A stretch of DNA of 64,000 nt from Antedon mediterranea (Eukaryota; Echinodermata; Crinoidea; Comatulida; Antedonidae): assembly GCF_964355755.1 (NCBI RefSeq), contig NC_092673.1:17365001-17429000 (forward strand), read 5' to 3'. This document shows positions 1 to 64,000 of this stretch, one piece after another. A program made the position numbers and the translations under genes. The stretch's first letter is position 1. Every line of letters begins with the position of its first letter. The notes beneath the pieces were generated by a model, which worked only from the letters and a program-made list of their open reading frames with translations, was not told the origin of the DNA and ran no database searches.

Positions 1-387
1 ATTTGCGCCATATTCAAGAGTTGATGTAATTATCAAGAGGGGCTTATAGGCATAGCCTAGCCTCGACTCCGGACCCAGCATTGCTGAGCTCCGGAAACAA
101 GTAAACAAGTAAGTAAGTAAACAAGTATACAATAGCGTGACCGGGCGTGTTGGTGTTTACGCGTTTTCACGTAGGATAGTTTAATAATATTCCTATATTT
201 AACTTGTTTCTGGTAAAACAAATAAATGTTAATGACATTTAACATTTTTTCCTATTAATAACATGTATCTTATACTAATTTATATCATAAAAACAATACT
301 TAATTTACCGGGCGTAGAGTAGTACACGGGCAATGGTAAAGAATAGGCCGTGCTGAGTAACGATTCGTTGACTTTTGGTCTTGCTGT
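1..387. other. Noncoding, AT-rich
   Basis: No supported gene. A short run of GTAAGTAA-like repeats occurs near 100-125. The only open frame (57-245, minus) has no family resemblance, no splice context and low-complexity start, so it is not annotated. Confidence 0.5.
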
Positions 388-1035
388 GTTAGGCCTTTTT
401 TGTGAACTAACTTAGCATGTTAGTAAATAATTGTCTGTAAAAGTGAATGTACACTAGTTTGTTAATAAATATGTATTATAAAATAGTTTACAATTGCAAA
501 ACTATTATCATAATTCTATTTAATGTGACATGTATAATATCTATTAAATCAAGTCTTATTTAGTATGTATACATCCGCCCTTATGAGGGCGGGCATCACT
601 TTCTGGAGCTCTCTGTTACAAATTTCTCATGCAAAAATCGCGGAATACTCATTCTTGTGATATATATTCTCTGGTAATCTATAGAATAATAGAAATTTGT
701 AACAAAGCGTGGATGCCCGCCCTCATGAGGGCGGATGTATACAGACTAAAGAAGACTTGATTTGACAGATATTATGTCATATTAAATAGAATTATGATAA
801 TATATATAAATTTGATTTCTTTTAATTTAATTTATATTGTTAAATGTTTATGTCTCATCTTGTATTTTTGTGAGGGTCCGTAATGGTTAGCTTCGGCTGG
901 ATGGACCACCCTCATAAAATATTGTTGAAATAAAAATAAATAAAACATTTTATAAAACATATTTAATAACAAACTAGTGTACATTCACTTCTACAGAAAA
1001 TTATTAAATTAGTTCACAAAGAAAGACCGAACCAC
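388..1035. mobile_element. Foldback (long inverted repeat) element
   Basis: Two arms of roughly 200 bp are imperfect reverse complements. The left arm (about 390-590) reads through GTGAACTAAC, GTGAATGTACACTAGTTTG and CATCCGCCC. The right arm (about 720-1030) reads the complements in reverse order. The loop (590-715) itself has inner complementary stretches (TTACAAATTTCT and AGAAATTTGTAA). No protein is encoded. It is probably a nonautonomous foldback or MITE element. The right arm is interrupted by a LINE-like tail at 803-945. Confidence 0.7.
803..945 (+). mobile_element. LINE 3'-end fragment inside a foldback arm
   Basis: This segment has no partner in the left arm, so it is an insertion into the right arm. 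It contains a short imperfect hairpin around GAGGGTCC...GGACCACCCTC and ends in an A-rich (AAATAAATAA) tail, as the 3' ends of CR1/L2-type LINEs do. Only the tail is present and the family is uncertain. Confidence 0.55.
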
Positions 1036-1741
1036 AATAACAAACATATATTATCCAAATAGCATTTAATATGATGTATTGTTAGCATGTAGTTGAACAT
1101 TTGTTATCATAGAAACATTACCGGTGGTCCAGGCTTAGATTAGTTTAACCGTCACAAAAAGTTATATACATCCTGACTTATGGTGGCGCCCTACCACATG
1201 GACAATATTACAGACAGGGAAAACTGCGGATTACTCATTCTTCTGATATTCTTTAGTAAAACAAAAATAACATGCGTTTTTAGGGGATTTCAGGATACCA
1301 TGTTAATTAAAGAATCGTACCTCCTGAATGGAGGATCGTATTTAAAACCGCACTATAAAGATTGTCTGACCACCTGTTGAAATACATCCCATATGAATCA
1401 AAGAAGAATACATTCTGGTCAAGAGGGCCACATAAGCATTAATGCTTTAAGTCTCTAAAGGTAAATCCAGGACGAGGTAGTTGATGACAATCACTATCAT
1501 CAGGCCTAAATATTGGTTTAAGAGGATATCAGTCACCTTTAATTTTGGTATTCGTATGGCACTCCACAATCTATCTGCCATGCCATGCTTTTGATTATTT
1601 TGAACTAGGGTTAGGTAGTGCCATTGTTAACCCACTCACAGTTCATCCTCATTATCACTTTGGTAATAGTAGTGTACAATGACAGAGTATTGACTAAGTT
1701 CATTTTATTATCACTCTGTGTAAATATAACCAAAATGGTAA
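1036..1741. other. Noncoding, nothing recognised
   Basis: Only two short open frames overlap here (1180-1380 plus; 1611-1817 minus). Neither shows a domain, and the second runs into the adjacent MITE. No RNA gene or repeat array is visible. Confidence 0.4.
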
Positions 1742-1743
1742 TA

Positions 1744-1929
1744 CAGTCAACTCTCCCAATACCGGACTCTCTGAAAACCAGAAACTCTCCCAATACCAGA
1801 CTTTTTTTGAGGACCAAAAGGTCCCAAATTTATTTTTACCATTAAAAACACATTCCGAATACCAGACTTTCCGGAAAACCAGACTTATTTGGCCGGCCCA
1901 AAGGTGTCCGGTATTGGGAGAGTTGACTG
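1744..1929. mobile_element. pogo/Tigger-like MITE, copy 1
   Basis: The 186-bp element has inverted ends, CAGTCAACTCTCCCAATACC on the left and its complement on the right, flanked by TA dinucleotides. Ends beginning CAGT with an ACTCTC box and a TA target duplication are typical of pogo/Tigger (Tc1-mariner) elements. There is no transposase. Confidence 0.8.
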
Positions 1930-1990
1930 TAGTACAGAGAGTTATAAACTGCTGTGTGTTCTATTTATTATCTTTGTTTAACATTAGAAT

Positions 1991-2268
1991 ACAATGTTAA
2001 TATTAAATCTATGGTAAAGATTATCTATAAACAATTGTATAACAGGAAATCAATAAACAAAACAAACAAATCATTAATAACAATGTTAATATTAAATCTG
2101 TGGTAAAGATTATCTATAAACAATTGTATAACAGGAACTCAATAATCAAAACAAACAAATCATTAATATTAATAACAATGTTAATATTAAATCTGTGGTA
2201 AAGATTATCTATAAACAATTGTATAACAGGAACTCAATAAACAAAACAAACAAATCATTAATAACAAT
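1991..2268 (+). repeat. Three ~90-bp tandem copies
   Basis: Three direct copies start at about 1991, 2080 and 2175. Each carries ACAATGTTAATATTAAATCT followed by GGTAAAGATTATCTATAAAC. The same trio recurs in the duplicated unit at 3237-3514. Confidence 0.85.
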
Positions 2269-2379
2269 TTCTACCCTGGTTTTCTGTATAAGTGTTATAA
2301 TGAACTTGTTATCATATAAATTGTCCGACCAGAGCAATATGTAAAAAAATTTATTTAGATTATAAAGATAATAAATGTT

Positions 2380-2520
2380 TGCTAAAGTCTTATGACTGAA
2401 CCAGACCAGATCAAATGTGAGATAACAAATTACCTACAGTCTTTAATATGACTATGTATAGTCCCCTGAACCAGACCAGATAAAATGTGAGATAACAAAT
2501 TACCTATCAGAGGTCCATGT
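2380..2520 (+). repeat. CCAGACCAGAT repeat family
   Basis: Two direct ~65-bp copies contain CCAGACCAGAT, AAATGTGAGATAACAAATTACC and GTCTTTAATATGACTAT. The family also occurs in the second 1,246-bp unit and again at 44745-44905, so it is dispersed. No coding capacity. Confidence 0.6.
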
Positions 2521-2989
2521 AGCCCAACAGAAGATTAACCAAAAATGAAATTTCAAATAAAACCAATTTTGACAAATATAGTCAGGGCCGTACACAGGAT
2601 TTTATTTGAGTGGATGCGGATTAATATATTTTGGACCATTTTCATAATATTGAGTGAAGACGATAAGACCCTATAAAATGTGGACCTTTTGCAATTTGGC
2701 GGGGTGGGGGGGGGGGGCTGCGTACGACCCTGATAGTGACCCATGAAACCCAAAAAAAGAGAGCACATCAACCAGATCTAACATGGGATACCACATAAGA
2801 CTAAATTAAAGTATTCATTGTGAATACCTGTTTTAACACCCACTTAATAGCGTATGTGGACTTGTATCGGAATGGATGACACAATTGGGGGGGAGGGGGG
2901 GATGTCATGATAGTGACCCATGAAACCCAAAAAAGAGAGCACATCAACCAGATCTAACATGGGATACCACATAAGACTAAATTAAGGTA

Positions 2990-3175
2990 CAGTCAACTCT
3001 CCCAATACCGGACTCTCTGAAAACCAGAAACTCTCCCAATACCAGACTTTTTTTGAGGACCAAAAGGTCCCAAATTTATTTTTACCATTAAAAACACATT
3101 CCGAATACCAGACTTTCCGGAAAACCAGACTTATTTGGCCGGCCCAAAGGTGTCCGGTATTGGGAGAGTTGACTG
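2990..3175. mobile_element. pogo/Tigger-like MITE, copy 2
   Basis: Same element as at 1744-1929, carried along by the 1,246-bp tandem duplication. It sits immediately at the junction between the two units. Confidence 0.8.
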
Positions 3176-4235
3176 TAGTACAGAGAGTTATAAACTGCTG
3201 TGTGTTCTATTTATTATCTTTGTTTAACATTAGAATACAATGTTAATATTAAATCTATGGTAAAGATTATCTATAAACAATTGTATAACAGGAAATCAAT
3301 AAACAAAACAAACAAATCATTAATAACAATGTTAATATTAAATCTGTGGTAAAGATTATCTATAAACAATTGTATAACAGGAACTCAATAATCAAAACAA
3401 ACAAATCATTAATATTAATAACAATGTTAATATTAAATCTGTGGTAAAGATTATCTATAAACAATTGTATAACAGGAACTCAATAAACAAAACAAACAAA
3501 TCATTAATAACAATTTCTACCCTGGTTTTCTGTATAAGTGTTATAATGAACTTGTTATCATATAAATTGTCCGACCAGAGCAATATGTAAAAAAATTTAT
3601 TTAGATTATAAAGATAATAAATGTTTGCTAAAGTCTTATGACTGAACCAGACCAGATCAAATGTGAGATAACAAATTACCTACAGTCTTTAATATGACTA
3701 TGTATAGTCCCCTGAACCAGACCAGATAAAATGTGAGATAACAAATTACCTATCAGAGGTCCATGTAGCCCAACAGAAGATTAACCAAAAATGAAATTTC
3801 AAATAAAACCAATTTTGACAAATATAGTCAGGGCCGTACACAGGATTTTATTTGAGTGGATGCGGATTAATATATTTTGGACCATTTTCATAATATTGAG
3901 TGAAGACGATAAGACCCTATAAAATGTGGACCTTTTGCAATTTGGCGGGGTGGGGGGGGGGGGCTGCGTACGACCCTGATAGTGACCCATGAAACCCAAA
4001 AAAAGAGAGCACATCAACCAGATCTAACATGGGATACCACATAAGACTAAATTAAAGTATTCATTGTGAATACCTGTTTTAACACCCACTTAATAGCGTA
4101 TGTGGACTTGTATCGGAATGGATGACACAATTGGGGGGGAGGGGGGGATGTCATGATAGTGACCCATGAAACCCAAAAAAGAGAGCACATCAACCAGATC
4201 TAACATGGGATACCACATAAGACTAAATTAAGGTA

Positions 4236-5074
4236 TTGTGAATACCTGTTTTAACACCCACTTAGTGTATGTGTATCAGAATGAATGACACAATTGCAGC
4301 AAATGCATAACTAACCAATTAGTTAATGATATGACTAGAAACCTACTTAAACAAATTAATTTCAAAAAAATAAAAGTTACAGTTATTTGGCTAAAAAATA
4401 TAATTTGTTATAAACTAGAAATCTAGCTAGTCAACACCAAAGTAAAAGATTAGGTCTCTTTAAAATACAGTGTGTGGTATTATGTTTGGACACAAGAAAA
4501 CCAAGTTTTTATGGAAAATCTTTATAGCCTCAATACTTCTGGGGAATTAGAAGGTGATCCATGCAAACTTCAGAAGTTTAGAAGAAAATAAAGTGCAAAG
4601 GCTTTGAGTAAGAAATAGAAAAATGTGAAACTAGAGAAATAAAGGAGGATAAATTATGTTTTTTAATAATTTTTCTGTATATAACATACTCAATGTTTGA
4701 CAATTTCATAGCTAAAATAATTTTTGTCAGAGATTTTTCTTATGAAAAAAAGTAATTGTTCAGTAGGAGTTGATCAGGAATTGTGTTTCATTTCGGAATC
4801 CTTTTAGCCATGTTTGTTTTTGTACTTGAGAAAAATGTTATGCAGATTGTCAACAAGCTTACATTGATAAAAACAAGGGGCCTGATTATTATTAATGACC
4901 GTTGTGTGTTTGTGTTTACTGTTTGCCTGTTGCCCCTAGATACAGCCAAACAAATTGTATTAAAATCATTATCGTCAGTTTAATATTAACTTTGTACTGT
5001 ATTTAAACAAAAGATAAAGTAAAAATCATCTGATTGTTTGAAACATGTATAAAGGTTATAGAAATGTTTGGTTA
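4236..5074. other. Noncoding, nothing recognised
   Basis: AT-rich sequence without a supported gene or repeat. The open frame at 4783-4983 (plus) is hydrophobic but has no family resemblance, and I do not call it a gene. Confidence 0.4.
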
Positions 5075-5690
5075 TTACTTTATGATCCATTTATTAAAAG
5101 ACTAAAATGCACTGCTTCCCCAGGGCTGTTAGTCAGGGTATTTGTGTGGGTATTGTACTACCTTACTTTATGATCCATTTATTAATAGACTAAAATGCAC
5201 TGCCTCCCCAGGGCTGTTAGTCAGGGTATTTGTGTGGGTATTGTACTACCTTACTTTATGATCCATTTATTAATAGACTAAAATGCACTGCTTCCTAGCA
5301 GGGCTGTTAGTCAGGGTATTTGTGTGGGTATTGTACTACCTTACTTTATGATCCATTTATTAATAGACTAAAATGCACTGCTTCCCCAAGGCTGTTGGTC
5401 AGAGTATTTGTGTGGGTATTGTACTACCTTACTTTATGATCCATTTATTAATAGACTAAAATGCACTGCTTCCCCAGGGCTGTTAGTCAGGGTATTTGTG
5501 TGGGGTATTGTACTACCTTACTTTATGATCCATTTATTAATAAACTAAAATGCACTGCTTTCCCAGGGCTGTTAGTCAGGGTATTTGTGTGGGGTATTGT
5601 ACTACCTTACTTTATGATCCATTTATTAATAGACTAAAATCCACTGCTTCCCCAGGGCTGTTAGTCAGGGTATTTGTGTGGGGTATGCAG
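5075..5690 (+). repeat. 88/89-bp minisatellite, about 7 copies
   Basis: Direct repeats begin TTACTTTATGATCCATTTAT and end with GTGGGTATTGTACTACC. Copies differ by single bases and by a GGG/GGGG change that sets the period at 88 or 89. The same array, in the same flanking context, has about 11 copies at 58699-59665. Confidence 0.95.
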
Positions 5691-6682
5691 TAATACGATA
5701 GTTTAGTTTAGTTCTGTAGTTATAAGGCTTTATATTTCACATGACAGAAGATTGTAAAAATCTGTTGAATCAGTAAGTTTGTCTAACCTGCATAACATAA
5801 TGTCACACTCATTTTGGTAGAAATACACCAGGAGTAGATCCAGGATTTAGAGGGGAGGGGTAATAATAGACTGGGGAAAGAAGCCTACAGAAAGAAGCCT
5901 AGGCCCCATGGTTCTAATCAAAATGTTAAAATGTCTTCTTTCGCCATGCTTTTATAAAGTCTGCCACCATTTAATTTTTATGATTTCGGACCTCAAAAAA
6001 TGGCAGTGCAAAATAACACTTTTGGTTTTTAATAATAAATGAACAATAAATGATATAATTATTAAATAAAGAATTGTTTATCTCATAATAAATATATTTA
6101 ATTCAAAATAAAGTTCTGTTCTTATTGTAATATCCATTTTTTAAAATCCATAATTGTTATTTAAAAATATTTAGTATAAAGCTGGTAGACTGCTCACATT
6201 AAAATACAGACAGTAGTTTTTGTTTCATTATGCAAAATATGATTTTTTTTGAATTAATAATTTATAATTAGGTGATACATTTAATATCTATAGCTTCTAG
6301 TGCATTCTCCATACAAATACCAATTTCTGATAAATCAAATGAATGTGATGTGAAGTAGGATTGGCTTTCCCATGGATATCTTTTTTCCTTCTTGATATAC
6401 CTGAGTACCAATAATTAACCAATATATAGGCCAATAAATAATATTATCAATACTATTATCACAACATAAAATGGCATAGTAGGCCTCTATTAACCAAACA
6501 GAGCCTCCTAATTAGCCTTAATATAAATTGTTTTTTATACCTACAGTAAACAATTCCTGGTAATCAAAATACACATTATTATCCTAAAGCACAAAATATT
6601 ATTAACAAATATATCCATGACACTTTGTTAATTTTATTTAATCAGCAAAGCATCTACTATGAATTAAAAATATACATAGTTA

Positions 6683-8230
6683 TTTATTTATTTATTTATT
6701 TCGTTTTCTTTCAGTAGGGTAGCCCTCTCAGTAATAAAACTGCTCTTCCGAGGGGCCCTACGGCACATTTAAACAAAATTTGAAAACAACTTAAACTAAA
6801 CTTAAACTAAAACTTAAACTAAAACTAAACTTCAATGCATGTTCTCATTATTATTATAACTTTTATACCACATATTTAAATATATTTCACTGGAACCATC
6901 CTAGACCACCGGCAACAATAAATGAATCTTAAGAAGTGATTTAAAACGGTTATAATTGTTTTGTTTTCTTAATTCATAAGGTAGGCCATTCCAGAGTGAA
7001 CTTCCATAATAAACAAAACTACGTTTGTATATTTCGAGGTTACATCTGGGCAAATACAACAGATTATTTCCATAGTTTCTGGTTTGAATATTGTGTACAC
7101 TACTAATATATTGCAAAACATCACATAAGTATGAAGGTACAGATTCTTGTAAACATCTAAATGTTGTACAAATTGTATGATATTCAATTCTTGTCTTAAT
7201 TGTTAGCCAACCTAAATCATAATGCATTTGTCTAACAGGAGTTCGAATATCAGCACCTAGTATTAATCGTGCAGCTCTATTTTGTACCCTTTGCAATTTT
7301 AAAATATGGGCGTTTGAACCAGTACCCCAGACTGTTGAACAATAGTCAATATGTGATAAAAATAGAGCATTGTATAATCTTTTAATAATTTTAGGAGATG
7401 TAAAACTTTTCAATCTATAAAATAGATGTAGAATTTTTGATAGTTTTGCACATATAGAATCAATATGTACTTTCCATGAGAGTTGTTCATCAAATGTAAG
7501 TCCCAAATATTTAAACGTTTCAACTTTCTCTATCGGAATGTTATCAAAAATTACTGTTTCATCTGTTGTTTTATTAACACGTGCATGAGTACCAAAAAGC
7601 ATGTATTTGGTTTTATCAATGTTTAGAGTTAATTTATGTTTATCTAACCATTGTTTTACATTTTCCAACTGTTCAGTTAAAACTGTTGTAAGCTCTTCAT
7701 TTGATTTACATGCATAAAAAAGCGCAGTGTCGTCTGCATAGAGGACTGTTTTACAAATCCCATCAACACTATCATGTAAGTCATTTATGTATAAAATAAA
7801 CAACAAAGGGCCAAGAATTGAGCCTTGTGGTACCCCATAGTTGACATTTAAAATTTCAGATTTTTTTCCATTAAAATTTACAAATTGTTTGCGATTTTTT
7901 AAATAATTACTGAACCATGCAAGCTCAGTGTTTATCATTCCAAAGGTGCATAATTTACGTAATAAAATATCGTGGTCTACCGTATCAAACGCCTTTTTTA
8001 GGTCAAGAAAAATTGCTCCAGTTACCAAGCCATTATCAATATTTTTATATATATAATTGCATACATCTATCAGTGTAGTAGAAGTTGAATGTAACGACCT
8101 AAAACCAGATTGATTTTTACATAATAAATTAAACTCATTTATATGATTCATAACTTGATTATGGATGCATCTTTCAAAAACTTTCATAACAATAGGTAAT
8201 AACTTGATTATGGATGCATCTTATGCATGC
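6683..8230 (-). mobile_element. 5'-truncated LINE retrotransposon
   Basis: The insertion is defined by comparison with the empty paralogous site near 60626. The 3' end faces left and carries an (AAAT)n tail, seen as TTTATTTATTTATT on the plus strand. Just inside is a GC-rich 3' untranslated hairpin (CTCTTCCGAGGGGCCCTA). The element keeps only the C-terminal part of the reverse-transcriptase protein and lacks the endonuclease. A short GTTA may be the target duplication. The microsatellite tail and protein motifs suggest the CR1/L2/Jockey side of LINEs. Confidence 0.85.
6901..8187 (-). CDS. LINE reverse transcriptase, 5'-truncated (428 codons open)
   Basis: Reverse transcriptase of a non-LTR retrotransposon, which would copy the element's RNA into a nicked chromosomal target. 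Visible motifs in order: SGFR...HST fingers (about residues 28-36), the palm aspartate in FLDLKKAFDTVDH (about 61-73), GVPQGSILGPLLF (about 118-130), the catalytic YADD box (about 149-152), a KYLG thumb-side motif, and the C-terminal region typical of LINEs with RVQNRAARLI. The frame is open throughout, so the copy is fairly young. It begins inside the RT domain: the endonuclease and the N-terminal part of RT are missing, so it cannot mobilise itself. The first Met is merely the first in the truncated frame, not a native start. Confidence 0.92.
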   Translation of the reverse strand: MKVFERCIHNQVMNHINEFNLLCKNQSGFRSLHSTSTTLIDVCNYIYKNIDNGLVTGAIFLDLKKAFDTVDHDILLRKLCTFGMINTELAWFSNYLKNRKQFVNFNGKKSEILNVNYGVPQGSILGPLLFILYINDLHDSVDGICKTVLYADDTALFYACKSNEELTTVLTEQLENVKQWLDKHKLTLNIDKTKYMLFGTHARVNKTTDETVIFDNIPIEKVETFKYLGLTFDEQLSWKVHIDSICAKLSKILHLFYRLKSFTSPKIIKRLYNALFLSHIDYCSTVWGTGSNAHILKLQRVQNRAARLILGADIRTPVRQMHYDLGWLTIKTRIEYHTICTTFRCLQESVPSYLCDVLQYISSVHNIQTRNYGNNLLYLPRCNLEIYKRSFVYYGSSLWNGLPYELRKQNNYNRFKSLLKIHLLLPVV

Positions 8231-8239
8231 GTTATGTGA

Positions 8240-9665
8240 TGTTTTGTTCCAAAATCAATAAATCTTATAGTGTACTAGCGCAAGCAAGTACTTCTGTACA
8301 CTTTGCACATCAATAATTCACCATCAATGCAATTACATTTTTAAAAATATAAGAAAACGTATTTTGTTGCTCCTAATCTATACTTTACATGCATTAATGG
8401 AGATAATTTTGACACAATTTGATTTGTATATCACATGACTTTTAAATTTAACCCAACGTTGTAACTCTTTATATATGGCTCTGGCTCCGCTCATAATTCA
8501 TTCGTTTACATTCGTTGAATAGGAATTATGATATCTTCCTAATACTATCTTGTTTAAATGAAGTTTGCAAACGATAGATAGGTAAACAAGACTTATATTT
8601 TCTATTAAATAGGCTAGCATGCAAGACTGATTAGGAAGTCATGTGACGCACAGAAGCAGTGAAAGAGGTGTTGGTAATTTGCATGACAATAAACACTAGT
8701 AGTAGCGTTCTTTGAGGTGAAACTGCGCAGTCGGACTGATGGACCAATGGATGCAGGACTGTTTCCAGACATGTGTAATCCTCAAGAGTGACTATAAGGG
8801 TACCAACAATTCTGTTGTTCAGATTCAGTTGTATTTTGTAGTGAGTTTTTATATTTTATTTATTTTTTTTAATATTTCATAATAGGCATGCAGTAAATTG
8901 ACTTACACCAGTAGCCAGTTAGTAACAATGTAAAACTTGGTTTAGTGGTTGATTTCCAAATGGAGGATGTCGGATTTTTGTCATGGAAGAAAATATTTGA
9001 AAAGTCTAGTAATTTAGATTTCATTACTACTCTGGGGTGGATCTAGACATTTTCGAGAGGGGTGGGATGGGGGGTCCCACAAGAAAAGGGCACTTCCGGG
9101 ACTGAGTATTTGAGCCACAGGAGAAGCAAATTTTGTTAAATCGATCCATCGATCAAAATTCATGTATTTAACCTTATGACACCTTAAGAAAATTACAATG
9201 AGTCATATTTGGCTTGTTGTGTCTTTTTGTTTACATTTTCTCTCCCTTACGACGCACAATTTAGTATTTGAAACGATCTCCTTTACTACCCCTCATGCGG
9301 CCACTGATCGGTAGCCACCTGCACCTGTAAAATTTAGGGGGTGGGGGGGGGGGTCCACCCTTGCTACTACTATTCAACCTGCTAGTGGCGGTTTCATCGC
9401 TGTTGGTTGTGAACTGAATAAAATAAATAAAATAAAATAAGTGTATCTTTACCATTTGATTGGCTCATTCCATACCACACATACAGTATCATGCATAATT
9501 TTCTTCAATGTCAATGACTGAGGTACTATTGCATGATGATGATAACTTAACTTTAATATTCTAAAATTAATCAGTATTCTAAATTTTTTTATTTTTCATT
9601 CTTCAGGACATTTTAATTTAAATTAATAATTAATTTAAACATAATTATGAGTTAGAAATTCTAAA
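8240..9665. other. End of unit U1 and noncoding spacer
   Basis: 8240-8860 continues U1. It includes a block with GCAAGACTGATTAGGAAGTC and a GTGAGT donor-like word near 8840 that recurs in the other units. 9030-9360 holds G-rich runs (GGGGTGGATCTAGAC; GGTGGGGGGGGGGG) that resemble transposon debris. No gene is seen; the frame at 9261-9455 is a poly-C artefact. Confidence 0.4.
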
Positions 9666-10163
9666 GTTCTGTACTTTGAGCTAAGAGTGTAATAATGAGT
9701 ACAAGTCCCACAATCTCCCTTTTGATGATTGGATGATATTTTGTATTTGTTCTGTACTTTGAGCTAAGAGTGTAATAATGAGTACAAGTCCCACAATCTC
9801 CCTTTTGATGATTGGATGATATTTTGTATTTGTTCTGTACTTTGAGCTAAGAGTGTAATAATGAGTACAAGTCCCACAATCTCCCTTTTGATGATTGGAT
9901 GATATTTTGTATTTGTTCTGTACTTTGAGCTAAGAGTGTAATAATGAGTACAAGTCCCACAATCTCCATTTTGATGATTGGATGATATTTTGTATTTGTT
10001 CTGTACTTTGAGCTAAGAGTGTAATAATGAGTACAAGTCCCACAATCTCCATTTTGATGATTGGATGATATTTTGTATTTGTTCTGTACTTTGAGCTAAG
10101 AGTGTATTAATGAGTACAAGTCCCACAATCTCCATTTTGATGATTGGATGATATTTTGTATTT
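9666..10163 (+). repeat. 83-bp minisatellite, 6 copies
   Basis: Six nearly identical direct copies begin GTTCTGTACTTTGAGC and end GATGATATTTTGTATTT. Variants are CTCCC/CTCCA and one GTATTAA, grouped toward the right end. This suggests stepwise expansion. Confidence 0.95.
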
Positions 10164-11845
10164 TTTTAATGCATTAATACATTTTTATGGTTGTGAGACT
10201 GTTTGACAACTGTTTAAATTGAAGTTTGCTGCAATATTAGGAGAAATATTTTGTGCAGTAAGGTTAATTGCAAATAATTTCACCTGATTCCTTCCCACCA
10301 TGCATTGTGCAATGCCGTTCCTCGTGATATCAAGCTATTTGTCATAAACCTTATTTAAGTTGAAAGGTTACTCCACAAATTTACTAATAAATATTATAAC
10401 CATTGTACTTATGATTATAAGACAGATGACTGGTAAACCTAAATTTGTAATTTGAAAAATCCAGGGTGCTGATAAATAATGATTTGCTGTGATTTTCTGG
10501 GTCTGTTACCCCTAGCAACAATATATTCTGCCAAAGCCCATTTCAAAATGTGTGATCAATAGATGGTTCATAAATTATATAGTATGTAGAATATTAACAA
10601 AATTGTTGACCAAATAACTGATACGTTTTTCTGATACTCACAATTGCCTAGAGGGATGTTTTTGCTCTTTTTTTGGGGTGTTAAGTATAGCGGCCAAACT
10701 GAATGGCAGCCATTTGTTGTGTATTAATTAAAGAAAAGTTATAATTGCCGTTTGGGAAAATGAATCCACAAAACAATGTTTCCAGTTGTCGATCAATTAT
10801 TATGAACAAAATAAGAGACCATGGCCAGTTTTTATCAACTTGGTGATAAACTTAGATTTTACAATCGTACAATGTACACAATAGGCTTTAACAAATAACC
10901 GTTTAAAAGTCTAAAGTTTGATATGCTGTAATGTTAGCATACAGGTCATCTTCATGCAGTAACGTAGCATTTAATGCAAAGGTTTCTGTCTGATGGGATT
11001 ATGTTTTTTACCTGACGTAAGTATGAAATACATTCAATGCTGCTGAATTAGCTTTTCAGTATGTATACACTTTCACCAGTTTTATGTTCAACAGTCTGAA
11101 ACTGAATTCCATTTGTATTTCCAGTAGGCCAGACCCGTTGCCAGGGAGGTTCTTGGCGGCCCCCTGGCCTCCAGCCTACAGTTGCTCGCTTCGCTCGCAA
11201 GATATTTGGTGTCAAGAAAACCCCCCCTCTGATGCATTCTAGCTACGGGCCTGTAGCGGTCCTTTAACAGAGGTAGTCCCTTTTAAATATTAAAGGTGGT
11301 CGCTAACAAGGGTGGTTGCTTACGATCAGAGTGCTAAGTTTTGAAAGCCGATCACTTACGAGAGGTGGATAGACTGACGGCAAGTAGAGAAATACATTTG
11401 CACATGATTTAGACATTTAGGTTTGTAAAATATATAATATTTTATTAGCTGGCGATATTAACTACATTAGCTGTGAGGCAATTTTCGTTACTACATTACC
11501 TGTTGAGTTGTACATTAGTATAATGTTGATTTTTATTTGATAAATAAGCTGTTGGTGTTTCTACATCATTAGCTAGTTCTAGGTTTTATTATATGGGTGG
11601 ATTTGACTTTTCTACACTAGCAGTTTTGAACAGGGCCTAGTTTAGTTAGTTTAAATGGAATGCTACAAGTTGTATTATTTTTTTTAAATTTATCGTTTTG
11701 TGTACTAAAGTGGCAGCATAATCAGTATTTATTTTTACCAGATGTCCAGCAAGGGTAATGTCCCAATTGGTAATTGCCACAATTGTCAGGTCAACCTCAA
11801 AACAGCGGCTCTCGGGACCGGGAGAGTTGTATGATTTGTTTTTAT
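10164..11845. other. Noncoding spacer with transposon-like debris
   Basis: No supported gene. 11120-11260 is locally GC-rich (GGCGGCCCCCTGGCC, then CTCGCTTCGCTCG), unlike its surroundings, and looks like an inserted element fragment. 11260-11360 contains degenerate relatives (GGTGGTCGCTAAC) of the ~130-bp repeat that follows. Confidence 0.35.
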
Positions 11846-11849
11846 TATT

Positions 11850-11935
11850 TTTTTTTTTTTGAATGCGCCTTGAGCACTCTGTGGTATGTGCGCTATAAAA
11901 ATCCTGTTATTATTATTTGTTATTATTTCACCTTT
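11850..11935 (+). mobile_element. LINE/SINE 3' tail
   Basis: The sequence GAATGCGCCTTGAG, then GTGCGCTATAAAAATCC, ends in (TTA)n. It matches the well-known 3' terminus shared by L2-type LINEs and partner SINEs. Only the tail is present. Confidence 0.6.
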
Positions 11936-11944
11936 TAGTCGTGT

Positions 11945-12890
11945 CTGTCTTACAGTAAAGTGATCTTTAATTGGAAGAGGACCAGTACAATTACTTGTTT
12001 TTAATCACATGATTATAAACTATTTATTCCTCTTGTCTGTGCTCGTACAAAATAATAAAACGGTCGCTAATTGGAAGTGTCTTAAAGTAAAGTGATCTTT
12101 AATTGGAAGAGGACCAGTACAATTACTTGTTTTTTATCACATGATTATAAACTATTTATTCCTCTTGTCTGTACTCATACAAAATAATAAAACGGTCGCT
12201 AAATGGAAGTGTTTAAATTGAAGTGATCTTTAATTGGAAGAGGACCAGTACAATTATTGTTTTTTATCACATGATTATAAACTATTTCTTCTTCTTGTCT
12301 TTATTCATACAAAATAATATAACGGTTGCTAATTGGAAGTGTCTTAAACTGAAGTGATCTTTAATTGGAAGAGGACCAGTACCTTTACTTAATTTTGTCA
12401 CATAATTAAACTATTAATTATTCTTGCCTTTACTCATACCAATTAATAAAAATGGTCACTAATTAGAGGGGTCTTAAAGTAAAGTGACCTTTAATTGGAA
12501 GCGGACCAGTCAGTACAGTTACTTAATTTTGTCACATAATTAAAACTATTAATTATTATTGTCTTTATTCATACCAATTAATAAAATGGTCGCTAATTGG
12601 AGGTGTTTTAAGTAAAGTGGTCCTTTATTGAAAGAGGTCCAATACAATTACTTGTTTTTTGTCACATAATTAATAACTATATATTCTTCTTGCTTTATTA
12701 ATACTAAATAATATAATGGTCGCTAATTGGAGGTGTTTTAGGTAAAGTGATTTTTAATTGGAAGAGGAACACTTCATTTACTTGTTTTTGTCACATACTT
12801 ATCAATTATTTATTCTTCTTGTCTTTTCACATACCATATAATATAATGGTCCCTAATTGGAGGTGTTGAGGTGTTTAGGCAAAGCGATAT
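11945..12890 (+). repeat. Diverged ~130-bp tandem repeat, about 7 copies
   Basis: Each unit contains AAAGTGATCTTTAATTGGAAG, a GGACCAGTACAATTACTT core and AATGGTCGCTAATTGGA. Copies start near 11948, 12078, 12215, 12345, 12472, 12600 and 12732 and diverge progressively rightward. No open reading frame. Confidence 0.8.
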
Positions 12891-13320
12891 TTAATTAGAA
12901 AAAAAAAAATTGTTTGGCATCATTAAGTATTATTGGTTATTAAAAGAAGACAAGACAAGTGCAGGCGTGATAAAAACAACCACCTATCATAAAACGTATG
13001 ATACAGTATTTAATAGTGGACGCATTTCAATCCATGGGTCAGACATTATTAAACGGGCCGGACAGCATTAAATTGTTGAAAAACGCCCACGAACCCGTTG
13101 AAACATGCAACTGGACACTATCCAATGCTGAAAAGTGTCCACCCGGACACCTTTGAATGCTGGACACAATTCAATCTTACACCGGCACTGATCCATGACT
13201 GTATTTGAAATCGGTCGCGTTTCCAATCAGTCGCATATGGCATGCCAAATGTGCCTTATGTATATTTTCTTTTGTTTTTTCCTCCAGGGTCATACCGTAT
13301 GCGCGATATGATTCTAGCAA
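12890..13320. other. Noncoding spacer
   Basis: Contains a short region (13040-13190) with repeated GGACAC...TTGAATGCTGGAC words, perhaps an old tandem repeat. No gene. The overlapping frames around 13177-13504 on both strands fall in sequence repeated at 49.9 kb and look spurious. Confidence 0.35.
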
Positions 13321-14323
13321 GACAATGATGATTAGGTTTAAAAAAGGTGGTACAAAACATTTTTTGGGGTTTGAGAGGCTTTCCATTGGTACACCAAAGA
13401 GCCGTAAAAAATGAATTCATAAAAAATTCAATATATGTTATGTACCCAATATATCGTTTATTATTGTTCTGAAAAAATGGTAAATAATAATGATATACAT
13501 TCAAAAAATTAATAAATTAACATATTTCTCGTTTTTGGCATGAAATTTAACTGAAAATATTTGAATCTAATATTAAATTATTATTATAATATTCTAGAAT
13601 GTGTTTTGACATAACGTTAGTAAAAAGATAAATATATTGGCACATGCCGTTTCATACATATAATGCTAATTGATCGATCATCTACAGTAATATTTGGGCA
13701 ACTATTAATCTTTGTTATGGATGATTTTACCAATATACAGAAACAATTTTATTGCATTACCGGTAAATATTTTTTCTTTACTGTAGTTTAAAATGTATGT
13801 ACAGTATAGTGATTCATTTGATCATGTTTGAAAGAGTTGGTGTCAGTTTATTTCAAAATGTTAGCATAACTCAATGTCGATGACCTATTAATATAGTACA
13901 CCCTCTCTCCCCTGAAATTGACACTTAACAAGTATATATAACTTTACTTATTTAATTTAACTTTACAATCAATTGTGTTAATAATTAATGCATTTTAAGT
14001 TAAAGGCCAAAACTCGAATAGCGAAAGCTGATTTGTTTTATGTCTTTTTTGTCATAATTGTTAATGAAGTTTTTATATTATATTATGAGAGTGACAAATA
14101 AAGTATTTACACAAATATATATTTTGGCCTTATGTGTACAATATAAATTTTAAAAAAGATTTTCCAAGTTTAAACACTCAAATCGCTAGCATTACAAAGA
14201 ATCTACAATTTCTTTTTAAAGAATTGTAGCCAATTTTTAAAAAATGTCCTAAATACTGTAGGGTAGTTTTTGCAGTTTAATTTAAGCATGACAGATTTGC
14301 TCCTGTATACTGAAATCCATTAA

Positions 14324-14549
14324 AGATATATTGTCACCCGGAAAATATATATTTTTCTTGAATATGCAATTTTAATGTCATAATAGTTATTCACTTTGAC
14401 CAAAAATTGGAGCGAAAATAAAACTATTTACCTGAAAATAATGCAAACAATAGTCAAATTATCAGACAATGGGTTGAAGCTGCAGAATTCCCTATTAAAA
14501 GTGTGATTTATTAATCTTCATTTTTCATGTTTTTGGGGGACAATATATC
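14324..14549. mobile_element. TTAA MITE, right end merged into a minisatellite
   Basis: The left end AGATATATTGTCACCC follows a TTAA (14320-14323). The right end GGGGGACAATATATC is complementary to it. A relative with both TTAA flanks lies at 35718-36061. Here the right TTAA is lost and the end is reiterated as part of a 37-bp minisatellite. Confidence 0.75.
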
Positions 14550-15541
14550 CAGTACCATGTGGACCCCTGTTGGGGGACAATATATCCAGTACCATGTGGA
14601 CCCCTGTTGGGGGACAATATATATCCAGTACCATGTGGACCCCTGTTGGGGGACAATATATCCAGTACCATGTGGATCCCTGTTGGGGGACAATATATCC
14701 AGTACCATGTGGATCCCTGTTGGGGGACAATATATCCAGTACTATGTGGACCCCTGTTGGGGGACAATATATCCAGTACCATGTGGACCCCTGTTGGGGG
14801 ACAATATATCCAGTACTATGTGGACCCCTGTGGGGGGACAATATATCCAGTACCATGTGTACCCCTGTTGGGGGACAATATATCCAGTACCATGTGGACC
14901 CCTGTTGGGGGACAATATATCCAGTACCATGTGGATCCCTGTGGGGGGACAATATATCCAGTACCATGTGTACCCCTGTTGGGGGACAATATATCCAGTA
15001 CCATGTGGACCCCTGTTGGGGGACAATATATCCAGTACCATGTGGACCCCTGTGGGGGGACAATATATCCAGTACCATGTGTACCCCTGTTGGGGGACAA
15101 TATATCCAGTACCATGTGGACCCCTGTTGGGGGACAATATATCCAGTACCATGTGTACCCCTGTTGGGGGACAATATATCCAGTACCATGTGGACCCCTG
15201 TTGGGGGACAATATATCCAGTACCATGTGGACCCCTGTTGGGGGACAATATATCCAGTACCATGTGGACCCCTGTTGGGGGACAATATATCCAGTACCAT
15301 GTGGACCCCTGTTGGGGGACAATATATCCAGTACCATGTGGACCCCTGTTGGGGGACAATATATCCAGTACCATGTGGACCCCTGTTGGGGGACAATATA
15401 TCCAGTACCATGTGGACCCCTGTTGGGGGACAATATATCCAGTACCATGTGGACCCCTGTTGGGGGACAATATATCCAGTACCATGTGGACCCCTGTTGG
15501 GGGACAATATATCCAGTACAGTGTACCATGTGGACCCCTGT
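14535..15541 (+). repeat. 37-bp minisatellite, about 27 copies
   Basis: The unit consists of GGGGGACAATATATC (the MITE end) plus CAGTACCATGTGGACCCCTGTT (split here as flank). Because 37 is not a multiple of three and no frame of the unit has a stop, long frames are open in all plus frames and several minus frames. These apparent 237-342-residue proteins are artefacts. The matching place in U4 (57099-57135) has a single unit, so it preserves the pre-expansion state. Confidence 0.97.
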
Positions 15542-16299
15542 TGAATAAATTTTAACCTGGTAAACTTAAGAACAACAATAATTAATGTTTAAATTTAAGC
15601 AACAACAAAATAAAGCTTATTGACTGAATTTAATACAAAAAAGTAAATTAAATTAAATACCGTACATGTTTTTTTTGTTCATATGGGTTGTTAAAGGTGA
15701 TACATTTTATATAAGGGCACACTCCATACTAATGGGGAATTTAGGTGTAAGTTTCATTTTGATTGTTTCAGAAACGGTAATGGTAACATGCATAATATAG
15801 TGAACAGACTTTTGTTATTATATCAATTTTTAATAATTTAGTTAAATTATTTTATTAATTCAGAATAAGGATAACACTGGTCAACAACAAATATTTCACT
15901 ATCGCCCATCATCCGCCTAATTTTAATGGTGTGCCCACATCCATAAGAGGATTTGTTGGAAAGCAGAATTAGAAATGGGTTAGATGGGTATCACTGAAAT
16001 ATTTGTGAAAAATTGTAATGTTGTTTACTACACCAACAACATAAGAACCTTCATTCATGAATATAAACATTTGATAATATCAAATGAAGGAAATAAAAAA
16101 GATTACGTTGTTTCTTTTCCTCCATGATATCACACAGTGTGCCTTCTCTTAGTCTTATTGACTTAACCAACTTGACTGGACAATATCCAGATGCCAATTG
16201 TGTAGTAAAATGATTTCATATGCTCTAGTTAACATTGTCTTTACAAAAGGTTGTTCTTGGTTAATATGAAATGTATAGAAACTGAATAACACAGTTCAT

Positions 16300-16532
16300 A
16301 TTCTCATTAAATAGGCTAGTCATGCAAGACTGACTGAAGAAGTCAGGTGATGCACATAACGTGGCATAGAGGGTGTTGGTACTTTGCATAACAATAAACA
16401 CCTGTTAGCGTCCATTGATGTAGAGCTGTACAATCGCATTGCTAGACTAGTAGTAGTAGTGGATGGAGGATTCTTTTCCAGACAAATGATATCATTTTAT
16501 GTTAACCTACAATTATTTATGAATTCATTAGT
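16300..16532 (+). promoter_or_regulatory. Candidate promoter and noncoding first exon of the ROCO gene
   Basis: The coding start at 19284 lies in an exon with a 3' splice acceptor at 19260-19261, so an upstream noncoding exon must exist. The block here contains ATGCAAGACTGACTGAAGAAG and AACAATAAACACC, and ends at a GTGAGT donor at 16533. It recurs with a donor-like GTGAGT in U1 (~8840), U3 (~47280) and U5 (~61190). Conservation of the donor word makes this the best candidate, but it is an inference. Confidence 0.35.
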
Positions 16533-16539
16533 GTGAGTT

Positions 16540-19261
16540 ATATATTTTTTCATTTCTTGATAGTAATTTTACTTTTAAGCTAGTAGAGCTCTTTGTATGA
16601 AGGTTTAAACATGGACCTATAAAATAACAGCTCCATGAGTTAAAGCTAATCGGTAATAATACAATACACTAGCAGATACCCGTCCAATGGTTTTAAGTTG
16701 TGGGAATCAAAGAGATTACAGTCATATAGTACAATGCAGTATGCACAAATCTATAAATGGATGTATAGTGTGAAGAGGTACATTATACAGCATTTTAGAA
16801 GGAAGATAAAGTTAATAGGAATACTCTATTCTTTATATTTCAGTGTCTATTTTGTTTTAATTCTAAAAGCAAGTAACTTTAAATACAAACTAGATTTAAA
16901 CTCGAGGCTATCGCGCAACGCATAACATGCACATGCTATTTATTAGGCTTAGTATACAGTAGGCTGCACCACAACGATGGTACAAACAGCATAGCATTGA
17001 TCAAAACCGTTCAATAAGGGTCAACGTATTGGCATTGTAAACGGTTTAGTTGACGGTTTAGTTTTATTTTACGTACATTTATTTAATTGTTTGAATTTGA
17101 TGACTTTTACGCGATATGCGCTCTATTGAATGTGATGAACTGTGTTGAAAAAGATAATAATCCAATTTTTAAAATTCAGATGGCCATATGATGACGTCTA
17201 ACATCCGAGAGGTAAATATTCTGCATTAATTCATATCTACAACATATCTGCTTACATTATTACGTTAAACAAAATTGGGGTCACCGTTGATCCTATTCAA
17301 AATATGTATAATTTTGCACAAATTTGCATAAAATTACCTATTTTCAAGCGCATGATCTTTAAAGTTTGATGTGCACATGTGTCCTTATTTTACATTCATA
17401 ATTGATTAAAAATGAAAAAAAGTGCATAAAAAATGAAAAAAAATGCATCATAAAAAGTATAAAGAACAATAATCAAGTGAAAATACGGTGTTTATAAAGC
17501 TACGTACAGGCTAAGTGCGCAGCTTTTGCCGTTTTTTAGATCTGCGAGACACAAAAAATGAGCAGAAAATATGAAATTTTTGACAATAACAATAGGCTAT
17601 CGCTCTACAGAGAGCAATAACCTATTTGCAGAATCATCGCAACATTAGTGCTCACTGTAAAATGAATGTTTGAAAAACATGCAGTCACAAAATAAAACAG
17701 AATCTCAGTAATATATTAATTTTTAATATACATCTGTATCTTTGTTCTTGTTTTGTTTGTGTAAATATATTAAAATAACAGATGTTTATTATTGTATTGA
17801 TTGATTAATAATACAGGTAATAATGTTTTGTAAAAGCTTCGAAAGTATGTTAATATTATTTCTGATTGGAGAACAGTGACTTAGTTGAATCTGGTTGAAT
17901 ATTCTTGCAGTCGCCTGTTGTTGTTCAGTTGAATGACCTGAATAGTGGTGGTAAAAATGATTGGTGATTTGTCTTTAAGATGAACAACAATGTATGTTTT
18001 CTGGTGGTGTCTGGTAGTGTGTAGGCCTAAATTAAAGAAGTAAATATGATTTATCCTCCTTGTTTGTACCTCCTTCCTAAACACCACGAAAATAAATACC
18101 ATAAAAAAAACAATTACAAATAACAAAACATAATGTTAGCATAATGTACTTTACAATATTTCATATCATAACCCTACACAGGAAGCTAATGGAATTAGAA
18201 GCCTCTCTTTAAAGTCAAGCATTATGTGGGCCTAAAAGTGGGCCGAATTGTCTCATTACACCTGGGCCAAATAATCCCGCATTCAGCTATTGCCTATATA
18301 GCAGCTTAGGAATAGTAATTGGTAAGAAACATAACCTAGCCTTGTGTTATCACTGCATTTGGTGTTTGAAAAAATGGAAAAAGGGTGCTCAATCTCTCCT
18401 TTGGCAGGCGCGATGTGCATGAGGTAGAAACTGACCACCCGTTCATTTGAAATGGTGCACAACATGTAGCACTGCCGCTACACTGACTGCATGTGCTCTC
18501 GATATATTGCAAATGATTTGAGTGACCTAATTGTGACATAGGAAAATGGCCCAGAATTACCGAACGCAGCATTTTTGCCTAAATTGGCCTAAAAACACAT
18601 TTTTTGTACAAATTTTCTGTTCTAATATAGCTTAATGAATTAAAAGGTGCCCCAGCTTGAACTTTGCTAGTATTGGATGGACGGTTTAGGAGGAGATAGA
18701 GGAACAAATTTAATTACAATATAAAAATATAATCTGTAGTTTTTAAGCAATGGGCAATACGTTGACCATTAGATGCCTTACTGAATTCAAATAAGTCTCA
18801 CACATTTGGCATATTTCAGTAAGTCAGATGCTGATATATTTTTCTGTTATTCTGGACAGTGCACATGCAATAATACAAACATTCTGTTTTATAGTGTACA
18901 ACACCAGTTTGGTGATAAAAGATAAGGATAAGAGATATTGAGAGAATTTTGAGTAAAGTATATTCAGTTATTTGGAACTTTGTTAAATGAAAGGGAAAAT
19001 TACTGAAAACATCACAATCAATGGTTGGATCTCAATGGTGTATACAAAAAAAATATGAGCAAAAAGCTAAATCAAAACGATGGGTTAAAACAGCCAGAAA
19101 GGAATTGCAGAGCTTTCGGGTAGCACTAATCCTTTTTCTTTGATTGAATTCGATTTGAAGGAAGTATAACAAAGAAGGAACAGTCTGGTGAAGAGAGAAA
19201 GTAGAAAACAATGAAGATAACTTGCATATAAAATAATGTATTTGTTTATTTGTCTTTGCAG
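16540..19261 (+). other. Noncoding; putative first intron of the ROCO gene
   Basis: No supported coding sequence. The small frames (16698-16925, 17881-18126, 18283-18572) lack domains and acceptable splice context. If the noncoding first exon at 16.3-16.5 kb is right, this is its intron. It ends in TTTGTTTATTTGTCTTTGCAG. Confidence 0.4.
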
Positions 19262-19283
19262 ATCTCCACTTTGAGCAACAATA

Positions 19284-20348
19284 ATGGCAAGTAATGAAAC
19301 AGTGTTAAAACCATATCCTAAGATTTTAGAGATACCATGTAATGATATTGAATTTGGAGAACTTATTGGAAGTGGTTCAACGTGCAGTGTGTTGAAAGGG
19401 GTTTGGAAAACTAAAAAAGATGTGCCAGTTGCAATTAAACGTCTCAACCATTTTCGAGAAATGGAAATTGTTACATTACGAAAAATTAAAGCTGATGAAG
19501 AAAAAAAACACATTGGTAGAAAGTTCATAATAGAGATTCTAGGGGTTAGTAAGAAGGATCATATGGATTGTATTGTAATGGAATATGTAGCAAATGGGTC
19601 ATTATATGATTATTTAGGCCAGAAACGAGAACAGCAGCAACCTCTTGGGAATGACCAATTTTTCAACTGGACCCAGCAAGGTGCTCTTGCAATACAGTAT
19701 CTTCATGAACTTGATATAATTCATCGAGATATCAAATCGCCAAATTTTTTAATTACTGATAAACATAATTTTAAACTTTGTGACTTTGGAATTTCCTGCA
19801 TAAGTGATAAAACAGTTACAACAACATATACTGGGTCTCTTCCATGGATGGCTCCTGAAAGTTTTGAGGCTTTTTTTAAATACGATGGGTCAAAAATAAA
19901 GGTATCAAAGCGTTCAGACATATACTCTTATAGTGTTGTGATATGGGAAATGTGGACTTGTCAAAAACCAGAGTTTTCGGTGAAAGTTGATGGTATGTCA
20001 GGGAAAATTTTCATTTAAAAATTTTGTTTAGCAATATTGCTAATCAAACTGATTTTTAAGTCCAGAAACATAGTTTTGTATTGTATTTTTTGCTACACAA
20101 TTTTCAAAATGTGTAGCAATAAGGTTGTTTTGTATAGCTTTTTGCTACGCTACACTGGCGAAAATGTTCCCTGTATGTACCAGTTAGATGAAGGAACACC
20201 CACTAAGTTAAAGGATATGCTGCATAGTTGCTGGGAGGTGGACAGAATGAAAAGGCCAAGTATTCCAGATATACTAGAAACTATGGAGGAATTGGCTATT
20301 ACAATGGAGGAATTGGCTATTACAATGGAGGTTAAAGATTTTAAAGAG
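19284..20348 (+). CDS. Kinase-domain exons of the ROCO gene
   Basis: The first coding exon holds most of a protein kinase: glycine-rich loop G29-S-G31 with V36, VAIK lysine at residue 52, HRD at 147-149 with N153, DFG at 167-169, WMAPE ending at residue 192 and the SDIYSYSVVIWEM segment from 211. All catalytic residues are present, so an active kinase is expected. The second exon gives the last lobe (DMLHSCWEVDRMKRPSIPDI) and ends exactly in phase 0 at 20348. The donor after exon 1 is strong (GTATGT at 19993, phase 1), but no AG in the right phase sits close to the kinase sequence. An AG at 20136-20137 gives phase 2 and one at 20122-20123 gives phase 0. This junction is unresolved, or mutated. 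TKL-type (RIPK/MLK/ROCO-like) is my best class. Confidence 0.9.
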
Positions 20349-23300
20349 GTATGTTTCCTACAATCAAATTCAGTATCGTTTCACTCCAGCTGGACTAGAG
20401 ATTTTTTCCCAATGAGAAATACAAACTTGTCAAATCTAGTTCACCCAAATCCTGTGTATTGAAAATGCAATTACTAGCTAATGCAAGTGATCCTTGCCTA
20501 CTTAAGATCCCCTTAGTCAAACTTAAAACTTCTGAACACTTCTTATTCTTATTATGATGACAGTCCACATAAATAGTATTTCTCTCCTTGAACATTATAT
20601 TTCTTTATACAAACTGATTGGCTCTGATTTTTTTTATCATTTTCTCTGTAATTGTACTGTACTTGTCTTGTTTTTGTTATTTATTTATAAAAATGTTTTT
20701 TTGTGTTTATATGGTCATCTCGTGACAAGTACTTCTTGACATGTACTTCTAGTACTATAACTGCTGCTTGCTTTCAGCTCCTAAATGAGTCATCCTCTTG
20801 GGACGTAGCGATCTAAAGCAGCAGCGTGAAAAACATTGTTTTGATGAAATATAAAGTGCGTCTTATACATCAACGATAAAAAAATACTGATATTTTACTC
20901 TCAGTTAGGGAGTGCGTCTTATACACAGGTGCGACTTATACACTGAAATATACGGTATACTATTCCCCACAATATACTCCGATTGTTTATGAATATATTT
21001 GATTTGATCTTTAATAATTTGCAGTATAATTTTTATTATGCTACTGTACCTCCACACGCGTGGTCCAGTCCAAAAATAAACAAAAAACTAAAATGGCTAT
21101 CGCCACCAACGGCCAACTTAGTTGAAACCAGGAAGTTGCAAGGTGATGACAACGTGAACCCGGAAATTACTTCTACCGCGTACGGTTGAAAATCTACCGA
21201 TGAAATCAATAATTTTGTTTTAAAATCCTTTATAATATCTTCCTAAGATATAAATATGGAACAATATCGTAATAGTGAGAACTAATGTTATTAACGTTTC
21301 GGGAGGTAGGTATCCAAGGCGGAGATTTGTCTTTGAAGTTTTCCATTGTGCTTGCCTATGTCACAATTAAGCATAATTTATATATAGATTCATAATAAAT
21401 GAAACAAAAGAGTATAATAATGAATGGATAAGCTGCTTTAAAAAAGAGGTACTTTTAATTTTCTTATAGTCAGTAGAAGAGTATATTCCATCTGCTATTA
21501 CTGCTCATGGTACAGATGTTAAGGAAGCATATAATGAAGCATTGACTGAGGGATCTGTCAAAATCAATCTTGGAATGCTTAAAGTGATTGGACAGGAAGG
21601 TGTGGGGAAAACTTGCCTCATTAATGCCTGTCTTGGAAAAAAGTAATACATAGTTTAAGACAGTGAAATTGACAATATAAACTTTCCATCATTTCAGGCC
21701 TGTTTGATGTACAATGAGTGGGAGTATGGAATGCAGCAGGGGCACAGGGGCAGATCCGGTAAATTGTAATGCAAAAGATAAGACATCAAATTGAGCTCAG
21801 CCCTTCATTTCACTATTTTTAGGATTGATGATACAATTTTTGTCGCAATGTGAAAGAAGTAAATCGATGATACAAATTTTGATTTGCGATGTGAAGGAAT
21901 TGCATCGATGATATGAATTTTGTCACGATGTCCATGAAATGAATTGAGTAAAAAATATGCTGATGAAAAGTGATGAACAGATGCTTAATAATCATTACCA
22001 TTAATACAGTAGTTAGATCGGATTGCCCAACCAATTTCTAACAATTAGGCCTATGCTACAATGGCTACTTGGTAGGGCTTGTTTATGAGGATCCACTATC
22101 AAGGCTAGCCCTCCAAGGCCTATGCCCTTTTAAGTCAGGCATAGCATAATATAATTCATATATACAAACATAATAGGCATATAATATTATTATTTTGTTC
22201 TTACGGTGAGGTTATAGCCCTGGGGTTTGTCGTTTTTATGTCCGTTTTAAGAAAATAAATAAAACACAAAGTTATGATAATGTGAATGAGACATATGGAG
22301 AGGAGAGGTCCAGTACCAATGCTTTGTTAACCTTGTGGGGTTGACCCAGCAGAGATTGAGAGGATGACATATGCCGCCAATAGTTTTTACATTTCATTCA
22401 AATCTCGACAAAATTTGTATCACTCAACGCAAATTTATCCAATGCATTTTATTCACATATACACGAATCATAGTTACGTAAACAGCGTTCTATACGGGAG
22501 TGTTTTTTACATTGAAAAAAGATAAAAATGTTATTTTAATTTTATTGATATTGCAGCGCAATTAAATAGCAATAACTGAATACAATTTATTAAAATATAT
22601 CAACCATCTTAAATTGATTGAATTAACTAATCAATCAGTTTTTGTATTTATAAATCATAAATAAAGGTTAGAAATGTTTTGATTATTACATTATTATTAT
22701 AAGTATGTATATTTATTTATTTATTGTTCTTTATTGGTTTTCAATTACTCTATTTACTTTCAGATTTGAGAAAGACCATAACATTACAGATGGCATAGAA
22801 GTTATAAGGACAGCAAGCAAAACATGGAATGAGGCTAAAGCTGATAGTGGTAAACATGAATACATTTAGCACTGTTGTCATTTATCTCCATTATAATAAA
22901 CACAAACAGTCTCATATCCTCAAATACGCTATAAAAAATATGATATAAAATAATATACTGTAGTAGATAAAATACTGTATTTTAGCCTGTTTCCGCTATA
23001 AGTAATTTTTTGGTGGTCCTGTTAAAATATTTTACCCAAACTGCCTTTCATGAGTTGCAATTCTTATTGACCTATGTAATAATAATAACTTTATTGTTTC
23101 TCTTTTATAACAGAGGCACAATTCTCAAGAGATGTGCAACAACAAAAAATTAATATGGACTTATCTTAATACACAATCAAATACAAACATTATAAAATAT
23201 TGTTACATTAAAAAGTATATAAACATTAGGTTATAAAAATACATTCAATACATTTGAGTGAAAAGTAAAAGATTGTGTTATGGAAGGATATTATAAATTT

Positions 23301-26300
23301 TGTTGCGTTCTTTCCATGCAGTTGTTACAATATTTGTCCAAAGAGGTTACTTGCTAAAATAGTTAATATTGGTTATACATTGGATTTGATATTCTTCATG
23401 AATTTCTAGGTCGTCAAAAAAAAGGTGATATTTAAGTTCAGGTGAGCTTGACGTGAATAAGTCCCATATTTTATGCAAATCATTGTGGTATAGATCTTCT
23501 TTAAGTTGTTTAAATATTGAGTTTCTAATATTTATTAATCTAGTACAATTGAATACAAAATGATAAATTGTTTCTTTTTCACCACAATTACATAACAAAC
23601 ATGATCCTAAATTTTGTGGTGACCAAGCTTCCTTTCTTCCTTCGAGTGGTAATGAGTTAGAACGAGCTTTGAATTTTAGACTTGATGCATGTATACTAAG
23701 CATATTTTATCAATAAATGGGGTAAAGAATGTTGTAATTTTGCCAGGCCTTTCTACGACTCTTTTTCACCCACAAAAAAAAACCAGATTAATATAACTAA
23801 TTGTAACTTTAAATAGTTTATTAATAGGCAAAGGATTCATAAACAAGTTTATAATATGCATATGTTAGGTAAAAATGCACAATCGGCATCTTCTATCAAC
23901 TGGCAATGAGTCGCCAAGATGCGTCCTTTCTCCTGTATTGTTCAGCATATATACAAATGAGTTTAAAATTAAATTTGATGACTGCTGTTTAATTAAGTAT
24001 ACAATTTGTTCAACCACATTATGAAATGAGTTGATAGTTCAGGGTATAGTAATGTATCTATATATTTTTTTCTCTACAGGTAATCCTTCAAAACAGTATC
24101 AAAATTGATTTGAATCCTTACGACTAGCAAAGCAATCTAGCCACATACTACATTACCTTAAATAGTACTAGTAGAATGAATTCCAATTTAGGACAATTTG
24201 TTCAACCGAATTATGAAATGAGTTGATAGTTCAGGGTATAGTCACATATCTATATATTTTTTTCTCTACAGGTAATCCTTCAAAACAGTATCAAAATTGA
24301 TTTGAATCCTTACGACTAGCAAAGCAATCTAACCACATACTAAATTACCTTAAATAGTACTAGTAGAATGAATTCCAATTTAGGACAATTTGTTCAACCG
24401 CATTATGAAATGAGTTGATAGTTCAGGGTATAGTCACATATCTATATATTTTTTTCTCTACAGGTAATTCCTTCAAAACAGTATCAAAATTGATTTGAAT
24501 CCTTACGACTAGCAAAGCAATCTAACCACATACTAAATTACCTTAAATAGTACTAGTAGAATGAATTCCAATTTAGGACAATTTGTTCAACCGAATTATG
24601 AAATGAGTTGATAGTTCAGGGTATAGTCACGTATCTATATATTTTTTTCTCTACAGGTAATCCTTCAAAACAGTATACAAAAATGGTCAAGAATAAATTG
24701 AGAGAAAGGAAAACTGTAAACGTAAGTCACTATAGTGTAATTGAAACATAAAATGAATAAAATAGTATCCACATGGATGTTCTACTAATACAAACCAGTC
24801 GTTTAAGCTTCTTTTGTAAATGAACCAATGAGACATATGACTCTATGAGCAGCAGTTTTAATTATCCAAAAAAACATTTTTTTTTTGTTCAATTCTTTTA
24901 TAATTTGGTTTTGAAAGTTTTCTTCTGTTAAACGTAGATTATTTAAGTTTTGATAAACATTTAAATCTTTTATATCCGTTTACTCTTTTTTTATTTCAAG
25001 TGTCATGATGATAAACCACTTACATATGATTCCAATTACAAAAATGATGATTACAGAAATGATGACGAGAACAATGATGATTACAGAAATAATGGTGTGT
25101 AACTCCCTTTCTAATTTTGTTGATATCGTTGTCAATAATGAATAAATAAGTCCTAAAAGTATGAGTCATATTCATATATCATCGCTATTTGAAATAATCA
25201 ATTAGATTGTGTTTAAAAAAAATTTATTTTCCAATTTAAAGTAACTAAACTATTACTATGTAATATAGTTTTTATGTGATCATATTTATATTTAACAATT
25301 ATGTTGACAGTCAATTTTTTGTCAAAGTGAATAACTATTATGTGACATTAAAATGGCATATTCAACAAAAAATGTGTTCTAGAGTTGACCAGCCGATTCT
25401 GTAAGACCTTGAAAAATAGTCATTAGGGACTTTACGGAACAGGACGGGAAGCCACAGAATGCTAATGAATAATTTATAACTTTTTGTGGACAATAAAGTT
25501 GCCATTTTCCCGTTTACGGAGAATGACTAGAAATAATGTACATATAACCTTAAATATACAGTTCAAATTACACTTAAACATGGAATTTTTAAAACTCTAA
25601 ATAATATTTGAACTTAATTTAATGGTTTAACGTTAAAAGCAATACATTTTGTGCGGTGTTTGAATGCGAGACCTCTAGCTAGGAAGGCTATGCTGTATCA
25701 CCAGAGCCAAGCGATTCAGAAGGGCCATGCGCTGCGAGGCAGGGGAGGGAGAGAGATACTGCCGGTTGTCGTCTTTGCACAAGGGTATGTAACTAATAAA
25801 ACAGCTATGTCGCCTGTATATGATTTTACATTCTAGCGAACACAGGATGTCCGTTGTCTTCCCCTAACTGTCCTGTTTTGGCTGGGGGTGGCCAGATGCC
25901 AAAATAAGCATGCTTGAATTTTACTTGTGTTTATGATAACCAACAAAATTTGTTTCCACTACAGGTACTGCTACAGCAGCTGAAGCTATTCCAATTGATA
26001 TAGATAAACAGTTAGTTAAAGATGTAATTCAGGATATTGTGCAAAATAAGGAGACTTTGGAAGAAACATTCAACATCTGGGACCATGGGGGACAATTGAT
26101 ATACCATGGTATACATCGTGTAAGGCTGATTCAAACCTATGGAATTATGCTTTCGTATCGTACGTGGCGTACAACTTCATGTCTGAACCACTAAAAGATT
26201 AGTCAAAGCCACCTCTTTATGACACTGACCTTTCGTTCGTTCGTTCTGAAGGTCCAAGATTAGTGTACAGATGCTTATGATACGATCAATGATTCTGACC

Positions 26301-29300
26301 TCCAACCAATCAAATTTACTCTTGCATGCCAGATGTTGGCTAAATCTGTTTCACTTCAGTTTGTAACGAAAGCGTTAATCAATTCAAAACACTTTGCTGT
26401 TTCTAACTACTGTGAAGTAGCTTTACGTCTAGAGGTATGAATGAATGCCAGGCTAGTGATGTGGAGGTCGTGGATTCGAGTCCCACCCAAGAATTACTTA
26501 AATACAAATTATGACAGAGTGGGGAAAATCATCTAACCAATTGCTAAGTATAATATGACCTTGCTTGCGATACGAAAGCATTTCTCCATGTGTCTGAACC
26601 TACCCTTAATTTCAAAATATGTAGTAGAACAGAACATTGATATTTTATTGAATAAGATCTGGGTAAGATCTTTACTTCAAAAACATTAAACTCCACATCA
26701 GCCAGTTAAAAGGAAATGTTACTAACATAACTGTATGGCTAAGGTATGGTATGCCTTTCTTGCCTATTCAGTAATCACAAATTTCTTTCCATGGTAACTG
26801 CTTATTGTTAATATTAAACATTTTCCATGCCTATATTCCAACAAAACAAATCAAGTATTTTCAGTAACTCTTAGTTCTTATTTTTGTTTTCTATCATCAC
26901 TGATTGTAGCCACAATATTATATGAATTTGTTATAGAGAATTGCTCTGATAAAAGGAGTAACAGAAATAGATTTTAGATATTTTTTATTTATATTAGGGT
27001 CCACCTACAAATTCAAATAATATTAACGAATATTAATCAGCCAATATTTAAATAAAAAAATAATTTTTGCAGATCTTCATGACATCACGATCACTTTACA
27101 TTGTAGTGTTTGATCTCAGTAAACCCTTGGATGATCTTGCTACTTTCATTAATTCTACTGGAGTAAGTATTTCTAGAGCATGGCGGCAGTAAGGTATTGT
27201 GATTGAACAAGTCTTCTAATTTATAAAAACAAAAACAGTTTGACTATTATAAAAGATTTTATTTCATACCTTCCAGATAAGATGTAGTAATGAACATTTT
27301 TTTTTAAACTAACCATTTCAAGTTTAACTTTAAGATGTTTTAAAGTGTTCTTATAATTTTTTTTTCAGAGAACATGTCAACATCATTGGACCAATCTCCA
27401 GTTCATATTATCTTACATCCTGTCAGTTTATTCTCATAGTCGTATTGTGGAAGAGGATGAGGAGAATGAAGTTGACAAACCAACTATCCTTATTGTGGGT
27501 ACACATAAGGGGAAGCTTGGCTGGACTGAAGAACAGCAAAATGATGAGGTTAATACTTCTTTTGTTTCTATATTATTATAAATAGCCACAACCAAAGATA
27601 CATTGCAGTTGTAACTGTTTTTAAATATTACTTTAAATAATTTACCAAATTGACACATTCTTATTATGCGTAAACTGTTATTAAAATTATATACAAACAG
27701 GCAGAAAAGGCGTTTAAAATTATTCAAGATGTGCTTAAAACAAAACCATATGGAAATCATGTCTACCACAAATATTTTGCCATTGAAAACAGTCAACCAA
27801 CTACAGATAAGAGCTTTAGTGATCTCAAACAAGTTATTGATACACTTATGAAAGCTTTAGAAAAGCCTTTTCCTTTAAAGTGGATGCGTTTTCGATGTGA
27901 TCTACAAGATCTAAGAGGAAAAAAACAGCCCTCCTTTTCTTTGTGTCCTTTAAAAGAGGTAAATGGTATTTGTTTTGTTTACATTTTTCGAAATATTAAG
28001 GCGCAAGTATCTATCAAGTATCTAAAAAAAAAAATTTACGTTTCTAAATATAAGTACCCTTTAATTAAAAAATGTCCATAGACTAGCCAATTTAGATTAC
28101 AATATCCAAAATCAAATTTTCATCTCAGATATTTGCTGCCATTGTTTTATTTATAAATTGTGTGTTTGAAAATACTGAGGTAATTAGCCATTGAAATTGA
28201 ATATTTCAAACTATTTTTTCATGTAATACCCACATTTTTTATTTAATTCTGAATAATACTAATTATTATTTCTTTTAGATCAAAATTCTGACAAGTAAGA
28301 ATGGTATTGTTGAAGAAAAAAACAAATCAGTCCTGCTTAACTTCTTGTACGATCTTGGTGAAATTGTTTACATGCCTGACAACAAATTATTAAGAGATAA
28401 AGTCGTGCTTGATCCGATGAGGCTGGTTGAAATTGTCACCCAATTTGTAACTGTGGTTCCCCCAAAATATCCCGTAAGTAGACTCATGTAATGTCTTGCA
28501 TTGTAAAAACATGTTAAAGTAGTATAATTACTGTTCTGTGTAATTTATTATTCCTTAGCAAAGAATTTGTCATTGATAATATTTGATAGAGATGCTTAAC
28601 ATTTTCTATAGATAAAATAAAAGTATGCCGTAAGGCATCATTTGTAATTTACTGTAATTTTTTTACAAGTTTTAATTAGTTCACTTTTAATATTCTGCTT
28701 TCAATCTATTATAATTGAAGCACTAGAAAAGCAAACTAACTTGGAGTAATTTCACAGTTTAACCCTTTCACTGCGTGTACCCGGTATTACCGGGTATAAA
28801 CATGTCGTCGAACTTCATATAACCATCATTACCGGGTACGGTATAAAACTATTTTCCTGCACTACAAGCGACCTCTATATTTTTTAATATTGTCTTCTGT
28901 AATGATGTCATTAGTATGCAAATTACCATTTTTTTACTCCAAACCGTAGACCAACCTTTTACCCACCACAAAAGTATTTACAAAATTATCTCATTTAGTA
29001 TGTTTTTGCAATTAATTAAAAATCACCTGTCTCTCAATGTTATGCACAGTGAAAGGGTTAAACCACAATACTGTATTATACCAACACATGGTTCATCTAT
29101 ATTCTTCTAAATGCTTACTGTATCTATATCCGTCATCCTCACAACTGTTATAAACACAAAATACGATGCATGGTTGATAGTTGGTGTTTTTTTAGTCTGC
29201 TAAATTTAGAGAATCTTTTGATAAGCTGGACAAAGGCATACTGGAAGAAGACTTGTTGCGAAAATTATGGAAAGATAGTAAAGTTGACAACGGAAAGAAT

Positions 29301-32300
29301 TTTGAGTTCCTTGTAGCACTGATGATTCAATTAGGTTTTATTTGTGAGAGGGAGACAACCAGCAGCCAAGATGTGGCAAGTACATCTACAGTAGGTTTTG
29401 TTTCTTTAATCTTTCATTTTATGCATGTAAGATTTGGGATAAAAAGTATTATTTTAATAGTTTGGATGTTTAATGTTCAGACAAAGTTTGAATAAACTTT
29501 CTAATGAAAATGTCTACATGACAGAGTATCTTTAGTTTGCTTAAAATAGTTTAAATGGCATTGTTACAAATTAACAATTTCAGAAATCAGTTGGAAAACG
29601 ATCCTTTTTTGTGCCACTGCGACTTGCTATCAAGACAAGTAAAGTGAGACAATTACCTGATGATTCACAATCTATCAGCAGGCCTATCTATTATGACTTT
29701 GAGGGATATCTGCCAGACGTGTTGTTTCCGTATTTAATTATTGAATTCCTTAACAAATTTCAAAAGGAAGGAGTTAACCCAATACTCGCATGTAATTATG
29801 CAGAACTTTACCTCGACGAAAATCATCATGTGACTTTGTCTCTTGACAAATTTATTACTAAGAATGATGAGCGAAAGTTCTTGTTAAAGGTAATATCTAA
29901 TCTCTAATGTTCAATAAATATCACTAAATTATGAAAGTTAAATATTGTTGCTTAGTCTTTCCCTAATCTGTCATGTCAGAATCTACTTTAAATGCATATA
30001 AAACTAAAACTAAATTCTGATAACAAAACATTACATCTATTTTTACTTTCTAGATGGCTATTAAAAGAACAGATTCTTTTGATGAAACGAGTAATGAGGC
30101 GCCTTCAGCTGAAGCATGTAAATTGGTATGTATCTATACCAGTTACGTTATCTATCTATTTGAAGGTAGTTATGAAAATACACGTAGAAAGTTTTCTCCT
30201 AAATTTTTTGTCAGGTTTGCTTGATGTCTGAAAATGTCTGTATATTTACAATGTATACTGATTTTAAAAACCAATTACATATTACTTTCCAACATTGCAT
30301 TGTATAGTATAATAATGAATGTTTATGAGATGGATGGTAAGAATATTTTATGAGTTGAAAGATTGACTGCACTATTTTTAACAAAGCAGAGCCGAAAATA
30401 GAGCAGTCAATGAATAACATATTCTCTCCATTCAACGAATACAAAACATTCATTATTTATTTTATAACACACCTATTTTTTATTAAATTTATCCATCGTA
30501 AATCAGTGACGAATGTTAGGTCCGGGAAGCTAGGTCATTTAAAAAGGCAGTGATCCAACTTTGGACACGGAGTAGAACCGTAAACAGCGTAAACAAATTA
30601 CATCCATGTTCTCTTTTATTTTTGTAATTGAATTGTAAGTAATTTTAATATGTATCTGCCTATTAAAAGATTTATTCCCAATCAAGTTTTCAGATTTACA
30701 CCATAAATCTAAAAACATTGCCTGCCTCACATTACATAAAATGTCTAACTTTGTAAGCTACTGCATCATTGATGCTTTCATATTTGTTGATATGATATGT
30801 ATTAAATTCAAATCAACATTAAATTTATATCTTTAGGTTTTGTCAACAGTTGAGAAGTCATTCGAGCAATCTAAAGATGGTGGTAGAAGAGGGATTCCAT
30901 TCAAGAGATGCATTCCTTGTCGGTGTAGTGATCAATTAGACAAAAAGCATTTTCAAATTCTTAAAGATTTCCAATGCAGGAAGTTTACATGCACAGAAAC
31001 TGGCAAGTCTGTTACGATGGATGTCACATGTTACAAGCGGCTGTTTGGAGGTAAGAGTCATTAAATTTATTTATTTTTATTAAGTACATTTTCATTAATA
31101 CACTACTTTCTTCATGAAGGACTCTCACTCATCCCTAGAGCACAGGAAACTGAAAAACAAAAGGCTATTTCTGTTCTATAAACAATTTGTGACCTATTTC
31201 TGCAAAAAAGTGACATGTTTAAATAATTATAGAATAGAAAAAGAGGATACTGTACCTTATTTGAAAATAGACATATTTGATAATACTCTTCCAGTAGTAG
31301 TACAACATAATCATTGTTGATAATCTATACATTGTTACAATATGCTGCTATTAACTGTGATATCTTCATTCCTCTTACCAGTAGTAGTACAACATAATCA
31401 TTGTTGATAATCTATACATTGTTACAATATGCTGCTATTAACTGTGATATCTTCATTCCTCTTACCAGTAGTAGTACAACATAATCATTGTTGATAATCT
31501 ATACATTGTTACAATATGCTGCTATTAACTGTGATATCTTCATTCCTCTTACCAGTAGTAGTACAACATAATCATTGTTGATAATCTATACATTGTTACA
31601 ATATGCTGCTATTAACTGTGATATCTTCATTCCTCTTACCAGTAGTACTACTATCAGAATCATTATTGATAATCTATACATTGTTACAACATGCTGCTAT
31701 TAGCTGTGATATCTTCATTCCTCTTACCAGTAGTAGTACTATCAGAATCATTATTGATAATCTATACATTGTTATAACATGCTGCTATTAGCTGTGATAT
31801 CTTCATTCCTCTTACCAGTAGTAGTACTATCAGAATCATTATTGATAATCTATACATTGTTACAACATGCTGCTATTAGCTGTGATATCTTCATTCCTCT
31901 TACCAGTAGTAGTACTATCAGAATCATTATTGATAATCTATACATTGTTATAACATGCTGCTATTAGCTGTGATATCTTCATTCCTCTTACCAGTAGTAG
32001 TACTATCAGAATCATTATTGATAATCTATACATTGTTACAACATGCTGCTATTAGCTGTGATATCTTCATTCCTCTTACCAGTAGTAGTACTATCAGAAT
32101 CATTATTGATAATCTATACATTGTTACAACATGCTGCTATTAGCTGTGATATCTTCATTCCTCTTACCAATAGTAGTACTAGTAGAATCATTATTGATAA
32201 TCTATACATTGTTACAACATGCTGCTATTAGCTGTGATATCTTCATTCCTCTTACCAATAGTAGTACTAGTAGAATCATTATTGATAATCTATACATTGT

Positions 32301-35300
32301 TACAACATGCTGCTATTAGCTGTGATATCTTCATTCCTCTTACCAGTAGTAGTACTATCAGAATCATTATTGATAATCTATACATTGTTACAACATGCTG
32401 CTATTAGCTGTGATATCTTCATTCCTCTTACCAGTAGTAGTACTATCAGAATCATTATTGATAATCTATACATTGTTACAACATGCTGCTATTAGCTGTG
32501 ATATCTTCATTCCTCTTACCAGTAGTAGTACTATCAGAATCATTATTGATAATCTATACATTTTTACAACATGCTACTATTAGCTGTGATATCTTCATTT
32601 CTCTTACCAGTAGTAGTACTATCAGAATCATTATTGATAATCTATACATTGTTACAACATGCTACTATTAGCTGTGATATCTTCATTCCTCTTACCAGTA
32701 GTAGTACTATCAGAATCATTATTGATAATCTATACATTGTTACAACATGCTGCTATTAGCTGTGATATCTTCATTCCTCTTACCAGTAGTAGTACTATCA
32801 GAATCATTATTGATAATCTATACATTTTTACAACATGCTGCTATTAGCTGTGATATCTTCATTCCTCTTACCAGTAGTAGTACTATCAGAATCATTATTG
32901 ATAATCTATACATTGTTACAACATGCTGCTATTAGCTGTGATATCTTCATTCCTCTTACCAGTAGTAGTACTATCAGAATCATTATTGATAATCTATACA
33001 TTGTTATAACATGCTGCTATTAGCTGTGATATCTTCATTCCTCTTACCAGTAGTAGTACTAGTAGAATCATTATTGATAATCTATACATTGTTACAACAT
33101 GCTGCTATTAGCTGTGATATCTTCATTCCTCTTACCAGTAGTAGTACTATCAGAATCAATATATAATAGCAATAATGTCACTCTGCAGTGACAATACCTG
33201 CTAAATGTGGTGTTCACAAAAGTAAATTGTTGCCTATAAAACAACAGTTACATTTGTGATAACATGATCTGTCATAGCTTGCATCCTAGCATATAGTATT
33301 GAATGAATTATTGTTTTATCATTATTTCATTTGTTACAGCGGATGATGTTGGGACATCCGGTTCAAATCAAGGTATGTTAAATTTAATATAAATAATATT
33401 TGGGTAATACTATTACTCTACTAATTTCTTTAAGAAGAACTCCCTCTCTCTCATTATTTCAAACTTTTTTGTGTGTACTTATATTGATGGTATCATACTC
33501 ATTTTTTCATTCCAGAAATCTCAGAGAATGAATTCCTGCAACTGTTAACTGATACAGCAGCATGGTTTGATGGACTTGGATATCTCAAAATATTGAAAGT
33601 TTTATACAAAGACCATCTTTCAAAATCGAATGTAGAGGTGGAAAGAGCTAGTAGTGTTTGGGATCTGCTACAGGATTTAAGAGCCTCAGGAAGTTTGAGT
33701 CCATCAAACCTTACTATTCTATATGACACAATAACAGTAACCAAGCAATTTGGCTTCCAGTCAAACGTTGAGAATCAACCTTCTGAAGATATTAAGGATC
33801 ATGTAGTATCAATGTTGACACCTTTCAGACAGAAGGTTTATCAACTGGGAGTGGAACTTACGAAGGATGAAGTATCAAAACTTGCCAGGTTATTTAACAA
33901 TATATTGGTAAAGACATATCAAGACAGCTGGAGTATGATTATGGACTTTGAACATAGAGGGATCATTGATAAGGATTTCACAAAGTTGGTTGAGTTTCTT
34001 AAAGTTTTAGAACAAAATGGAATGACAAAAGCTAGGAAGATTTTCATTGATGGTTGGTTGGTTGGTTTATTTGTTTTAGTTCATCATCATGGTTCATTGT
34101 TAAAACATATAGTACATACTGTAGTACACTACAATCAAGTAAAAGTACTGTAACAAATTAAACATTTTAGGCAGATTCAAATTATTATGATGTCCCTTTC
34201 TGTCTGTCTGCTATTATAGTGGATTAAGGATATCAACCAACATTCGGTTAAATGGCAATTCAGCTGAATTGAATGACAAGTTAGTAAAATAACAATAATA
34301 TGCTCAATGAGTCCAATGGAAAATGAGCTGAACTGAAACGTATGTGTGTATTCCATGCTATTATCCCTATCAATCAGATTGACCCAAACCTTTGGAACAT
34401 AATAATAATCTGCATTTTAAATTTGTGAATGCCTCTCAATTCCTACAAAGCCCAGCATACCATTTGAGGGTCAAAAGACCGACTCTGGGGCTGATTCAGA
34501 TCTTTACTATTGCAAGAGGATCATTAAGTTGTATAAGAAAGCCACAGGTTGACAGCGTACCCATCACCACCTCCATGCCAATTAATGCACCCGGACACTT
34601 CATAAACTTAGAGTTTAGATTATGTGACTTCTGCCTATCCCATTAATAACTTACTGAAACTAGAGAATGCAAAACTCCACCTACAATATAATTTTCCTAC
34701 ACATTAAAATCTCTCCCTGAGAAAAGTGGTTTGTTTTTTTCAGTAAGGTAATTTGGCCTAATTGCACTGCATAACAAATTAATGTGAATTTTCCATGGTT
34801 GAAATCCTGCCTCAAATTGGGCTGAAGAAGGGAGTCTTTTTTAATCATTTCTTTTTTTTTTAATAATTTTTTTGTAAATTTTGACATTTGACCCTGCCTG
34901 TTCAAAATTGAATTACATTATGATGGATAATTTTGGCCAAATTTCAGTTTAAAAGTGTGGCCTGGCAGGATATATAAAGAAAACATTTATAGTAGGTTGT
35001 GACCTTGACCTTTCACGGAAGCATCCACCTACGCAGAATGAAAAAAAACAAACAAGAAGTCAACAAGTAGTCTACATAATTAGATTTATTCTAAATAAGT
35101 CTTAAGTATATATGTCTTCTGGTATAGGTATGTCTTCTGGTGCAGGCGCATCTTCTGGTGCAGGCGCATCTTCTGGTGCAGGTGTGTCTTCTGGTGCAGG
35201 TGTGTCTTCTGGTGCAGGTGTGTCTTCTGGTGCAGGTGTGTCTTCTGGTGCAGGTGTGTCTTCAGGTGCAGGTCTTTCGTCTGACACAGGTGAATGTCAA

Positions 35301-36703
35301 GGTAACTATCAAGGCACTAGAGCAACACTCTACAGCAAAAAAATATATTATTGTTGATATTTAGCCAGGAGTTTTTGTATACAATATTAAAATAGACTAG
35401 AAATCTTTATTACCATTCTATGCTAAGTGATTGTAGTTGTTTATGTAGGGTGTAATCTAAATTGATTAAAATCTATATTTATCAGGCAACCTTAAAATAA
35501 ATAAATAAATAAAGTTTTTCTTTGACTTTCTCCAAATCTATTCCATTCATTTCTTTTTCAGGTAGACATTATACATTAATCCTGTTTGTTGCTTATTGTT
35601 CACACAATATCAGCTTAGATAATTAAACTTTCCAAAATGTTATCACAAATGTTCGTTTAAAGTTTATATGAATGTTTCTATGTAATAGTCAGCAGTTATC
35701 GTATAGCATATACTTAAAGACGTATTGTCCCCCAAAAACATGAAAAATGAAGATTAATTAAATCAGACTTTGAATAGGTTATTATGTAGTTTTAAAAAAG
35801 TAAATCACTTCCGAAGAAAAAAAACGGGAAAAAATAATGTTTTCACTTATAAAATAACATGATAAATGGTTAAATTCAACCAAAAATCCATTGGCTGGCA
35901 GCCAATTTGACCATTTTTTGCTTTAACTTCCAGTTTTTTCAGGTAAATAATTTTGTTTTCGATCCAATTTTTGGTCAAAGTCAATAACTATTAGTGACAT
36001 TAAAATGGCATATTCAACAACAAAAATTTAAAAAAAATATTTTCAGGGGGACAATACATCTTTAAATCAACAAACATCCAAACTATTTATTTTTTATTTA
36101 ATCAAATTTATTTAATTTTAACATACTATTAAATGTTTTAGGTTTAACTGTGTTCATACTTTATTAAGGGTTAGGGTGTTTAATTGTTTAATTATTTCTC
36201 ACCATATCTATTACTTAATGAGCTTACTTTGTTGTTATTTCAGGTATGCATCATGGCGGGTAAGTATTTTCCACATATGTACTGTTATTTGATCAAATTA
36301 ATTTTGTTAATAAATTGGCACTTTGTGTGTGATTTACAGAATACATTAAACTTTTATTTTCATTTCATATATTTTGCCATATAAAATGTATAAAAAACAA
36401 TTAAAAGAAAACAAAATCAATAAAAAAGAAAAACATTATACTCTGCCTCCCCACAAAGGCCGACAGGATTACCAAAAGCATAAGTAAATACTGTCTAGTG
36501 GCTCTCGTCAAGGTCACTACAGGGCTGGTGATAATCAACTAAAGCCTGTTTTCTAGTCTACGTTATTCGATTTCAACACGATTGTTTGAAAACAATCAAG
36601 TTGAAAGAAACAACAATTTTAATACTTTATTAGAATTTTAATTATTTAATTGTACCTTGTTATTTCTAGTCGAAAGAAAAAGAGACGTTGCAAGTTGTTA
36701 TAA
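19284..36703 (+). CDS. Multi-exon ROCO protein kinase: kinase-Roc-COR-Cys-tandem DED, possible CaaX tail
   Basis: Predicted signalling protein of about 1,260 residues. Coding exons read by eye: 19284-19992, ~20138-20348 (acceptor unresolved), 21470-21642, 22764-22849, 24657-24721, 25001-25094, 25965-26119, 27073-27162, 27369-27548, 27701-27958, 28279-28473, 29196-29390, 29584-29889, 30054-30125, 30837-31050, 33340-33372, 33516-34052, 35128-35289, 36244-36259, 36670-36703. From the third exon on, all junctions are GT-AG and keep frame. An in-frame TGA 12 nt upstream supports the Met at 19284. Domains in order: TKL/RIPK-like kinase, Roc GTPase with its own P-loop, COR, Cys-rich segment, two DED-like domains, SSGAGV repeats and a basic tail. 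There are no LRRs or ankyrins. The layout parallels DAPK (kinase, Roc-COR, death domain). Certain: kinase, Roc and COR. Probable: DEDs. Tentative: the last three exons; an alternative is a stop at 34151-34153. Confidence 0.85.
20855..20960. mobile_element. Transposon/MITE end fragment (GCGTCTTATACAC family)
   Basis: The repeated words TGCGTCTTATAC and GTGCGACTTATACAC are followed by AAATATACGGTA. This is the widely recurring terminal sequence of hAT-like MITEs in animals. It lies in the intron after the kinase exons. No transposase. Confidence 0.5.
21470..26119 (+). CDS. Roc GTPase exons, first half (P-loop to switch II)
   Basis: Five exons encode the start of the Roc domain. The P-loop GQEGVGKT lies in 21470-21642. 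The switch-I-like FEKDHNITDGIEV is in 22764-22849, a basic stretch in 24657-24721, and an Asp/Asn-rich low-complexity insert in 25001-25094. The G3 motif WDHGGQ is in 25965-26119. Introns run phase 2, 1, 0, 1, 0 and keep the frame. WD-x-GGQ followed by Y-H is the usual form in invertebrate ROCO proteins. The acidic insert lies between switch I and G3 and is probably a surface loop. Upstream of the P-loop there is only a linker of about 60 residues from the kinase. Confidence 0.88.
23087..23706 (-). pseudogene. LINE remnant, C-terminal reverse-transcriptase tail, antisense in an intron
   Basis: A 118-codon minus frame (23347-23703) contains a CLLC-x-C-GEKETIYHFVFNC motif, the Cys/His knuckle found C-terminal to the reverse transcriptase in several LINE groups, preceded by an LPLEGR motif. 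The 3' untranslated part runs to the left and ends at an (ATT)-rich tail near 23087. RT and endonuclease are absent. It is a different LINE from the one at 6683-8230, because the C-terminal motif differs. Confidence 0.75.
24001..24670 (+). repeat. 192-bp tandem repeat carrying a duplicated 3' splice site
   Basis: Four copies of TTTTTTTCTCTACAG|GTAATCC end in AG at 24079, 24271, 24463 and 24656, spaced 192, 192 and 193 bp. The last copy is the true acceptor of the exon at 24657-24721. The first three continue AACAGTATCAAAATTGA, reaching an in-frame TGA within ten codons, and show no nearby donor. Copy 3 also has an inserted T. The repeat thus multiplies the intron end and the first codons of the exon. 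Confidence 0.9.
25300..25400 (-). mobile_element. TTAA MITE fragment
   Basis: The stretch TCAAAGTGAATAACTATTA and GACATTAAAATGGCATATTC matches the interior of the MITEs at 14324, 35718 and 56883 in reverse orientation. Terminal repeats are not recognisable, so it is a fragment. Confidence 0.5.
26123..26606. mobile_element. MITE inserted at an exon donor
   Basis: Imperfect inverted ends AGGCTGATTCAAACCTATGG and AGGGTAGGTTCAGACACATGG (read inward) share ATGCTTTCGTATCG, with TA on both sides (26121-26122 and 26607-26608). The left TA is part of the splice donor (G|TAAGG) of the exon ending at 26119. Inside, GTGGATTCGAGTCCCACC resembles a tRNA B box, but no convincing A box was found. Confidence 0.7.
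27073..27958 (+). CDS. Roc GTPase exons, second half (G4 region) and start of COR
   Basis: Three phase-0 exons. 27073-27162 encodes IFMTSRSLYIVVFDLS, the strand after switch II. 27369-27548 encodes a helix and the G4 strand ILIVGTHKGK, where the usual THxD aspartate is replaced by lysine or displaced, so guanine specificity may be weakened. 27701-27958 continues with KYFAIENS (G5 position) and leads into COR. All three fit the Roc fold order seen in LRRK, MFHAS1 and DAPK. Confidence 0.85.
28279..30125 (+). CDS. COR-domain exons
   Basis: COR (C-terminal of Roc) is the dimerisation module that always follows Roc in ROCO proteins. Exon 28279-28473 has the hallmark VLLNFLYDLGEIVYMPDN...VVLDPMRLVEIV. 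Exon 29196-29390 has LLRKLWKDSK...LVALMIQLGFIC, matching the conserved tryptophan helix and 'L..Lm..f.lC' strand. Exon 29584-29889 begins the second half with RSFFVPLRL. Exon 30054-30125 is a short Ser/Glu linker. All junctions are phase 0. A piggyBac-like MITE sits in the intron at 28763-29057. Confidence 0.88.
28763..29057. mobile_element. piggyBac-like MITE
   Basis: Ends CCCTTTCACTG and CAGTGAAAGGG are flanked on both sides by TTAA (28759-28762; 29058-29061). Terminal CCC and TTAA duplication are diagnostic of piggyBac. The interior has ACCCGGTATTACCGGGT hairpin-like words. No transposase. It lies within a COR intron. Confidence 0.8.
30837..31050 (+). CDS. Cys-rich exon after COR
   Basis: The exon codes for a segment with C-x2-C-x-C (CIPCRC), then two further cysteines in FQCRKFTC and one in MDVTCYKR. 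The spacing suggests a small zinc-binding module. Comparable Cys-rich ends of COR occur in invertebrate ROCO proteins as I recall them, but I cannot name a family. The exon ends in phase 1 with a good GTAAGA donor. Confidence 0.75.
31285..33160 (+). repeat. 88-bp minisatellite, about 21 copies, in a ROCO intron
   Basis: The unit includes TGCTGCTATTAGCTGTGATA, TCTTCATTCCTCTTACCAG and TAATCTATACATTGTTACAA. The first four or so copies are a variant class (ACAACATAATCATTG; TTAACTG) and the rest are of the ACTATCAGAATCATT class, with a few ACTAGTAGAATC copies. Every unit carries a polypyrimidine-plus-AG acceptor-like word. The 62-codon frames repeated in it are artefacts. Confidence 0.97.
33340..33372 (+). 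CDS. 33-nt linker exon
   Basis: Acceptor TTTGTTACAG and donor GTATGT bracket 33 nt, phase 1 at both ends, encoding ADDVGTSGSNQ. It joins the Cys-rich exon to the DED exon in frame and lies just after the 88-bp minisatellite. Confidence 0.65.
33516..34052 (+). CDS. Tandem DED-like death-fold exon
   Basis: One exon encodes two similar helical modules. The first ends with SVWDLLQDLRASGSLSPSNL, the helix-4/5 pattern (L..L...G.LS..NL..L) of death-effector domains. The second, from about DHVVSMLTPFRQKV, ends with SWSMIMDFEHRGIIDKDF, the same pattern. DED pairs recruit FADD/caspase-8-type partners. The frame stays open to a stop at 34153, but a GT at 34053 (or 34065) ends the exon in phase 1 and joins the exon at 35128. 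The extra 33 codons after 34052 are not domain-like (HHH, VHTVVHY). CARD or another death-fold class is possible. Confidence 0.75.
34160..35106 (+). other. Intronic or intergenic, nothing recognised
   Basis: Between the DED exon and the SSGAG exon. An 84-codon frame at 34392-34646 shows no family resemblance. I see no additional exon with good splice sites and domain content. Confidence 0.35.
35128..35289 (+). CDS. Exon of SSGAG(V/A) repeats in the ROCO tail
   Basis: An 18-bp minisatellite reads in frame as repeated SSGAGA then SSGAGV, ending SSDT before a CAG|GTGAAT donor. Entry is in phase 1 after AG at 35126-35127 (or 35105-35106, also phase 1), and exit is phase 1, so the repeat adds or removes whole codons. 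It would be a flexible Ser/Ala/Gly linker. The minus strand also stays open, as a (PAPEDT)n frame. Coding use of the plus strand is supported only by phase agreement with the neighbours. Confidence 0.45.
35718..36061. mobile_element. Intact TTAA MITE
   Basis: A 344-bp element with ends AGACGTATTGTCCCCC and GGGGGACAATACATCT, flanked by TTAA at 35714-35717 and 36062-36065. The interior matches the MITEs at 14324 and 56883 in reverse orientation. TTAA target choice fits piggyBac or Kolobok as the mobilising enzyme. It lies in the intron before the micro-exon. Confidence 0.88.
36244..36703 (+). CDS. Micro-exon and last exon: polybasic tail with CaaX-type end
   Basis: A 16-nt exon (36244-36259) has acceptor TTGTTATTTCAG and perfect donor GTAAGT. 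A last exon starts at 36670 after TTATTTCTAG. Read from phase 1 they give GMHHGG-RKKKRRCKLL and a TAA at 36701-36703. A basic run followed by C-x-x-L is the signal that directs geranylgeranylation and membrane binding of small GTPases such as Rap and Rho. That two independent splice-bounded pieces in the expected phase yield exactly such a terminus is notable. It remains a prediction because exons this small can arise by chance. Confidence 0.5.
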
Positions 36704-36709
36704 GGTATA

Positions 36710-37600
36710 GTATTAAACTTTAAATTTGAATTTGTTTCTAAAGTCATTGCATTGTTTTTCTATTCAAAGACTAATGTAGTTTCAAAATGTAAGAAATCAT
36801 TTGTCTTTTTTCCTACAAAACCTATAAAATGCTTTTTGTTGTAGTCATTTGCAGTATTTTAAAACAACTTTAAATGAAAGCACTCAAGAATATTTCTAAA
36901 AAGATGAGGATTTATGAAACATTTTTCTCTTTTAGATTACTGGTTGGTAGTTACTGTATATATGATGGATTAACTGCTGTTGGTGGCTGCAGTATCTGGT
37001 GTGTACATAGTGACCAGGTCTCTTACTCAGTCAAAAAATGCAACAGATGAAAAACAGTACACTCTTCACCAATCTAACAGTAGATTTCATACATTTTAAA
37101 GGCATTGTATGGATAATATTGAAGATAGATGTGAAATTATAAAGATATGAAAGCCTATGGGAGTTTTGACACAATGACAAATGACTAAAGATCCAGGGAG
37201 TTATTGCCATCGGAGTCAAAGTTACAATCCGCTACCACCACCCCTCTTTTTATAAAAAACCAAATAAACAAAAAAATTATTTTCCCCTCAAGAAATTCAG
37301 CCATGCTTGTCAGATGAAACGACAACATTGATTTAAGAATTTTTGTAAAATACAGCTTTCTTAAAAAAGAACTTTACAAATTTCAGTTTATTACCATTCC
37401 AAATTCTATTATTGATTTTATAAAAAGAATAAAAAAATAAAATTAGACTTTTTAGTTTGCCTCAAGGAAATTGTGTAATTGACCAAAAAAGGACCAAAGA
37501 AAAAAGAAATCATTAAATGAAATAAAGTAGGTAATGCAATGCCTGTATTATGTATTTAAATAATAACTCATGTTTGATATTTAGTTTTATTAAGCTTAAC
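36710..37600. other. Downstream of the ROCO gene, nothing recognised
   Basis: AT-rich. If transcription ends here this holds the 3' untranslated region; an AATAAA-like word occurs near 37260 (CAAATAAAC). The 62-codon minus frame at 37031-37219 has no domain. Confidence 0.35.
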
Positions 37601-37601
37601 A

Positions 37602-38396
37602 TCCTGTAGTAAACAGTTGTCAACATATAGAAGCTGTAACTCAGTTGTCAATTGTGCACTCAATGCTGTAGTAGACAGTTGTCAACATATTGAAGCTGTA
37701 ACTCAGTTGTCAATTGTGTACACAATGCTGTAGTAGACAGTTGTCAACATATTGAAGCTGTAACTCAGTTGTCAATTGTGTACTCAATGCTGTAGTAGAC
37801 AGTTGTCAACATATTGAAGCTGTAACTCAGTTGTCAATTGTGTACTCAATGCTGTAGTAGACAGTTGTCAACATATTGAAGCTGTAACTCAGTTGTCAAT
37901 TGTGTACTCAATGCTGTAGTAGACAGTTGTCAACATATTGAAGCTGTAACTCAGTTGTCAATTGTGTACTCAATGCTGTAGTAGACAGTTGTCAACATAT
38001 TGAAGCTGTAACTCAGTTGTCAATTGTGTACTCAATGCTGTAGTAGACAGTTGTCAACATATTGAAGCTGTAACTCAGTTGTCAATTGTGTACTCAATGC
38101 TGTAGTAGACAGTTGTCAACATATTGAAGCTGTAACTCAGTTGTCAATTGTGTACTCAATGCTGTAGTAGACAGTTGTCAACATATTGAAGCTGTAACTC
38201 AGTTGTCAATTGTGTACTCAATGCTGTAGTAGACAGTTGTCAACATATTGAAGCTGTAACTCAGTTGTCAATTGTGTACTCAATGCTGTAGTAGACAGTT
38301 GTCAACATATTGAAGCTGTAACTCAGTTGTCAATTGTGTACTCAATGCTGTAGTAGACAGTTGTCAACATATTGAAGCTGTAACTCAGTTGTCAAT
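37602..38396 (+). repeat. 62-bp minisatellite, about 13 copies
   Basis: Nearly identical direct copies begin TGTAGTAGACAGTTGTCAAC and include TTGAAGCTGTAACTCAG. The first copy or two carry the variants (GTGCACTC, ACACAAT). Two TTGTCAA words per unit suggest an older, shorter ancestor. Confidence 0.97.
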
Positions 38397-38883
38397 TCTA
38401 CTCATTTATTTTGTCATTTCATATTGAAAACCAATTAATCTTATAAAAATAGTAAGCATGTCTGTCTGTCCATTTTCAAATAGTATTGTATGATTACAGT
38501 TTAGATATCTGTTACATAATTAGCATACACATTTTGATTGGTAGGATATGGGAACAAAAAGTGGGTTTTTTTTAATATTGATACAATATTTAGTTGGATG
38601 GAAAATTAGAGATGCCCCTGCAGCTATAAACATGTTAAAGTAAAATAAAAATTTGATAAATGAAGAAAATTCAAATTAATAAGAGGACGCGATGGGGTAT
38701 GAGGGAAGCAAATGGGTGTTTGATATAATGATACTGATGATAATAATGTTGCTATTTTTTTGTATTAATAATGCGGTAGTTATGATTAATGATGCTAAAT
38801 TGTATTTTAAATCAAGAAATCCTGTAATAATTTAGACCCATGACAATCTAAGTGTATTGTAACCAAGACAACAACATTTTCCA

Positions 38884-40258
38884 CACAATTTGTTGTGGAT
38901 AAATCCAAAAGCTGTAGGAATCACTGTATTTATAGTACAGGGATTTTAACAACACAATTTGTTGTGGATAAATCCAAAAGCTGTAGGAATCACTGTATTT
39001 ATAGTACAGGAATTTTAACAACACAATTTGTTGTGGATAAATCTAAAAGCTGTAGGAATCACTGTATTTATAGTACAGGGATTTTAACAACACAATTTGT
39101 TGTGGATAAATCTAAAAGCTGTAGGAATCCCTGTATTTATAGTACATGGATTTTAACAACACAATTTGTTGTGGATAAATCCAAAAGCTGTAGGAATCAC
39201 TGTATTTATAGTACAGGGATTTTAACAACACAATTTGTTGTGGATAAATCTAAAAGCTGTAGAAATCACTGTATTATAGTACAGGGATTTTAACAACACA
39301 ATTTGTTGTGAATAAATCCAAAAGCTGTAGGAATCACTGTATTTATAGTACAGGGATTTTAACAACACAATTTGTTGTGAATAAATCCAAAAGCTGTAGG
39401 AATCACTGTATTTATAGTACAGGGATTTTAACAACACAATTTGTTGTGGATAAATCTAAAAGCTGTAGGAATCACTGTATTTATAGTACAGGGATTTTAA
39501 CAACACAATTTGTTGTGGATAAATCTAAAAGCTGTAGGAATCATTGTATTTATAGAACAGGGATTTTAACAACACAATTTGTTGTGGATAAATCTAAAAG
39601 CTGTAGGAATCACTGTATTTATAGTACAGGGATTTTAACAACACAATTGTTGTGGATAAATCTAAAAGCTGTAGAAATCACTGTATTATAGTACAGGGAT
39701 TTTAACAACACAATTTGTTGTGGATAAATCTAAAAGCTGTAGGAATCCCTGTATTTATAGTACAGGGATTTTAACAACACAATTTGTTGTGGATAAATCC
39801 AAAAGCTGTAGAAATCACTGTATTTATAGTACAGGGATTTTAACAACACAATTTGTTGTGGATAAATCTAAAAGCTGTAGGAATCCCTGTATTTATAGTA
39901 CAGGGATTTTAACAACACAATTTGTTGTGGATAAATCTAAAAGCTGTAGGAATCCCTGTATTTGTAGTACAGGGATTTTAACAACACAATTTGTTGTGAA
40001 TAAATCCAAAAGCTGTAGGAATCACTGTATTTATAGTACAGGGATTTTAACAACACAATTTGTTGTGGATAAATCTAAAAGCTGTAGGAATCACTGTATT
40101 TATAGTACAGGGATTTTAACAACACAATTTGTTGTGGATAAATCTAAAAGCTGTAGGAATCACTGTATTTATAGTACAGGGATTTTAACAACACAATTTG
40201 TTGTGGATAAATCTAAAAGCTGTAGGAATCACTGTATTTATAGTACAGGAATTTTTAC
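38884..40258 (+). repeat. 69-bp minisatellite, about 20 copies
   Basis: The unit contains ACACAATTTGTTGTGGATAA and CCAAAAGCTGTAGGAATC. Because 69 is divisible by three, an uninterrupted 23-residue repeat (DKSKSCRNHCIYSTG...) runs in one plus frame. Small indels near 39270 and 39645 break it and no splice or start context supports a gene, so I regard it as noncoding. Confidence 0.95.
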
Positions 40259-40404
40259 AAAAAATGACCAAATTGATAATGATGTTATTATATTAGTGAT
40301 GTGCAATTGTCAGTCTGTGTTAACTGTCACCCTTTTTAATTCATATTTTGCAATATCAATGTTGTCATCCTTCATGCTGCTTTTTGGTTTGGCCTACTGA
40401 TTAA

Positions 40405-42165
40405 TAGACCTACTGTAAATATATAATAAGTCAATTAACATTACTATTTTGTTCTCTCTTGGTTAAAGTTTGGCCTACTGTACTTAATAGGCCTATAATA
40501 AATATAATAAGTCAATTAACATTACTATTTTGTTCTCTCTTGGTTAAAGTTTGGCCAACTGTACTTAATAGGCCTAACAATAAATATAATAAGTCAATTC
40601 ACATTAATATTTTGTTCTCTCTTAGTTAAAGTTTGGCTTACTGTACTTAATAGGCCTAACAATAAATATAATAAGTCAATTCACATTAATATTTTGTTCT
40701 CTCTTGGTTAAAGTTTGGCCAACTGTACTTAATAGGCCTATAATAAATATAATAAGTCAATTCACATTAATATTTTGTTCTCTCTTAGTTAAAGTTTGGC
40801 CTACTGTACTAAATAGGCCTATAATAAATATAATAAGTCAATTCACATTAATATTTTGTTCTCTCTTAGTTAAAGTTTGGCCAACTGTACTTAATAGGCC
40901 TATAATAAATATAATAAGTCAATTCACATTAATATTTTGTTCTCTCTTGGTTAAAGTTTGGCCAACTGTACTTAATAGGCCTATAATAAATATAATAAGT
41001 CAATTCACATTACTATTTTGTTCTCTCTTGGTTAAAGTTTGGCCTACTGTACTAAATAGGCCTATAATAAATATAATAAGTCAATTCACATTAATATTTT
41101 GTTCTCTCTTGGTTAAAGTTTGGCCTACTGTACTAAATAGGCCTATAATAAATATAATAAGTCAATTCACATTACTATTTTGTTCTCTCTTGGTTAAAGT
41201 TTGGCCTACTGTACTAAATAGGCCTATAATAAATATAATAAGTCAATTCACATTAATATTTTGTTCTCTCTTGGTTAAAGTTTGGCCAACTGTACTTAAT
41301 AGGCCTATAATAAATATAATAAGTCAATTCACATTACTATTTTGTTCTCTCTTGGTTAAAGTTTGGCCAACTGTACTTAATAGGCCTATAATAAATATAA
41401 TAAGTCAATTCACATTAATATTTTGTTCTCTCTTGGTTAAAGTTTGGCCAACTGTACTTAATAGGCCTATAATAAATATAATAAGTCAATTCACATTACT
41501 ATTTTGTTCTCTCTTGGTTAAAGTTTGGCCTACTGTACTAAATAGGCCTATAATAAATATAATAAGTCAATTCACATTAATATTTTGTTCTCTCTTAGTT
41601 AAAGTTTGGCCTACTGTACTAAATAGGCCTATAATAAATATAATAAGTCAATTCACATTAATATTTTGTTCTCTCTTAGTTAAAGTTTGGCCAACTGTAC
41701 TTAATAGGCCTAACAATAAATATAATAAGTCAATTCACATTAATATTTTGTTCTCTCTTGGTTAAAGTTTGGCCAACTGTACTTAATAGGCCTAACAATA
41801 AATATAATAAGTCAATTCACATTACTATTTTGTTCTCTCTTGGTTAAAGTGTGGCCTACTGTACTTAATAGGCCTATAATAAATATAATAAGTCAATTCA
41901 CATTACTATTTTGTTCTCTCTTGGTTAAAGTTTGGCCTACTGTACTAAATAGGCCTATAATAAATATAATAAGTCAATTCACATTAATATTTTGTTCTCT
42001 CTTATTTAAAGTGTGGCCTACTGTACTTAATAGGCCTAACAATAAATATAATAAGTCAATTCACATTAATATTTTGTTCTCTCTTAATTAAAGTGCGGCC
42101 TACTGTACTAGGCCTAACAATAAATAGAATAAGTCAATTAACATTAATATTTTGTTCTTTCTTTT
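40405..42165 (+). repeat. 81-bp minisatellite, about 22 copies
   Basis: The unit contains AAAGTTTGGCCTACTGTAC, TAATAGGCCTATAATAAATA and TTCACATTAATATTTTGTTC. Two variant types (CCAACTGTACTT and CCTACTGTACTA; ATTAAT and ATTACT) partly alternate, which suggests expansion by doublets. A 27-residue open repeat results from the period being divisible by three. It is not taken as a gene. Confidence 0.96.
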
Positions 42166-42175
42166 CTAAGTTTGT

Positions 42176-42239
42176 AAAATTACAAAAACAAAACATGACA
42201 AACACATATGTGTTTGTTCTGTTTTTTTGTTGTAATTTT
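42176..42239. repeat. Near-perfect hairpin at the end of the 81-bp array
   Basis: About 32-bp arms around a perfect 20-bp palindrome centred on CACATATGTG. The arms begin AAAATTACAA and end TTGTAATTTT. Immediately adjacent to the last 81-bp unit. Confidence 0.8.
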
Positions 42240-42802
42240 GAACATATTTACATTAATTATAAATAACTAACATGTGCATATTATGCAAATGAGACCAGGT
42301 AAACGGAAGTACAGAACGGTGTTTAAATATAATGAATTGAATAAATTGTACATTTTTTTGTACAGAACTGAATTATGTTTTTTATATGAATGAATTTTCT
42401 AATACCTATTTGTTGAAAATGAAATGTTTTATATTTTGATATTTTTCACTTTTAATTCAATTTTGTAAATTAAAACTCAATTAAGTATTTATGCTGCTGT
42501 GTTTTAATGTTTATATTCATATTTTTATAATAAATACTAATGAATGAAAAGCTTTTTTTTGTTTGTAAGGATTGTGTGTTTGTTTGGAAGGGGGAGATTT
42601 TAACATCGAGGTGATCATTATACTGTATCAAAATGTACGTGCTTTGCTATTCATCGTATATTATACAAAATATCCATTCCACCAATCCAGAGAGTAATAA
42701 AGTTCTTCGATAATTACACATATAATGTTACGTAGAAAAATAGTGGTTGCGCCCTCTATAAAAAATAAAAGTTTATTCACCCACCAACAAACCACTCACA
42801 AC

Positions 42803-42828
42803 ATGTCGAAGAATGTCAAACACAAGAA
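42803..42828 (+). CDS. Possible short first coding exon with TATA box
   Basis: TATAAAAAATAAAAG at 42757-42771 is followed 32 bp later by ATG and eight codons (MSKNVKHK), then a perfect GTAAGT donor at 42829. This is what a TATA-driven first exon looks like. No matching second exon could be identified downstream in the window, so this may be chance or the start of a gene whose remaining exons I failed to see. Confidence 0.25.
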
Positions 42829-43207
42829 GTAAGTTTTTGTTTCATAATATTATCATATACCATATCATATACGGTATACGGTATATACTGTATCCTAGGC
42901 CTGCCTACTTAGTACTATATTATATCAGCCTAGATAGGCCTAGCTAGGCTAGTTCTAAGTAGCTGGGGCAGGCCCTACCTCTAGCTATCAAAAAAGGCTT
43001 TTTAGTGGGCCTAGGCCTAGGCTAGAGTAGAAAGCTGAGGGAGTCTCCACAACATGTCGTTAAAGAACATATCAACTGCATTGTGATTGGTCCTAAGACG
43101 AACATAACACATGGATGGATGAAGATGTTTTAAAGGGGGATTCTGGGTTTAAAATTGCTTTTAAATATCGTTTTTTATTAAATAAAAAGTATTATAACTA
43201 GGGCCTA

Positions 43208-43838
43208 GGCCTAGGCCCCCGGGGGGTCACTCTTAAATATTTCCATACGGAGGGAGGTGCCGCATTTACGGGTATATTTTCGAGGGCCTGGTAGCACAAA
43301 TATTGGGAGTTGGTAGCACAAGTGTGGGAAATGACAGGGTGAAATTAGTAGTTTAAGTCCCTGGTCGCCCACCCGTGTCAAAATTTCACGATTTATCGCC
43401 AAATTTTGCAGGAATTTTAGCTTACTGGATGCTATAAGCCCGGCTATATAAGCCCATCGAGGAGCCCATCGCTAAATACCTTTTAATAGAGTTTTCCCCG
43501 AGAGTTTTTGCATCATCAGTATAACACGAAACATAGCTGGCCTAGGACAAAATCATTCAACTGTGACCACTCTTGATCATCGGTGGTGTGCACTACCGCA
43601 AACGCGTCAAAATTTGCCATGAACGGTGGAGGTCTCTTTGGCCATGCGCAGATCATGCTGGGAACCAGTACAAATATTGCGCCATCTTTGGCGTGGCCTT
43701 GATTTTGGTAAATGGTAGTTTAAGTCCGTAGTATTTTTCAGTAAAACAGGTAGCGCAAGTGCCTCATGTCTTGAAGTGGCTGCGGCACCCCCTTGTTTGG
43801 TTTATATACAAGTGACCCCCCTCCCCCCCCCCCCCGGG
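43208..43838. mobile_element. Inverted-repeat element with GGGGGGTCACT ends
   Basis: The left end GGGGGGTCACTCTTAAATAT and the right end (complement) GGGGGGTCACTTGTATATAA face inward, each bounded by an AGGCCTAGGCC-rich palindromic stretch. The interior is more GC-rich than its surroundings and has GGTAGCACAA words. No transposase. Probably a nonautonomous DNA transposon; family unknown. Confidence 0.5.
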
Positions 43839-43859
43839 GCCTAGGCCTATACTTACTTA

Positions 43860-44460
43860 CTACAGTATATACAAACTAAACTAAACACTACAGTATATAC
43901 ATACATACAACCAGAATTAAAACATGTTAAACTACAATACAACTAAACTAAATACTACAGTACAATCAAAATCAAAACATATTAAAAACTACAGTACAAT
44001 CGGAATTAAAACATCTTAAATACTACAAACAATACAATTAATTAAATTTAAAATATGTTAAACTACAAAACAACTAAACTAAATATCACAATCGGACGAG
44101 CATAATTGAAGATTTATTGACATAATTATATGTTTTTTGTTTGTTTTACTGATCACCTGATACATTTACATTAAATGTTAAGTGTAAATAAATGAAACGA
44201 ATGTAGATACAGAAACAAAATCATAATGGTAACAGATTCATTGACGTAATTATATGTTTATTTGTTTTACCATAGAGATACTATAATATCTCTATGGTTT
44301 TACTGATTACCTGATACATTTACATTTAATGTTAAATGTAAATAAATGAAACGAATATAGATACCGTAGTTAAACAAAATGGTAACAGATTCATTGACGT
44401 AATTATGTGTTTAATTGTTTTTTACTGATTACCGGATACAGTTAATGTTAAATGTAAATC
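43860..44460 (+). repeat. Degenerate tandem repeats, then three ~140-bp copies
   Basis: 43860-44100 has loosely repeated ACTACAGTATATACA, AACTAAACTAAA and AATTAAAACAT words. 44108-44460 has three direct copies of ATTCATTGACGTAATTATAT ... ACATTTAATGTTAAATG. The middle copy bears a small hairpin insertion (44272-44304). Confidence 0.75.
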
Positions 44461-44744
44461 TTTTTATAATGGTATAGTCCATACAAGTCGAGGTGGCCGA
44501 AAACGGCACCTGATCCTATTGTTTTAATGGCAGGGCTTTCTTAAGAAGGGCCTAGACCTAGACTTTTTTATTTAGCCAAGCTAGGCCTAGCCTACACAGA
44601 CAGCCAATACGGCGCTAGGCCTACGCCCATAATACTAGTAACTAGGCCTAGCCTACTAGTTAGGTCTAGTAATAGTAATAAGACGATCAGAGAAACTTAA
44701 ACCAATAGACGATTTTCGTGCTACGGAAGCCATCTTGCAGAATT

Positions 44745-44905
44745 AAGATAATAAATGTTTGCTGATGTCTTTAATATGACTGTATAGCCCCCTGGACCAG
44801 ACCAGATTAAATGTGAGATAACAAATTACCTACAGTCTTTAATATGACTGTCTATAGCCCCCTGGACCAGTCCAGATCAAATGTGAGATAACAAATTAGG
44901 CCTAT
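44745..44905 (+). repeat. Dispersed copy of the CCAGACCAGAT repeat
   Basis: Two direct copies of GTCTTTAATATGACTGT ... GTGAGATAACAAATTA match 2380-2520. Confidence 0.6.
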
Positions 44906-45209
44906 TATAAGAGATCTGTGGAGCCCAAAAGTCTTTAGTATGACTTTGAAGCCCCCAAAACGTTTTTTTCTTAGCTTTCACTCAATCACCATACTACTGT
45001 TATTGAGATTAAATAGTAAAGTTCATTAATAATGGATACAAAAGAAACATATTGTGGTTTTGGTTTACAAGTTGAAATAATTAATTAGGCCAGACAAAAT
45101 ATATTGTTAAGTTACCACTCTTCCCTGATCTTTTTAGCCTCTTCTCTTTTTCTTTTCTGAGTGACAACAAAATAACTAACAATTACGATAAATCATTACA
45201 TTTTATTTT

Positions 45210-47300
45210 ACCAACAGGAACAATTTTATTGCATTAAATAGTTTCTTAAAGTTGAAAATATAGTGATTCATTTGTTCGTGTTTGAAGGAATTAGTATCAC
45301 TTTATTTCAAGATGGTAGCATAAAACAATGTTGATGACCTATTAAAGCATAGTACTTTAGTAAAAGAAAAAAAAACGTCCTTGATGCTTAACAAAGTATT
45401 ATATTTTTTGACCTTATAAACAGGTATTCTAAAATGTGAAACCTCAATAATATATAGAGTATGATTTAAACACTAGCATTCGTTTCCTTTCTTTTTGAAT
45501 AATTGAAGTTGTAAATGTTTTAACTTCCTGTTTTTGCAGTTAAATATTTTGCAAGATTGTTTGAGGAAGTCAGTATTGTATTTGGTGAATATTCATTTAT
45601 TTATGGTCAAACACAGTAAAATATTGTACATGGTTTGAAATTAATTTTGTTAAAAAAAAAATAAAAAAATCAGTTAAAAAGGTTAAAATTTGGTAAATAC
45701 AGATAAAGCACTCATAAATTCAGATAAAATACATCATTTAAAATACAAAATACAAGTAAGATTGGTGTGTGTAAGGGAATAGCATAAAATGACTACTGTT
45801 TCCATGTTTCATTGAATTGCCTCATTGCAGTAGGGAGAAACAAGTTTCTCATCCTGTTGGTTTTCCATCTTGGGTACACTAAACGCCTTGACAATTGCTA
45901 AAAAATCACTCACCTGAACCGCATGAGCGCGCAGTAAGCTCTCTATTTGTTAGAGAAAGAAGATAGGGTTTTTAGTCAAAATAACGATTTAGATTTATCT
46001 GCCAATTGTGATATCGATGTTTCACAAATAAGTAGTATATTATGCTATTGAAATTAGTAAATTTTAGGTCATAATTTATTATTTCAAGCCCAGCTAGGCC
46101 TTCCTCTAGTAAGCCAGCCTTCAATTTGGCGAAAACATGCAGCCTGTCCTCCACCAGGCTACGAACGAGATAGGCTAGTTTGTCTACCCTATATAGGCCT
46201 AATATCGTCAAATGGTCATGATTAGAATGTCAAATGTCCACAAAATAATACTATTTATTTAGTATTCTTTCAAATAAATACAACTTGTAATGCAAACTTA
46301 TGAACTAGAAAAAAAATGTTGTATTTTGTTTGTAATTAGTCTCTGATTTTCTACATATTTAAATAACTGTACAGGAAGTAATATATAAAACATTACATTA
46401 TTGCTTCAGGTGCTGAAGGGTTAAGGGGGTGATTTATTATTTATTATTTTATTAGCTGCCTTCACTATCCAATCAATGTATATGTCATCTACTATAGTGT
46501 AATTAATTGTATAAACAGCCCCTTTAATTTAATGATATATTCAGCTTTCATCATCTATGCCATTTTCATCTATTCTATTTTCATCATCTATTCATCATTG
46601 ATAGAAATTTCATTGATGCAATTTTCATCATAACCAATAACTTGCGTAAGCGAAGTTTCATAGATTCTGGTATCACCAAAATGTGTTCCGCTTGATGTTA
46701 ATTAAAGTTTTCAGTTATGACATCGAAGAGAGCTTAGTTGTACAATCTTCATGGTAAATTCAAGCTAATTTACTACTGATGTTTATACTATGTACTGTAT
46801 GCTGGTTTTGCATAAAATTGCATATAAGCAAGCTGCATCACTTTAATCGTCCCTAGATAATTATACTAATTTATCTAAATAAATGATATTAAAGCTTGTT
46901 AATATTTTATTTATTATACCATAGTAAAAATTATTTTCACAGCATAGGTTTATCGTATTACTGTATGTTGACCAGGTTTATAAGATGTTCTATCCACAAA
47001 TTTTAGAGAATGGCAGGCACTAAATCAACAGAAAAAAAAATAACATTGATAAAAAAAAAAGATTCTTGACAATCACAACAGGTTCAATGCAGATCACTTA
47101 ACCTTAAAGAAGGCAAGACTGATTGAGGAAGTAATGTAATTCACAGAATAAGGAAATAGGGTGTTGGCCCTTTGTATAACAATAAGCATCTTATAATAGG
47201 CAGCTTTATGATCGGACTGTGCAATTTTGAATGTAATGTTGTTTTATCATGTATGTTTCTTTAGATTCAGTGTGTAAATGTGAGTTGTAATAGTATACTT
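45210..47300 (+). repeat. Diverged unit U3
   Basis: 45220-45370 (AATTTTATTGCATTAAATA; TAGTGATTCATTTGTTCGTG; GATGACCTATTAA) matches U2 and U4. 47105-47290 (GGCAAGACTGATTGAGGAAG; AACAATAAGC; GTGAGTT) matches the terminal block of the other units. It is more diverged, so an older copy. No gene is supported; the 79-codon minus frame at 45972-46211 lacks a domain. Confidence 0.5.
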
Positions 47301-47895
47301 ATTTATTTCATTTTATAATTACTGTATTTTTACTTGTTGTAATTGTACAATGATCGTTTAGTATCAAACAGTATTTATACAAATAATTAATGTTTTATAT
47401 TCTAATGGTACAAACAATGGCATCTAGTGTTAATATGTCAACAAATGACCAAACAATCCTAGGCCTATGCTAAAGCACCTATAGGCCTAGCTAGTAATAG
47501 CAATTGGCCTAGCAAGGTAGAAAGGCAGCAATTCTATTACGAAATTTCGACAAGCAACTGAAACTTATCTACTAATTCTAAAAACTAACTAAACAAGATT
47601 TCATGTCTTGTAGAGATTAAAAATTAAGAGATTAATTAATCAAAATCATAAAAACAATCTAAAGCTATAAATTGAATTGCTTTTTTTGTCTAATTTAATA
47701 CATGTATCTCAAACCTGCCAACTTTTTCAGTGGCCAATGCGTGAGAATTAAATTGTATATAGCGCCCTCTATGTTATAATAACTTGAAAAACGCCCTGAG
47801 CTGTATGTTAAATTTTTCGCCGAATTGAGTTTGGCTTTCCTGTACTACTGTACCTCAACCATAAAATACAAATAAACATAGGCTTTAATAGGCCG

Positions 47896-48907
47896 GTCAG
47901 TCTAATTACCGAAAACAACCGAAAACAACCAAAACAACTGAAAACAGCCATAAACAACCAAAAACAACCGAAAACAAACCGAAAACAAAATAAAATAATC
48001 TAAATACCGAAAACAAACCGAAAACAAAATAAAATAATCTAAATACCGAAAACAAATTTGTATATACATTTTTAATGTCGCCCTCTACTGAGTTAAGACC
48101 ATGACAGAGAGAAGGTTGAGACCGCGTGCGCAAAAGCCAAGGAAGACCCTACGAAATGGTAGTGTGCACAAAATACAACTAAAAATCGTACAATCAATCA
48201 ATGATAACATCGCATTTACTTTACATACAGAATCTATGAAAATATTTTAATTTTAGTCATTTCGATTTTTGATCCAGAAACCAACGCATTTACTCCTCAC
48301 AATAATTGTGAATACGTTAATCCATAGTATAGAAAGTAAATTGACTATGGTTAATCATGATCAATTTAATTATAGATTATCAAAGATAATAATACAAAAA
48401 TGATATTTTAAGAATATTGATAATATTAGAGACTTAATAAAGTATACTTAAAAAATAAAACAAGCTCACGATAAAGGATTCAATAAAATCTATTCAGTAA
48501 AATTACTGTAGTCGAGTAAATAACGTTTTTATCCTTAATCACTTCAGTATAGTGACGAAAAAGCAAAGTTAGGTAAAATCATGCTTTGTTTTTGAAAATC
48601 TAAAGACTAAAAACGAAATGTGTTTATAGATTTTGGAAGTAAATATAGTCTATGGTGTATATCATTGAATTTGTACGATTTTTTTAAGTTGTATTTTGTG
48701 CACACTACCATTTCGTAGGATCTTCCTTGGCTTTTGCGCGTGTGGTTTTCTCTCTGTACGGTCTTAGCTTTAGAAACACTCATCAATAGAGAGCGACATT
48801 AAAAAAAATATTAATTTTTTATTTTGTTTTTGGTTTGTTTTCGATTGTTTTCGGTTGTTTTCGGTTGTTTTCGGTTATTTTCGGTTGTTTTCGGTAATTA
48901 GACTGAC
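47896..48907. mobile_element. Foldback element with CGGTTGTTTT arrays
   Basis: Ends GTCAGTCTAATTACCG and its complement are separated by 1,012 bp. Each arm of about 250 bp has a short array of ACCGAAAACA (left) or CGGTTGTTTT (right), then CGCCCTCTA..., then CCAAGGAAGA...TACGAAATGGTAGTGTGCAC. CCG flanks both ends and may be a 3-bp duplication. The interior is AT-rich and noncoding. Confidence 0.8.
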
Positions 48908-49117
48908 CCGCTTAGGCTATTTATGCTCAAATTAAATGAAATGTAGTCTTGGACTATTTTCCCTTCAAAATAGGCAAGTTAATTTCAAAATAATGTTTTT
49001 CTGAATATTTTTTTTTTGATGCGTAAGAAATAGCTACATATGCGTGAGGCATAACAAAATTGGACCTCATGTGTGAGACTCATGCATTATGCATAAGAGT
49101 TGGCAGGTGTACAGTAT

Positions 49118-49835
49118 ACCATTTTCATCATCAATGCCATTTTCATCATCTGCAATTTTCACCATCAATACAATTTTTACCATCAATATAATTTTCAGCA
49201 TCGATACAATTTTCACCGTCAATACATTTTTCACCATCAATACAATTTTCGCCATCAGTACAATTTTCACCATCAATACAATTTTCACCATCAATTTAAT
49301 TTTCAGCATCGATACAATTTTCACCATCAATACAATTTTCACAATCAATACAATTTTTACCATCAATATAATTTTCACCATCAATACAATTTTCAATACA
49401 ATTTTCACCATCAAAACAATTTTCACCATCAATACAATTTTCACCATCAGTACAATTTTCACCATCAGTACAATTTTCACCATCAGTACAATTTTCAGCA
49501 TCAATACAATTTTCACCATCAATACAATTTTCACCATCAATACAATTTTCACCATCAGTACAATTTTCACCATCAGTACAATTTTCACCATCAGTACAAT
49601 TTTCACCATCAGTACAATTTTCACCATCAATACGATTTTCACCATCAGTACGATTTTCACCATCAGTACGATTTTCACCATCAGTACAATTTTCACCATC
49701 AATACAATTTTCACCATCAATACAATTTTCACCATCAATACAATTTTCACCATCAATACAATTTTCACCATCAATACAATTTTCACCATCAATACAATTT
49801 TCACCATCAATACAATTTTCATTATCTGTGCCATT
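49118..49835 (+). repeat. 18-bp minisatellite, about 40 copies
   Basis: Unit TTTTCACCATCAATACAA with CAGTACAA, CAATATAA and CGATACAA variants. The period is divisible by three, so several frames on both strands stay open (6-residue repeats); these are not genes. Similar CATCA-rich words at 46545-46640 may be an outlying relic. Confidence 0.95.
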
Positions 49836-50104
49836 TTATTGATGCAATTTTCATCATGATGATGATTAGGTTTAAAAAAGGTGGTAAAAAACGTTTTTTT
49901 GGAACCAGAGGCTTCCATTGGTACACCAAAGAGACGTAAAAAAATGAATTCATAAAAAATGCAATATATAATATGTTATGTACCCAATATATCGTTTATT
50001 ATTGTTCTGAAAAAATACTAAATAATAATGATATACATTCCAAAAATTTATAAATTAACATATTTCTCAAATTTAACTAAAAATATTGGAATCTAATATC
50101 AAAT

Positions 50105-51330
50105 AACCAGGCCGTTTATATTGTTAAGTTGGAATAAATTCCAGTTGATAAAGTAATTGTTAACAATAACTAAATATGAATATCAATCAATATGTTATTA
50201 CAAAATAGACAAAAAAATCATTATAAGAATGAACATTTAAAAATAAATCACTTTGGGAATTGACAATTTAATAATTATCATTGTCAAATTGACCTTATAA
50301 TATACTAGCAATTTTACCCGCCCGAGGTTTCAAACTTAGTTTAAAGCCTTCTCAGTACATAACACCCGACTCCAGTATCTCCCTATACTCACCAACCCCC
50401 ACCCCTCTTCAATAACACCCCACACTCTTTTTTTTAAAAAATAAATTCTTCCCCCAACAAATTCAATTCAACTTTAGCTTCAAAATTAGAGGGGTATACA
50501 TAGCTATGATATGCCTATGGTTTAAGTACGTTGTAAACTGTGAATGAATAGGTGTCATATTGGCTGATAATTAAAATATCTAATTTTGGTATTGTGTCTC
50601 CCCCCCCCCCCCCGCCTTCTTTCTTTTTTAGCCATCCCAGCCACAATTAACTAACCTTAACTCTAGCCCAGGACAGTTCAAATGTAGTAACTTCATTACG
50701 CCAGTATTTTGGCTCCCCCTCCTCCCTCCTCCCCTCCTCCTTCCCAACACACCCCAGATACTGGGTGATGTGTTTAGACGGTTCCAGTACTAATAATGTT
50801 AGCCATCACTCCAACCCATAATCCCTCAGTGGCAGTTTTCAAATGTAGTTTAAAACGTTCCCAGTATAGTTTCAGTCATGGTGATAGGCCTACATCCTCA
50901 CCCCAAACTCCCAGCCCCTTCCCAGTGATAATTAAAATACTTTAACAATTTCCTACCACAATTCTGGTCAATTTTATAGCCTACCACCCCTACCCTAAGC
51001 AAAATCTCAACTATCCCCTGAACCCCAACTCTCACACCCTATCTCCCCACCCACCTCTCCCACTAAATCCCCGGACTTTTTGAAATGTAGTTTAAAACCT
51101 TCCCGGTACAATTGCGATCATTTTGATACCCCATATGTATGGTTACATGCAGAAACAGAAATTTTTATAATGAACAAACATCGAAAGTATTTTCACATTT
51201 AATTTTTCCTTTTCTCTTCATGTCAAGCAATTTCTGTTATTTTCTTCATCACGTCTGTCTAATGAGTGAGTTCTCTCCTTTCAATTAGTTTAGTATGTAA
51301 ACTTCAGATATTTGGGTAGTCTACAGGTAG
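50105..51330. mobile_element. Insertion in U4 with C-rich degenerate repeats
   Basis: This stretch interrupts the alignment of U4 to U2 (break near 13575 in U2). Its right two thirds are unusually rich in C on the plus strand, with degenerate repeats of ATGTAGTTTAAAACCTTCCC-like words at about 50330, 50835 and 51080. No frame or terminal repeat identifies the element. Confidence 0.45.
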
Positions 51331-52132
51331 GTTCTAGAATGTGTTTTGACATAATTTTAGTAAAAAGATAAATATATTGCCACATATGGTGTTTCATACA
51401 TATGCTAATTTATCGATTATCGAAAAAAAAAATTGAAACGCTATCCGGTGGACTAACATAAAAAAGAGAATATTAACTACAGACTTGGGGCAAGTCGTCT
51501 AATATTTGGGCAACTAATCTTTGTTATATGGATGATTTTACCAGTGTACAGAAACAATTTATATTGCATTAAATATTTTTTCTTTAGTTTAAAATGTATG
51601 TCAGTATAGCGATTCATTTGTTCATGTTTGAAAGAGTTGGTGTCAGTTTATTTCAAAATGGTAGCATAAATCAATGTCGATGACCTATTACAATATAGTA
51701 CACTCTCCCTCCCCTGAAATTGACACTTAACAAGTATATAACTTTACTTATTCAATTTAATTTTACAATCAATTGTGTCAATAATTAATGCATTTTAAGT
51801 TAAAGGCCAAAACTTGAATAGGGAAAGCTGATTTGTTTTGGTCTTTTTTGTCATAATTGTTAATGAAGTTTTTATTTTATATTTTTATATTATGAGAGTG
51901 ACAAATAAAGTATTTACACAAATATATATATTTTGGCCTTATGTGTACAATATAAATATAAAAAAAGATATTCTAAGTTTAAACACTCTAGTCGCTAGCA
52001 TTACAACGAATATACAATTTATTTTTAATGAATTGTAAGGCAATTTAAAAAAAAATGTCCTAAATACTGTAGGGTAGTTTTTGCAGTTTAATAAGCATGA
52101 CAGATTTGCTCCTGTATACTGAAATCCATTAA

Positions 52133-52147
52133 AGTGCTAGTGCCACA
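52133..52147 (+). repeat. Kolobok left terminal inverted repeat
   Basis: 15 bp, AGTGCTAGTGCCACA, directly after the TTAA duplication. Identical to the complement of 56864-56878. Confidence 0.93.
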
Positions 52148-52308
52148 CTTTCGACAAATACGACATTTACTATTATCAGTATCAAGAATAATATATGTAG
52201 ATACTGTGTTAAATTGAGTTTCAATAATAAATTGTTATATATATGAAAAAAAAAGCAATATGTGTGTCGTTATTTGGTCACGAAATGTTACCTTTCGACA
52301 TTTGTATG

Positions 52309-52316
52309 TGACGTCA
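52309..52316. promoter_or_regulatory. CRE-type palindrome near the left-hand gene start
   Basis: TGACGTCA lies 99 bp upstream of the plus-strand start codon, with a TTATAA word at about 52367. The same octamer lies beyond the transposase start at 56710-56717. CREB/ATF factors bind this sequence; a role here is inferred. Confidence 0.4.
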
Positions 52317-52414
52317 CAGCCAGAACACCGACGATCGCGAGGAGGAACTAACCTGCATCTTGCGCCTTATAACACACCCCGCGGCGATCACAACAAGCTT
52401 ACTGAATATTTGTT

Positions 52415-53462
52415 ATGGATTCCGAAAGCGATTTAGAAAGTGTTTCATCAGATAGACCTAGTAGTAGTAGTTCATCATCAAGTGATGAGGAAAATGGTAC
52501 TGGCCTTATAATACCATATAATTTCGAACCACGTTTTGAGGAACATGAATTACAAGACATTGATGAAGAAGCCCAAGGTGAAGATGTTGACATGATGGCT
52601 GCACGCCTGGATAATTTAGAATGGTAGGTGTTCCCCTTGTGGTTGTTGTAGTGAAGCGTCTGCTTGATTGGGCTAGGCCTAATTAATCAATCGAAGCTAG
52701 AGCTACCTCAGTGTTTCTAAATTCTAAATATACAATCGGTTTTTTTTTTTCAAATTTTGTGAGATGCCATACGTTAATATAAAGTCCCCATCGTAATTTG
52801 TTTGATGATTATTAGATGGGTCGGATTTGGGACGGTGGTTTAATAATAGGCTACTCCTTGGGCTTGGGTTTGGTTATAATAATAGATGGACTAGGCCTAA
52901 AGTATTAATATTAATATTCTGGTCATAGTTCAAATGGGCATTTGAATTTCACTTGCTTGAGTGACTGCTGATATGATCAACTAATTATAATCATAATAAT
53001 TAGTTTTATAATGACTAAATACATGTTTTCATCTTGTTCAGGTGTTCCTGTGAACATTGCCAAATCATGGGCTCAGGGGAAGAGTGCATCTGCTGCAAGG
53101 AGTGCGAAAACACAAGTGCTAAACTTGAAGACAATGTCAATCTGTTCAACAATGATGCTCCATTCTCCTGCATCACAAATCATCCAGGTTTCAAGTCTGT
53201 TGCTCTTGACCCTTGGGTGCTGGAAGTAGCATGGCTTTCGTATAAGCAACACTATGATAAGAAAGTTATCTATAACGGACCAAAAAACAAAAAGTACCGT
53301 CACATATCGTACAGACAGTATGCCCGATGGATACATGGATATGTCGGAAAAAATATCCGTATAGTGCTTCCGTCTTGTGTTGTCTCTTGCATAAGAGCAC
53401 ATTTCCCACCACCTGGAGATGACCCGGTGTTTACAGGATTTAAATTACCTGACCTAAATTAA
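52415..53462 (+). CDS. P2X7 'ballast'-like cysteine domain protein carried by Kolobok
   Basis: Two exons, 52415-52623 and 53042-53462, join in phase 2 and give a 209-residue protein. An in-frame TGA 12 nt upstream fixes the start. Residues 1-69 are acidic and Ser-rich (a run of Ser near 30). From W70 comes a cysteine cluster C71-x-C73-x2-C76 ... C85-x-C87-C88-x2-C91, then HPGFKSVALDPWVLEVAW, KYRHISYRQYARWIHGY and IRIVLPSCVVSCIRAHFP. This set is characteristic of the intracellular zinc-binding region of vertebrate P2X7 receptors and of stand-alone invertebrate 'P2X7-like' proteins. No membrane segment is present, so it is not a channel. AATAAA follows at 53530. The frame is intact. Its job in the transposon is unknown; DNA or transposase binding is a guess. 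Confidence 0.9.
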
Positions 53463-53737
53463 AACAGCCATAGCAGCATTTTAATTTTCTTATACTATTT
53501 AGTATTAGTTTAGTAATTTTTGGAAATTAAATAAAGTAATAATTTATACAATTTGTAACTCATTTTGATTTTATTGCTTCTCTCATTCATATACATCTCC
53601 AATACATTGTTATTGGGGAAAAAATGAAATAGTCTGAAAATACAGTACATTGTGAATATTTCAACAATTTTATTATGTCTACAATAATATGCTGTGTTCA
53701 ATTCATTTATATGATTAATAAACATGGTGTCAAGTTA

Positions 53738-56537
53738 TTACTGGTTTTTAAACCGGCTTGTATGTTGGGCAACTGCAGCACTTTTTTCAGGTCTTTCAAA
53801 TGCTGCGCACAATGATGGTGGTATGGTCTCTGTAAATGCATCTAGATTTGGTTCCATAACAATCTCAAGAAGACTCTTGAATAACTCATCAACATAATTA
53901 TATGTACATTCTGTTAAAAGTTTTTTAACAATGTAACCCCCTTTCTTGTACTTAGGAAATGATATTACGTATTGCTTTTCTCCAGCCTTATTTACCATTT
54001 GTTCTCTGGTACTGTTCTCATTATAGTGAAGAGCAGCTATGAAAAGTCGACTCTTCATTCCACTATATGAAAAGTGGAACATTTTAGGAGCGAAATGATT
54101 AATAAGGCTATGGTACCCTTCCACTGATGACGTTTGCCCATGAGGTGAAGAATTGCGAATGTCCTTCACCAACATTTTGGTTTCAACAAATTTTTGTAAG
54201 GCATCACAAGCTTCAGTATCAGCAGTCAACCACTTTGTTAACCGTTGGTCTGAAGGAGACATTACCGGATGGGCACATTCCGTATATGGTTCAGGATGTC
54301 CAGTATGAAGATTTTGTACATGTCTTACCACAGACTTCCACTTTGCTTCAATGATATCTTTTTCATCAATGTTGGTGGACATTACACACCAGTAATAATG
54401 GTTAGAAATAGATTTTTGCCAATTACCTAAAAGGTTACACGATTTTTTTGTTGATATGGCCTTGATCTTTTTCTTAATACTTTTTGCAATGTGCCAGCAG
54501 TCAAAATAATGCTTAATGTCTGGAAAATTATCCCTTAAATATTTTTGTAGTTGTCTATGTCTATCGGAAACAATTGTACTTATATTTACTTTGAAATCTT
54601 TAAAGACATCCAATGTTTTTTGTAGACCCTTAAGTTCCATATGATAAGATGATTTAACATCACTACTCTGAACTAATTCAACATTCAAAATCTTATTTTC
54701 GGTCAAGTCAACTGATGTGTATGAACCATATTTTGCACTGTGGCCCATACTGTCACAGCGTCCATCTACTCCAATAGCAGCGTCCATCTACTCCAATAGA
54801 AATATCCTTGCCCTGTAATTCAGCAAAGTGCTTATCCCTTTTAGAAAACCAATTATTCCTTACAACTCTGTGTAAGAAATTTTGTTGGTGACGGAAAAAA
54901 GTACGTTTACTAATGGCGCTCACATTTATACTTTTTAGCGCTCTTAAAAATTGTGTGGGTGTTGAGCCAGAAAAAAGAATAGCCCCACTTAGTAGAATGT
55001 TACCCATTGGGGTACCTCTAGCTTCTGGCTGACTTTTCCACTCGCGGTTAGTGTGGCAACATAAGCATCTTATGTTTGCAATAAGCATGCTTCCCTTGTT
55101 ACGACAACATACTTGAACTTTACTGGAAAAACAGGAAAGGCATATAGAAAGTAGCATCAGTAGGTGATTGTGAAAAACAATGTATTTTGGCTGTCTATGT
55201 GCATCCCCATTAAATCCTTTCATCTCATCATCTTCCATCTCTGTATCCTCACCATCTGAAACCGATACATCCTCTTCCGGTCGATAATCTGAATCGCTAT
55301 CATCTTCTGTCGACTCATCAAAATCTTCATCATCTTCATCAGACGATTGTTCTTTGTATGTTGGTTTGGCTTTTTTGGGTGCCACGACTTTAGCTTTGCT
55401 CATTTTTCTTCGCCGAACACGTTTTCTTTGCTTTCGTGTCTGTGTGCCTCTGGACACCATAAGAGGCTTATCGCATACACTTGCGAGCTCCTGTTCATCC
55501 TCTTCCTCATCCTCTGTTCCAGTAATAAGCTCCCTGATCACTCCCGCCTTTTCTCTTTTAACAAATGCTGACCTGTTGGAATGAATATTAATACTATTAA
55601 TAATAAATATCAGACAAACCTAAACATTTTTTCTTTTATTTATTGAATCTATTACACTAACCTCTGTGCTGTACACTCTTTGGCCACCTGACCACCATCG
55701 TCGGATGTCTCCCTCACAACATGTATTGTTGGTACCGCTGTTTTGGCATTCAGTAAAAAAGCCTAAAAGTAGTGAGGAAACCGTTGTCTAATTAATATTA
55801 AGGGCAAAATAACGTAAGCAATATAATTATAATATAGTTGTTAGTTCCCACTTACACCGACAGGACATTCTCCTACTGAGCATAACAGTGTAGGCATTGA
55901 CTAACCTCCATCGTGTTTGTACAGCATTCAGTAGTACTAATTAGGCCTGGCTAGGCTAGCCCTTATCCCATTATTATTAATGTAATAAGCCAAATACATA
56001 ACAACTAGGTTAGGCCTAGTTGAGTTATCTGTGTGGTGTAGGCAAAACTGTTATTACTATTACTTATTAATTACGTTAAGTTTATTTAAAGATAAACCAA
56101 CATAAAGTAAATACTATACATATATATCAGGCGGAGCAACTGTACTGTATGTATGTACAGTAGTTTTAATGTTACTGCAAATTATGTGCCGGCCCGCCTA
56201 GAAGCTAGGCTTGGCCCAGCGGGCCCAGCAGGCCTAACAATAGCGACGGCGAACGTATTTTATGCAGTTTTTGTTGAAGGTAAAATATTAAAAGTAAATT
56301 CATCTAATTAACAAATACTTACTTTGTAGCTAGACCAGCTTTGAATTGACCCATGTTTGTAAATGAATCGTCTGAAAAATGCTTAAAACAGAGCACTGAT
56401 CGAGCTGTGGGTTTCCACTTATCGCGTTTTGTACGTACAAATCTTGTCCATTGCCTGGCGATGAAACTGTCCTTTGGCCACCGAAACAATAAGTTATTTT
56501 CATGATCACAATTCGCAGCAACACAGCGAGAAGGCAT
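53738..56537 (-). pseudogene. Kolobok transposase (THAP + DDE), frameshifted
   Basis: Minus-strand exons 56537-56323, 55762-55662 and 55572-53738. Exon 1 encodes a THAP zinc finger (C5, C10, C50, H53, W30). Exon 2 supplies the AVPTI end of THAP. Exon 3 has a basic and acidic Ser/Asp/Glu tract, a Cys-rich stretch (CLSCFSSKVQVCC...CLCC), then the catalytic core: VDGRCDSMGHSAKYG (first Asp), SDRH (second Asp), CWHIAK, and SSVEGYHS (probable Glu). A 22-bp direct duplication at 54756-54799 shifts the frame right at the first catalytic Asp. The exon 1-2 junction is also out of frame by one base at a T6 run, fitting a lost T or an assembly error. Without these changes the protein would be about 710 residues. 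The 3' end converges on the ballast-like gene. Confidence 0.9.
56323..56537 (-). CDS. THAP-domain exon of the Kolobok transposase
   Basis: THAP fingers (C2CH) bind transposon ends in P-element and Kolobok transposases. The exon starts MPSRCVAANCDHE and runs through RSVLCFKHFSDDSF to a GTAAGT donor (minus strand) at 56322. The start is the only Met before C5. This exon itself is intact. Confidence 0.88.
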
Positions 56538-56709
56538 ATTGATTTATTATAATAGATAAATAAAAAAGTAGCTGACAATAATAATAGTTGAAAATAACAA
56601 TTAGTACCAGTAGAAAGCAGTATACAGTATATATTATTAGTAGTAAACCAGCGTCTCATGCATGCACGTGTGTTGTTTTAAAAGGCGGAAGTAGAATGTC
56701 TTCTGCCTG

Positions 56710-56717
56710 TGACGTCA
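56710..56717. promoter_or_regulatory. CRE-type palindrome near the transposase start
   Basis: TGACGTCA lies about 175 bp upstream of the transposase Met (minus strand), mirroring the one at 52309-52316. Confidence 0.4.
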
Positions 56718-56863
56718 CGCTTATAAAGTACGAGGGCATATTAACGTTCCTAATTAAGAGGTGATTACGGCCATACCGTTAAAAGTAGGTCAATGCAAAT
56801 TTCGGTCAAGATTTATAGACATTAAGTCTACCCAAAAAATCATTAACATCTTAATTTAAAGTC

Positions 56864-56878
56864 TGTGGCACTAGCACT
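56864..56878 (-). repeat. Kolobok right terminal inverted repeat
   Basis: 15 bp, complement of the left end, directly before the second TTAA. Confidence 0.93.
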
Positions 56879-56882
56879 TTAA

Positions 56883-57113
56883 AGATATATCGTCACCTGG
56901 AAAATATATATATATTTTTCTTGAATATGCAATTTTAATGTCATAATAGTTATTCACTTTGACCAAAAATTGGAGCGAAAATAAAATTGTTTACCTGAAA
57001 ATAATGCAAAAAATAGTCAAATTATCAGACAATGGGTTGAAACTGCAGAATTCCCTATTCAAAGTTTGATTTTATTAATCTTCATTTTTCATGTTTTTGG
57101 GGGACAATATATC
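56883..57113. mobile_element. TTAA MITE in U4
   Basis: Counterpart of 14324-14549. The left end AGATATATCGTCACC directly follows the Kolobok right TTAA. The right end GGGGGACAATATATC is followed by a single minisatellite unit. Confidence 0.75.
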
Positions 57114-57965
57114 CAGTACCCTGTGGACCCCTGTTGAATAAATTTGAACCTGGTGAACTTAAGAACAACAATAATTAATGTTTAAATTTAAGCAACAACA
57201 AAATAAAGCTTATTGACTGATGATTGACAGTTTGGATTTATTTGTCATTGTCATGATAATAAAACAATTTATAATAAAAAAGTAAACAAAATGTTTTTAT
57301 TGTTCATGTGGATTGTTATTTTTTGTTTAATTTTGCATAAAGCATGCACACTACTCACAGATAGTGTATCTTAGTTTCATTATGCAAATTACGATTTTGT
57401 AGGTTAGATATTCATAATTAGGTGATACATTTGATATAAGGGCACTCTCCATACTAATGGGGAATTTAGGTGTAAGTTTCATTTTGATTGGTTCAGAAAT
57501 GGTAATGGTAACATGCATAGTGAACAGGCTTGTTGTGGTTTTTGTTTATTATATATAATTTAAATTTATATAAATTAATTAATAATTAAGTTAATATAAA
57601 TATCAGGATAAGGATAAAACTGGTCAACAATTGTGGACAAATATTTCACTGTAACCTATCACCATCCTCAGTATTCTATTTCCTATGGTGACATCCAGAA
57701 GAAGATTAGTTGAAATCGGAATTAGAATGCTGTGAGGGTATCACTGAAATATTCATTAAAAAAATATCATGTTGTTTACAACTAACACATAAGAATAATC
57801 ATTTGTGAATTTAAATACTTGGTAATATCATGAAGGAAATTACAGGAAAAAGATTACATTATTTTTTCCTCCATGATAGTACACAGTGTGTCTTGCTTTT
57901 GTGACGTGTGTACACTCTTTTATTGACTCAACCAACTTGACTGTTAACATGTTCTTTACAAAAGG

Positions 57966-58698
57966 TTCTTTGTTAATATAAGTATGCAAGACCATGGATT
58001 AAAGAATAGAAGGATATGCATCGACGTGAGATCAAGGGTTCCTTGACTCTCGCCGACAGACTGCGGACCGCCCACAATGTTACAGTTTAATTAACCGCAT
58101 GGTAACAACGAAACGGTCGCGTGCCTAATACTGTGTATTGTTTACTGCACATGTGCAACGACATTTAACCTTGTTGTTGACTGCGCTTCTTTCGCACGTT
58201 CTCTGTTGCCCTGTATGTATTCATACATATTTGAACAGTATAATCAGTGCCGTAACGGCTATGTGCGCTCACTGGCTAAATCGAAGCTTGGGGCCCATGA
58301 GCAGTGCCCAGAGGAACAGGCATAAAATATGTCGAAAATGCTAAAAACGTCCGAGGCCTCAATCTTTGAAACTTGGAGGGCCACTTAGGTTTCCTAAACA
58401 AGTGGCTTCAGGCCTCTGCCTCATGCCACTGAGTATAATGTTTATTGAAAACAGTTATTAAATTACATTGTATGTTATTGTGAAGACCCTAGTGTAGGCC
58501 TACTTCATCAATATACCAGATAAAAACAATACTATATTGTTATTGGCTTAGAATTGTAGATGCTATAATTGTATTAGTATAGGTTTCTGCCGCGATTGAT
58601 CTACGCTAATGTTTTTATGACATTAAAGTAGCATTTTATGACCTGTAGTAGCCCTACATCTGAGACAATAACTATTTATTTGTTGGTATTGTACTACC
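57966..58698. other. Noncoding spacer, nothing recognised
   Basis: 58020-58440 is less AT-rich than its surroundings and may be an old element insertion. The 68-codon frame 58138-58344 has no domain. Confidence 0.35.
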
Positions 58699-59665
58699 TT
58701 ACTTTATGATCCATTTATTAATAGACTAAAACGCACTGCTTCCCCAGGGCTGTTAGTCAGGGTATTTGTGTGGGGTATTGTACTACCTTACTTTATGATC
58801 CATTTATTAATAGACTAAAATGCACTGCTTCCCCAGGGCTGTTAGTCAGGGTATTTGTGTGGGGTATTGTACTACCTTACTTTATGATCCATTTATTAAT
58901 AGCCTAAATGCACTGCTTCCCCAGGGCTGTTAGTCAGGGTATTTGTGTGGGGTATTGTACTACCTTACTTTATGATCCATTTATTAATAGACTAAAATGT
59001 ACTGCTTCCCCAGGGCTGTTAGTCAGGGTATTTGTGTGTGGTATTGTACTACCTTACTTTATGATCCATTTATTAATAGACTAAAATGTACTGCTTCCCC
59101 AGGGCTGTTAGTTAGGGTATTTGTGTGGGGTATTGTTAACCTTACTTTATGATCCATTTATTAATAGACTAAAATGCACTGCTTCCCCAGGGCTGTTAGT
59201 CAGGGTATTTGTGTGGGGTATTGTACTACCTTACTTTATGATCCATTTATTAATAGACTAAAATGCACTGCTTCCCCAGGGCTGTTAGTCAGGGTATTTG
59301 TGTGGGGTATTGTACTACCTTACTTTATGATCCATTTATTAATAGACTAAAATGCACTGCTTCCCCAGGGCTGTTAGTCAGGGTATTTGTGTGGGGTATT
59401 GTACTACCTTACTTTATGATCCATTTATTAATAGACTAAAATGCACTGCTTCCCCAGGGCTGTTAGTCAGGGTATTTGTGTGGGGTATTGTAATACCTTA
59501 CTTTATGATCCATTTATTAATAGACTAAAACGCACTGCTTCCCCAGGGCTGTTAGTTAGGGTATTTGTGTGGGGTATTGTACTACCTTACTTTATGATCC
59601 ATTTATTAATAGACTAAAATGCACTGCTTCCCCAGGGCTGTTAGTCAGGGTACTTGTGTGGGGTA
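58699..59665 (+). repeat. 89-bp minisatellite, about 11 copies
   Basis: Same unit and flanks as 5075-5690, mostly the GGGG (89-bp) form. It is the homologous array within unit U5. Confidence 0.95.
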
Positions 59666-61210
59666 TGCAGATAGTTTAGTTTAGTTCTGTAGTTATAATG
59701 CTTTATATTTCACATGACAGAAGATTGTAAAAATCTGTTGAATCAGTAAGTTTGTCTAACCTGCATAACATAATGCCACACTCATTTTGGTAGAAATACA
59801 CCAGGAGTAGATCCAGGATTTAGAGGGGACGGCTAATAATAGACTGGGGAAAGAAGCCTAGGCCCCTTGGTTCTAATCAAAATTTTAAAATGTCCTCTTT
59901 CGCCATGCTTTTATAAAGTCTCCCACCATTTAATTTTTATGATTTCGGACCTCCACATACTAAAATGGCAGTGCGAAATAACACTTTTGGTTTTTAATAG
60001 TAAATTAACAATAAATGATATCATTATTGAATAAAGAATTGTTTATCTCATAATAAATATATTTAATTCAAAATAACGTTCTGTTCTTATTATCCATTTT
60101 TTTATCCATAATTGTTATTTTAAAATATTTTGTATAAAACTGGTAGATTGCTCACAATAAAATACAAACAGTAGTTTTTGTTTCATTATGCAAAGTATGA
60201 TTTTTTTTTAATTAATAATTTATAATTAGGTGATACATTTTAATATAGCTTCTAAGTGCATTCTCCATACCAATTTATGATAAAAAAATAAATAAAATTA
60301 ATGTGATGTGAAGTAGGATTGGCCTTCCCATGGATATCTTTTTCCCTTCTTGATATACCTTACCAATAATTAACCAGTATATAGGCCAATAAATAATATT
60401 ATAAATACTATTATCACAACATAAAATGGCATAGTAGGCCTCTATTAACCAAACAGAGTCTCCTAATTACCCTTAGTATAAATTGTTTTTTATAACAATT
60501 CCTGGTAATCAAAATACACATACTATTCTGAAGCACAAAATATTATTAAGAAATATATCCACAACACTTTATTATTTTATTTAATCAGCAAAGCATCCAT
60601 TATGAATTAAAAAAATACATAGTTAAGTGATGTTTTGTTCCAAAATCAATAAATCTTATAATGTACTAGCCCAAGCAAGTACATCTGTACAATTTGCACC
60701 TCAATAATTCACCGTCAAATATGCAATTACATTTTTAAAAACATAAGAAAACGTTTAAAGTATTTGTTGCTCCTAATCTATACTATGTGTTAATGGAGAT
60801 AATTTTGACACAATTTGATCTATATACAGTATCATGCGACTTTAACCCAATGTTGTAACTCTTTACATATGGCTCTGGCTCCGCCCATAATTCGTTCGTT
60901 TACATTGGTTGAATAGGAATTATGATATCTTTCTAATATACTATCTTTGTTTATATGAAGTTTGCAAACTGTAGATAGGTAAACAAGACTTATATTTTCT
61001 ATTATAGGCTAGCACGCAAGACTGATTTAAGGAAGTCATGTGATGCACAGAAGCAGTAACAATTATAAACCCCTTATAGTCAAGTAGCGTGTTTATGTAG
61101 AAATTTTCAGTCGAACTGATTTACCAGTGGATTGAGGATTGTTTCCAGGGTAGGGTACCAACAATTCTGTTTTTCAGATTCAGTTGTAGTGTGAGTTTTT
61201 ATATTATTTT
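59665..61210 (+). repeat. Large duplicated unit U5
   Basis: Copy of U1 without the LINE: ACATAGTTAAGTGATGTTTTG at 60617-60637 is the empty insertion site. The terminal block (61005-61195) includes CGCAAGACTGATTTAAGGAAG and CAGATTCAGTTGTAGTGTGAG. No gene. Confidence 0.8.
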
Positions 61211-62400
61211 AACAGAATATTTAATTTTGACTTACAGAATTGTGCTTTATTTTATGACAATTACAGGATTAGCAATACTTTGTTTGGAAACGTTGGTTTA
61301 TGGCAACCAGTTGCATCCATTGAAGTGTTTCTCAACTATTTTATTTTTACAGCAAAAATTGCAATACAATAAAATAACAGATTTTAATTCGAAATTCAGA
61401 GGCTTTAAAAGATAATCTTGGTGCACACACTACAAGGGTGATAACTATCTTTTGCTCAAATTCTGCCTATGTTATCACTTACCTTTCAGGCCTTTCGTTT
61501 AATAGCACATGAATTGTTCAATAAACTTGAGTTAAAAGGTAATTTCAAACCTACTAAGGTCTGTTACAAAGGTCACAGAAGTTAGGCTGCTGAATATCTT
61601 TGAACAAAACATGTCTGACGTGAAAATAAAAAAAAGTATATTAGTCTGATAGTACAGTGATACGCCCGTATTCTTTAAACCAGACTTTAGTCGTAGTTCG
61701 AACTTCGACTTCAAAAAGTGCTAGTTCGAGCTACGGGCTCAAGCCCCCCTTGCCAGAGAGACTAGCTTTCCCACCAAATTTTTGTCGGGGAATATAATAT
61801 ACTGCACATTGTTCACGTACACTTCGTAGCTTCAGCACCTAGAAAACCGCGACGTTCAATTGACCGTGAGTACGTCAGAGGGCTATTGTGCACTTTATGC
61901 ATTCATTATCGCCAGCGATCTAACTACTAAACAAAAGAATGCACTTGTCTGGCCTTTGTACAAATCGTTCGCGTTACTTTGTGTACTGTGTATCGACATA
62001 CGCTACAGCAAAAACAAGTTATGTTAATTATTCGTATGTTCACCAATTTTTTAATTTACAATTAATCCTCTGTACCGTGGGGCACCTAAAATAAATATTT
62101 CATACATTACTAAACAAAAAACATGCTATTTTCGCTTAGCCAACAACATCTTATTATAGTTTAGTTATTAAGTTTTCAATGTCCTGTATGTCATGAACTT
62201 CTCACCATACTCAAAGTCCAGATGGTAAGCTTACATACACTTGCGAGGTATACTGATTAGGCCTTACGGTGAAGATGAAAACATTTTTTCTTGTTCCTCA
62301 TTAAGCATAATAAGTGAACTCTCTTGATTCATATACATAAAAATAAATTAATCACGTATTAAAAAGTTCCACGAAAATTTTCCTGACATTTTAAAGAAAT
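61211..62400. other. Noncoding upstream region of the 62.5-kb gene
   Basis: No supported gene. A 74-codon frame at 61191-61415 lies at the U5 boundary and has no domain. Confidence 0.35.
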
Positions 62401-62414
62401 CTTGATTTTAAAAG

Positions 62415-62422
62415 TATAAAAG
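62415..62422 (+). promoter_or_regulatory. Possible TATA box
   Basis: TATAAAAG lies 105 bp upstream of the start codon at 62528. A CCAAT word (AACCAATCAT) near 62468 is closer to the start, so its role is unclear. Confidence 0.35.
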
Positions 62423-62527
62423 AATATATTTTCGCAGTTGCCATTTTGTATCACATGACATCAGTTAAACCAATCATACGCGACGTTTAGGCAGCAGACG
62501 TCAAAATCAGCACGATGTAAACACGAA

Positions 62528-63880
62528 ATGGCGTCCGACGAGGAAGGATCTTCTCGCTCAGACAAAGTAAAGTTGAAATGTTTTTTCCAAATTTACAAGC
62601 ATTCAAATGAAATTATCAGTCCAATTACTGAGATTCGATGGAATAAAGTGTTGCTCTGTTCAAAGAGTTGGATAAAATTAGATGGAGACGGCAAGGAAAT
62701 CGCCATACATTTGACGGAGCTTGGTATGTCTGATGAAGGTAAATCGTTTGACGATGTCGTACGCGAGCATCCAGGCTTAGGTTTTCATGCTACCTGTTAC
62801 AGGCGATATACTGATACATCTCGACTAAAAAAGGTAATATTTGGTTTATTATTATCAGAATACTCTAAGAGTTAATAATATAGTTAAATGATACAGTATA
62901 TAGGGTGCTACTGCACTTACTTATAGATCTATATTGTGCCCTTAGTTTCTGTGCTTGGTTGTTGATTGGGCTTTCTACTAGTACCAGTACTACTACGTAG
63001 GCCTAGGCCCTAGGCCTAGGCCATATTATATTATACAGTATATATTATTCAGTAGGCTACAAAATTAATTTTAGTTAAATACCAATATAGGCTCTATATA
63101 AGACAAAATAAAATGCTGTATAAATTAATTATACGTTGAAATTGATGTTTAGGCTGAAACAAGAGTTGCCAAAAAGAGATCCCAAGCAGGAGACAGTGAG
63201 AGCCCAGATGAGCCACCAGTTAAGAGGGCCAAGCATTTTTTGAGAAGTAGTTCAGCCACAGCAATGGTTCAAAAAGCCACAATTTTGCCAAAGAAATGTA
63301 TCATTTGTAAATTGCAAGACAAATTAGTGACGATCCAAGGCAAAAGAGGTCATGATAAATTAAGAAAGGCTTTAACAGATGATGCAGGTAATTATTTGAA
63401 GAAAAAAAATTCACTTGTTATTGTTGTTTCTCCTATCCTTGAAATTTGTAAACATATGGTTAATTAATCAATCTGCTTTCTAATCCCCATCCTATAATGA
63501 GTTTTGCAGGCTCAACTGATGTAATCCAATTAGAAAACCTTCCTACTGTACAGCATAATGAGGTGTTCCAGGACATTTCTTCCATGTGAACCTTTGCTAT
63601 ATAGTGTAATCATGGAGCTATACATTTTATATCTCCATGCTGTAGTTATGCATAACAAAATATCATTTCAATCATTTAGGAATTACACACTATTACTTTT
63701 GTTGATTTGATTTATGACAGGAATGTTGCGAAAAGCTGCAGAAATGAGAGAGGACGAAAGTATTTTAAAAGACATTCGAGGCAAAAGCTGTGCTTGTATT
63801 GAAGTGCGATATCATGACCAATGTTACAAAAACTACACCAAAATAGTTGTTAATTCACGTAAACGACATGATTCTGGAAA
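62528..63880 (+). CDS. Unidentified Cys/His-rich protein, first three exons, continues beyond the window
   Basis: Exons 62528-62833, 63153-63387 and 63721-63880 join in phases 0 and 1. The last ends in phase 2 at a GTGAGT donor, so the gene continues. Visible: an acidic Ser-rich start, a KCFFQIYKHSNEIISPITEI segment, HPGLGFHATCYRRYT, a basic nuclear-localisation-like stretch (KKRSQ...PPVKRAK), CIICKLQDK, then CACIEVRYHDQCYKNYT. The repeated pattern Cys-x2-Cys with a later H-x2/3-CY-x2-YT (once as HATCYRRYT, once as YHDQCYKNYT) looks like a zinc-binding module used twice. Similar modules occur in uncharacterised invertebrate proteins, some linked to transposons; I cannot name the family. A start-stop ATGTAA lies 8 bases before the ATG. 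Confidence 0.7.
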
Positions 63881-64000
63881 GTGAGTAAAACGTAACTTTC
63901 TAAAACTCTGTTGGTTTTTTAAATTTACATTTTAAATTTTTTTTTTATTTGCTTCAGTCTAAATGTTGAATTTTTAAACACCAAAATCTATAAAATATTA

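Follow-up and report, generated by a model that had tools for sequence, protein, structure and literature searches.

The ballast-like gene at 52415-53462 of the window, by which we mean the whole stretch of 64,000 nucleotides analysed here, resides in a recently active Kolobok DNA transposon, which moves as a unit into TTAA sites with the gene, termed KolX, inside that unit. P2X7 is a drug target, and its ballast domain carries zinc and guanine-nucleotide sites. If this domain began as the second gene of a transposon, its original job becomes open to transposition assays, and the many animal genes annotated as stand-alone ballast genes should be re-examined as potential transposon genes. The original prediction that the domain is a normal second gene of some Kolobok elements is supported by our data, as many divergent families in the same genome carry it together with a convergent transposase.

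The transposon origin of the P2X7 ballast is supported as the correct reading and was already published in 2022 (PMC9587614); new here are a well-resolved example, a census of one genome, the co-divergence of the two genes and a leader motif. Kojima & Bao (2022) described Kol0 Kolobok elements as encoding two proteins, a transposase and KolX, assigned the P2X7 ballast fold to KolX, traced P2X7 to a fusion between a P2X4-like gene and KolX and regarded Nanor as a likely domesticated KolX (PMC9587614). Since Kolobok lineages without KolX exist as well (PMC9587614), KolX is not a general requirement of Kolobok chemistry. Rump et al. (2020), whose text leaves transposons unmentioned, reported stand-alone ballast genes from a wide range of animals, and the tick gene models given there, with a THAP-type domain ahead of the ballast domain (PMC7016195), would fit merged Kolobok gene models.

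A two-gene Kolobok element and its insertion into TTAA

The features of the element and of the related empty site are as follows, in window coordinates.

14320-14323, no strand: paralogous empty site with a single TTAA joining both flanks; base-by-base alignment over the joint gave 93% identity in 242 bp
52129-52132, no strand: left TTAA target-site duplication; second copy at 56879-56882, single TTAA at paralogous empty sites
52133-52147, plus strand: left terminal inverted repeat AGTGCTAGTGCCACA, starting with RR as in Kolobok; perfect inverted match to 56864-56878
52133-56878, no strand: whole Kolobok element of 4,746 bp, with terminal inverted repeats, target-site duplications and near-identical copies elsewhere that break at the same ends
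52415-52623, plus strand: KolX exon 1, open frame with GT donor; acidic/serine-rich leader with YNFEP
52624-53041, plus strand: KolX intron, GT...AG; EWCSCEHC restored by splicing
53042-53462, plus strand: KolX exon 2, P2X7-type ballast domain with stop at 53460-53462; PF20478 and P2X7 fold match
53738-55572, minus strand: main transposase exon with DDE core, start approximate; GVDGR, SDRH, DCWH (C/DxxH) and SSVEGYH; frameshifted in the window copy
54756-54799, no strand: 22-bp tandem duplication, present as two units, that disrupts the transposase frame at the first catalytic-Asp motif
55662-55762, minus strand: middle transposase exon containing AVPTI, boundaries approximate
56331-56537, minus strand: first transposase exon with THAP domain (MPSRCVAANC...), PF05485 E = 2.6e-8; exon end approximate, ~56323
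56864-56878, minus strand: right terminal inverted repeat TGTGGCACTAGCACT, element ending in YY; perfect 15-bp inverted repeat with the left end
56879-56882, no strand: right TTAA target-site duplication

The predicted two-exon gene with ballast motifs was confirmed by its frame, splice sites, motifs, PF20478 match and P2X7 fold. Splicing yields a frame of 630 nt (209 aa) with zero internal stops and GT/AG splice sites, in which the W-C-x-C-x2-C and E-C-x-C-C cysteines, SYRQYARWIHG and LPSCVVSCIR were each found. Against the Pfam family P2RX7_C (PF20478) the window KolX scored 60 bits (E = 3.7e-16; curated cut-off 23.5), and the only credible matches in the PDB were P2X7 chains, with a value of 6e-5 for the single sequence and of 6.5e-21 for a profile built from KolX pieces of the same genome. 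An AlphaFold2 model of exon 2, at modest confidence (pLDDT 67), points to the same fold, the best 14 structural matches of the model all being P2X7 ballast (VIA Z 7.6-11.2) and the next unrelated fold reaching 2.9. All seven alignment positions of the predicted zinc-binding cysteines are Cys in the window KolX.

The interval 52415-53462 comprises the ballast gene only, whereas the mobile unit reaches 56878 and includes the transposase, with KolX on the plus and the THAP/DDE transposase on the minus strand arranged tail-to-tail. The predicted location of the gene wholly between Kolobok terminal repeats and TTAA duplications was likewise recovered, the element spanning 52133-56878 with 15-bp inverted ends. 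KolX is intact in the window copy and the transposase is frameshifted, being split into frames of 349 aa and 288 aa. The 22-bp duplication is common only to the window copy and the copies at C4:19.09 and C4:19.35 Mb, and the transposase open frame extends over 616 aa in the copies on C5, C7, C9 and C11. Inspection of the 616-aa frame in copy L045 revealed GVDGR, SDRH, DCWH and SSVEGYH in this order, and candidate C/H residues (WCV...ECAH), as for the Kolobok zinc finger between C/DxxH and the catalytic E, were noted by eye only; a Pfam search of the transposase gave no transposase model above its cut-off. The element ends read AG...CT, as do those of the KolX families F4 and F5, consistent with the 5'-RR and YY-3' ends that distinguish Kolobok from piggyBac. 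The KolobokP lineage, by contrast, is characterised by a His-Me nuclease and by direct repeats at its termini that are ~450 or 660 bp long; no long direct repeat was found in 51500-54500, the element ends sharing only the 15-bp inverted repeat. We thus assign the window element to the Kolobok Kol0 (two-gene) type, an assignment that rests on gene content and end structure.

Searching the genome for the 15-bp ends adjoining TTAA, as the original prediction had proposed, yielded 20 occurrences compared to 0 for the reversed control. Eleven DNA-level copies of the window ballast gene family were detected, those on other chromosomes sharing 98-99% identity with mutual divergence starting exactly at the element ends. 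TTAA was present at both ends of every copy read, and on C1, C5, C7, C9 and C11 the flanks of the copies are unrelated. Genome searches with both flanks, the left query ending in and the right query starting with TTAA, revealed eight paralogous empty sites at which the two flanks overlap by exactly 4 bp, a single TTAA; one of the eight is that at 14320-14323 in the window. These empty sites indicate that the unit inserted at the window site, bringing the ballast gene along. That the copies merely reflect an assembly artefact or a recent segmental duplication, with no transposition, has a vanishingly small probability, as the heavily duplicated surroundings of the window on contig C4, the 99.9-100% identity of the copies at 17.42, 19.09 and 19.35 Mb over the compared stretches and the parts of the window flanks carried by two of these C4 copies are outweighed by the unrelated flanks and TTAA ends on the five other contigs and by the empty paralogous sites.

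The part of C4 that includes the window has been duplicated recently and more than once. For the left flank of the element at least 10 paralogous segments with 86-100% identity were observed (window 13802-14572 and other C4 stretches at 16.0-19.4 Mb), and a tandem array of ~37-bp units, matching part of the right flank of the element, adjoins the empty site at window ~14607-15462 (C4:17379607-17380462). The element copies at C4:19088952-19095996 and C4:19351127-19358171 (L070, L040, L001, L039) lie in opposite orientations and show reciprocally exchanged flanks. In both copies one flank corresponds to the window insertion site and the other to a second site, the empty form of which is found in the window at 6518-6521 and ~60472-60475. 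The exchange suggests either a ~0.26-Mb inversion by recombination between the two C4 copies or a misassembly.

KolX families across the genome

The PF20478 profile gave 83 matches at 79 loci, distributed over contigs C1-C11 of this one genome, from which a chromosome number of ~11 may be guessed. The counts of ballast loci and of KolX sequence groups, 79 and 13, are lower bounds, and some KolX families were sampled only around KolX. A match to the window transposase was located within 6 kb of 40 of the 79 loci, 38 of them in convergent orientation, compared to a mean of 0.29 and a maximum of 2 ballast loci near a transposase upon random placement. Two families, F5 and F7, had shown no transposase in the first comparison; direct reading of both revealed convergent Kolobok transposase sequence, whole or truncated, and every other KolX family examined in full likewise has Kolobok transposase sequence alongside in convergent orientation. 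Altogether, at least 13 distinct KolX sequence groups with differing intron positions were read, providing natural test material within this genome, with several groups adjoining a readable transposase.

The gene is therefore neither single-copy, given its 11 DNA-level copies and the 79 PF20478 loci, which rule out a single-copy host gene, nor absent from all other Kolobok copies, given the transposase beside every other family examined in full. A host gene that preceded the element at its site is contradicted by the paralogous sites that lack the element.

Family F5 (L024/L050 at C1:7266656-7269765 and siblings L023-L035) is 3,110 bp long with inverted repeats AGATCATGGAACATGGTATTTGATGT (26-bp inverted ends), and at least 13 copies were read. 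Nearly all of them carry common stops or frame lesions in KolX and retain the transposase C-terminus only, indicating that F5 is a non-autonomous derivative and ruling out a KolX-only element under selection. The amplification of F5 with KolX stops and a truncated transposase implies that a supply of KolX in cis is dispensable. Near both of its ends, F5 carries a first-exon-like stretch (MSTRI[AV]YD...) in inverted copies.

Three further observations concern the surroundings of these families. At L052 (C11:2564800-2571000), which belongs to KolX family F9, a long perfect inverted repeat extends beyond the likely TTAA-flanked ends (175-6194), which points to long terminal repeats or to an insertion within a palindrome. 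At C5:15231392-15246831, three Kolobok transposase-like genes occur at a 7.0-kb spacing with no PF20478 match nearby and may form a KolX-free transposase cluster, tandem or domesticated. A search of viral contigs for relatives returned one match of 27 residues, which looks like chance.

Upstream of the zinc cluster, 8 of the 13 KolX groups contain Y-x-[FLMY]-E-P, mostly with a preceding P, within a leader that is otherwise unconserved and either acidic or basic. The motif reads YNFEP in the window family and YQLEP, YAFEP, YMYEP or YLFEP in other families; the first set, amounting to 221,350 six-frame codons, gave only two other matches. A test on newly fetched loci recovered it from two further groups (YQFEP, YQYEP), with 0 antisense matches. 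It was not found in the five other groups, in which the first exons may be out of range, and a literature search, albeit not a thorough one, turned up no description of it. The motif is reminiscent of a docking peptide.

Because the copies within a family are too young, within-family dN/dS is uninformative for KolX. Between families, pS is 0.64-0.94 in most comparisons, near or at saturation, with dN values of 0.45-0.92. The purifying selection on the ballast frame raised by the original prediction is hence visible at the between-family level, where proteins are kept and silent sites saturated, so that selection has preserved the sequence of the KolX protein for a long time. In a comparison of seven families, the pairwise identities of KolX and of the transposase core were correlated (Mantel r = 0.60, exact p = 26/5040). 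Silent-site saturation with retained proteins, together with this correlated divergence, argues for KolX being a long-standing gene of the element and no recent passenger.

Possible role of KolX

We consider it fairly probable that KolX acts as an accessory protein of transposition together with the transposase, because the two genes lie side by side in a fixed orientation wherever both were read and diverge jointly. Within KolX, a zinc-stabilised ballast fold would be tethered to a disordered acidic leader bearing the docking-like Y-x-[FLMY]-E-P. More speculatively, conserved arginines of the ballast fold might bind a guanine nucleotide or the DNA backbone, and KolX would do in trans the job of the GTP-binding insertion domain inside the P element transposase. 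For the P element, GTP is needed for pairing, cleavage and strand transfer, via an almost all-helical insertion domain (PMC7776569), and a guanosine nucleotide is bound by the P2X7 ballast (PMC9859053).

Five GDP contacts of P2X7 were listed by Rump et al. (R546, H547, R574, R578 and K583; PMC7016195). In our alignment, each of the 13 KolX sequences has R546 and R578, 7 of them have H547, and none has R574 or K583; the window KolX has R546, H547 and R578 and lacks R574 and K583, and so falls short of the complete guanosine-nucleotide site of P2X7. With R574 and K583 missing and H547 variable, nucleotide binding by KolX is doubtful. The most specific form of our proposal, by which KolX would be a guanine-nucleotide-responsive subunit of the Kolobok transpososome docking via Y-x-[FLMY]-E-P, and the P2X7 ballast an exapted cofactor whose source would most likely be the short-linker subtype (CC-x3-P-x2-C) rather than that of the window, consequently has a slim chance of being right.

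KolX may instead be kept for a non-catalytic purpose, such as controlling transcription or evading host silencing, which we regard as a real if minor possibility. The combination of an acidic, low-complexity leader with a zinc fold, the arginine-rich leaders of some KolX (F2) and the role in transcription regulation proposed for zebrafish Nanor, according to Rump et al. (PMC7016195), would all be in agreement with such a purpose, but the conserved tail-to-tail pairing and the correlated divergence fit a transposase partner at least equally well, and the Pfam search, in which PF20478 was the only match, found no similarity to a silencing suppressor. It is very improbable that one element captured a host ballast gene by transduplication as a passenger without any role. 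Host-gene capture by DNA transposons does occur, and stand-alone host ballast genes were reported in many animals (PMC7016195); this explanation is nevertheless largely refuted already by the fact that many deeply diverged families show this pairing in the same convergent arrangement, by the correlation of KolX and transposase divergences and by the lack of any host-donor flanks among the sequences seen. An accessory function alongside the transposase is accordingly the reading we prefer.

Relation to P2X7 and to known transposon systems

An unrooted tree was built from 13 KolX sequences together with two P2X7 tails, which were taken from the PDB-search alignments. In it, P2X7 groups with F3 and F7, both having a short spacer between CC and the sixth Cys, and with F4 (support 90/90); alternative attachments of P2X7 were not rejected (AU p 0.43, 0.29 and 0.10). 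The tree suggested in the original prediction thus recovered a grouping of P2X7 with these families, and P2X7 may, as the topology weakly suggests, be nearest to the short-linker KolX subtype. With its long spacer, the window KolX therefore probably lies outside this subtype. A transposon history of the P2X7 tail is supported as a published conclusion (PMC9587614); our similarity data are consistent with the capture of the ballast by the receptor, with the direction unproven in the tree.

The reversed direction, in which the transposon took the domain from a P2X7 receptor, appears hardly tenable. Similarity alone fixes no direction and the position of P2X7 in the unrooted tree is not significantly resolved (AU p 0.43 for an alternative), but the receptor fusion occurs only in jawed vertebrates and ballast genes from sponges upward (PMC7016195). 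Moreover, this genome yielded two P2X genes, both of them on C3 and with no ballast match nearby, while KolX is widespread, and KolX diversity within this one genome is far above the difference between human and rat P2X7. Capture of a KolX ballast by the receptor is thus the direction that we favour.

Comparing KolX with the P2X7 ballast (PF20478; PDB 6u9v, 9e3m), both share the zinc-cysteine pattern, a helical fold and the invariant positions R546, Y550 and R578. Unlike P2X7, the window KolX comprises no receptor or membrane part and lacks the GDP contacts R574 and K583, and its linker from CC to the sixth cysteine is long, whereas it is short (CC-x-x-x-P-x-x-C) in P2X7 and F3/F7. The zebrafish Nanor and ZCD proteins (PMC7016195) resemble KolX in being short stand-alone ballast proteins with a variable N-terminus, but are treated as host genes in that study, unlike the element-borne KolX. 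The P element transposase (PMC7776569) has a THAP DNA-binding domain and DDE catalysis as well, and the C/DxxH motif is common to the P and Kolobok superfamilies (PMC9587614); the P element differs in having its GTP-binding domain within the transposase, no KolX and 8-bp target duplications (PMC7776569). With the published Kol0 elements carrying KolX (PMC9587614; Kolobok-1_XT type), the window element shares the TTAA duplication, RR...YY ends, a DDE transposase with C/DxxH and a second gene of ballast fold, and compared to these by gene content and ends it represents a new family in this genome.
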